Source: Exilispira sp. (GTDB lineage Bacteria > Spirochaetota > JAAYUW01). From it: a DNA stretch of 46,850 nucleotides. Location: the NCBI GenBank assembly GCA_012517545.1, contig JAAYUW010000066.1, positions 1-46,850 on the forward strand, given 5' to 3'. The notes beneath the pieces are model-generated. The model had not been told where the DNA came from and ran no database searches. It was given only the letters and a program-made list of their open reading frames with translations. The translations under genes and the position numbers were made by a program. Below, piece by piece: positions 1-46,850 of this stretch. How positions within the stretch are numbered: the stretch's first letter is position 1; each line of letters begins with the position of its first letter.

Positions 1-1042
1 CATTTTCTCTTGTTGATAATATTATTCCTGTATATGGTAAAGCCAATCTTAAGATACCTAAAAGTTTGCTAAAATCCTCGTCTGAAACTGGATAAGGCAC
101 GTGTGATGAAAGTGGAGCTCCCAGAGCTTTTTCTATCCTTGGAATGCTTACAGTGTGGCAACCAGTACCGAAGCGATCTTCCAGATGATTTGCATGTTCA
201 ATCAAGGCTAAAACCTCAAACTTATATGGGGCAAGACCAAATAGGGCACCTATTCCAACATCTTTAATACCAGCTTCCATGGCTCTATCCATAACATATA
301 ATCTGTTTAAGTAATCTGATTTTGGACCTGTCGGATGATAGTTTTTATATAAAACTTCATCATAAGTTTCTTGAAAGCAAACGTAAGTTCCAATCTTTTT
401 TTCTTCTAATTTTTGAAATTCTTCAACAGTCAAAGGCGCAATCTCAACATTTATTCTTCTAATATTTGATCCATTTTCTCTAACACTATAAGCAATATCT
501 ATAGCATTTAAGAAATACTCAAGTGATGTAGCTTCCGATTCACCTGTTAGAAGGAGAATTCTCTTATGCCCCTGCCTTAAAAGGGATTTTACTTCAAGTT
601 TGATCTGTTCATCATTAAGTTTTGCTCTTTTAATCTTTTTATTATCTTTACGAAAGGCACAATATAGACAGTTATTTGAGCAATAGTTTGCTAAATAAAG
701 TGGTGCAAAAAGAACAAGTCTCTTTCCATAAATTGCCTGTTTTACAATCGATGATACATCAAGAATTCGATCTATATCTTTTTTACTTTTTGCCATGAGC
801 AATATTGCGGCTTCATCAACACTTAATCCCTTTAATTTGAGTGACTTTTTCAAGATAAGCTCAAGATTTTTTGTTGAATACTCTTTTTCCGCATTTTCTA
901 TAATGTTATATAGTTTATCTCTTTCTATAAAACTTTTTTTTGTAAAATTTTTGTCTAAAGAAAAATTATCAGGGTTTTCAGGACTGACAGAATTTTCCGA
1001 TGATTTGGTACTATTTCGAGTCTTTAGTTTGTGCGTTTCCAT
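1..1042 (-). CDS. hydG: [FeFe]-hydrogenase H-cluster radical SAM maturase HydG (3' end truncated by window edge)
   Basis: Manual translation of minus strand: METHKLKTRNS...LVLFAPLYLANYCSNNCLYCAFRKDNKK...GALFGLAPYKFEVLALIEHANHLE...; CX3CX2C radical SAM cluster and HydG/ThiH-like core. Absent from the ORF track because it runs off the window. SD-like GAGGA upstream of ATG at 1042. Confidence 0.85.
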   Translation of the reverse strand, partial: METHKLKTRNSTKSSENSVSPENPDNFSLDKNFTKKSFIERDKLYNIIENAEKEYSTKNLELILKKSLKLKGLSVDEAAILLMAKSKKDIDRILDVSSIVKQAIYGKRLVLFAPLYLANYCSNNCLYCAFRKDNKKIKRAKLNDEQIKLEVKSLLRQGHKRILLLTGESEATSLEYFLNAIDIAYSVRENGSNIRRINVEIAPLTVEEFQKLEEKKIGTYVCFQETYDEVLYKNYHPTGPKSDYLNRLYVMDRAMEAGIKDVGIGALFGLAPYKFEVLALIEHANHLEDRFGTGCHTVSIPRIEKALGAPLSSHVPYPVSDEDFSKLLGILRLALPYTGIILSTREN

Positions 1043-1295
1043 GAGCATCCTCCTGTTTAGAAAGGATGGATTTTATTCTAACCCCATGGAGACGTCCCAC
1101 TTTACCAGTAAAAGAACCTATTTCATCTGTAGTGGCTTCCACTATAATATTGATAATTCTAATGTTATGATCTTTAATGTTTAAGCCCTGACGACTGAGA
1201 ATAGAATCGGAAAAATCTGAGATGAGTTTTGTTACCTGTGGAATTTTAGAAAAATCTTCGATCATTATACCAATTATGCCAATTCTCTTATCCAT
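1011..1295 (-). CDS. TM1266-family iron-only hydrogenase system regulator (putative)
   Basis: MDKRIGIIGIMIEDFSKIPQVTKLISDFSDSILSRQGLNIKDHNIRIINIIVEATTDEIGSFTGKVGRLHGVRIKSILSK; family resemblance plus adjacency to hydG (32-nt overlap). ORF can extend upstream to 1337. Confidence 0.8.
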   Translation of the reverse strand: MDKRIGIIGIMIEDFSKIPQVTKLISDFSDSILSRQGLNIKDHNIRIINIIVEATTDEIGSFTGKVGRLHGVRIKSILSKQEDAHGNAQTKDSK

Positions 1296-1620
1296 CAGAT
1301 CATCCTCTGGATTTGATAAAAAAAAATTAAAAGCCACCTCTTAAAAAAAGGCAATGTGTAATCTCCTTAAGATGAATAAATCCATCTTTTAGATTTCAAA
1401 ATTAAAATAGATATATATGGATAATTGTCAAGGATTATAATCTATAAAAATTAAACTATTTCAACTTTTACACCTGAAATTTGTGGTCTATACCTTGATT
1501 ATCGAGTTTAAATAATTAAAGTTCCGGCTTGTTTTTTGTGTGGCTAGAACAGTCGAAAGTCAGAGCTTAAAGTTTTTACAAGTTAGCCCAAACTTTCCGG
1601 CGAAGAGCCAAGAAATATTA

Positions 1621-1941
1621 CTATTCCACTATAACAGCTGTTCCTGAAACAGATACCATAAGCATGCTTCCGTTTTGCCCTAAAACTTCATAGTCAAGAT
1701 CAACTCCAACTATAGCATTTGCACCGAGTTCTACCGCTCTTTGTTCCATCTCAAGTAGTGCTGCTTCTTTTGCTCTTATCAGCTCATCTTCGTATGCTTT
1801 CGATCTTCCACCCACAAAATCTGTTAAACTGGCAAGAAAATCTTTCATAAAGTTTGCACCAGCGATCACCTCTCCTGTTACTATGCCAAGGTAAGAGCTT
1901 ATGCTTTTCCCTTCTATTGAAGGAGTAGTAGTAATAATCAT
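1621..1941 (-). CDS. YbjQ/UPF0145 family protein
   Basis: [88 protein letters not shown]; characteristic UPF0145 sequence. ORF track start 1959. Confidence 0.9.
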
Positions 1942-2048
1942 AGGTAGCCTCCATATCATATTTTTAGCAATTTTTTGTAAAAGATTATCTCTATTTATAT
2001 TATTATCATATAATGCAAAAGGAAAGGTTTTTAATCTTTGGTAAAAAA

Positions 2049-3314
2049 TTATGGTTTAATTTTATATGAAATCGTAGAACTATTATAATAAAAAGCAAGA
2101 ATCTGTAAATAGTTAAACCCTTTTTCGGCCATATTTTTGGCTCCTATCTGTGAAAGTCCAACTCCATGACCGTACCCATAACCAGAAAATGTGAAATTCT
2201 GTGAGTTTTCGTTATAGCACACACTGAATATTGTGGATTTTATAACAGTTGTTCCTACAATTTTTCGAAAGGCATCAGATGATGTTGTATAAGTTTTATT
2301 ATTTGAAAAAGAGACTGTAACAGTTGTTGCTCGTTTATCAATGCCTACACTATCTACTTTGATCGATGTAGCATATCCATCTACAGCGTAACCGGCTCTT
2401 TCAAACAATGTCTTGATAAAATATCTGCCTATATCTGCTTTCCATATGGTGTAATCATCCGAGTATGGGTCAGGTTTGACCTGAAATACTGGAGAAGATG
2501 TTTTCCCCCAGACACGATCAGGAGTTGTAAGGATACCTCCTGAGTTAGAGTGAAAGTAGGCTGGAAAGATTTTATCATCATATAAAAGCACAAGATTATC
2601 CGTCTGTGCAACCAGTGGAATAAAAAAGGAAATGTTATCATAGAGAAAAACCTGAGAATTTATGGAGTTTGTTATATCGTAAGGTTTATCTTCAAGCTTT
2701 GTCGCCCAGAAATATGTCCTGGCTGCTATTATTTGAGCTTTTATTGCTTCTTCAGGGAATTTCATCCCCATCTCGGCTCTTGCAACTCCTGCCAGGTAGT
2801 AAATCAAAGGCATACTGCTAATAAGGTAAAGTGTGTTTGAGTCTTTTCTCTGAACAATTAACTGTTTTCCATAATTTTTCTCTTTAAAAGTAAAACCAGT
2901 CTCACTTACAAATGTTGATACCTGTTCAACTTCCTTTATTATATAAGATCCATCGACTGAAGTATCCAGCAGGTCACCATCTTTATAGATTGGTGAATCC
3001 GAAAAAACTTCAAAAGAGCTATCTTCTGTAATAAGCATCCGTACACGGATATTTGCATCTATACAACTGCTGTAAATACCAAGATCTTTTTTTTCCGGGA
3101 AACTCTGTACGAATCCTTCGCCACCAGGACCTGTTGTTTCTCTTATATACTGATATGTCTCAGTGCAGGAGCTTAAAATCAAAAGAAAAAAGATAAAAAT
3201 ACAAATTAATGTTATATTTAAGATTCGAGTGCTCTTTTTATTGTATATAATTTGAATTGTTTTTTTTATGCTCATACATCTACTCATACAGTTAATCTTT
3301 TTGATAAAGTGCAT
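2049..3314 (-). CDS. SpoIID/LytB domain-containing protein, probable signal peptide or membrane anchor
   Basis: Contains [27 protein letters not shown]...[15 protein letters not shown]...[33 protein letters not shown], typical SpoIID motifs; hydrophobic N-terminus. Confidence 0.88.
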
Positions 3315-3328
3315 ACTTTCTTTAAAGA

Positions 3329-4123
3329 TTATCTTTTCATCCCGATGGCTGTTTGCAATAGAGAGTCAGCCGTTGTTATTGACTTTGAGTTGAACTCATA
3401 AGCCCTCTGGGCAACTATAAGATTTACCATGGATTCGACAGTATTGACATTTGACATCTCAAGGTATCCCTGATGAACAGATCCAAAGCCAGCAGAACCA
3501 GGTGTGCCGGGTATGGCATAACCTGAAGCCTGAGTTTCTTTGAATAGATTCTCTCCAGCAGCTTCGAGTCCAGCATTGTTGGTAAAGCGGAAAAGCTGTA
3601 TTTGTCCTACAGGGATTGGCGTATCGTTACCAGCGACCTTTGCAAAGATCCTTCCATCTGGAGTAATATTTATCTCATCATAAACAAAACCATCAGGCAA
3701 GATGACTTCTGGAACAAGCCTATAACCTTCAGACGTAACTATCTGTCCGTTTGAGTCAACCTTAAACGAACCGTCTCGAGTATATCCAAATGAACCATCG
3801 TACATCTGAACTCTAAAAAAACCATCTCCCATTATTGCTATATCTGTTCTCACTTCGGTATGCTGCAGGGCTCCCTGTGCAAAGATCTTCTGAGTTGCGG
3901 CAACCTTAGCACCGTAACCTATTTGAATAGGAACTGGTGATATGGTTTCATCCATAATAGGAGTTCCAGCCATCCTTACCTTCTGGTATAAAAGATCTTC
4001 AAACTCAGCTCTACTCTTTTTAAACCCTGAAGTATTAACATTGGCTAAATTATTAGAGATAATATCAATATTTGTCTGCTGGGCTGACATGCCAACTGCA
4101 CCTATCCATAGTGAATTTATCAT
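3329..4123 (-). CDS. flgG: flagellar basal-body rod protein FlgG
   Basis: MINSLWIGAVGMSAQQTNIDIISNNLANVNTSGFKKSRAEFEDLLYQ...YLEMSNVNTVESMVNLIVAQRAYEFNSKSITTADSLLQTA; SD AAGGAG upstream of ATG at 4123. Confidence 0.92.
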   Translation of the reverse strand: MINSLWIGAVGMSAQQTNIDIISNNLANVNTSGFKKSRAEFEDLLYQKVRMAGTPIMDETISPVPIQIGYGAKVAATQKIFAQGALQHTEVRTDIAIMGDGFFRVQMYDGSFGYTRDGSFKVDSNGQIVTSEGYRLVPEVILPDGFVYDEINITPDGRIFAKVAGNDTPIPVGQIQLFRFTNNAGLEAAGENLFKETQASGYAIPGTPGSAGFGSVHQGYLEMSNVNTVESMVNLIVAQRAYEFNSKSITTADSLLQTAIGMKR

Positions 4124-4216
4124 AAAGACTCCTTTATTCAAAACAATTTAAATTATCTATCGAACTGTCAATGTAATTTCAAAATTAAGTTAATACCGGT
4201 TTATGGTTTCAACATA

Positions 4217-5020
4217 TTACATCCTTCCAACCTGATTTATCGCTCTTGAAGTCGCATCATCTTCAGCCTGCAAAGTCTTTGAGTTTGCTTCATAGGACCT
4301 CTGAGCTTCGATGAGTCTGACCATTTCAAGTATAGGGTTGACATTTGATGCCTCCACAAAACCAACATGGATGCGGGTCTGATTTTTTTCTCTAAGTTGT
4401 GCACTACCAGAGTAGCGAGTTTCTTTATACATGGAATCACCAACCTTTTCAAGGTATTTCATATCTTCAAACGAATAAAATGGTATCCTATCCAGATAAC
4501 TATAGTTTGAAGAATTAAAATCTTTTACCCAGACCTGGCCAAACTGATCAAGTTTGAAATCCTTATTTGCAACATTTATCGGTCCATTTTCACCAAGAAC
4601 AACATACCCTTGCTTTGTTACAATTGTCCCATCATTATTAAGGTTTAGTTCACCATTTCTTGTATACATTTTTCCATATTGAGTCATGACAGAAAAGAAA
4701 GCCCCTTCTGTTTCTATAGCAAAATCCAGTGGGTGTTCTGTTTGAACGAAAGACCCTGTACGAAAATCCGTAAACTTTTCGTTAACTTCTGCACCTGTTC
4801 CTATTTTACCAACTATTGGAGCTATATCGAAGGCTCCTCCATCATAGATAAAGAACTTTTCATTCATGCGGTGCAAAAGCATCTGTGGAAACTCTTTTAC
4901 TATCGCCTGGTCCTGTTTATATGATGTTGTATTTACATTTGCAAGATTATTGGCTATTATATCGATTCGCTCATTTTGAACTATCATCCCTGCTGCAGCA
5001 GTATATAAACCTCTGACCAT
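4217..5020 (-). CDS. flagellar hook-basal body protein, FlgF/FlhO-like
   Basis: MVRGLYTAAAGMIVQNERIDIIANNLANVNTTSYKQ... and C-terminal NPILEMVRLIEAQRSYEANSKTLQAEDDATSRAINQVGRM. Confidence 0.88.
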   Translation of the reverse strand: MVRGLYTAAAGMIVQNERIDIIANNLANVNTTSYKQDQAIVKEFPQMLLHRMNEKFFIYDGGAFDIAPIVGKIGTGAEVNEKFTDFRTGSFVQTEHPLDFAIETEGAFFSVMTQYGKMYTRNGELNLNNDGTIVTKQGYVVLGENGPINVANKDFKLDQFGQVWVKDFNSSNYSYLDRIPFYSFEDMKYLEKVGDSMYKETRYSGSAQLREKNQTRIHVGFVEASNVNPILEMVRLIEAQRSYEANSKTLQAEDDATSRAINQVGRM

Positions 5021-5086
5021 CTTATTACCACCAGTATTTTTAATAAGTTTCGGCAGAATGTTAAAATATTGAGTAAAAGAGGTTGA

Positions 5087-6196
5087 TTAATTAAGATTTT
5101 TAATAATTTCCTGGACAATTGAAAGATTATTTTGATCTTTATTATATCTTGTTGCCTGAATCTGTGCGGCTATTGAGATGGCTATTTCTGCAGCTGAAGT
5201 TCCCCCTATATCAAGTCCAATAGGGCTATAAAAAGGTAGAGATTCAAGTTTCTCCTTAAGAGAAGATGTGTCTTTGAATAGCGGCTTAAAACCTTTGAAA
5301 AGATTTTCTAAAACAGATTTAACTTTGCTTTTAGAACCTATCATGCCGATGTATGAAAATTGAAAATCATGTTTTAAATATAGATTTAGAATGTAATTTA
5401 GAATAACATTATCATCCTGATGTCCATGAGTAACTATTACAACAAAGCTGGCTGGTTTTAGAAAATTTTTTAAATCGATTTGATTTCTTTTATTTTCAGT
5501 TTTATCTTCAGAAATATCGAATTTAACTGGCTCTTCGAGCCATTTAAAGGCTTTTATATAGGAAGTGTCACTTTTTAAAATATTATCATGAGAAATATTG
5601 GATATACCATAAAAACCTATATTTGAGTAAGAAGAGTAAAGTTGGCTTATATCTTTTATCTTATTTTCATCTTTATCAAAAATACAAATCGAATAACCAA
5701 GATCCTTTACAAGATTTACAAGATTTAAACCTATGTTACCTGCGCCAAATATATTTAGCTGGATATTTGCGAAAAGCTCAAAAAAAAGCGTAAGAGAGCC
5801 ACCACAGGTTGAGTCAAGTGACAGGTTGTTTTTTGATGTTAGATCCTTTTTTGAAGATGAATCTATCCGTGACAATAAATCTTTTTCATCTTTTGAATTA
5901 ACTTTTGCATTATTGTTGTTGTTTTCAAGTATCAAACTAAAGTACGCATATTTTTCATTTTTTTTTATCATTGAAAGACTATAATCCACAGCAAAGGTTT
6001 CTGAAGCACCACCACCAACTGAACCATCAAGTCTACCATTTTCATTGACTATCATCTTGAATCCAGGCTTTGCAGGTGTCGAACCTGAAGATTCTACAAC
6101 TGTCACAAGAACGCATGGGGAATATTTGCCTAAAAGTTCGTTAAAGGAATTAAAAAAATCACCGCTCATAGTTTGCTCACTAAATAAAAACTCCAA
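5087..6196 (-). CDS. xdhC: XdhC family protein (xanthine dehydrogenase accessory/Mo-cofactor insertion), with low-complexity insertions
   Basis: CVLVTVVESSGSTPAKPGFKMIVNENGRLDGSVGGGASE...NIFGAGNIGLNLVNL...YIGMIGSKSK...SPIGLDIGGTSAAEIAISIAAQIQATRY. Listed start is TTG; ATG at about 6169 (MSGDFF) is more plausible. Confidence 0.87.
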   Translation of the reverse strand: MEFLFSEQTMSGDFFNSFNELLGKYSPCVLVTVVESSGSTPAKPGFKMIVNENGRLDGSVGGGASETFAVDYSLSMIKKNEKYAYFSLILENNNNNAKVNSKDEKDLLSRIDSSSKKDLTSKNNLSLDSTCGGSLTLFFELFANIQLNIFGAGNIGLNLVNLVKDLGYSICIFDKDENKIKDISQLYSSYSNIGFYGISNISHDNILKSDTSYIKAFKWLEEPVKFDISEDKTENKRNQIDLKNFLKPASFVVIVTHGHQDDNVILNYILNLYLKHDFQFSYIGMIGSKSKVKSVLENLFKGFKPLFKDTSSLKEKLESLPFYSPIGLDIGGTSAAEIAISIAAQIQATRYNKDQNNLSIVQEIIKNLN

Positions 6197-6235
6197 TACT
6201 CAAATGTTAAATGTGATGCTTGTAAATATATATAC

Positions 6236-6339
6236 AGCTATTTAACTATTTAACTATTTAACTATTTAGCTATTTAGCTATTTAGCTATTTAACTATTTA
6301 ACTATTTAACTATTTAGCTATTTAACTATTTAGCTATTT
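6236..6339. repeat. Octanucleotide tandem repeat, 13 consecutive copies of A(A/G)CTATTT
   Basis: Counted directly: unit order agctattt, aactattt x3, agctattt x3, aactattt x3, agctattt, aactattt, agctattt. Confidence 0.97.
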
Positions 6340-6394
6340 AGATAAAAGATATAATTTAATTGTTCAACAAATTACTTGTTCAACAAATTACCTT

Positions 6395-7852
6395 TTAACT
6401 TAAGACTTCTTGATTGAACTGCTCAATCATTTTATCTATTGTAGGAGTCAAAGATTGGATGGATGTCCAGAAATCATCATCATACCAGAGTTCATTTATC
6501 TGTTGCACTGTTTTCCCTTGTTGTTCAACCCAGGTGAAGTACTTAAGGTTGTGTATCCTTTTTCTATCTCTGTAGTTAAGTTCACAAAGGTTGTCAGTTT
6601 TAGATCCAGAAAGAATTTTATTGTAATCAACAGCTGCATTTTCTTTTGTATACCTGCCATACTGTTCATTAAGTTCGATAAGTCTGCTTTGATATAGTTC
6701 CATTGAGTCTGTTAAAACGGTAAATACGACATCTTTATCGTTAAGCTCATAATATTTAGCGAACTTTATAGCAGATAAGAGGTTTGAACAACCAGAGATA
6801 CCAAGTAAATCCAGTTTTGAAACAATTTCATTTGAAATACCTTGTGATAAAAGGTAGTTTTTTCCTTCCTGCTCATTAAAGAGTCTTATCATGGACATAG
6901 TATCTGAGTCATCTATAGCTATAACCATATCGGTATTTTTAACATTATGTATCCAGGGGACATGCTTGTCTCCAATACCTTCAATCCTATGACCACCAAA
7001 ACCATTTTCAAGAAGGGTAGGGCACTGCAAAGCTTCAGATGCTGCTATTTTAACATTCCCAAAAGTTTGTTTTAGTCTATCACCAGCCGCAATGGTTCCA
7101 GCAGAGCCTGTTGCACTCACAAAACCGGATAACCTTTTTCCCTCTTTTTTATATCCTTCAAAAACTTCGAGTATCGCAGAAGCAGTCACTTCATAGTGCC
7201 AGAGATAGTTTCCAAACTCGTCAAATTGATTGAATATAACTACATCATCTCTAGTTTTTTTAAGTTCGTTGCATTTATCAAAAATTTCTTTAACATTGCT
7301 CTCACAACCAGGAGTGGCGATAATCTCTCCAGCAATTTTTTTCAACCAATCAAACCTTTCTTTGCTCATCTGTTCAGGCAAAATGGCTATCGAGTCGCAT
7401 CCAAGAAGAGCACAGTTGTAAGAACCACCACGGCAATAGTTGCCAGTAGATGGCCACACAGCTTTCTGTGCTGTACTGTCAAAATTACCACTAACAAGAG
7501 CTGGAACAAGACAACCATAAGTAGCTCCAACTTTGTGTGCGCCAGTTGGAAACCATTTGCCAACAAGTGCAACTATCTTTGCATCAACGCCTGTTAGCTC
7601 TTTAGGAAATTCAATAAAGTTAACACCACCATATAAACCACCTAAAGGTTTTGGTTCATTTTTCCAGGTTATTCTGAAAAGGTTAAGACTATTTACATCC
7701 CAGAGTCCAACAGATTTTAGTTTTTCTTTTATATTTGAAGGGATAAGCTGTGGATTTTTCATCTGCTCAAAAGTGGGTAAAAGTATATTTTTTGTCCTGC
7801 ATCTTTCAATATTTCGTTTTCGAATTTCCTTATTTATATTAAGATTTATCAT
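6395..7852 (-). CDS. PLP-dependent enzyme, tryptophan-synthase-beta/cysteine-synthase superfamily (fold type II)
   Basis: GKWFPTGAHKVGATYGCLVPALVSG (probable PLP Lys), STGNYCRGGSYNCALLGC, SATGSAGTIAAGDRLKQTFG. Substrate unknown. Confidence 0.8.
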   Translation of the reverse strand: MINLNINKEIRKRNIERCRTKNILLPTFEQMKNPQLIPSNIKEKLKSVGLWDVNSLNLFRITWKNEPKPLGGLYGGVNFIEFPKELTGVDAKIVALVGKWFPTGAHKVGATYGCLVPALVSGNFDSTAQKAVWPSTGNYCRGGSYNCALLGCDSIAILPEQMSKERFDWLKKIAGEIIATPGCESNVKEIFDKCNELKKTRDDVVIFNQFDEFGNYLWHYEVTASAILEVFEGYKKEGKRLSGFVSATGSAGTIAAGDRLKQTFGNVKIAASEALQCPTLLENGFGGHRIEGIGDKHVPWIHNVKNTDMVIAIDDSDTMSMIRLFNEQEGKNYLLSQGISNEIVSKLDLLGISGCSNLLSAIKFAKYYELNDKDVVFTVLTDSMELYQSRLIELNEQYGRYTKENAAVDYNKILSGSKTDNLCELNYRDRKRIHNLKYFTWVEQQGKTVQQINELWYDDDFWTSIQSLTPTIDKMIEQFNQEVLS

Positions 7853-8048
7853 ATAACCTCCTGAAGTTCAACGTTCATGTTTTATAAATATACTATTAAA
7901 TTATTTTTTTGCCATTATTTTCTACTCTTCGGTAAATAAGTCTCTAAAAAAGTTTAAAGTCTAAAGTCCGGGGAAAGGAATTCTTTTAATTTTGCAATTT
8001 CATCATTTAGTGGTAAGATTGTTACATAAAAGAAAAAAACAAATTAAA

Positions 8049-8369
8049 ATGGAAGAAAGAGAAAAATTATTAATTTCAACGCAAATAGTGAAGGATTGCT
8101 TCTGGGATTATTCAATAACGGATAAAGAAGTTCTGGAAATAATTGAAAGTGGAGATTTTGAAGTCAAGAAAAAAGTTTTTATTAAGATAATAAAAAATTC
8201 AACAGCAAAGGTAGATGCTCTTCGCCTTTTTAAAAAGAATGAGCTGAAAAAACTCTTCGAAGATTTACCACCTGAATTGAAAGAGAGCGAAAAAGTTAAG
8301 ATTCTTGAAAATTGTTTTTTTGATGAAAATCACAGGATTTCGAGGTATGAATGGAGAAAATATCAATAA
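8049..8369 (+). CDS. Small protein preceding AbiEii-like gene; candidate antitoxin/partner
   Basis: MEEREKLLISTQIVKDCFWDYSITDKEVLEIIESGDFEVKKKVFIKIIKNSTAKVDALRLFKKNELKKLFEDLPPEL...; overlaps the next gene by 23 nt. ORF track start 7992. Confidence 0.6.
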   Translation: MEEREKLLISTQIVKDCFWDYSITDKEVLEIIESGDFEVKKKVFIKIIKNSTAKVDALRLFKKNELKKLFEDLPPELKESEKVKILENCFFDENHRISRYEWRKYQ

Positions 8370-9006
8370 TATTTATCCTTTGCAAGATAAGATATTGAAT
8401 GTTGTTTTTGGTTTTGATAACAGTTTCTATCTTACTGGTGGAACAGCACTTCATAGATTCCATATATCATATAGAATTTCCGATGATCTTGATTTTTTTA
8501 CCTCTACCAATCAATTATTTTATGAAGAGATAAAACAGATATGTAATAGTTTAGATGATAATCATATTTTTTACGAAAAAAAAGTCGAGGTTAAAGATTT
8601 TTTTCGCTTCTTAGTTGAAGGTGCTCTTCAACTTGATTTTGTGAATGACAGGGTTTATCGTGAGGGAATAAGCTTATGCATCAATAATTTTAAGATAGAT
8701 AATATAGAAAACATACTGACAAACAAGATTTGTGCCCTTATTAACAGGGATGAAGAAAAAGATTTTTTTGATCTTTTTGCCATTGCAAAAAATTACCCTT
8801 TTTTCTGGGAGAAAATGCTTAATATAGCAAATAAAAAATCGATTGTGGAAAAGGAATCTCTTATTCTACGAATTAAAACTTTTCCGCTTATCTGGCTTGA
8901 TAAAATTAAAAAAATAAAAGATTTAGAAATAACAAAAAAAGATGTAGAGAAACTTTGTGAAAACATATTTGAAGGCAAAGATAATGAACTTTTCAAAAAA
9001 ACTTAA
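8347..9006 (+). CDS. Nucleotidyltransferase AbiEii/AbiGii toxin family protein
   Basis: FYLTGGTALHRFHISYRISDDLDFFTSTNQLFYEEIKQI...ALQLDFVNDRVY...ILTNKICALINRDEEKDFFDLFAI; GGTAL..R.S.DLDF motif and KD..DLF region. Confidence 0.83.
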   Translation: MNGENINNIYPLQDKILNVVFGFDNSFYLTGGTALHRFHISYRISDDLDFFTSTNQLFYEEIKQICNSLDDNHIFYEKKVEVKDFFRFLVEGALQLDFVNDRVYREGISLCINNFKIDNIENILTNKICALINRDEEKDFFDLFAIAKNYPFFWEKMLNIANKKSIVEKESLILRIKTFPLIWLDKIKKIKDLEITKKDVEKLCENIFEGKDNELFKKT

Positions 9007-9079
9007 TCTCTAACTTTTATTCTAATGTTGAGTATATATTTTAAGATTAAAAAATCCAGAAAACCAAAAATCTTTTTAT

Positions 9080-9142
9080 ACAAAAACACTAGCGTAAGCC
9101 TGCTTATAAAGCTTATAACCAGGCAAAATATACAGTATTTTC
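9080..9142 (-). pseudogene. Vestigial duplicate of the 3' end of the adjacent FAD-binding subunit gene
   Basis: Minus-strand translation ...GYKLYKQAYASVFV* matches ...GYKLYKQAYESVFATKKEL* from 10240-10302; 9081-9121 vs 10242-10282 matches 16/20 then 20/21 nt, followed by a further gapped stretch; net 1-nt indel relative to the intact frame. Confidence 0.8.
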
Positions 9143-9182
9143 ACTTTTATAGCATTAAAATTATGCAGGATGATTAAGTAAT

Positions 9183-10187
9183 ATGTCAAATATATGGGAT
9201 AAGGTTAAAATCAGAACCGATGATTGCCAGGAAAAAGATGCTGTGGCTCCGATTATTATTTCTGCCAGCCGCTCAACTGATATACCAGCTTTTTATTCGC
9301 ACTGGTTTTTTAACAGGTTGAAAAAAGGTTATGTTTCGTGGGTAAATCCTTTTAATAGAGAGGTTCAATATATATCTTTCGAAAATGTTAGAGTAGTTGT
9401 ATTCTGGACTAAAAATCCGAAACCAATTATCCCATATCTTAAAATTCTTGATGATGAAAATATTAATTACTATTTCCAATATACAGTTAATGACTATGAA
9501 GATGAAGGATTTGAACCAAATGTCCCCGCTCTTAAAAAGAGGATAGAAACTTTTTATGAACTTTCCGAATTGATTGGCAAAAATAGGGTTATATGGAGAT
9601 TTGATCCTTTAATTTTAACAAATAAACTGGATGTAAAAGGTTTGATAGAGAAAATTTATAAAGTTGGTAACAGTCTTGTTTCATACACAGACAAACTTGT
9701 TTTTAGTTTTGTAGATGTTCTAAAATATAAAAAGGTTCAACACAATTTAATAAGTGAGCTTAAATACTTTGATAGAGATAATATTAACAATTTTGAATTC
9801 AATGATGAAAAAAAAGATGAGTTTGCTTATCTTTTAAGACAAAAACTTGATCTCTGGCAGAAAGTTAACTCAAACTTCAAAGCAGCAACCTGTGCCGAAG
9901 GGATTGACCTGGAGAAATATCAGATAGAACATAATAAATGTATTGATGATGAATTGATGATTAAACTTTTTCCACATGATAAACAATTGATGAATTTTCT
10001 GGGATATAAAAAGGATTCAGGTCAAAGAAAAGAATGTGGTTGCATAGTTAGTAAGGATATCGGTTCTTACAATACCTGTGGACACCTTTGTGTTTATTGC
10101 TATGCAAATAGTTCAAGAAAAATAGTTGAACGAAATATAAGATATCTGAAGGAAAATCAAAGATATGAATCAGAATCTATAATATAA
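9183..10187 (+). CDS. DUF1848 family protein
   Basis: IIISASRSTDIPAFYSHWFFNRLKKGYVSWVNPFNREVQYISFENVRVVVFWTKNPKP...; C-terminal Cys-rich CGCIVSKDIGSYNTCGHLCVYCYAN. Confidence 0.85.
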   Translation: MSNIWDKVKIRTDDCQEKDAVAPIIISASRSTDIPAFYSHWFFNRLKKGYVSWVNPFNREVQYISFENVRVVVFWTKNPKPIIPYLKILDDENINYYFQYTVNDYEDEGFEPNVPALKKRIETFYELSELIGKNRVIWRFDPLILTNKLDVKGLIEKIYKVGNSLVSYTDKLVFSFVDVLKYKKVQHNLISELKYFDRDNINNFEFNDEKKDEFAYLLRQKLDLWQKVNSNFKAATCAEGIDLEKYQIEHNKCIDDELMIKLFPHDKQLMNFLGYKKDSGQRKECGCIVSKDIGSYNTCGHLCVYCYANSSRKIVERNIRYLKENQRYESESII

Positions 10188-10221
10188 AAAATATAAAAAA
10201 TAAAAGTGATCTGTCTTCAAA

Positions 10222-11133
10222 TCAAAGTTCTTTTTTAGTAGCAAAAACGCTTTCATAAGCCTGCTTATAAAGTTTATAACCAAGAAGTATAGCAGTGTTT
10301 TCCCGATATTCTCTCTCTGATCTTTGATCATCTATTGCTGAAAAATGTTTCCGATAAATATTGGAAAAAAGGGAAAAATCGATAAATTTAGAAGATATGA
10401 TTTCTTCGTTTTCCGCAACTCTAATAATAGTGGGAGAAACAGCCTGAAATGTTAATTGAAAATGTTTTTTTTCGTTTTTTTCGACTACAACAAGACAGAC
10501 TGATAATTTTGAAAGGGTCATGGATCCTCTAAGACCAACTTTTTCAAACTTTGAAAAAAATATTTTATTTTTAGGTATCAGTATAGTCTGAACTATTTCA
10601 TTTTCAGCGCAATCTATAAGTCTTCTTCCCTTTATAAAATCGCGGATTGAAATAATTCTTTCATTTTGCTTGCTTGCAACAACTAGCTTTGCATCTAAAG
10701 AGGAGAGTACGCAAACTCCATCAGCCGCAGGTGATGCATTGCATATATTGCCACCAAGAGTTCCAGAGTTCCTTATAGATGGGCTTCCTATAGTAAGTAT
10801 TGCATCTTTTAAAACTTCTGGCACAAGAGAGCTTTGAAGTATCTCAGAGTATGTGCAGCAGCTTCCTATCTGTAGATATTCTTTGTTTCCACTTATTTTA
10901 TGCAGTTGCTCAATATTTGATAGGTAAATTACAGGAAACTTAAGATCTACAGGCTGTGACTTTCCTTTGCGAAATTGAACCATAAGATCGGTTCCGCCAG
11001 CATACTTTGTGCAAGCATGTTTTTCTAAAATGTTGAGTGCTTCATCAACAGACAAAGGATAAAAAACTTCATGATTTTCCAGATTATTAAAATTTTCCTG
11101 CATTGAAACTCCAGAAAGATTTAATTCTATCAT
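10222..11133 (-). CDS. Xanthine dehydrogenase-type FAD-binding subunit
   Basis: FYPLSVDEALNILEKHACTKYAGGTDLMVQFRKG...IGSPSIRNSGTLGGNICNASPAADGVCVLSSLDAKLVV; FAD-binding molybdopterin dehydrogenase motifs. Confidence 0.9.
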   Translation of the reverse strand: MIELNLSGVSMQENFNNLENHEVFYPLSVDEALNILEKHACTKYAGGTDLMVQFRKGKSQPVDLKFPVIYLSNIEQLHKISGNKEYLQIGSCCTYSEILQSSLVPEVLKDAILTIGSPSIRNSGTLGGNICNASPAADGVCVLSSLDAKLVVASKQNERIISIRDFIKGRRLIDCAENEIVQTILIPKNKIFFSKFEKVGLRGSMTLSKLSVCLVVVEKNEKKHFQLTFQAVSPTIIRVAENEEIISSKFIDFSLFSNIYRKHFSAIDDQRSEREYRENTAILLGYKLYKQAYESVFATKKEL

Positions 11134-11192
11134 AAAAAAAATACAAAATTACTTCTTTTTTCCAGTGGCTAAACTAAATATAGAATCACTAT

Positions 11193-11810
11193 CTATTCAT
11201 TATCTGAGAAATAACAAATAAAAGCATCATACATAGCATCAACGATCTGAGTATAACCTGTGCACCTGCAAAGATTCCCTTCAATCGATTTTTTAAAGTA
11301 TTGTAAGAGAAGATTCTTGTAATCTGGTTTTAGTAAACTTTTAAAATCTTCTATTTTATTACCACAGTTTAAATTCAATAGATAGTCATCATTTTTATTG
11401 ATATTAAAATCATTGTTAAACTCAGTTCCTGGAGATATCATATTTTCTAAGTTTTCTAGCTTTTTGATTGAACAGTATGTGGCAAGAACCATACCAGGTG
11501 TGCAGAACCCGCACTGACTGGCTGAAAATAATGCAAATGAATCTTCAATGCAATCGTATAGCTCAGTGTTTCGTACCCCTTCAAGTGTAATAATCTGCTT
11601 ACCTGAGATTGAAAATGCTGCTGTAATGCAGCTAGCTGCAAGGTCTCCGTTTATAATTACACTGCAGGCTCCACACTCCCCCTCACCGCATCCTTCCTTG
11701 AGTGATTTGACATTAAGATCGTCCCGAAGTATGTCAAGTAACCTTTTAGATGGGTTCAGATCAAGCTTCACAGGAATCGAGTTCAATGTAAATTCTATTT
11801 TCATAAGCAT
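11193..11810 (-). CDS. Xanthine dehydrogenase-type [2Fe-2S] subunit with linker insertion
   Basis: DLNVKSLKEGCGEGECGACSVIINGDLAASCITAAF...SQCGFCTPGMVLATY...EGNLCRCTGYTQIVDAM; all cysteine motifs present. Confidence 0.92.
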   Translation of the reverse strand: MLMKIEFTLNSIPVKLDLNPSKRLLDILRDDLNVKSLKEGCGEGECGACSVIINGDLAASCITAAFSISGKQIITLEGVRNTELYDCIEDSFALFSASQCGFCTPGMVLATYCSIKKLENLENMISPGTEFNNDFNINKNDDYLLNLNCGNKIEDFKSLLKPDYKNLLLQYFKKSIEGNLCRCTGYTQIVDAMYDAFICYFSDNE

Positions 11811-12007
11811 AAACCTCAGAATCCTTTATCCGATATTACTGGTATTGTAAAATTGGCAATTTAAAACTCAATATTAGCACCATTAAATGTATCAGACCTA
11901 TGACCTTTACTTATGTCGCATGATGATTGAAAAGCAAATATATATATTATTACATTTCATCATGTTCTTCTTTTATGATATTTTTGATTCGTCTAAAAAC
12001 AAAATAC

Positions 12008-14434
12008 TTAACTTAATATCTCTCTTTGAATGACCTCAGGCGTAAGCGGTATTTGAAAGAATCTTTTGCTTACTGATGTCTCTATAGCTGATATTATCGA
12101 TGGTGGAGGAAGAACAAATGGAAGCTCACCGAGACATTTTGCACCAAAAGGTCCTCTATCGTACGGATTATCGAAAAATTTGATCTCAATAGGGGGTATA
12201 TCCATACTTGAGGGGATAGCATAGTCTGTAAAAGTTCTCTGCAAAATTTTGCCATCTTTTATCTCACATTTTTCAAGAAGACTCCAGCCAATACATTGAG
12301 CAAAACCGCCTATAACCTGACCTATGGCAGCGTTTTCATTCAATGCTTTGCCAATATCGAAGCAAGATGTTATTTTACTTATGCTGACCTGAAAGGTTAT
12401 AGGGTCAACTGAAAGCTCGGTTACACAAACACCCCAGGAGTATGCGGGATATGCGTCGCCTTGAGAGTTTTCCTCGTCCCATACTATATCTGGCGGACTT
12501 TTGTAGGTGAGTGTCAGTTCTGGCAAACTTTCAGAAATGATCTTCTGGCAGGCATCATATATAAGTCCGCCAACGATCATCGTGCTTCTACTTGCAACGG
12601 TTGGACCAGAATCTGGTACGAGATGTGTATCCCCTGAAATTATCTTTACCTGTTTTTTATCGATGTTAAGCACACGCGACGCAATTTGCTTAAATACTTC
12701 AAGTAATCCCTGTCCCATTTCAACAGTAGATACAAAAATTTCGCATATTGGAGTGTCTTCAAGGTTTTTGTTACTTTGTTTTGCCGCCAGATCAAACTTC
12801 ACCCTGATAGTTGCTTTAATATTTTCTTCTCCACGTCCCGTGAAACCACATCCGTGAAATACGGTACTTATCCCTATCCCTTTCAAAGGCTCTGGATGTT
12901 TTTCAAACTTATTAATCAAGGTTTCGAGTTTTTTATCTTTATTAGCAGTACTTATCCTGTAAATATCATTGAAGAATTCTTTGCTTTTACTTTTGTATTC
13001 ATTATATTTAGCAGTAAAATCTGTTTTCTCTTCAATCCAATCAAGCATTTGTGGAATAAGAACTTTTTGCCTCATTTTTCCACCTGTTGCTGATATATCT
13101 CCCTGTTGTAAAACATTTAGTTTTCGAATATCTATGGGGGATAAAAATAGATCATCTGCAATATGGTTTATCATCATCTCAAGTGCAAAAAAGCTCTGAG
13201 GTGCTCCAAAACCTCTAAATGCTCCTGAAACAACATTGTTTGTAGCCATAGCTCTGGCTCTTACACGAGCTGCCTGCGTTTTATATATGCCAGCAGCAGC
13301 TATTTCACTTCTTGCCAGTACAACTGGAGAGATACCACAGTATGCTCCTGCATCAAGTATTATATCGCTTTCAATGCTTTTAATCTTTCCATTCTTTCCC
13401 ATTTTTGTTCGTAAAAGGATGTATGAAGGATGCCTTTTTGTTGTTACTTCGATATCTTCTGTTCTTTCAAAGATTATTTTAGAAGGTTTTTTTGTAAGGT
13501 AAGTAACAAGTGCTGCAAATGACGCTACTATAGAGGGAAATTCCTCTTTTCCACCAAACGCACCACCAGTTGCAGCCTGTTGTATTCTTATTTTATCTTC
13601 TGGTAAATTTAAAAGTTCGGTAATAGCCTTCAAGACATAAAATGGGCACTGGATAGATCCTTTCAAAACGAGAACATCATCTTCATAAAAAGCTATGAAA
13701 CCTTGAGGTTCAAGGTATGCATGTTCCTGTCTATCTGTTACGAAAAATTCAGTAAATTTGTCTGATTTAAGAATATTATTGGTTTTTGAAACAAGTTTAT
13801 TTTCGTTCTCGTAAAAAAAGTGATTAATGTATTTTAAAATATTCAAACTTTTTGAGGGAAGAGCTTTTTTATCACCTGAAAGATAACCAAGTTGCTTGAA
13901 TAAGTTTTTGCCCATACTTTTATCAAAAGCTGGTGTTTTTGTTGATGAGGCAGAAGAGTAAATAGCTTCAATATTTTCATCAAATGAGTCAGCAACATTA
14001 TTGATGGGTTGCATGGGTTCGTACCTGACAATAACCTTTGAGGCAAGTTCATGACAGACAGGTAAAGAAGGTCCCGCTATTATAAGTATAGGTTCACCGA
14101 TAAAATTTACCATATCATCAGCTAAAAACTTCCAGTCGTCAAGAAAGTAATGCCATATATTGGAACCTGGAATATGGTTGTGATTAAATATAAAATAACC
14201 TCGAGGGATATGTGGAAGTTGTATAGATATAATTTTTCCTCTTTGAATCGTAGAACGAACTATCGATATGAAAAGAGTATCCTCTATCTCAATATCATCT
14301 GTATATTGGGCTTCGCCTCTAATCTTATCCCATATATCAAGTCGGATGTTATCGTAATTGATCTCAGAAGTTCTTGTTATCTGACAACTTTTATTCTCTC
14401 TGTTATTGGAAGAAAGATCATATTTTTGTTCCAT
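12008..14434 (-). CDS. Molybdenum hydroxylase large subunit (xanthine dehydrogenase-type)
   Basis: QEHAYLEPQGFIAFYEDDVLVLKGSIQCPF...GGAFGGKEEFPSIVASFAALVTYLTKKPSKIIFERTEDIEVTTKRHPSYI...GAFRGFGAPQSFFALE...GPFGAKCLGELPFVLPPPSIISAI. Confidence 0.9.
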   Translation of the reverse strand: MEQKYDLSSNNRENKSCQITRTSEINYDNIRLDIWDKIRGEAQYTDDIEIEDTLFISIVRSTIQRGKIISIQLPHIPRGYFIFNHNHIPGSNIWHYFLDDWKFLADDMVNFIGEPILIIAGPSLPVCHELASKVIVRYEPMQPINNVADSFDENIEAIYSSASSTKTPAFDKSMGKNLFKQLGYLSGDKKALPSKSLNILKYINHFFYENENKLVSKTNNILKSDKFTEFFVTDRQEHAYLEPQGFIAFYEDDVLVLKGSIQCPFYVLKAITELLNLPEDKIRIQQAATGGAFGGKEEFPSIVASFAALVTYLTKKPSKIIFERTEDIEVTTKRHPSYILLRTKMGKNGKIKSIESDIILDAGAYCGISPVVLARSEIAAAGIYKTQAARVRARAMATNNVVSGAFRGFGAPQSFFALEMMINHIADDLFLSPIDIRKLNVLQQGDISATGGKMRQKVLIPQMLDWIEEKTDFTAKYNEYKSKSKEFFNDIYRISTANKDKKLETLINKFEKHPEPLKGIGISTVFHGCGFTGRGEENIKATIRVKFDLAAKQSNKNLEDTPICEIFVSTVEMGQGLLEVFKQIASRVLNIDKKQVKIISGDTHLVPDSGPTVASRSTMIVGGLIYDACQKIISESLPELTLTYKSPPDIVWDEENSQGDAYPAYSWGVCVTELSVDPITFQVSISKITSCFDIGKALNENAAIGQVIGGFAQCIGWSLLEKCEIKDGKILQRTFTDYAIPSSMDIPPIEIKFFDNPYDRGPFGAKCLGELPFVLPPPSIISAIETSVSKRFFQIPLTPEVIQREILS

Positions 14435-14660
14435 CCATGTTCCTTTTGATATATCTTAAACATATATATATAAATCTTTATGTCATTAAAAATAGGATTG
14501 CCAGGTTAAATTTATTTGCTTAAAATTTTCTATCATATCAAATTTATATTTTAAGATGTGTAGCTTTTATAAAGTTTACTGATTTAATGATATAGATAGA
14601 AAAATTAAATAACACAGATGCATAAATCGTAAATAATTACTCATAAAATGTATCTATATT

Positions 14661-15596
14661 TCAAATAAAAAAGCCATCATTCAAAAAATCAGCTGCAAGA
14701 TTATAGTCAAACATCGTATCTATATCAAAAATAGTTCCAATATCGCAAGTTTCAAGTTCAAAAAAACTGCCCGTTTTTAGAACATCTCTTAGTATACTAA
14801 TATTATCAAGCTGTAAAAATTTGCAAGCAAATTTAGAACTTAAAATTACCGGATGCCCCTTTTTGCGAATTGCTGAAACATTTTCGATATTTAAATATTC
14901 TTTTTCATTTTTTGGATGTAAATAATTTTTTTTATCTTTTGAATTTGAAAAATTTTTTTTTGCGCTTGAATATTGGTCTAAATGTTTATTTGAATATTTA
15001 TTATAAAATTTATTATAAATGTATTGTGCGAGTTTGTTGTAATTATTATGTTTATTTATATGCTCATTTTTTTCAAAATTTTGAAGGTTAAAAGCTGGAA
15101 CACAGAAATCAACTTTACTTAATAAAAGGCTATCATATAGGCTTTCAATAGTTTGATTTTGTACAAAAGGCATATCTGATAAAGTAAAAAAGATAGGTGG
15201 TATTTGAAAATCTTTTTTTGTATCTTTTTCAAGGTTGTTGAAAATAAACTCAAGTCCCGTTTTTAGGCTTGAAAACATACCATTTTGAGGATTTTTATTC
15301 TCTATATTATAGGTTTTAGAGCACAGGTAGTTATAATATGAGTAGTTATCATATTTTTCATTTATATTTTTTTTAAAAATTTCATTGATGTTTGCGAAGT
15401 ACTTTCCGCTGACAATAACAAAAGTTACATCAAAGCATAAAAAAGGTTTCATGTTCCAGAGAAGAAGTGGTACATTATTTAATAGTAGTTCTTGCTTGCA
15501 TTTGCCAATCCTCTCAGAATTACCTGCTGCTAAAATTATGCAATAAATTCTTTCTTTTCTTCTTCTTTCAATAATTCTGAGCTCTTCTTTTTCCAT
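14661..15596 (-). CDS. MobA-like NTP transferase (MocA-type molybdenum cofactor cytidylyltransferase-like) with Asn/Lys/Tyr-rich insertion
   Basis: YCIILAAGNSERIGKCKQELLLNNVPLLLWNMKPF...FFTLSDMPFVQNQTIESL...GHPVILSSKFACKFLQL. Confidence 0.82.
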   Translation of the reverse strand: MEKEELRIIERRRKERIYCIILAAGNSERIGKCKQELLLNNVPLLLWNMKPFLCFDVTFVIVSGKYFANINEIFKKNINEKYDNYSYYNYLCSKTYNIENKNPQNGMFSSLKTGLEFIFNNLEKDTKKDFQIPPIFFTLSDMPFVQNQTIESLYDSLLLSKVDFCVPAFNLQNFEKNEHINKHNNYNKLAQYIYNKFYNKYSNKHLDQYSSAKKNFSNSKDKKNYLHPKNEKEYLNIENVSAIRKKGHPVILSSKFACKFLQLDNISILRDVLKTGSFFELETCDIGTIFDIDTMFDYNLAADFLNDGFFI

Positions 15597-15941
15597 ATAT
15601 CTCTTTTAGTTTAGTCCTTATTTTTAATGTTAGCTATTTTTTTTATTCTAATTTGTTAGTTATCTTTTTTCAATATTCTAAGTTCATATGGTTAATGAGT
15701 ATTTTTAAGATTAAAGTAATACCTGTATAGTAAAGTATATACATAATCGTTTATCTAGCAATTGTAATATTTATAAAAAAAGCAGATTTACTCATGTTTA
15801 TAAATAAGTTCTTCGCTTTTTCTTTGTATAAGTTATACGAACAAAGTGAACTTCTATCTTTATACTTTCTACTTTTTTAAACAATGAAGAGCGTATAAAA
15901 ATAAAAAAAGTAAAATACTGATTTACCAGATGAACCATATT

Positions 15942-17438
15942 CTATTTTTTTAGCTTCTCGTAATAATTCATTACTCTGTTGAAATCAGGTGGTAGAGACT
16001 CTGGCAAATTGATCTTTTTTTTTGCAGATTCTATATCTTTAAGTCCTGTTGCTGTTAAAAGTGCAACTATTTTCTTAAAAGGATCTAAACCATTTATAGC
16101 TTCTTTTTTATACCTTATTATTCCAGCTATGGTTGCAGCAGATGATGGTTCGGCAAATATCCCTGTCAAACTTGAAAGCAAAATTTGAGCATCGAGGATC
16201 TCATCATCCGAAACACTTATCATATCTCCACCACACTTTTTTAAAAAATCTATTGCTAAATATCCACATCTTGGTGAATTTACAGAGATGGAATCTGCTA
16301 ATGTTTTAGCTCTATAATCATCTCTAAAAATACCAGTTCTAAATGCACTTTCGATATAATTGCTATTGGAGGATTGAACACCTATAATTTTGGGAAATCT
16401 ATCTATAAAGCCACAATCTTTAAGGTCATTAAAGCCTTTTATTAAGCCACTTAATATAACTCCGTCTCCAACAGGGACAAATATATAATCTGGAGGCACA
16501 AAAGGGGTATATCCATTTTTAGATAAATCATTCTCCAGTCCTTTTCTTATTGCTCGAGGGAAAAGAAGCTCAAAAGCTGCAGATTTTTTTCCTTCTATGG
16601 TAAGTGGATTGTATCCTGTGTTCCTGCTTATAAAACCCAACTGCTGTGAAAACTGCATAGATAGATCAAATGCTTCATCATAAGATCCATCTATTAAAAA
16701 TAGATTTGCTCCATACTGCAAGATTTGAACAAGTTTGGCTATTGGTGCTTTTGCTGGAGCAAAAACAAAAAGATTCTGTTCCATATTTGCACAAACAGCA
16801 GAGATTGAAGAAGCTGCATTACCAGTTGAGGCAACTGATAGAGTATCTTCGTTAAATTTTTTAGCCAGGGAAGATACAAGGATAGATGCCCTATCCTTGT
16901 ATGACCCAGAAATATTGGTTCCTTCCCACTTCAAAAGAAGATCTTTTACTCCAAGGTGCTGACATAGTCTTTTTGAGAAAATCGCTGGAGTTTTGCCGAT
17001 AGGAAGGGAAGGAAAGAACTTGCTCTCAACCGGGAAAAAAGGTAAAACGGGAATAGAAATTGGTTTACTATTTACTTTTTTAGAATCGTTAAAATATTTA
17101 TCATTAATAGGCTTATCATTGATTAACTTATCATCTTTAGATTTATCAATTGTTAGGTCATCATTTATGAATTCATTTTCTAAAAAAAAATTTTCAAAGT
17201 CATCTAGATTATTTAAAATAAAATTTTTACAGGTTTTTATAAATTTTTCAGGCAATTTAACAAGCAAAGTCCCCTCAAGGGGGAGACCTTTTTTATTTTT
17301 TTTACTGCAATCATCACAAAGGTATCTTTTGCTGTCTATTGGGTACTCTTTCTTGCAGCTACTACATACATAGACAAAATCATCCTTTGGAATCTGTGCA
17401 AGACTTGCAAAAAAAATGTGCAAAATTTTCTTTTCCAT
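15942..17438 (-). CDS. Threonine synthase-like PLP enzyme with N-terminal zinc ribbon
   Basis: YVCSSCKKEYPIDSKRYLCDDC; GTNISGSYKDRASILVSSLAKKF (PLP Lys); STGNAASSISAVCANMEQNLFVFAPAKAPIAKLVQILQYGANLFLIDGSYDEAFDLS; VPVGDGVILSGLIKGF. Confidence 0.83.
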   Translation of the reverse strand: MEKKILHIFFASLAQIPKDDFVYVCSSCKKEYPIDSKRYLCDDCSKKNKKGLPLEGTLLVKLPEKFIKTCKNFILNNLDDFENFFLENEFINDDLTIDKSKDDKLINDKPINDKYFNDSKKVNSKPISIPVLPFFPVESKFFPSLPIGKTPAIFSKRLCQHLGVKDLLLKWEGTNISGSYKDRASILVSSLAKKFNEDTLSVASTGNAASSISAVCANMEQNLFVFAPAKAPIAKLVQILQYGANLFLIDGSYDEAFDLSMQFSQQLGFISRNTGYNPLTIEGKKSAAFELLFPRAIRKGLENDLSKNGYTPFVPPDYIFVPVGDGVILSGLIKGFNDLKDCGFIDRFPKIIGVQSSNSNYIESAFRTGIFRDDYRAKTLADSISVNSPRCGYLAIDFLKKCGGDMISVSDDEILDAQILLSSLTGIFAEPSSAATIAGIIRYKKEAINGLDPFKKIVALLTATGLKDIESAKKKINLPESLPPDFNRVMNYYEKLKK

Positions 17439-17505
17439 AAAAATTCCTGAAGTTTCGTTTCAAATATTATCTATAAAATTGAAAAACCATATTGTTTTAA
17501 TCGAT

Positions 17506-19647
17506 TTATTCGAGGTTAGTTTTAAGTTTTTCTTTAAAGATCGAGGATGTTAGTATAGAAAGAGGAAGATCAAAAATTAAAGGATCATCCTGATCAAATA
17601 TCCTATAAAAATCGGTTATTGGAGACAGCATATTGTAACTATTCTTAAATATATCATTTGTTTTAAGAGCTTTTTCAAAAAAATCCTTATGTTTATAAAG
17701 ATATTCTAAAAATAGAAGATAAATTTTATTTTCTCCTTGAAATTGCTCAATTATTTTAGAATTTTGATTCACAAATTGCTGGTTCTTAATAGTTTTTTTA
17801 GCATGATCACCATCAAAAGAAGCTTTATTAGAAAAATTTTGGTTTTTATCAATCTGAGAGACGATTTTATAAAAATTTGGTTTTAATTGTGGTTCAATAG
17901 TATTATTTTTACCGTTGAGATCCTCTTGAAAAGGAAAATTATGAAATTTTTTCTTACTGTCAAAGCCTTTATCTATATCCTGATGATCTATATTTTCAAT
18001 TTTGTTAATTTTTTTATAAAAAGTTAATAGGTACAAAAATGCATCTATAAAGAAATTTTCTTTCTTGCTTTTATATCTATCCGCAAAGGAATTATTTTTA
18101 TGATTTTCATTTTTATCCGTAAAATTTTCATATCTATCATAGAAAAGCTTGAATATTTCGATATTTTCCTTTGAAGTATCACAAAGGTTTATCTTTATCT
18201 CATCTTCTTTTTTTTTATCAGATTTGCTAATCGATGATTTATTTGTGATCGATGTATCATCAGGTGAAGTGCTGATAGATGATCCATTTATGGTCGCTGT
18301 GTTATCAGGTGATTTGATGATAGGTTCTCTATTTGTAGATAATGTTGCGCTTGATGAGTTTTTTAAGCTTGATGAGTTTTTTTCAGATGCTTCAACATTT
18401 GACTTTATAGCAAATCTGAACTCAAAAAAGTTATTATCCTCTGAATCATATAGGAAATAGAAGGTAGACTCCAGTGAATACAGAAATAATATCTTTGTTT
18501 TCTTTAATATATGAACATCAAGAGGGAAAAACAGATTTTTTTTATTAAAAATATCAATAATATCTTCTTTATTTAACAAAAAATCTTCAGGGCTTTTTTC
18601 TGGACCATCTAACATTACAGCTGATAAGTCGTCCGATTTGGTAATAGAACTTTTATTTAGTCTTTTACCACGAGTATATAAAAAAGGATCAATAAAAAAG
18701 TTCAGATGATTTGTTATAAAATAGTTCCATAAATTTGTATCAGGAAAAGTATCTTTTATCATCCATTTCAAAAAAAGATTATACCTTTTAGCGCTGCTTC
18801 CTTTCAAATCTTGAACAAGAAGATTTTTTAAAATTTTCATATCATTATTGTTGATTTTTAAGTTCAGATTTTTGTTTGAAAGCGCAATTATTCTCTTAAA
18901 AATATCATTTGAAAAGAGGATCATATAACTTATTAAAGGTTTTGTTGATAAAGTAAGATGCTTTGATGTTACGGTCTGGATGTTTTTGTATTTAGACACT
19001 TTAGCTGTAATTTCTAGATTATTTGCATTCTGAACTTTTGTATTGAGGTTACCATAGCTGTCTCCAATGGAAATTTTTTTTATTATAAAATGCAAAATTG
19101 AGTCATTTTCGCAGTAAAATTCATTTAATGCAGCGAGAAGCAAGAATAATATTTTTTTATTAACCCATCTATAATAAGGGAGTTTTGAAAAAATCTCAAT
19201 ATTTTCTTTATTTTGAGGATCAAAAAAATTAGGCTTACTACCGGTAATATCAAAAGGAGAAATAGTGGAAAAAAGATTTGATAAAAATGATATTATGAAT
19301 TTTCGAGAGCCAAAAGCAAAAAGGGAGGAAAAAAAAGCGGTAAATTCGACAACTTTAAAGCTGGATAGAATATCGTTATTTTTAAAGCTTTCATTTGATA
19401 TATAATTGGAGTTGATTTTTAAAAAGTCATAGTATGTACTGTTAGTTAAGTATTCATATGATTGATTGATTTTTGAATCAATAACATTGAAGTCAATACT
19501 ATCTAAGTTTTTTTGATTTTTGAACCAGCTGTTAGAGTTAAAAAGTAGCTTTTTTTGCAGGATCAGGGGAAAGATTATGGGATCTATATCAAAGCAAAAA
19601 TCATTTAAATATGAAATATTATTTAAGTATCTGTAAAGTATTTCCAT
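17506..19647 (-). CDS. Probable TIGR02757 (DUF2400)-family protein enlarged by low-complexity insertions
   Basis: Islands resembling TIGR02757: DPIIFPLILQ; KVVEFTAFFSSLFAFGSRKFIISFLSNLF; YYRWVNKKILFLLLAALNEFYCENDSILHFII; GSSAKRYNLFLKWMIKD...NLWNYFI...FFIDP; ITDFYRIFDQDDPLIFDLPLSIL; separated by N/K/S/D-rich stretches. Confidence 0.6.
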   Translation of the reverse strand: MEILYRYLNNISYLNDFCFDIDPIIFPLILQKKLLFNSNSWFKNQKNLDSIDFNVIDSKINQSYEYLTNSTYYDFLKINSNYISNESFKNNDILSSFKVVEFTAFFSSLFAFGSRKFIISFLSNLFSTISPFDITGSKPNFFDPQNKENIEIFSKLPYYRWVNKKILFLLLAALNEFYCENDSILHFIIKKISIGDSYGNLNTKVQNANNLEITAKVSKYKNIQTVTSKHLTLSTKPLISYMILFSNDIFKRIIALSNKNLNLKINNNDMKILKNLLVQDLKGSSAKRYNLFLKWMIKDTFPDTNLWNYFITNHLNFFIDPFLYTRGKRLNKSSITKSDDLSAVMLDGPEKSPEDFLLNKEDIIDIFNKKNLFFPLDVHILKKTKILFLYSLESTFYFLYDSEDNNFFEFRFAIKSNVEASEKNSSSLKNSSSATLSTNREPIIKSPDNTATINGSSISTSPDDTSITNKSSISKSDKKKEDEIKINLCDTSKENIEIFKLFYDRYENFTDKNENHKNNSFADRYKSKKENFFIDAFLYLLTFYKKINKIENIDHQDIDKGFDSKKKFHNFPFQEDLNGKNNTIEPQLKPNFYKIVSQIDKNQNFSNKASFDGDHAKKTIKNQQFVNQNSKIIEQFQGENKIYLLFLEYLYKHKDFFEKALKTNDIFKNSYNMLSPITDFYRIFDQDDPLIFDLPLSILTSSIFKEKLKTNLE
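18221..18355. repeat. Three imperfect 45-bp tandem units (15-aa repeats inside the 713-aa CDS)
   Basis: Units 18221-18265, 18266-18310, 18311-18355; protein STNREPIIKSPDNTA / TINGSSISTSPDDTS / ITNKSSISKSDKKKE (approximate phasing). Confidence 0.8.
18350..18385. repeat. Two 18-bp tandem units cttgatgagttttttaag
   Basis: Direct reading: cttgatgagttttttaag followed by cttgatgagttttttt... Confidence 0.85.
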
Positions 19648-20000
19648 AATATTAATTTAAAATTATTTTATCTTTGCATTTATAACCAGTTTAACATTTT
19701 GTAGTTTTTTGCAATTATTTAAATGAAATCTGGATAAAATTCCCTTTGAGTAATGTTAAATAAATTTTAATATCATAAATTAAGAATTTAATTCATAAAT
19801 TTAATTACTATATTTAAAAAGTGCATATTTTTGTGAAAAAATACAAATTTATTTTAAAACAAATACAAAGATAAAAGAGTTGCCTGCATTGATTTAAAAC
19901 TGGAATTTAAGTAATACTCACTCTTCTAAAAAAATTTGATAATCATTGCTAAGATTCAATTTAGAGGCATTTTTCACCTTATTTAAATTCAGAAAAAAAA

Positions 20001-20051
20001 TAATGAAATTTTACAAAAAAGTATTGACAAAATTTCATTACTAATTATAAA
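20001..20051 (+). promoter_or_regulatory. Sigma70-type promoter overlapped by a 12-bp perfect inverted repeat
   Basis: -35 TTGACA 20024-20029, 16-nt spacer, -10-like TATAAA 20046-20051; TAATGAAATTTT (20001-20012) and AAAATTTCATTA (20029-20040). Confidence 0.75.
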
Positions 20052-20079
20052 TTAGACATCTAGACTAGGAGGAACTATA

Positions 20080-21864
20080 ATGAGAAAATTTACTAAAATT
20101 GCAGTAGTAGCACTAGTCCTTCTTTTAGCTGTTTCATTAATGTTTGGCTTTGCAAAAACTAAAGAGAAGGTATTGTATTCTTCAATTCCTGAGAAAATCA
20201 AAGGATTTGATCCTACTGTTATTACTGACCTTTACACCGCTACTGTTGGTGGAAATATTTTTGAAGGTCTCTTTCAGTACAAATATCTTTCAGATATTTA
20301 TGAACTTGAACCTTGCCTTGCCGACGGTATGCCTGCTGTTTCAAAAGATAATCTTACCTATACTTTCAAAATCAAGAAAAACATTTCTTACTATGATCCA
20401 GAAAAAAAGGTTTTTAAGAATGGTAAGGGAAGAGCTGTTGTTGCCAATGACTTTGTTTACACACTCTTAAGACTTGGTGATCCTAATAATACAGAGTCTG
20501 GTGGTTGGTGGCTTTTTGACGGTTTTATCAAAGGTTTTGATGTTTGGAGAGATGCTGCTGAGAAAAATGGTGCGGCTGACTATAGCAAACTTCCAGAAGG
20601 TGTTAAGATCATCGACAACTATACTTTCAGTATAACTTTAAATACACCTTATCCACAGATTCTTTACTGTTTTGCTATGACCTTTACATGGCCTGTAGCT
20701 AAAGAAGTTGTAGATGTCTATGGTGAAGATTGGATTAACCATCCTATCGGAACCGGTCCTTATGCCCTTGATCATAAACAAACTATCGTTGATAACCAGT
20801 TTGTTCTTACAAGAAACCCTTACTACAGAAACGAGTACTATCCTAGAGAAGCTGGTGAAAAGGCTAAATCTCTTGGTTTGTTAAAGTATGCTGGAAAAAA
20901 ACTTCCTTTTATCGATAAGCTTGTTTACTATGTTATCGAAGAGACTAACCCTGCATGGTTAAAACTTATGGCTGGTGAACTTGATATCGGTGGTATTCCA
21001 AAAGATCAATTTGCTAAATCAATTACTCCTACTAAAGATTTAACACCTGAACTCAAAGAAAAGGGTTTAACACTCGATATCAACCCAACTCTTGATGTTA
21101 CTTACGAATTTTTCAACATGGATGATCCTATTCTTGGGAAAAATAGAAAGTTAAGACAGGCTATATCCATGGCTCAAGATAGAGACAAGATGATCCAGAT
21201 TTTCTACAACAATAGAGCCATCAAAGCTCAAACTGTTATTCCTCCAGGACTTGGTGGTTATGATCCTAAATATGTTAACCCATATGGTGTTTACAATGTA
21301 GAAAAGGCTAAACAGCTTATAGCTGAAGCTGGTTATCCAGAAGGAAAGGGTTTACCTGCTTTCATGTATACAACTTTAACATCAACAACATCAAGACAGA
21401 TGGCTGAGTTTAATAAAAACAACTGGGCACAGATTGGTATTGTTCTCAATATTGAGACCTGTGACTGGCCAACTTTCTTAAGCAAGATAGATACCCATCA
21501 GGTTCAGATAGGTGGTATAGCATGGGGTGCTGATTATCCAGATGCTCAGAACTTCTTACAACTTCTCTACGGTCCTAACAAAGCTCCTGGTCCTAATGCA
21601 GCAAATTATGATAATCCTGAATTCAACGCTTTATATGATCAATTCAAAGTTATGGGCGAATCAAAGAAGAGAAATGAACTCTATTCAAAAGCTGCTAAGA
21701 TAGCTGCTGAAGATTGCCCATGGGTTTTAGGTGTTCATAGAGAGTCCTATAGTTTGGTTTATAACTGGGTTCTTAACTATTTCTTCAGAGACATCGGATA
21801 TGGTTATTCAAAATATAGAGATATCGATATGGCTAAAAGAGATGCTATGAAGGGCAAAAAATAG
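20080..21864 (+). CDS. Peptide ABC transporter substrate-binding protein (OppA/DppA, SBP_bac_5 family)
   Basis: Signal peptide MRKFTKIAVVALVLLLAVSLMFGFA; DLYTATVGGNIFEGLFQYKY...GTGPYAL...NPYYRNEY...; AGGAGG SD. Confidence 0.92.
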   Translation: MRKFTKIAVVALVLLLAVSLMFGFAKTKEKVLYSSIPEKIKGFDPTVITDLYTATVGGNIFEGLFQYKYLSDIYELEPCLADGMPAVSKDNLTYTFKIKKNISYYDPEKKVFKNGKGRAVVANDFVYTLLRLGDPNNTESGGWWLFDGFIKGFDVWRDAAEKNGAADYSKLPEGVKIIDNYTFSITLNTPYPQILYCFAMTFTWPVAKEVVDVYGEDWINHPIGTGPYALDHKQTIVDNQFVLTRNPYYRNEYYPREAGEKAKSLGLLKYAGKKLPFIDKLVYYVIEETNPAWLKLMAGELDIGGIPKDQFAKSITPTKDLTPELKEKGLTLDINPTLDVTYEFFNMDDPILGKNRKLRQAISMAQDRDKMIQIFYNNRAIKAQTVIPPGLGGYDPKYVNPYGVYNVEKAKQLIAEAGYPEGKGLPAFMYTTLTSTTSRQMAEFNKNNWAQIGIVLNIETCDWPTFLSKIDTHQVQIGGIAWGADYPDAQNFLQLLYGPNKAPGPNAANYDNPEFNALYDQFKVMGESKKRNELYSKAAKIAAEDCPWVLGVHRESYSLVYNWVLNYFFRDIGYGYSKYRDIDMAKRDAMKGKK

Positions 21865-21880
21865 TTTATTGTTTTAAATT

Positions 21881-21915
21881 AAAAAGACCGGGTTTTACGC
21901 CCGGTCTTTTTTTTT
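21881..21915 (+). terminator. Rho-independent terminator after the OppA-type gene
   Basis: GACCGGG-TTTTACG-CCCGGTC followed by a T run, directly downstream of the stop at 21864. Confidence 0.92.
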
Positions 21916-22054
21916 CAAGTTCAGTTTAAAGAAATTGTTAATTGTTTTAAATTTAAAAAAGGTTCTTCACTTTTTTTGTTTACATGACTTAACTTCATAG
22001 ATAAGTGAATAGCGAGAGAATTAATTTGTCAGATTTACCGAAATTTATTCGCTC

Positions 22055-22142
22055 AGTTCATTCCCTGGCTTAAACTTAAGAATTTCTGTTGTCTGGTTCT
22101 ATGAATAAAATATTTTCTCCGATTTTTGACTTTAGACTTTAT
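22055..22142. repeat. Dispersed GACTTT-type intergenic element, copy b
   Basis: agttcattccctggcttaaactt ... gatttttgactttagactttata; same architecture as 35368-35457. Confidence 0.55.
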
Positions 22143-22174
22143 AAAAAATCCGACACTTTTATTTTAATAAAAAT

Positions 22175-23482
22175 CTAATCGATTATAGAGATTGTAATAT
22201 CATCGATAAGTTTCATGATATCAAAATCGATATCGATGTGAACATTTTCAAGTTTATCTTTAGCATTAAGATAAAGAACTGTTGCTGGTTGAAAGCCGTT
22301 AAACTTAGTAGCTGACATTATACTATATGCACCTATATCTGTAGAAAAAATTTTGTCTGAAATTTCTATGTCAGCTGGAAGATATACATTTTCCGCAATA
22401 ATATCAATAGAATCACAGGTAGGTCCAGCTACTGTGTAAGGAACAAGTTTTCCAGCATACTGGGGGGAGTAATATTTTTTATCAAGTGGATAAAAAGCGA
22501 ATTTAGCATGATCATAAACCACTCCAGAATAACAACCGTAAACACCATCATTTAGGAAAAGCCAGTTAACTCCATCCCTCTGTTTTTTACCGATAATAGT
22601 CGTTATCAATGATCCAGAAGAAGCTGATATAACACGTCCTGGTTCAGCATAAAGATTTATACCAGAGAAATCATAGGATTGCAAAACATCACGGAGTTCT
22701 TTAAAAAAGCCATCAAGATTATCTATACCACTTCCCTTTTCAGTATCGACAGGGAATCCTCCACCTATATCTATAAGATTAATATCAATATCATAATCTT
22801 TTTTTACTTTTCTAATAATAGTAAAACAATCATCAAGACTTTTACGATAATTGTTGACAAGATAAGACTGAGTGCCAACATGAAAAGCAAGTCCACCAGG
22901 TTGGAGCCCAAGATCATATGCTTTTTTGATGAGATAAGGAGCTTCTTCGACAGTACAACCAAACTTAAGAGATAGATCTGTCTGAACATCCACAGAGTAG
23001 GTTTTTATGCGTAAAACTGCTTTTGGTGTAAAATGATAATTGTGATTTTTTTTAAAATTATAGATTTTCAAAAGTTCTGCTTCATTATCAAAGGTATAGG
23101 ATTCGACTCTTTTTTTAAACATAAAATCAAGAGATTGTTCATTTTTTATAGGATTAGCAAGTATCATCCTGCTTCCGGGAATTTTAAGTCTCGATAGCAA
23201 GCTTATCTCACCAGCAGAAGCAACATCGAAGCAGATGTTTTCATCCTTGAGCATATCGAGAATCCAGGTGTCAGCGTTAGATTTGATGGCATAGTGGATA
23301 AATATCTCAGGGATATATTTTCGAAAGTACCCCAGAGATTTTCGGATTTCCGATTCCTGCAAGATAAGAAAAGGGGTGGGGTGTTTTTTAGTGAGATTTT
23401 CAAGTATTTCCCTTTTTTTTAATATTCTGTTGTTCTTATCATTTGCAGTAATTTCAAGATAAGAAAAGGCGGGCTTATACAT
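22175..23482 (-). CDS. Ornithine/lysine decarboxylase-like PLP enzyme (fold type III, ODC/DapDC family)
   Basis: HPTPFLILQESEIRKSLGYFRKYIPEIFIHYAIKSNADTWILDML...FDVASAGE...HVGTQS...IDIGGGFP...YAEPGR...GPTCDSIDIIAE. ATG at 23482 with GGAGG upstream; ORF track uses a TTG at 23557. Confidence 0.88.
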   Translation of the reverse strand: MYKPAFSYLEITANDKNNRILKKREILENLTKKHPTPFLILQESEIRKSLGYFRKYIPEIFIHYAIKSNADTWILDMLKDENICFDVASAGEISLLSRLKIPGSRMILANPIKNEQSLDFMFKKRVESYTFDNEAELLKIYNFKKNHNYHFTPKAVLRIKTYSVDVQTDLSLKFGCTVEEAPYLIKKAYDLGLQPGGLAFHVGTQSYLVNNYRKSLDDCFTIIRKVKKDYDIDINLIDIGGGFPVDTEKGSGIDNLDGFFKELRDVLQSYDFSGINLYAEPGRVISASSGSLITTIIGKKQRDGVNWLFLNDGVYGCYSGVVYDHAKFAFYPLDKKYYSPQYAGKLVPYTVAGPTCDSIDIIAENVYLPADIEISDKIFSTDIGAYSIMSATKFNGFQPATVLYLNAKDKLENVHIDIDFDIMKLIDDITISIID

Positions 23483-23550
23483 TGCTTTATTTTTACCTCC
23501 AGAACATTCATTTATACGACATTTTAATTTATCTATAATTTTTTCGATAA

Positions 23551-23584
23551 TAGTCAAATAATTTTTTTTTAGGATTGACTAAAA
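23551..23584. promoter_or_regulatory. Candidate regulator-binding inverted repeat in divergent decarboxylase/dtxR-feoA intergenic region
   Basis: TAGTCAA (23551-23557) ... TTGACTA (23575-23581), plus nested TTTTAG-GATTGA-CTAAAA (23567-23584). Confidence 0.45.
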
Positions 23585-23701
23585 TTATTCATAACATATA
23601 AATTATTTAGATTAAACAAGAAAGCGGACTATGTATTTTTGTAATTATACTTTTATAAAACATATGACCATAGAATTCCAGATCAGAAAAAAGAAGGCAA
23701 A

Positions 23702-24472
23702 ATGAGAAATGGTATAAGTGTTTTTAGTTCATCAAGGCTCTCTCCATCATTAGAAGATTACCTTTTGGCTATAGCAACTCTCTTGAAAGATCAAAAAACA
23801 GTGAGATTAAGAGATGTTGTTAAAGTCATGGGAGTATCGAGCCCATCAGCAAATTCAGCTGTAAAGATCCTTACTGATAGAGGTTATATTATACATGATA
23901 AATATGAACATATTGATATTACTCCTTCTGGTATTGCTATTGCAGAGGATATACTTAATAGAAGGCAGACAATCACGGATTTTTTTAAGCTATTTACCTC
24001 TTTAGATAATTTATATATTGAAAAGATAGTTTGTAAAATAGAGCATTACCTTTCAAAGTGTATAAAGGATTTTGAAAATTTGAACAGTTTTTTCAAGAAT
24101 CATCCACAAATATATCAACATTTTAAAGAATATGTTAGTATTCAAAACCAAAATAAAAAAGAGCAGGAAGATGAATATAATACTTTTATACATGATTCTC
24201 TCTTACTTGATGAATCTGACGAAGAAGATTTAGGCTTATTTAATGGCAAACCTGTTTTATTGTTGAATAATGCAAAAGAAGGAAAATATCAAATAGTGGG
24301 ATTTAAAGGTTTTAAGATACAGCTTCGATTAAAACAGATGGGAATAGTCATGAATGATAAAATAAAAGTTTTAAACAATCAATCTGGACAGGTTTTGATT
24401 GCAAAAGATAACCTGAGGTTTGGTCTGGGTAGAGGAGCAGCTATGCATATATATGTTATCAAAGTAGATTAA
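23702..24472 (+). CDS. DtxR/MntR-type metal-dependent regulator with C-terminal FeoA domain
   Basis: LEDYLLAIATLLKDQKTVRLRDVVKVMGVSSPSANSAVKILTDRGYIIHDKYEHIDITPSG (DtxR wHTH); GFKGFKIQLRLKQMGIVMNDKIKVLNNQSGQVLIAKDNLRFGLGRGAAMHIYVI (FeoA-like). Confidence 0.88.
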   Translation: MRNGISVFSSSRLSPSLEDYLLAIATLLKDQKTVRLRDVVKVMGVSSPSANSAVKILTDRGYIIHDKYEHIDITPSGIAIAEDILNRRQTITDFFKLFTSLDNLYIEKIVCKIEHYLSKCIKDFENLNSFFKNHPQIYQHFKEYVSIQNQNKKEQEDEYNTFIHDSLLLDESDEEDLGLFNGKPVLLLNNAKEGKYQIVGFKGFKIQLRLKQMGIVMNDKIKVLNNQSGQVLIAKDNLRFGLGRGAAMHIYVIKVD

Positions 24473-24529
24473 CTGGAGTTAAATAGCTGGATTTAAAATA
24501 TAGCTTATAGTTACTATAAAGGGAAAGAT

Positions 24530-26614
24530 ATGAATAAAAAAACTGTTGCAATTATTGGTAATCCTAATAGTGGGAAAACCACATTATTCAATGTACTAAC
24601 CGGTTCAAATCAAAAAACAGGTAATTGGTCAGGAGTAACTGTTGATAAAGTAGAGGGATATTTTTCTACCAAAAATTACAATGTTACACTTGTAGATTTA
24701 CCAGGATTATGGGGTTTTTATTCTGATTCTGAAGATGAAATACTCGCAAAAAGATATCTTATAGAAAATTCTCCGGATTGCATCCTCATAATAATTGATG
24801 GAACAATGCTGGAAAGAAGTTTAATGCTGGTTTTATCATTGCTGGATAGAAAGATACCGATTTTACTTGCCATAAACATGGCTGATGAACTTGAATCTTA
24901 TGGAATAACAATAAACACAGATAAACTTGAAGAATTTTTGCCTATCAAAACTGTCACGATAAGCGCTTTAAAAGAGTTAGGGATCGATTCATTATTGGAA
25001 AATCTTGATTCCATTCTATCTTCAAGTGATAAAGAAAAAAATGAGAGAGTGGAGAATTCAGAACTTTTAAATTCTACTTTGTTAGAAAATAAAGGAAAAG
25101 AGATAAACTTGATACCGCCTGGTATGCAAATATATATTGATGACCTATTTCAAAAATTGGAGGAATTTCTTCCAGAATTTGATAGAAAAATACTTTACTT
25201 TTCCTCGGTCTTGTTATTATGCCTTGACAACCTGGTATATGATCTTCTTCCACTAAATAACGAACAAAAGCTGTATCTTTCCGCAATGGTTAAAGAATAT
25301 GCCGCAAATATAATTAGAAAATACAAACAGGATCCTGCAAACTATCTTATCGATTATCGTTACAGCAAAGCCAAAGCTCTTGCAAATGAGATTGCTAAAC
25401 ATAAAGAAACAAATAAAACAAGGTTTGTATTGTCAGATGCACTTGATAGGATTGTTATCTCAAAATTTGGGGGTTTACTAATATTTTTACTGATAATGTT
25501 CTTAATCTTTCAGTTGACCTTTACAATAAGTCAGCCTTTATCTGACTTGATAGAAAAACTTTTTGATCTGCTATCAAATTCTGTTGAAAACTTCTTACTT
25601 GAAATAGGTTCCAGAGATTTTCTAATATCTTTGCTTATTAATGGTATCATACCTCCTATAGCTTCAGTTGCTGCGTTTATACCATCTGTTGGCATACTTT
25701 TTTTCTTTATTTCCTTTTTGGAAGATTCTGGTTATATGGCAAGAGCTAGTTTTATGTCGGATAAGATCATGCATATTGCTGGACTTCATGGCAAATCCTT
25801 TATTCCGATGATTTTAGGATTTGGTTGCAATGTCCCTGCTATCATGGCAACAAGGACACTGGAAACTCCAAAAGATAGAATAATCACAATCTTAATGAAT
25901 CCTTTGATGTCATGTTCTGCAAGGCTACCTGTATACCTATTATTTGCCCAGGTATTTTTCCCTAAAAATGCTTCAATAGTTGTTTTTTCGCTATATCTTT
26001 TAGGAGTCATTTTATCACTTCTTGTCGGAAAAATCTTTAAATTTATATACTTTAAAAATGATGATGCTACTTTGTTGATAGATTTGCCCCCATATAGAGC
26101 TCCATCTTTAAAAAATGCCTTTACCGTAATGTCTTTAAAAGTGTGGGATTTTCTAAAAAGAATTATTGTTTATGTCTTAACAGGATCAATAATCCTATGG
26201 TTTCTGTCATATTTTCCAGCTGGTAAAGCCTATGGAAGTGAAGAGAGCATCATTGGTAGTCTTGCTAAAGTTTTCACTCCAATCTTAAAACCTTTAGGTT
26301 TTGGTTACTGGCAAGTATTTGTTGCTTTAATTTTTGGATTTATAGGCAAAGAGCTTGTAATAGCAAGTCTGGCTTCATTATTAACCTCAACTACAGGTGA
26401 ATCTCTGGCTTTAGCTTTGCCATTATATTTCAACCCTGCTTCCGCATATGCCTTTCTTGTGTTTGTTCTTTTATATATTCCATGTCTTGCAACTGTAGCT
26501 GTTATACGAAAAGAAGCAGGAAAAAAGTGGATGTGGATAGCTATTTTTTATCAGACAATATTGGCTTACGCAGTTTCATTTGGCTTTTATAAACTTTTAT
26601 CTGTTCTAATTTAA
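24530..26614 (+). CDS. feoB: Ferrous iron transport protein B
   Basis: AIIGNPNSGKTTLFNVLTGSNQKTGNWSGVTVDKVEGYF...DLPGLWG; SFLEDSGYMARASFMSDKIMHIAGLHGKSFIPMILGFGCNVPAIMATRTLE. Confidence 0.97.
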   Translation: MNKKTVAIIGNPNSGKTTLFNVLTGSNQKTGNWSGVTVDKVEGYFSTKNYNVTLVDLPGLWGFYSDSEDEILAKRYLIENSPDCILIIIDGTMLERSLMLVLSLLDRKIPILLAINMADELESYGITINTDKLEEFLPIKTVTISALKELGIDSLLENLDSILSSSDKEKNERVENSELLNSTLLENKGKEINLIPPGMQIYIDDLFQKLEEFLPEFDRKILYFSSVLLLCLDNLVYDLLPLNNEQKLYLSAMVKEYAANIIRKYKQDPANYLIDYRYSKAKALANEIAKHKETNKTRFVLSDALDRIVISKFGGLLIFLLIMFLIFQLTFTISQPLSDLIEKLFDLLSNSVENFLLEIGSRDFLISLLINGIIPPIASVAAFIPSVGILFFFISFLEDSGYMARASFMSDKIMHIAGLHGKSFIPMILGFGCNVPAIMATRTLETPKDRIITILMNPLMSCSARLPVYLLFAQVFFPKNASIVVFSLYLLGVILSLLVGKIFKFIYFKNDDATLLIDLPPYRAPSLKNAFTVMSLKVWDFLKRIIVYVLTGSIILWFLSYFPAGKAYGSEESIIGSLAKVFTPILKPLGFGYWQVFVALIFGFIGKELVIASLASLLTSTTGESLALALPLYFNPASAYAFLVFVLLYIPCLATVAVIRKEAGKKWMWIAIFYQTILAYAVSFGFYKLLSVLI

Positions 26615-26907
26615 CTATATTAATGAACCTAACCTATAAAAAAGAGATATAAAAAAAGTTCTTAGAGAGCCAGCTGTGTGCAAATGAACAAACTTAAACT
26701 TAAATTATACTCATGTAAAATAAAGAAGAGCAAGAAGTAAATAAACCAGCAAAATCTATCTTTTTGTGCAGGAGAGCCATTAATTAAAATTAATCAAATC
26801 GAATTGTCAAATTATGAAAAAATTGTATTATGAAATTGGAAAGGGGATATATTAAGTTGGTTTTTTTAAAATTATAACCAATGTTATTTCGAGAGAAGGA
26901 GGAATAT

Positions 26908-27429
26908 ATGAAATATGGAAAATTTGTTAAAAAATATGATCTATTTGCTATATTTATTTTTATTGCACTGATTTTTTCAATTTTTAGTATAAATGTTGTT
27001 GCAGATGAAAAAAAGGGAAGTCAGAAATCGTATTTTACATCATACTTAAGCACAAATGATCTATGTATTTACATCTCTTCTGGTTTTCTACTTGGGTTCA
27101 CTCTAAATGCAGGTGCAGAGTTTGTTCTTGGTCAATGGAATATTTCAAATGTTTTACCTATAGATTACTCTCTTGGTGGTAAATTTATATTTAATGGTTA
27201 CAGCGGACATATTGGCATTTCTCCTGTTTTCATGATTCATATAGGTTTTTCTGGTATTAATCTTGAACTTTATCAAGGGATAGGCATTGGTGTTAAAATT
27301 CCTGATGGCGCAACTTTTACTGAAATCGCTGGTTTAAATTGGTTTATAAACAAAAACTTGTCAATAATTTTTGAATATGCATATATCGGTTTTTCATCAT
27401 GGGGAATTGGAATAATGTTTAAAATTTAA
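26908..27429 (+). CDS. Secreted/outer-membrane-like protein, paralogue of next gene
   Basis: AAGGAGG SD before ATG at 26908; signal-like N-terminus; NAGAEFVLGQWNISNVLPIDYSLGGKF...FMIHIGFSGINLELYQGIGIGVK...FEYAYIGFSSWGIGIMFKI. Confidence 0.7.
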   Translation: MKYGKFVKKYDLFAIFIFIALIFSIFSINVVADEKKGSQKSYFTSYLSTNDLCIYISSGFLLGFTLNAGAEFVLGQWNISNVLPIDYSLGGKFIFNGYSGHIGISPVFMIHIGFSGINLELYQGIGIGVKIPDGATFTEIAGLNWFINKNLSIIFEYAYIGFSSWGIGIMFKI

Positions 27430-27592
27430 AAGGAAGAAAATTTGAATATTTTCATACGAATATAATATAACATAATATAGTATAGCAGGTAAATTTATGG
27501 AATTTTAATAAAATTTTTATTAATAATATTATTATTTTGATTGACAAATAAATATGATTAATTATCATCTCTTATCATCTTGGAGGTGAACT

Positions 27593-28129
27593 ATGAAAAA
27601 ATGTATGCTGGTTGTTCTTCTTTTGTTGTTGATTTCTACACCAGTTCTTGCTCAAGAAAATAACGATATATCCCAATTTTTTCAATCTTATCTTGACAAT
27701 GGGGATCTTTCTTTCTATGCATCAGCTGGATATTGGTGGGGTTTTTGTATCAATGCAGGTGTTGAGTACACTCTTGGTGAGTGGAATATAGCAAATATCT
27801 GGCCTATAGATTATGGTGTTGCTGTTAAAGTCTTATATGAAGGTTGGAGCTATGCTGGTTATGGCTTTGAAAGTTATATTGGAGCTGCCCCTTTTTTCAT
27901 GCTTCATATTGGTGTCAAAGGGACAAATCTTGACTTTTACGAAGGCATTGGTTTAGGGTTTGCTTTTTACATGGGTAATTATTATAGTGAATATAATGAC
28001 TTCGAGATAGGTTTTGCTGCTGTTTCAGGAGTTTCCTGGTATTTTTCTAAAAATATGGGTCTTATACTTGAGTATGCTTATATAGGTTGGGTTTCAACCT
28101 GGGGTATTGGAATTACAATGAAATTATAA
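27593..28129 (+). CDS. Secreted/outer-membrane-like protein, paralogue of previous gene
   Basis: MKKCMLVVLLLLLISTPVLAQ signal peptide; NAGVEYTLGEWNIANIWPIDYGVAVKV...FMLHIGVKGTNLDFYEGIGLGF...LEYAYIGWVSTWGIGITMKL. Confidence 0.75.
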   Translation: MKKCMLVVLLLLLISTPVLAQENNDISQFFQSYLDNGDLSFYASAGYWWGFCINAGVEYTLGEWNIANIWPIDYGVAVKVLYEGWSYAGYGFESYIGAAPFFMLHIGVKGTNLDFYEGIGLGFAFYMGNYYSEYNDFEIGFAAVSGVSWYFSKNMGLILEYAYIGWVSTWGIGITMKL

Positions 28130-28196
28130 GTTGTAAGAATTTTAAGACTTATTGGATAATTTATTAAAGCTTTATAATTATCTATAATTTTTTTGG

Positions 28197-28226
28197 GGCA
28201 GATCCAGTTGGGTCTGCCTTTTTTAT
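28197..28226 (+). terminator. Rho-independent terminator
   Basis: GGCAGATCC-AGTT-GGGTCTGCC followed by TTTTTT. Confidence 0.85.
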
Positions 28227-28388
28227 AGAAAAAATCGTATTAAATCTAAAAGTTAGTTATTTAAATATTGCTTTTTCTTTTAAATTTCAAAAATTAAAAT
28301 TGATAAAATTACAAAATAAAATGTTTTAAAAAATTAATATTGTGATATAAATAATGAGAAAGTTATATATTAAGATAAAGGTAGTTTT

Positions 28389-29762
28389 ATGAATGGGAAA
28401 AGAATTTTACTTTCTACACTTTTAATCTTTTTATTTCTATTTGTCTTATCAGCAGACTATTCTCATTTGCTCAAATATGAAACTTTTACGCTGGATAATG
28501 GTTTGCAGGTTTACCTTGTTCCTAAGTCAGATCTTCCTCTTGTTTCAATATGGCTAGCTTCAAAAACAGGTGCTTATACTCAAACTAAAGATACATTTGG
28601 TTATGTGCATATCTTTGAGCATATGTTTTTTAAGGCAAATAAAAATATGAAAACAGCAGAGGAATATTACGAAACTTTAAAACACCTGGGAATATACTAC
28701 AATGGTTATACATCTCAGGAATATGTTGTTTACTATTACACATTTCCGGAATATCTCTTAGAGCCAGCTGCAAAACTTGCTCATGATTCTATAGTTTATA
28801 CTGCTCTTGACCCAGCTGAGCTTGAAAGAGAAAAAAAAGTTATTGAAGAGGAGTATAATATTAGAATTTCTGATCCTGAATATTATCTTGTAAACAAATT
28901 AATGGCTCAAGCTCTCTATCAGGATCAGCTTTTTAGGTTTGATCCTTTAGGAGAACTGGACACTATAAGATCTGCTTCTATAGAAAAACTTGCTGAAATA
29001 AAAGAAAATTTCTTTATTCCTAAAAATTCGGCTATTTTTCTTGTTGGTAATATTGATATTGAAAAGACTAAAACTCTTGTTTCGCAGCTTTTTTCAGATT
29101 GGAAAGGAAAAGAACCAGTTAAAATAGCCGTAGAGCCAGTCAAATCTCTTGATAAGGATGTTGTTGTTTTTAACTATATGAACAATCCTTACATTGCTAA
29201 AATGTATATTATGCTTAATGGTCCTGGAAACAGTGATCCTGAAGGTAAAAAACTTGGCTATGCAGCAGATGTCCTTTTAGCATCTTTGAGTAATCAGAAT
29301 CATCCATTTTCAAAGGAGATGCTTAAATATGTCTACAACTTTGATTTTTATTACGATACATGTCAATTTGATGGCCCAATAATTTTTTCTGCACAACTTC
29401 CTGTTAATCAGGTTGCATCAGCTTATAATACTTTTAAAAAGTGCTGGAACAAGGTTGTTAATGATAGATCGTACTGGGATAATTCATATATTGAGCAGGC
29501 AAAGCAGAGCTATGCAATATCTCAGATAAAACTCAATCAGTATAAAGATCTTGAAACTATAGGGCATGTTGTATCAAGGCTCTGGTGCCTGAATATGTTT
29601 CCAGAAGCATTGGATCTTTATTATGCATACAATGAGATTAAAAGAGAAGATATTGCTGCTTTTATTGATAAATACTTTAAAGGGAAGCATTGGGTTGCTG
29701 GGATACTTATAAATAAAGCCAAATCAAATTCATTTGGGTATGAAAAGTTGTTGCAACCTTAA
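28389..29762 (+). CDS. M16 family zinc metallopeptidase with intact HxxEH
   Basis: Signal peptide; FTLDNGLQVYLVPKSDLPLVSIWLASKTGAYTQTKDTFGYVHIFEHMFFKANKN (HIFEH); EREKKVIEEEYN. Confidence 0.92.
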   Translation: MNGKRILLSTLLIFLFLFVLSADYSHLLKYETFTLDNGLQVYLVPKSDLPLVSIWLASKTGAYTQTKDTFGYVHIFEHMFFKANKNMKTAEEYYETLKHLGIYYNGYTSQEYVVYYYTFPEYLLEPAAKLAHDSIVYTALDPAELEREKKVIEEEYNIRISDPEYYLVNKLMAQALYQDQLFRFDPLGELDTIRSASIEKLAEIKENFFIPKNSAIFLVGNIDIEKTKTLVSQLFSDWKGKEPVKIAVEPVKSLDKDVVVFNYMNNPYIAKMYIMLNGPGNSDPEGKKLGYAADVLLASLSNQNHPFSKEMLKYVYNFDFYYDTCQFDGPIIFSAQLPVNQVASAYNTFKKCWNKVVNDRSYWDNSYIEQAKQSYAISQIKLNQYKDLETIGHVVSRLWCLNMFPEALDLYYAYNEIKREDIAAFIDKYFKGKHWVAGILINKAKSNSFGYEKLLQP

Positions 29763-29856
29763 TTATTCTTTTCCAAATATTATACATTTAAGATTGAGAA
29801 AAAAATAAGCTTTTCGCAACTAAATACCGAAGAGCTAAAAAATTAAAAGGGTTTTT

Positions 29857-31329
29857 ATGAAAAAAGGAATGATAAAAAAAAGATATGGTATTATAATTAT
29901 TTTATCAGCATTGTTTGTATCTATTTTATTCTTATCAGCTGGTTGTGCAACTACACAGACTGCAGAGCTTAAAGAAGATTTTTATAGTAGTATTCAAAAA
30001 ATTGGTAATGAAAATGATAACATCTATCAGTTTACATTACCAAATGGTATCAAAGTATATGTTTTTCAACAGCCAAAAGATGAAGTTGATGAGCAATCGA
30101 CAAATTTTTATAAATCTGTTGAGGTTTCATACATATTTAAAAATGTCCCACTTTGTATGCACAATTTACCGGCTGGAACTCAAAATGCACTCACAAGTTA
30201 TCTTGTAGCTATGCCAGGTAAAAAGTACGATACAGATAAGATTTCAGCTCTTTTAAATATGGGATATTTACTTAATTTCGATCTGGACATAAATGATGAT
30301 TATATTGAATACTACGTTGAAGGAAGCTCCACACACCTTTCAAGCTATTTAACAGATATTGCTGCTGATATGTTTTCCAAAACTATTGCTACAAATATTA
30401 ATTATCAGGCATGGATGAAGGATTTTTCAAAAATTGCCAATTCTTATAAGTACGATCTTCAGTATTATTCCAAGCGGTTAGCCTTGACAAATGCTTTTTA
30501 CAATACTTTTTATGGCGCTTCACTGGATACTTCAGATTCTTACCTTAAAATATCTTACAATTCTCTATCAAAACTGTACAGCAGGTTGATTCAACCTAAA
30601 AACCTTACAATAATAGTTCGTGGTGGAAAGATGAGCCCTTCAGTTATTGCAGATATTCTCTGGGAAAAATTTTCATTTATGAAAAATAGAAAAACAGACA
30701 TAGATAATTTAACCTTTACAGAGGTTGATAGAACAAAATTAAGCAAAAAAAATCTTGAGACCTATTCAAGTTCAGACAGTAAAAGATCACTAATAAGCTG
30801 TTTTTTCCCTGGTCCACTTAATACATCAAAAGACTATGCTCCCTTTAACATAGCCTGTGATGTTCTTAATAACAAGCTTTTTATTAATGTCAGGATAAAG
30901 AATAACCTTGTGTACGATATTTATTCTTATGTGGCAAGTCTAAATCAATCCTGGGGCTATATATTTTTGCAGACAAATAATCCTGAAAATAGCATGAAGA
31001 TAGTCAAACAAACGATAAAGGATCTTATAACGAATGGTATAACCGAATTTGATCTTGAAAGCTTCAACAATTCTTTATTTACCGATTATTACCTTTATAG
31101 TTCATACGGTAAGGGTAAATATTATCTTTTTCACGATGTTGTTTCTTTACTCAATGAGCAGATTGATAGCTATTATGCAAACTTTCTTAAAACATATAAA
31201 AATGTCACGATTGCTGAGGTTAATGAAGTTATAAAAAAATATTTCGATTATTTTTACTGGGGGTTTATTGCTCCAGATGCTAATACTATAAAAAATACAG
31301 ATAAATCTCTTTTCTTTTTGCATCCATAA
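29857..31329 (+). CDS. M16-like lipoprotein lacking HxxEH (probable non-catalytic partner)
   Basis: Lipobox LSAGC; FTLPNGIKVYVFQQPKD start of M16 fold; HxxEH region replaced by LPAGTQNALTSYLVAM. Confidence 0.8.
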   Translation: MKKGMIKKRYGIIIILSALFVSILFLSAGCATTQTAELKEDFYSSIQKIGNENDNIYQFTLPNGIKVYVFQQPKDEVDEQSTNFYKSVEVSYIFKNVPLCMHNLPAGTQNALTSYLVAMPGKKYDTDKISALLNMGYLLNFDLDINDDYIEYYVEGSSTHLSSYLTDIAADMFSKTIATNINYQAWMKDFSKIANSYKYDLQYYSKRLALTNAFYNTFYGASLDTSDSYLKISYNSLSKLYSRLIQPKNLTIIVRGGKMSPSVIADILWEKFSFMKNRKTDIDNLTFTEVDRTKLSKKNLETYSSSDSKRSLISCFFPGPLNTSKDYAPFNIACDVLNNKLFINVRIKNNLVYDIYSYVASLNQSWGYIFLQTNNPENSMKIVKQTIKDLITNGITEFDLESFNNSLFTDYYLYSSYGKGKYYLFHDVVSLLNEQIDSYYANFLKTYKNVTIAEVNEVIKKYFDYFYWGFIAPDANTIKNTDKSLFFLHP

Positions 31330-31381
31330 AGCAATTAAACATTAAATCTTTTTTAGTAACCTATTTTACAAAAGGATAATG

Positions 31382-32188
31382 ATGGAACAACTTGATCTAT
31401 ATCTTTCTATTGCCATAAAAGCTGCTAAAATGAGTGGTGATATCCTTAAGAGAAACTTTAAAAAACAATTTATTATAGAAGATAAGGGAAATAGAGATAT
31501 AGTAACCTCTATAGATAAGGCTAGTGAAGAATTATTATATAGATATTTCCAAAAAGTTACTCCAGAAATAAACTTTTATGGTGAAGAAACTCTTGGCAAC
31601 ATCGAAGGTATAAGCTGGGTAGTTGATCCTCTTGATGGAACAAAAAACTATGTCCACAGGATTCCCTATTTTGGAGTTTCTATTGCTCTTTGTGAAGATT
31701 TGCTTCCCATCGTTGGTGTTGTATATTTTCCTCTTTTAGGTGAACTTTACATGGCAATAAAAGGGAATGGAGCTTTTCTTGTGAAAAATAACGAAAAAAG
31801 TATTTTTGTAAAAAAGCAAAGAATTTTATGCAGTTCAACAGAAAGGATAGATCACTGTTTTCTTGCTACAGGTTTTCCACACTCTAAGAGTCAACTTCTT
31901 GGAGATTATATGAGTGAACTTGAAAATGTTTTGAAAAATGTTTCAGCAGTTAGAAGGTTTGGTAGCGCTGCTTATGACCTATGTCAGGTGGCAAAAGGGA
32001 CATTCGATGGATTCTGGGAGCATGGGCTTGAAAGCTGGGATATGGCAGCTGGTGCATTGATAGCTGAGGAAGCTGGATGTACAGTTAGCAAATCTGATGG
32101 TGCTCCCTGGAATATCAAATCCCCAACTATTTTTGTATCAAATCCGAAGTTACATACAAAACTTTTAGATATATTTAGTAGTAAGTGA
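31382..32188 (+). CDS. Inositol monophosphatase family protein
   Basis: YGEETLGNIEGISWVVDPLDGTKNYVHRIPYFGVSIAL (IMPase motif 1) and ESWDMAAGALIAEEAGCTVS (motif 2). Confidence 0.93.
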   Translation: MEQLDLYLSIAIKAAKMSGDILKRNFKKQFIIEDKGNRDIVTSIDKASEELLYRYFQKVTPEINFYGEETLGNIEGISWVVDPLDGTKNYVHRIPYFGVSIALCEDLLPIVGVVYFPLLGELYMAIKGNGAFLVKNNEKSIFVKKQRILCSSTERIDHCFLATGFPHSKSQLLGDYMSELENVLKNVSAVRRFGSAAYDLCQVAKGTFDGFWEHGLESWDMAAGALIAEEAGCTVSKSDGAPWNIKSPTIFVSNPKLHTKLLDIFSSK

Positions 32189-32275
32189 TATGAGAGTCGC
32201 AAATCAAAAATCCAAAGTCAAAAGTCCTTGAAAAAGACTTTTATTACGACAGTGGAAAATTACAGAACAAAAGTT

Positions 32276-33118
32276 TTATCCCTGCATAATTATAAGGTTA
32301 GAAGACTCATACTTCTTTAAACCTCTATAAAACAGAAAAACTGAAAGAAGAAGTAAAAGTGTTGGAACTATAGTTGCCACTATAAATAATAATAGGTTAA
32401 ACTTAGTTATTACTCTTACCGGTAGATAGATGCCAAAGCCTACTGGAATAAATGTATATAGTATTATTCGAAAAGGGTTTGAATAGATCTTTTCAGGATA
32501 TGTTGAAAATGAAACTATTGCATTAAAGACAGTCTCTTTTATCTGCTCGGAATTCCCTATAAAAAATGTTAAAGATGAAAACATTATCAGGATTGAAGCA
32601 AAAAACATCGCTGCCATTATTATAAAATAAGTAAAAAGAAAAAAACCTGTTATGCTTTTTGGAAGAAATATAAAGAAAAGAATATACCCATAGATTAAAT
32701 CACCCCACGCCGAGGCATCAGAAAAGCTTGCTCCTGAAAGAAAAAGGGTGTTTTTAGGATAAAGAAGATAATTATCGAGTTTTCCTTCAATAATTATACG
32801 TGGCAGATCTCTAAAACCTGCAAATAACGCATGCATAAGTCCAAAACTTGAAGCTGAAAATCCCCATATAAGGGCTATCGCAGAAAATTCAATCCCTTTT
32901 GCCTTAAAGGATTCTTCGAAACTTTCAAATAGAAGAGCCCAGAGTATCAAAAAACCAAGATCATTTAAAATCATCCCAAAAACCTGGAGAAAAAATGCTT
33001 TTTTATACGCAAGTTGTGATTTTAAGTTTATTTTTGTATAGATAAAAAGTAAAGAGAAATAACTGGAATAATCTTTTAAATTCAATTTGTTAAATATTGC
33101 TAGCAGTTTTTTTCTCAT
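32276..33118 (-). CDS. ABC-2 type transporter permease
   Basis: Multi-TM protein; IIEGKLDNYLLYPKNTLFLSGASFSDASAWGD; adjacent to a second permease and an ATPase. Confidence 0.85.
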   Translation of the reverse strand: MRKKLLAIFNKLNLKDYSSYFSLLFIYTKINLKSQLAYKKAFFLQVFGMILNDLGFLILWALLFESFEESFKAKGIEFSAIALIWGFSASSFGLMHALFAGFRDLPRIIIEGKLDNYLLYPKNTLFLSGASFSDASAWGDLIYGYILFFIFLPKSITGFFLFTYFIIMAAMFFASILIMFSSLTFFIGNSEQIKETVFNAIVSFSTYPEKIYSNPFRIILYTFIPVGFGIYLPVRVITKFNLLLFIVATIVPTLLLLLSVFLFYRGLKKYESSNLIIMQG

Positions 33119-33182
33119 GACTTTTCCTTTTTTGTTTTTTTTGTCATATTTAAGTACACTTTAGATCTATGAAGGTTTTATC

Positions 33183-33974
33183 TTAGCCACCCTGTATGTT
33201 TACTCTCTTTATACCATTTTGATATATTAAAAAAGCTGTTGAAAATAAAAGAACTATATAGATAAGCTGGATAGAAAATCCCTGCAAATACTCTATAAAA
33301 TTAAATTTCACGACCATTTTGGCGGCAAAATAGTTCATATAAGTGAATGGAGAATACCTCAAAATCTTAAGAACGATGGGTGGAAAAAACTCAAGTGGTA
33401 CAAAAAGTCCACTTATTATAAATACAAGCTTTTGATATATCCAGTAGATAGGCTTTGTTTCCTCTATGTAAAATGCAAACATCCCGATATTTATCATAAA
33501 AAGAAGGTTCAGGCAGACAGCGCCATAAATAACGGGCAAACCAGCAAAAATTTGCCATACAGGTATCGTTTTAAATCCAGAGATTACAAAAGCTGCTAAA
33601 AATCCTATAACAAGGGTGACAAAATTTTTTAGGATTATTTCACCTATACTCGAAAAAAAGTGATACAGTATAAATGACATAGGTCTTATTAGCTGGTAAG
33701 CAACTGAACCGTCTTTGATGTCACTTGAAATCCTGTTATGTACAAGAACCTTCGACATCTCGATAGACTCGGTAACAACAAGGTAATAAAGTAGCATCGG
33801 TAAGGTAAACCCCATATATTTGTCATTCTGCCCCAGTAAAGTTCTGTAAACAAAGAAAAATGTTATCAGGACGAACACTAAAAAAATTTTGCTTATCAAA
33901 AAATCTTTGAGATATGCCAGGCTTGATTTAAGAGACATATTTACAAGATAAATGTATTTTTTGATGTTATTCAT
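33183..33974 (-). CDS. ABC-2 type transporter permease
   Basis: Multi-TM; ISSDIKDGSVAYQLIRPMSFILYHFFSSIGE...; same operon. Confidence 0.85.
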   Translation of the reverse strand: MNNIKKYIYLVNMSLKSSLAYLKDFLISKIFLVFVLITFFFVYRTLLGQNDKYMGFTLPMLLYYLVVTESIEMSKVLVHNRISSDIKDGSVAYQLIRPMSFILYHFFSSIGEIILKNFVTLVIGFLAAFVISGFKTIPVWQIFAGLPVIYGAVCLNLLFMINIGMFAFYIEETKPIYWIYQKLVFIISGLFVPLEFFPPIVLKILRYSPFTYMNYFAAKMVVKFNFIEYLQGFSIQLIYIVLLFSTAFLIYQNGIKRVNIQGG

Positions 33975-34156
33975 TTATTATTCCAATTTAATTTTAGTAC
34001 ATGAAAACGAAGTTTTAATGCTATATTTCAATATGCTGCAAAGTTGTCTTTTTTTTATTTTTCTTTTATAACCTTGATGGATTTGCCAGATAGCGCAATT
34101 TAATCTTTATCGTGCCACCCGAATAAAAGATTGGTTTTTTTAGTTAGATTATATCT

Positions 34157-35232
34157 CTATCTGGCTCCTGTTTTTTTATATATATCAGAAATAATCTCCT
34201 CAAGTGGTGGGTCATCAATAGATATATCCATCACATTATTCTTCGATAAGATTTCATTTATAACATTTTGAATAGGAACTATTTTTGTGTCAATATCAAT
34301 TTTAGCAGCATTATCTTTTCTTTTTACTATGTTTATATTTTGTATATTAAGATCTATGTCATTTTCGGTCTTCAAAGATATCTGTTTCTTACCTAAAAAG
34401 TTGTATTTCAAATTTTTCATAGAATCTTGAAAGACAATTCTTCCATTATTTATGATTATGACTCTATCACAGAGTTTTTCGATATCTGATACATCATGAG
34501 ATGTTAAAATAACTGTTGTTTTATAATCTTTATTCATCTTTAAGATAAGTTCTCTGATCTTTTTCTTTATAATAATATCGAGGCCAATAGTTGGTTCATC
34601 AAGAAAAAGAACTTCTGGTTCATGTAAAAGAGAGGCAACGATTTCGCACTTTATTCTCTCACCTAAAGATAGTTTTCTTGTGGGAACATTTATGATATTT
34701 TCAAGTTCAAAGTCAGTGGTGAATTTAGAAATCTTATCATTTAACATCTTTTTATCTATACTGTATATTGCTCCAAGAAGTTTAAATGTATCAAGAGGTG
34801 CAAGGTGCATTAAAAGTTGAGACTTCTGACCAAAAACAGTTGCTATTCTGTAAGCCATCTTTTTTCTATCTTTTGAAGGATGAAATCCAAGAACAGAGAT
34901 TTCACCAGATGATGGTGTTAGAATACCGGAAAGCATCTTTATTGTTGTAGATTTCCCGGCACCATTTGGTCCTATAAAACCGAGTATTTCTCCACTATCA
35001 ACACTGAATGTTATTGAATCGACAGCCTTAAGATAGCGATTACCTCCTCTTAAAACATATCTATCTTTATTAAAAATATAGTCACAGTCAGGTGATTCAG
35101 ATTTTAGATTTTCTTTGTTAAGATCTAGATTTATCAAATTTGAATTGTTTTTCTTCCCATTTTTTTCCCTTTTTTTTTGCTTTGTGGTAATGGAAATTCT
35201 TTAACGAGGTTTTTAACTTCAATTGCTTTCAT
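34157..35232 (-). pseudogene. ABC transporter ATP-binding protein with apparent -1 frameshift near the N-terminus (may be an intact recoded gene)
   Basis: ATG at 35232 gives MKAIEVKNLVKEFPLPQSKKKGKK.. in one frame; the Walker A part (..AVDSITFSVDSGEILGFIGPNGAGKSTTIKMLSG..) follows in the -1 frame. ORF track reports only the downstream frame 34157..35137 from an alternative start. Confidence 0.75.
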
Positions 35233-35367
35233 ATTTTTTCCTGCATTTGTTATTTTTCATCTTTTAGCTTTTTCTTTTTATTTATTCTTTTTTCCAGTAT
35301 TTAACGACCAAACTCAGCATTCAAGGCTTTAACTTTCTTTTTTCTTTTACAGAGTGCTATATAGTCA

Positions 35368-35457
35368 AGTTCATTCCATGACTTCGACTTTCAACTTGTA
35401 ACTGTTATTTCTTTTAACATATTGATAAAAGTCTTAGTTCTGGACTTTGGACTTATA
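35368..35457. repeat. Dispersed GACTTT-type intergenic element, copy d
   Basis: agttcattccatgacttcgactt ... tagttctggactttggacttata. Confidence 0.55.
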
Positions 35458-36091
35458 TATCAAAAAGCCAAGAGCAAAAAGAATAAATTGCATGATTAAA
35501 CTTTGTTAAAGCATCTGAATAAAATAAAGAATAAAGTATAAGAATCTTAATATATGTTCTTTACAAATTATAAGGAAATATATTTTTGTAAAGAAGTATT
35601 GAAGAAAAGTCAATCAAAACTTAGCAAATTCGTTTTTTTTAAACTATCATACAATTTATGTCATGGGAAATTTAAATGTATGCATAAACACTTAATAATC
35701 AAATTATATAGACAATATGATCTGGATCTTTCTTTTTATTTAACAATATTAAATATAAGGTTAGAAACCTATTTTTGTACTACTTTTTTAAATTGTTATG
35801 AGAGAAATAAACTTTTATATCCTTCTTTAATCTTTTTTACTTTATCTTTATTGCTACAGAGAAAAGCCTCTTTAGATATATAAAAACAGTATTCACGTAA
35901 ACATTTTCAACTAAATAGTATTAAAAAACAAAATATTTTTATTCTATTCACCTTTTAACTTATAGAGTAAGACTTTTCAGCTGTTTACAAAGTCAGGCTG
36001 TGCAAAGAAAAAAAATATGATAGAAAAAATAGGCTTGGAATGACTGGAAATATAAAAATCAAAAAGTTGCAGGAAAAGAAGATTTTTTAAC

Positions 36092-37840
36092 TTATATTGA
36101 TCTTAAAAAATTAAGCAGGCTTTTTTTAAAAAGCACGGGATCTTCTACCATTACACTATGACCAATATCATCAAACACTACCAGTTCGGCTCTATTGTAC
36201 TGCTTAAGAGTCTCATCCACCATCTTTTCAGTTATAATGATATCCTTTTTTCCCCACATTATAAGAACTTTACCCTGGTAAGATTTTAGTTTTCCCATGT
36301 AATTGAACCTTTCAAGAGCTTTCGGATGCTCTGTAAATGCAAAAGGAGCCATAAGCATGGCATCATCGGTAAGATCGTTGAGTATTTTATCATTATTTAA
36401 TCCTGGGGCAATCGCTGCAAGAGACTTTTTCATAAGCTCTCGACTGGTTTTATAAAGTTCGATTACAGGATAATGCTCAGGAGGGGTCACAAGACCAGCT
36501 GGTGATGGACCATCCACAAGAACTATAGCGGATGGAAGATCTGGATAGCGTGCTGATAATGACATAACAACTGCAGCACCAAGACTGTGTCCAACTATTA
36601 CAGGTTTCTCAAGGGATAATCGATCTATAAACTCTACGAGGTAGTCAGCATATGTATCTATCTCGGCTGATTTTATACTTTTAGACCTTCCAAAGTTAGG
36701 CAAATCTAAGGCTATAGTTCTGTAACTATTTTCTTTATCATCTGAAAGATCCATAACAAGATTCCACCATCTACTAGAACCTGTATTTCCATGAACAAAG
36801 ACAACCGCTTTACCAGAACCTTTTTCAACATAAAAAATTGAACTATCTTTGATATCTATCATTTTGCCACTCATTTTTGTTCTCCTCAATCTAAAATACT
36901 TCATAACTGAAATAAACGGCACTTGAAGCCTCTTATGCCAGTTAATAGTAATACCCCAGGTTATCCCTCTTGAAAAGAAGAGAGTAAATATTATAAGTAA
37001 TGAACCAATTATTACAGAAAGCCACGGACCAAAGCCACGGGAGAAAAAAAAGCGAAGTCCAACTATTATGATAGAACCTGCCAGTCCTCCCTGTAGGGAA
37101 CCAAGTCCTCCTATCATAATCATAGCAAGCAAATCAAGAGAACGAGATAATCCAAAGTCAGCAGCACGGATGTAACCGATCGTATGCGCATAGAGGGCGC
37201 CAGCTATACCGCCATAAAAGGCACTGAACATAAAGGCTGACAGTTTAGCTTTACCTGTGTTTATACCAAAACAGGTAGCACTTGTTTCTCCATCACGAAC
37301 CATTTTCCAGGAAAAACCTATCGGACTTTCCTGTATCTGTTTAGTGACAACAATCAAAATCGTATAAACCAAAAAAACATATAGATATGAAATAAATTCA
37401 TTATTTGATAGCTTTGTTATATTTCGAATACCATCATGGGCACCAAGGTAAGGAATTACAGATATTAACTGTTCTATAACGACACCGAAAGCCATCGTGG
37501 TAATTGCAAGATAAAATCCCTTCATCCTTAAAGAAGGAAAACCTATTATCAATCCAAAAATGGATGCCATAGTGCCGGCTAAAATAATTGCTATAGGCAT
37601 AGGAATGCCAAGCTTCATGACAAAGATAGTGGATGCATAAGCACCTATTGACATAAATGCAGCATTTCCAATCGATACCTGACCTGTCAAACCTGTAAGA
37701 ATGTTTAATCCCAGGGCTGCTATTGAAAAAACTAATACCTGTGAAAAAATAGCAAGGATAAAACTCTTATCATAAAAAAGAAGTCCTATCAGAATACCGA
37801 CTATAAGGAGTATTGTTATATATCGAGTTAGTGAACGCAC
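36092..37840 (-). CDS. LivM-type branched-chain amino acid/amide ABC permease fused in frame to an alpha/beta hydrolase
   Basis: N-terminal GLNILTGLTGQVSIGNAAFMSIGAYAS...AGALYAHTIGYIRAADFGLSRSLDLLAMIMIGGLGSLQGG (LivM); C-terminal VVFVHGNTGSSRWWNLV...ALDLPNFGRS...VIVGHSLGAAVVMSLSARYP...WGKKDIIIT...DIGHSVMVEDP (alpha/beta hydrolase). Confidence 0.9.
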   Translation of the reverse strand: MRSLTRYITILLIVGILIGLLFYDKSFILAIFSQVLVFSIAALGLNILTGLTGQVSIGNAAFMSIGAYASTIFVMKLGIPMPIAIILAGTMASIFGLIIGFPSLRMKGFYLAITTMAFGVVIEQLISVIPYLGAHDGIRNITKLSNNEFISYLYVFLVYTILIVVTKQIQESPIGFSWKMVRDGETSATCFGINTGKAKLSAFMFSAFYGGIAGALYAHTIGYIRAADFGLSRSLDLLAMIMIGGLGSLQGGLAGSIIIVGLRFFFSRGFGPWLSVIIGSLLIIFTLFFSRGITWGITINWHKRLQVPFISVMKYFRLRRTKMSGKMIDIKDSSIFYVEKGSGKAVVFVHGNTGSSRWWNLVMDLSDDKENSYRTIALDLPNFGRSKSIKSAEIDTYADYLVEFIDRLSLEKPVIVGHSLGAAVVMSLSARYPDLPSAIVLVDGPSPAGLVTPPEHYPVIELYKTSRELMKKSLAAIAPGLNNDKILNDLTDDAMLMAPFAFTEHPKALERFNYMGKLKSYQGKVLIMWGKKDIIITEKMVDETLKQYNRAELVVFDDIGHSVMVEDPVLFKKSLLNFLRSI

Positions 37841-37842
37841 TT

Positions 37843-38790
37843 TTATACCTTCCCTTTGTATTTATTGCCAAAAAGTCCAGTTGGTTTTACGATTAAAGTT
37901 ACAATTATGCATAAAAGGACTATAGAAAGCTGTAAATCGACAGCATTTATTGAGGTGATATGCAATAGAAGAAAAAGTTCATCAAGTCCTAAAATAACAA
38001 GTTTTTCAATAACTCCTAAGATTAGCCCACCAGCCATCGCTCCAACAATACTTGAAAATCCACCAAAAACGGCTGCTGTAAAGCCATAGAATTGAAGATT
38101 TGTAAGCATATTTGGATTAACTGTGGTCTTTGGTGCTATAAGCAGTCCTGCAAAAACAGCAGTTGCTATGCCAAAGATCCATGAAAGTGTGTCTGTTGCC
38201 TGAGTGTTTATCCCTATAACCCTGGCTCCTATCTCATCTTCAGACCTGGCTTGAACTGCAAGACCAGGTTTAGAATATTTGAAAAATACAATTAAGAGTA
38301 GCAAGAGAGCCATAATAGTTCCAAATACTGCAAGATCATTCCCGGGGATTATCAGTGGTATGTTAGACTTATTTAAAGATTGTGGGAGAAATACGATTTT
38401 AGGAGAAAAGCCAAAAATTTCAGGGAAAATAAGTGGCTGAGTACCCCAGATTATTACAGCTAATCCCTCGAAAATAAGGAGTAACCCAAGCGTTATTATA
38501 AGCATGGCACTGTGTGAAAGACCTTTAACCCTTTTCATAAGAGCTTTATCTATAAAAATTGCCAGTATTGTAGCTGAAATGATAGCAGCAAGAAATGCTA
38601 AAAAGATATTTTTAGTCAGAAATAAAACAGTCCAGCCAACAAAAACACCAATCATTCCGGAATTTCCATGTGCAAAATTCATGACTCCAACTGTACTAAA
38701 TATTAAGGATAAGCCAAATCCCATTATTCCATATAAGCATCCCTGAAACAAACCAAAGATTAATGATTGAAGAACTTTAACAAACATCAT
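37843..38790 (-). CDS. livH: LivH-type branched-chain amino acid/amide ABC permease
   Basis: LFQGCLYGIMGFGLSLIFSTVGVMNFAHGNSGMIGVFVGW; ARSEDEIGARVIGINT; FGGFSSIVGAMAGGLILG. Confidence 0.92.
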   Translation of the reverse strand: MMFVKVLQSLIFGLFQGCLYGIMGFGLSLIFSTVGVMNFAHGNSGMIGVFVGWTVLFLTKNIFLAFLAAIISATILAIFIDKALMKRVKGLSHSAMLIITLGLLLIFEGLAVIIWGTQPLIFPEIFGFSPKIVFLPQSLNKSNIPLIIPGNDLAVFGTIMALLLLLIVFFKYSKPGLAVQARSEDEIGARVIGINTQATDTLSWIFGIATAVFAGLLIAPKTTVNPNMLTNLQFYGFTAAVFGGFSSIVGAMAGGLILGVIEKLVILGLDELFLLLHITSINAVDLQLSIVLLCIIVTLIVKPTGLFGNKYKGKV

Positions 38791-39023
38791 TCTCTCCGAA
38801 GTTAAGCAAAATAATTAATAAAATCGTATAATCTGAAAATATTTAATTCAAATTTACCTCAAACCAATTGTTCAAGAGTAAAATGCTATTTTTTTGTAAC
38901 CATCTTGTGGTTGATACTTTAAAAAAATTTATGTTAATTATTTTATTACCATTGTTAGCAAATTTTTTTTACTATTATTCACAAATCTTTTGTCATTATT
39001 GTTAATAAAAAGGCTAAAAATAA

Positions 39024-39719
39024 TTAAATGCCAAGATATGCCGATCGAACTCTATCATTTGAAAGTAATTGTTTAGCATTTCCCTCAAGTATTACTTTCC
39101 CGGTCTCAAGAATATAAGCTCTATCTGCGAAAGATAAAGCCTTATATGCATTTTGTTCAACTAGCAAAACAGACAAACCAGTTTTTTTGAGATCTTCTAA
39201 AGCCTTAAATACCTGATCTACAAGTATCGGGGCAAGACCAAGGGAAGGCTCATCCAGCATTAAAAGAACAGGATTTGCCATCATTGCTCGACCTATTGCA
39301 AGCATCTGTTGTTCACCACCTGAAAGATATCCAGCTATTTGTTTTTTTCTTTCATATAAAACCGGAAAAAGCTCATAGACGAATTCTAATTGAGATTTTT
39401 TAAACTTACTCCTGAAAGCACCAAGTTTGAGATTTTGTTCTGTTGTGAGGGATGGAAAAATCCTTCTGTTTTCCGGGCACAGAGTAAGCCCAAGTTTGAC
39501 TCGCTCATGCGAAGGAAGACTTGAAATATCGTTGCCCTTGTATCTTATTAAACCCTTTGACTCAACAATACCAGAAAGACCAAATAGTAATGAGCTTTTT
39601 CCAGCTCCATTTGCCCCTATAACAGCTATTGCTTCATGTTCGTCGATATGTATATTTGCATCTTTTAAGGCTTCGATTCTACCGTATGAAACAGAAAAAA
39701 AACTAGTTTCAAGTACCAT
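39024..39719 (-). CDS. livF: LivF-type ABC ATP-binding protein
   Basis: FSVSYGRIEALKDANIHIDEHEAIAVIGANGAGKSSLLFGLSG; LSGGEQQMLAIGRAMMANPVLLMLDEPSLGLAPILVDQVF. Confidence 0.93.
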   Translation of the reverse strand: MVLETSFFSVSYGRIEALKDANIHIDEHEAIAVIGANGAGKSSLLFGLSGIVESKGLIRYKGNDISSLPSHERVKLGLTLCPENRRIFPSLTTEQNLKLGAFRSKFKKSQLEFVYELFPVLYERKKQIAGYLSGGEQQMLAIGRAMMANPVLLMLDEPSLGLAPILVDQVFKALEDLKKTGLSVLLVEQNAYKALSFADRAYILETGKVILEGNAKQLLSNDRVRSAYLGI

Positions 39720-40479
39720 AAGAACTTCCTAAATATGCTTTTATAACTTCTGGATTTTGAGAAATCTCTTCTGGTTTACCACTGGCAACAAATTTTCCAA
39801 AATTCATAACTGTTACCAGATCTGATATTCTCATAACAAGATTCATATCATGCTCAACAAGCAAAATTGTTATACCCTTGTTTTTTATACTTAACAGTAT
39901 CTCATCAAGTTCAGCGGTTTCTTCATTATTCAATCCAGCAGCAGGTTCATCGAGTAAAAGTATTTTTGGATCCGCAATTAAAGTTCTTGCAAGCTCGACT
40001 TTCTTTTGTATTCCATAGGGCAGGGAACCAACCACTGAACCAAGCCTGTTCTGGATTCCAAAAAGTTTAGCTGCCTGGTAAGCTTTTTCTTCAGCGTCTT
40101 TCATAAATTTATTGTGAAATCCCAGCATCGAATCAAATATAGTTCCCTTCCATTGATATATTATTGCTGCTAAAATATTTTCCTGCACAGTTTGATAAGG
40201 TAATAGTTGTAAATTTTGAAAAGTTCGTGCTATACCATATCTGATCAAATTATATGGTTTTTTTTCAAGTATTGAAATTCCATCGAATTCTATTTGACCA
40301 TCATCTACCTCAATAAGTCTTGATATAGCATTGAATAAGGTGGTTTTACCTGCTCCATTCGGTCCAATAAGAGAATGAATGGTCCCTCTTTTGACTTCAA
40401 GGTTCATTTGATTAACAGCTATCAACCCACCAAATTTAATAAGTATATTTTTACATTTAAGCATTCTGTATCTCTCCAA
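39709..40479 (-). CDS. livG: LivG-type ABC ATP-binding protein
   Basis: ILIKFGGLIAVNQMNLEVKRGTIHSLIGPNGAGKTTLFNAISR; YGIARTFQNLQLLPYQTVQENI; LLLDEPAAGLNNEE. Confidence 0.93.
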   Translation of the reverse strand: MERYRMLKCKNILIKFGGLIAVNQMNLEVKRGTIHSLIGPNGAGKTTLFNAISRLIEVDDGQIEFDGISILEKKPYNLIRYGIARTFQNLQLLPYQTVQENILAAIIYQWKGTIFDSMLGFHNKFMKDAEEKAYQAAKLFGIQNRLGSVVGSLPYGIQKKVELARTLIADPKILLLDEPAAGLNNEETAELDEILLSIKNKGITILLVEHDMNLVMRISDLVTVMNFGKFVASGKPEEISQNPEVIKAYLGSSYGT

Positions 40480-40489
40480 AAATTGGATA

Positions 40490-40519
40490 AACCGGGTCTA
40501 CTGTTTAATAGACCCGGTT
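40490..40519. promoter_or_regulatory. Perfect 11-bp stem-loop between the Liv-type binding-protein gene and livG
   Basis: AACCGGGTCTA-CTGTTTAA-TAGACCCGGTT; no long T tract beside it on the minus strand. Confidence 0.85.
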
Positions 40520-40622
40520 ATATTATAAATTAGATCTTCAGTTTATAAAAGTCTTTAACTTTAAAAGCCATACAATAAACTGACTTTTAGATTTAAATTG
40601 TTGCAAATATGCAATATTTAGA

Positions 40623-41807
40623 CTATAATTTAATCCAATCGGAAACTTTTTCCATTGTCCCATCAGGTTTAAATTTTAGAACATACATGGTAACAACACC
40701 CAAGCGAGCTTGATCTTTTTTAACAGAGATTGGTCCATAGGTTATTTGCGGGCTAATTTTACCAACCCATCCATTAAAAGTCTCCATAGCTGCAATCAAC
40801 TTTTCTCTCGTTAGATCTTTTCCTGCTCTTTTTAAACCTTCTGTAAAGATTTCAGCTGCAATCATTCCAGCAACAGCATAAGCATTTGGAATTTCGCTCT
40901 GAAATGAAGCTTGATAAACCTCGATAAAGTGAGCCTTAGGATCTGCAAAATCTACACTAACCCATGCCAGGCTTTCAACTCCGACAGCAGCTGGACCGGC
41001 TATTGCTGCAAACGTTGGATCTGCGTTTGCGTAAGAAACCAGATAATTTTGAGAGGTTAATCCTAGTTGCTTAGCCTGTTTTACAAAATTTGATGACTGA
41101 GGTATAAAGAGCATCACTATTATTGAATCAACATTCGAAGACATAAGCTTAACAATTTGAGTAGAAAAGTCGGTTGCAGAAGCTTCAACAGGTATCTCTG
41201 CGACAAGAGGCATCTTTCTTTCTGCAAGAGCTTTTTTAACAGATGCATACTCTTCTTTTCCATCATCAGCATTTCTGTAAACAAGTGCTATCCTCTTTGC
41301 TTTCTTCTGTTCAACAAGATATTTTACAGCAATGGCACCCTCAGTAGTATAGTTTGGTTGAACCCCAAATATATATCTTTTGGGGGGTATCGTCAGGGAA
41401 CCTGCACCAGCAGCCTGATAGATATAAGGAACTTTTTGAGACTCAACATAATCCATTATAGCAAGGTTACCAGGTGCACCAAGACCGCACATTAGAGCAA
41501 AAACTTTATCGGATTCAACCAGTTTTTTGACTTCAATGACAGTATTTGAAGGATTGAAAGCATCATCTGAGACTATCAGATTGATTTTCCTTCCGTAGAT
41601 ACCACCATTACTATTTATCCAATTAAAGTATGAATCCATCCCTTTCTTGACAGAAATACCCATTGATGCAAGTGGTCCTGAAAGAGCTTGAAAAGAACCA
41701 ACTTTGATTTCATTGGGGGTGATACCGTTAGTATCACCAGGATTTGCCTGACCAAAAAGAAAAAAAACTGCAAGGAGAATGATTAAGACTGGTAGAATTT
41801 TTTTCAT
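40623..41807 (-). CDS. LivK-type ABC substrate-binding protein
   Basis: Signal peptide MKKILPVLIILLAVFFLFGQ; ITPNEIKVGSFQALSGPLASMGISVKKGMDSYFNWINSNGGIYGRKINLIVSDDAFNPSNTVIEVKKLVE. ORF track start 41843. Confidence 0.93.
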   Translation of the reverse strand: MKKILPVLIILLAVFFLFGQANPGDTNGITPNEIKVGSFQALSGPLASMGISVKKGMDSYFNWINSNGGIYGRKINLIVSDDAFNPSNTVIEVKKLVESDKVFALMCGLGAPGNLAIMDYVESQKVPYIYQAAGAGSLTIPPKRYIFGVQPNYTTEGAIAVKYLVEQKKAKRIALVYRNADDGKEEYASVKKALAERKMPLVAEIPVEASATDFSTQIVKLMSSNVDSIIVMLFIPQSSNFVKQAKQLGLTSQNYLVSYANADPTFAAIAGPAAVGVESLAWVSVDFADPKAHFIEVYQASFQSEIPNAYAVAGMIAAEIFTEGLKRAGKDLTREKLIAAMETFNGWVGKISPQITYGPISVKKDQARLGVVTMYVLKFKPDGTMEKVSDWIKL

Positions 41808-42106
41808 ATTTCCTCCTATTTTTTTTAAAATCCCTGCATTCAAAAATTTTATTATATTTTCTATCGCTTACTTTTCCCTTTTTAAAATTTGAGATAATTA
41901 TAACAATATTTACTAAAATAAGGTCTATTTTTAAAAATTAAGTCTATCTATTAAAAATAAAAATTGAATCGAGAATTTATTTTAATGCTTATTAATATAA
42001 ATAATTCTATAACATAATATGAGCTAATATAATATGCGCTCAGCATACTTAATACGTATAAACAAAAGAAAGAAAAATGCTACGGGTGATATAATACCAA
42101 AATAAA

Positions 42107-43135
42107 TTAGCTTACGATGGGCTCTTCAAAAGGACCCCATCTAACAACACAGGCAGCCCACACAAACCCGAGTCCAGCACCTACCATAACAATATTGTAA
42201 TTATCTTTAACTTTTCCTTCCAATAAACCTAACTCAAGAGAGATTATTTGATCATTTTGACCTATATGTCCATAAGAATCAAGATATACAGTTTGCGATT
42301 CACTTAAACCAAGCTCCTGTAAAACAGCCATATGTGCACTTTTTTTAAAATGTAAAATTGCAAGATAATTTATATCTTTGCGGGTCAGGTTTCCCGAGCT
42401 TGATAGTGCATTATCAATAACCTTAAAAAAATTAGGAAGAGTCTTTGCATTTAATTGCTCTTTAAAATAAGGCTCATCAACCACTATAAAGTGGGATTTA
42501 TCGAGATCTTCAGCCTTTACAGGCCATGATTTGCAACCAAAAACGGGGAAAATACACTGAGTACTGAATGAACCATCCCCCTTAAAAGCTGACCCCAGTA
42601 TAACATTTTTCCCGGCATTTTTTTTGAGAATTGCAGCAGTACCACCCGAGCCAAGATCCAGCATAAAATGGGTGGAATTCTCTTTAAGATCAACAAGGTC
42701 ATTGTTCCTGTAACCTGAAACAAGAAGAACTGTATTACAGTCTTTTCTTGTCAGCATGAGTGATCTTCCTATCTCGATGGCAGTCATAAAAGAGCCACAC
42801 ATTGCTTCCATGTCGAAACTCCAGGCGTTTTTAGCGCCAATTCTATCAGCTATGTAAAGCCCAGCAAGCCAACATGGATAGTCTTTATGTTGAGCTCCAA
42901 ACCAGATAACCAGATCCACTTCGGATGCATCTATATTTCCTTTTTCAAGAGCTTTTAGAGCAGCTTTGATCCCCATCTCAGCTGTTGTGTCATCTTCTAG
43001 AGCCACTGGTTTTTGTTTTACACCAAATTTATTTACGATAACATCTACCGGAATATTTGTAGCTTCAGCTATCTGTTCAGCTGAAATAGAATTCCTGGGA
43101 AGATAAACGCCTGTAGAAACAATACCTATATGCAT
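42107..43135 (-). CDS. 3-oxoacyl-ACP synthase III (KASIII/FabH)-like protein
   Basis: MHIGIVSTGVYLPRNSISAEQIAEATNIPVDVIVNKFGVKQKPVALEDDTTAEMGIKAALKALEKGNIDASEVDLVIW...FDMEAMCGSFMTAIEIG; SD AGAAGGA upstream of ATG 43135. Confidence 0.85.
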   Translation of the reverse strand: MHIGIVSTGVYLPRNSISAEQIAEATNIPVDVIVNKFGVKQKPVALEDDTTAEMGIKAALKALEKGNIDASEVDLVIWFGAQHKDYPCWLAGLYIADRIGAKNAWSFDMEAMCGSFMTAIEIGRSLMLTRKDCNTVLLVSGYRNNDLVDLKENSTHFMLDLGSGGTAAILKKNAGKNVILGSAFKGDGSFSTQCIFPVFGCKSWPVKAEDLDKSHFIVVDEPYFKEQLNAKTLPNFFKVIDNALSSSGNLTRKDINYLAILHFKKSAHMAVLQELGLSESQTVYLDSYGHIGQNDQIISLELGLLEGKVKDNYNIVMVGAGLGFVWAACVVRWGPFEEPIVS

Positions 43136-43156
43136 AGACATCCTTCTAAATATAAT

Positions 43157-43177
43157 TGAAAGGTGAATCAACTCTCA
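43157..43177. promoter_or_regulatory. Candidate TetR operator, site 1
   Basis: TGAAAGGTGAATCAACTCTCA, imperfect 21-bp palindrome just upstream of the KASIII gene; matches site 2 at 43696-43716. Confidence 0.6.
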
Positions 43178-43695
43178 ATCAAACTTTATATAAAATATAT
43201 TTTTCATTTGTCAAGTGTTATTTTTATTTATTTATATTTTTTCGTTTTTCGCTAAAAAGTGTTGGTAAACTTGTAAAATACTTTAAAGTAAGTATTTATG
43301 TTCATTTATTTTAAAGCCTGGTTCAAACTTTATTATATTTTTTAAAGATTCACTTCTAACTTTTTTAAACATAGATTTTTTAATAAAATACTTTTATACT
43401 TTTAAAATATTTTTCCTGAAACTTAAGCTTTCGACTCTGGATGGGGTTGGAGTTAAGTTTATTTTCAGATTTTTGGTTCTTGTACTTTTGACATTAGACT
43501 GTCGTTTTCACAAAAAATTACGAATAACTTATTTTCAAATCTATATCTTTTAATTTTATTTCTGATTAGCAGTTGTTAAAAGAAACAGGATAAATCATAG
43601 ATAATCTTATTATATTGATCACAAGCAAGTATAAAATTTTTATAAATTTTAAAAATTTTCTTGAAAATAAAAATTAATATACTATATTGAATATG

Positions 43696-43716
43696 TGAAA
43701 AGTGACTCACCTCTCA
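43696..43716. promoter_or_regulatory. Candidate TetR operator, site 2
   Basis: TGAAAAGTGACTCACCTCTCA, palindrome with core GTGACTCAC, upstream of the double-TetR gene; 18/21 identical to site 1. Confidence 0.6.
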
Positions 43717-43830
43717 AATGTCTTAATTGCGGATTATTCTTTTTTACTTTTTGTCAATCAAGTATCTCGTTGTGAGTCTTAACTTTTTTATAAACATTGT
43801 AAAATAAAAAATAGAGAAGTAATTGTAAAA

Positions 43831-44997
43831 ATGGGAACAAGATCAAATGATGTAAGAACAAGACTTATCGAAAGCGCGATAACTATTTTTTCCAAAAAGT
43901 GGTATTCTTCCGCTTCAATAGCCGAAATATGCAGAGCTGCGGGTGTTTCTAATGGTATTTATTATCATTATTTTGAAAACAAAGAAGATATATTTAATAT
44001 AATACTGGAACTTACGATAAACAAGCTGACTCAGTCTTTAAAACAAATAAAAGGAGAAGATGTTTTATCGAAGATTAGAAATATGGTTTTGATTATCTAT
44101 GAATTTGCCAATCAAAACAAAGAGTTAGTGACAATATTTAGAGAAGGGCAGTATAGATTTATAGAATACGAAAGAAATATTGTTAAAATATATAAAAAAA
44201 CACTTGAAACAATATTAGAGCGAAAAGTGACTCTCGCCATGTATATTTATGTTTTTGGTGGTATTCGTTTCGCATGTTTGAGATCGATTTTCAAAGATGC
44301 AAATATTTTTGCAGAGTTTTTTTCAAACTCAATAATCGATGGTATTTTTAAAGTCTACGATATAAATCCGAATCTGATATTTAATATTTCTATTCAGTTT
44401 CCAAATCTTCGTTATCCTATAGATAGCAGGACAAAACTTCTTCAAGCTGGAAAATCTCTTTTTGGTGAAAAAGGATATCATGAAGTTAATGTGCATAATA
44501 TTGCTGAAAAGGCTGGTTTTGCATCTGGTACATTTTATAAGTATTTTAGTAGTAAAGAATCATTTTTTGATGAATTGATATCATCTGTTAGCAAAGAGAT
44601 ACGTCATTTCATTTCTTTAAATCTTAAAACAGATCTAAATAGACTGGAAAAGGAAATCCAGGGAATTTTTCTTTTTTTAACATTTATTTCAATGGATAGA
44701 TGTTGTTATAATATTGTTCGAGAAGCTGAATTTGTCAATCCTGCTAAAGTGAATGAATACTATCAATCTTTCGTAACAGGTTATAAAAAATCAGGTAAAG
44801 AAGGATTTAAGGAAAATCTTATAGATGAAGATCCAGTTAGGTTTAGTATGGCGATAGAATTTTTAATTGGAATCTCACATTTTTGTGGTATAGAATATAT
44901 TTTTGATGAAGAGATACTCAGTACTCCAGAAATTTTAATAGAGTTGTCAAACTTACTAAAATTTGGTCTTAACAGTAAAATTAAAAAAAGAAAATAA
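43831..44997 (+). CDS. Tandem TetR-family regulator (two TetR units in one polypeptide)
   Basis: HTH 1: RTRLIESAITIFSKKWYSSASIAEICRAAGVSNGIYYHYFENKEDIFNII; HTH 2: DSRTKLLQAGKSLFGEKGYHEVNVHNIAEKAGFASGTFYKYFSSKESFFDELI. Confidence 0.92.
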   Translation: MGTRSNDVRTRLIESAITIFSKKWYSSASIAEICRAAGVSNGIYYHYFENKEDIFNIILELTINKLTQSLKQIKGEDVLSKIRNMVLIIYEFANQNKELVTIFREGQYRFIEYERNIVKIYKKTLETILERKVTLAMYIYVFGGIRFACLRSIFKDANIFAEFFSNSIIDGIFKVYDINPNLIFNISIQFPNLRYPIDSRTKLLQAGKSLFGEKGYHEVNVHNIAEKAGFASGTFYKYFSSKESFFDELISSVSKEIRHFISLNLKTDLNRLEKEIQGIFLFLTFISMDRCCYNIVREAEFVNPAKVNEYYQSFVTGYKKSGKEGFKENLIDEDPVRFSMAIEFLIGISHFCGIEYIFDEEILSTPEILIELSNLLKFGLNSKIKKRK

Positions 44998-45016
44998 TCT
45001 TCAGGAGTTTAAAATC

Positions 45017-46051
45017 ATGATCAATACAAAAATTATTGGGACAGGGGTATATTTACCTGGAAAACCTATTAGCAACGAAGAAGTCAAAAAACTTGCCAAT
45101 GTCGAATTTGATAGTGATAGACTTGAAAATAATACTGGAATAAAATACAGGCATATAGCAAGACTCAGGCAAATACAGGAAACAACAGCTGATTTTGCTG
45201 AAAAGGCAGCCATGAATGCACTTTCAGATGCCAGGATTTCAGCTGATGATATAGACCTTATAATAGTAGCTACTGATACACCAGAATATATAAGTCCTGC
45301 GACATCATTGCTTTTGCAGGGAAGACTTCAAAAACGACAGAATAGAATTATGAGTTTTGATGTTGGATCATCATGTGCAAGTTTTTCAGTTGCTTTCGAT
45401 ACTGCAAACAGAATTTTATATGCAAATGAGACTTTTAAACATGCTCTGGTTGTTGGTGTATATAATATGCCAGCCTATATAAGGGAGAAAGATTCTTTTG
45501 GCTGGTCTATCTTTGCTGATGGAGCAGGAGCTTTTGTAATCGGGAAAGAGGACATAAAGCCAAAATCAAAAGATGCTGATTATAGTAGTTCCGGATATCT
45601 GGATGGTGAATTTGTAACAGATGGTACTCAGTGGAATTTTCTTGGTGTATACACTGGTGGCACAAAAAAGCCGGTTACACATGAACTTCTTGATAAAGGT
45701 ACCTATGGATTTGAGCTACTACAAAAAATGCCGGGGGATCGAAATATTAAACTCTGGCCAGGTATAATTGAATCGCTCTGCAAAAGAGCGGGTGTTGCAC
45801 TTGATAGTATTAATTGCTATGTCATGACGCAAATAAACAAAAGTGTAATTCTTGAAGTCATGAAAATTCTTGGTCAGCCAGTAGAAAAGGCAGCTCTGAC
45901 TATGGATAAATATGGATATACCGGCTCAGCGTGCGTTCCTATCGCTTTTAATGAAATGATAAAGCAAAATAAGGTGAAAAGAGGGGATAAGGTGCTTTTT
46001 TGCGCAAGTGGAGCTGGACTTGAGGTTGGAACAAATCTTTTTATCTACTAA
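45017..46051 (+). CDS. 3-oxoacyl-ACP synthase III (KASIII/FabH)-like protein
   Basis: MINTKIIGTGVYLPGKPISNEEVKKLANVEFDSDRLENNTGIKYRHIA...SPATSLLLQGRLQKRQNRIMSFDVGSSCASFSVAFDTA...; AGGAG SD. ORF track start 44963. Confidence 0.87.
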   Translation: MINTKIIGTGVYLPGKPISNEEVKKLANVEFDSDRLENNTGIKYRHIARLRQIQETTADFAEKAAMNALSDARISADDIDLIIVATDTPEYISPATSLLLQGRLQKRQNRIMSFDVGSSCASFSVAFDTANRILYANETFKHALVVGVYNMPAYIREKDSFGWSIFADGAGAFVIGKEDIKPKSKDADYSSSGYLDGEFVTDGTQWNFLGVYTGGTKKPVTHELLDKGTYGFELLQKMPGDRNIKLWPGIIESLCKRAGVALDSINCYVMTQINKSVILEVMKILGQPVEKAALTMDKYGYTGSACVPIAFNEMIKQNKVKRGDKVLFCASGAGLEVGTNLFIY

Positions 46052-46333
46052 AAGTCGTCTTCTAACTTGAGTAGTCATATTTTTAATATTCTTTGCGAAA
46101 TGCATCTTATTGTAAACCTCTTAATAATATTCCAGATTGTATTTTATTGACAATATTAATTTTGAAGAACTATTTCCTGTTCTGTATTTTTTTTCTGACT
46201 TATGACTTTCAACAGTTCTATCAAACAAAAGAGGAAGAGCCTATTTTAAAAGGAAGGAGAAATATAGATTAATATAATTTATAACAAAATTAAATTAAAA
46301 ATAAGATTTTAACAATAAAATTGAGGATAAAAT

Positions 46334-46850
46334 ATGAAAAATTTTCAACAAGAGTACAGATCAAAACTTCGTTCGATTGAAGATGCTATTCAGTGTATCA
46401 AAAGTAACTATGATATTGTAGTAGCACAATGTGCAAGTGAGCCACAGGGAGTCATGGCTAAACTACATATTCTTTCACCAGACGTAGAAAATGTGAGAGT
46501 TTTTTCCGTCCTGACTCTTAAACCATATGAATTCTATATGAATCCAGCAAATAAAGGACATTTTGAACTTGCCAGCTGGTTTCTTGCTCCAGGTTCTAGA
46601 GAAGCGCTTAAAGCAGGTTGTGGAACAGTTACATATGTACCTAATATGTTGCATAGAGCAGCAGCAGATCGTATATATCGTCATATACCAGAAGTTTTTA
46701 TTGGAACCTGCACGCCACCAGATAAAAATGGATTTGTAAGTCTTTCGTTAGGTATTACATACGAAAAAGATATCCTTGAACATGCAAAATATGTTATTCT
46801 GGAGGTTAATCCAAGACTACCCAGAACACTTGGTGATACTCATGTTCATA
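46334..46850 (+). CDS. Acetyl-CoA hydrolase/CoA-transferase family protein (3' end beyond window)
   Basis: MKNFQQEYRSKLRSIEDAIQCIKSNYDIVVAQCASEPQGVMAKLHILS...AGCGTVTYVPNMLHRAAADRIYRHIPEVFIGTCTPPDKNGFVSLSLGITYEKDILEHAKYVILEVN; open at window end. Confidence 0.85.
   Translation, partial: MKNFQQEYRSKLRSIEDAIQCIKSNYDIVVAQCASEPQGVMAKLHILSPDVENVRVFSVLTLKPYEFYMNPANKGHFELASWFLAPGSREALKAGCGTVTYVPNMLHRAAADRIYRHIPEVFIGTCTPPDKNGFVSLSLGITYEKDILEHAKYVILEVNPRLPRTLGDTHVH

Follow-up and report, generated by a model that had tools for sequence, protein, structure and literature searches.

Can a permease subunit of an ABC importer also be an enzyme that processes the imported compound? This question is raised by one gene in a 46,850-nucleotide stretch of DNA from Exilispira sp. 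(the window), which encodes a LivM-type permease and an alpha/beta hydrolase in the same reading frame. Three further points follow from it, i.e., whether the joint is genuine, whether the hydrolase is also made as a free protein, and what the importer carries.

The fusion gene and its parts

The livM–hydrolase fusion gene lies on the minus strand at 36092..37840, a strand that had not been named in the initial annotation, and runs from a GTG start at 37840 to a stop codon at 36094-36092. The single open frame of 582 aa contains no internal stop, as had been described. Residues 1-288 (36977..37840, minus) form the LivM-type permease part with about ten transmembrane helices, a low-confidence count taken from AF2 secondary structure. 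This half matches Pfam BPD_transp_2 over residues 28-286 with 116 bits (cut-off 26.8), spanning profile positions 2-268 of 269. A basic linker (residues 289-322; 36875..36976, minus), with two predicted short helices and an LQxP(Y/F) signature, leads into the alpha/beta hydrolase part (residues 323-582; 36092..36874, minus), which was delimited by Pfam and a separate fold model and which matches Abhydrolase_1 (96 bits) and Abhydrolase_6 (82 bits) over residues 345-569. The extent of these matches agrees with the earlier description of both halves as complete-looking. The HGNTG, GHSLG, WGKKD and GHS motifs reported at that time are all present as well, and the codons of the nucleophile Ser419 in GHSLG (36584..36586), the acid Asp533 in WGKKD (36242..36244) and His561 in GHS (36158..36160), all on the minus strand, encode residues that are invariant in all eight fusions described below, in which Asn352 is also identical.

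Upstream of the GTG start, the sequence GGGAAGG (37854-37848, 7-nt gap) is located within the 3′ end of livH, the stop codon of which (37845-37843) adjoins the GTG. Because this motif is inside the end of livH, the fusion gene looks coupled to livH.

Conservation and origin of the fusion

The fusion is real and conserved. A search for the same architecture elsewhere, which the initial annotation had proposed, found it in seven further genomes, giving eight with the window; these belong to several spirochaete families, and all are open across the junction. In whole-genome searches, identity to the window fusion is 64 and 67% for two members of the same genus (G001, G002), 61% for G168 and 55% for G332, and it falls to 40, 37 and 35% for the distant members G334, G596 and G591, respectively. 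A public genome collection holds two fusion loci, one in a Spirochaetales MAG (L019) and one in a MAG labelled Brachyspira murdochii (L020), which were taken as the same records as G001 and G002. Among plasmid records, none covers 80% of the query. Split relatives exist, but they adjoin a different LivM family; relatives are thus not all split, an arrangement that had been named as evidence against a fusion.

A tree of 45 LivM sequences places the eight fusions and G344 in a single clade (support 100/100) that contains no unfused LivM; G344 is counted in the clade, but its contig ends inside its LivM, so that it gives no verdict on fusion. The LQxP(Y/F) signature after the last LivM helix is common to all eight fusions and occurs in none of the unfused LivM tails that were inspected. 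The single clade and the common signature indicate that, on the LivM side, the joint arose once. Among the five close fusions, identity is 0.68 in LivM, 0.55 in the hydrolase and 0.50 in the linker. In the hydrolase tree, the fused hydrolases are not one group: a single clade of all eight was marginally rejected (p 0.04), a single clade of the five close fusions was not rejected (p 0.23), and the hydrolases of G000 (the genome of the window), G001, G002 and G168 are placed among the lipoprotein-type hydrolases of family f31. These test results make an exchange possible, and the hydrolase half may have been exchanged in some lineages.

Two other candidate fusions were rejected. The 535-aa open frame of G322 ends in a hydrolase, and upstream it is a GC-rich frame without LivM similarity; the match in G614 extends back to residue 290, but G614 is not fused. 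Separately, the G334 contig (L054, 131-1891 and 11854-12651) carries, besides its fusion, a second, unfused hydrolase that is ~48% identical to the window hydrolase.

A candidate inner start at the junction

An in-frame ATG at 36874, behind GAGGAG with a 7-nt gap, was noted in the initial annotation, and it reads as stated: the ATG occupies 36872..36874 and the ribosome-binding-site-like motif 36882..36887, both on the minus strand. The energy of the motif against the anti-SD is − 9.3 kcal/mol. An ATG is found at the same place in G001, G002 and G168, with energies of − 8.7, − 7.6 and − 9.5 kcal/mol, respectively. Against a background of sampled regions of each genome, the inner site of the window outranks 98.8% of the in-frame ATGs inside genes and ~85% of sampled gene starts; the corresponding values for internal ATGs are 97.2, 94.7 and 95.6% in G001, G002 and G168, and 66-85% of gene starts are exceeded across the four genomes, which share ancestry, so that these percentages are not to be multiplied. 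A scan of the window for the exact pattern AGGAG-N6-ATG gave nothing useful, the gap at the junction being 7 nt. The inner ATG is thus present in half of the eight fusions; G332, G334, G596 and G591 have none, which shows that an inner start is not essential to the architecture.

Ten unfused sister hydrolases provide a second setting for such a start. These proteins (G322, G403, G426, G417, G420, G413, G405, G407, G320 and G342; loci L101, L102, L103, L104, L105, L106, L107, L055, L064 and L066) carry an in-frame leader with a hydrophobic stretch and, where measured, a Cys 10-16 aa before the hydrolase start. A simple lipobox pattern matches eight of the ten leaders (no match in G413 and G320), signal peptides having been judged by eye and with this pattern rather than with a dedicated predictor. 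In G426, G405, G407, G417, G403 and G322, a possible start codon of the leader overlaps the stop codon of H2, the preceding hydrolase gene (ATGA, GTGA or TTGA; 4-nt overlap), and in G413 the leader can begin one base after that stop codon; 4-nt overlaps of this kind usually indicate coupled translation. An ATG at the hydrolase start itself is retained in nine of the ten, mostly with a strong SD. The SD energies at these nine ATGs, from − 6.0 to − 12.1, are strong relative to the background (median fraction 0.076; combined p 5e-5 with relatedness ignored), G407 and G417 being weak on their own. In G420 this ATG is replaced, and a GTG with an upstream AAGGAGG is close by. A membrane-directing extension before a retained start would so occur twice, with different extensions, namely LivM and a lipoprotein-like leader.

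It could be argued that only the full-length protein is made and that the inner ATG and GAGGAG simply result from the codons of an Arg-Arg-rich linker. AGA and AGG account for 82-92% of Arg codons in G000-G002, and since these are the usual Arg codons of AT-rich genomes, part of the SD resemblance comes free with the RR linker; the absence of the site from four fusions is also in keeping with this argument. However, in four genomes the site belongs to the strongest 1-5% of those at internal ATGs, and one of these genomes is GC-rich (G168, in which AGG is 16.5% of Arg codons). The lipoprotein-type sisters also retain an ATG at this point in nine cases out of ten, mostly with a strong site. We therefore regard a full-length protein alone as a serious alternative whose chances fall appreciably short of even. 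The two products proposed in the initial annotation, a tethered and a free hydrolase, thus gain indirect support from a strong site kept in four fusions and from the start retained in nine of the ten sisters, and lose from the absence of the site in the other four fusions; a free hydrolase would be a likely second product in part of the lineage. A broader proposal, that the island hydrolase has been tethered in two separate ways while the extended frame still contains the start and ribosome-binding site that it had originally, giving membrane-bound and free forms and coupling import to hydrolysis, is tentative, and we would place it somewhat under an even chance.

The Liv operon and its gene island

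The fusion gene lies in an operon that contains all of its expected partners on the minus strand: a LivH-type permease (37843..38790; BPD_transp_2), a LivF-type ATPase (39024..39719), for which the best NCBIfam match is LivF, below the cut-off, a LivG-type ATPase (39709..40479; BCA_ABC_TP_C and ABC_tran) and a LivK-type binding protein (40623..41843; Peripla_BP_6). The LivH proteins beside the fusion in G001, G002, G168 and G332 are 60-69% identical. Conserved with this Liv cassette is a KASIII-like enzyme, A (42107..43171, minus; NF005308, 429 bits, cut-off 315), and a tandem TetR regulator (43831..44997, plus; TetR_N in two stretches) and a second KASIII-like protein, B (44963..46051, plus; ACP_syn_III and ACP_syn_III_C), are conserved as well. 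The island in relatives adds an SDR, a CoA-transferase-type protein (AcetylCoA_hydro) and an SCP-x-type thiolase. The two KASIII-like proteins flank the regulator. A keeps the Cys and His of FabH, with Asn replaced by His, and B keeps the Cys only, with His replaced by Thr and Asn by Tyr; by these residues, the two may be a catalytic and non-catalytic pair. The regulator, which carries two TetR DNA-binding domains in one chain, is conserved with the island.

In many other spirochaetes, the island contains another Liv cassette, of the order K-H-M-G-F, usually followed by a second hydrolase (H2) and then by an unfused hydrolase that is 40-57% identical to that of the window. The presence of the hydrolase beside a different, unfused cassette indicates that hydrolase and import go together. 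As an observation on the island itself, the cassette occurs in two types, K-G-F-H-M~hydrolase and K-H-M-G-F-H2-hydrolase, while the KASIII-like and TetR genes stay (L050-L066, L096, L097, L101-L114).

These unfused hydrolases adjoining other Liv systems, together with the strong inner start in four genomes, are what would be expected if the fusion were a neutral accident of operon compaction, with LivM and the hydrolase working separately and the inner start supplying the working hydrolase. However, four fusions possess no inner ATG, so the fused form must carry the hydrolase function there, and the fusion has lasted to a divergence of ~35% identity with its LQxP(Y/F) linker kept, which makes such an accident unlikely.

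Predicted orientation in the membrane

The AF2 model of the fusion shows ten long helices in LivM, with a pLDDT mostly below 50, so that the permease part is unusable beyond its secondary structure; a plain hydropathy scan gives nine segments. Ten helices would place both ends of LivM on the same side. A K/R-rich loop between helices six and seven (residues 172-196) is the expected ATPase-coupling loop, and residues 289-345 hold 12 Lys/Arg. From the ten predicted helices and the K/R-rich tail, we infer that the C-terminal hydrolase half would be cytoplasmic. The opposite orientation, with the hydrolase facing the periplasm and acting before uptake, would match the ten lipoprotein-type sisters, since their leaders (hydrophobic stretch, lipobox-like Cys) would place them outside the cytoplasmic membrane. 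The predicted topology and the 12 Lys/Arg of the tail argue against it for the fusion, and the inner-start product would have no export signal; a periplasmic hydrolase half is thus quite improbable. An assembly or sequencing error that removed a stop codon between two normal genes, a danger raised in the initial annotation, has a negligible probability, as nothing in its favour was found in these assemblies, most of them fragmented, and it is ruled out by the same in-frame joint in eight genomes of several families, in each of which the error would need to recur.

Hydrolase chemistry and the imported cargo

Modelled alone, the hydrolase part reaches a pLDDT of 80.7 and a pTM of 0.82, the cap region being weaker. 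A GxSxG elbow, the Asp and His of the triad and an alpha/beta hydrolase fold are all present, in accordance with a serine alpha/beta hydrolase. The best PDB match is PhaZ of Bacillus thuringiensis (8ynv, 8ynw) by both sequence (E 3e-19) and fold (E 6e-19), at ~24% identity, with esterases and C-C hydrolases next in rank. Family assignments are weak, and NF050089, the model of intracellular PHA depolymerases, gives 109 bits, below its cut-off of 300. The PhaZ match and the acyl enzymes of the island (two KASIII-like proteins, SDR, CoA-transferase, thiolase) favour a short hydroxy- or oxo-acyl ester, suggesting that such an ester is the imported cargo.

All Liv models score under their curated cut-offs, including the branched-chain LivM model NF008450 against the LivM half (127.9 bits, cut-off 366), and a phmmer comparison of the LivM half with solved structures gave no match. 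At the positions of Ser79, Thr102, Tyr202 and Glu226, which we take to be the ligand residues of the leucine-binding protein (2lbp), LivK has Ala, Gly, Phe and Tyr, respectively, in a phmmer alignment, the last position being less sure due to a nearby gap. The earlier suggestion that this system may not transport amino acids thus receives some support from the missing 2lbp ligand residues and from the acyl-metabolism island, and the cargo is probably not an amino acid. That an ester or amide would be processed at the mouth of the permease, another early proposal, is plausible.

Proposed mechanism

The best overall explanation, which we consider slightly better than an even prospect, is a hydrolase tethered at the importer exit, with a free form from the inner start in part of the lineage. 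The importer LivKGFHM would contain one 582-residue subunit, in which LivM bears a serine alpha/beta hydrolase on its cytoplasmic C-terminus via the basic LQxP(Y/F) linker. This tether would hold the hydrolase at the importer exit. The compound brought in, for which a short hydroxy- or oxo-acyl ester or oligoester is the best candidate, would be hydrolysed there, and the released acid would be passed to the SDR, CoA-transferase, thiolase and KASIII-like enzymes of the same island. Initiation at the junction, where a second start has a ribosome-binding site of its own, would also yield free hydrolase in part of the lineage, this genome included. Hydrolysis would be coupled to import.

Relation to known systems and significance

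The operon resembles the LIV/HAAT-type ABC importers (LivKHMGF) in holding the five gene types together with their BPD_transp_2, ABC_tran, BCA_ABC_TP_C and Peripla_BP_6 domains. It differs from these importers in the hydrolase at the C-terminus of LivM, in the acyl metabolism encoded by the island, in a LivK without the 2lbp residues for amino-acid ligands, and in Liv-model scores that remain below the cut-offs. Searches of the open-access literature yielded no LivM or other ABC permease fused to a hydrolase. The closest mechanistic parallel found appears to be the LplT-Aas lysophospholipid transporter/acyltransferase, which occurs as two proteins or as one fused protein, depending on the bacterium (PMC11416262). 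Both systems join an inner-membrane transporter to a cargo-processing enzyme on the cytoplasmic side and exist in split and fused versions; however, LplT is not an ABC importer, and Aas is an acyltransferase rather than a hydrolase. PhaZ, to which the hydrolase comes closest in both sequence and fold, is not part of a permease, and the window hydrolase shares only the distant identity and sub-threshold NF050089 score given above. As for the inner start, genes with two in-frame products are known, e.g., those of phage endolysins, which reportedly give two polypeptides with a common frame and stop codon (PMC9430671). Here, in contrast, use of the inner start is predicted, and the longer of the two polypeptides is an integral membrane protein.

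With a soluble catabolic enzyme built into the permease of an ABC importer, uptake and processing would be directly coupled within a single polypeptide. The split, lipoprotein-type and fused versions in one island offer a natural comparison of the effect of tethering, and the conserved inner start may give two products from one membrane-protein gene. Such fusion genes are likely annotated as LIV amino-acid permeases, a label that would conceal an importer probably devoted to something other than amino acids.
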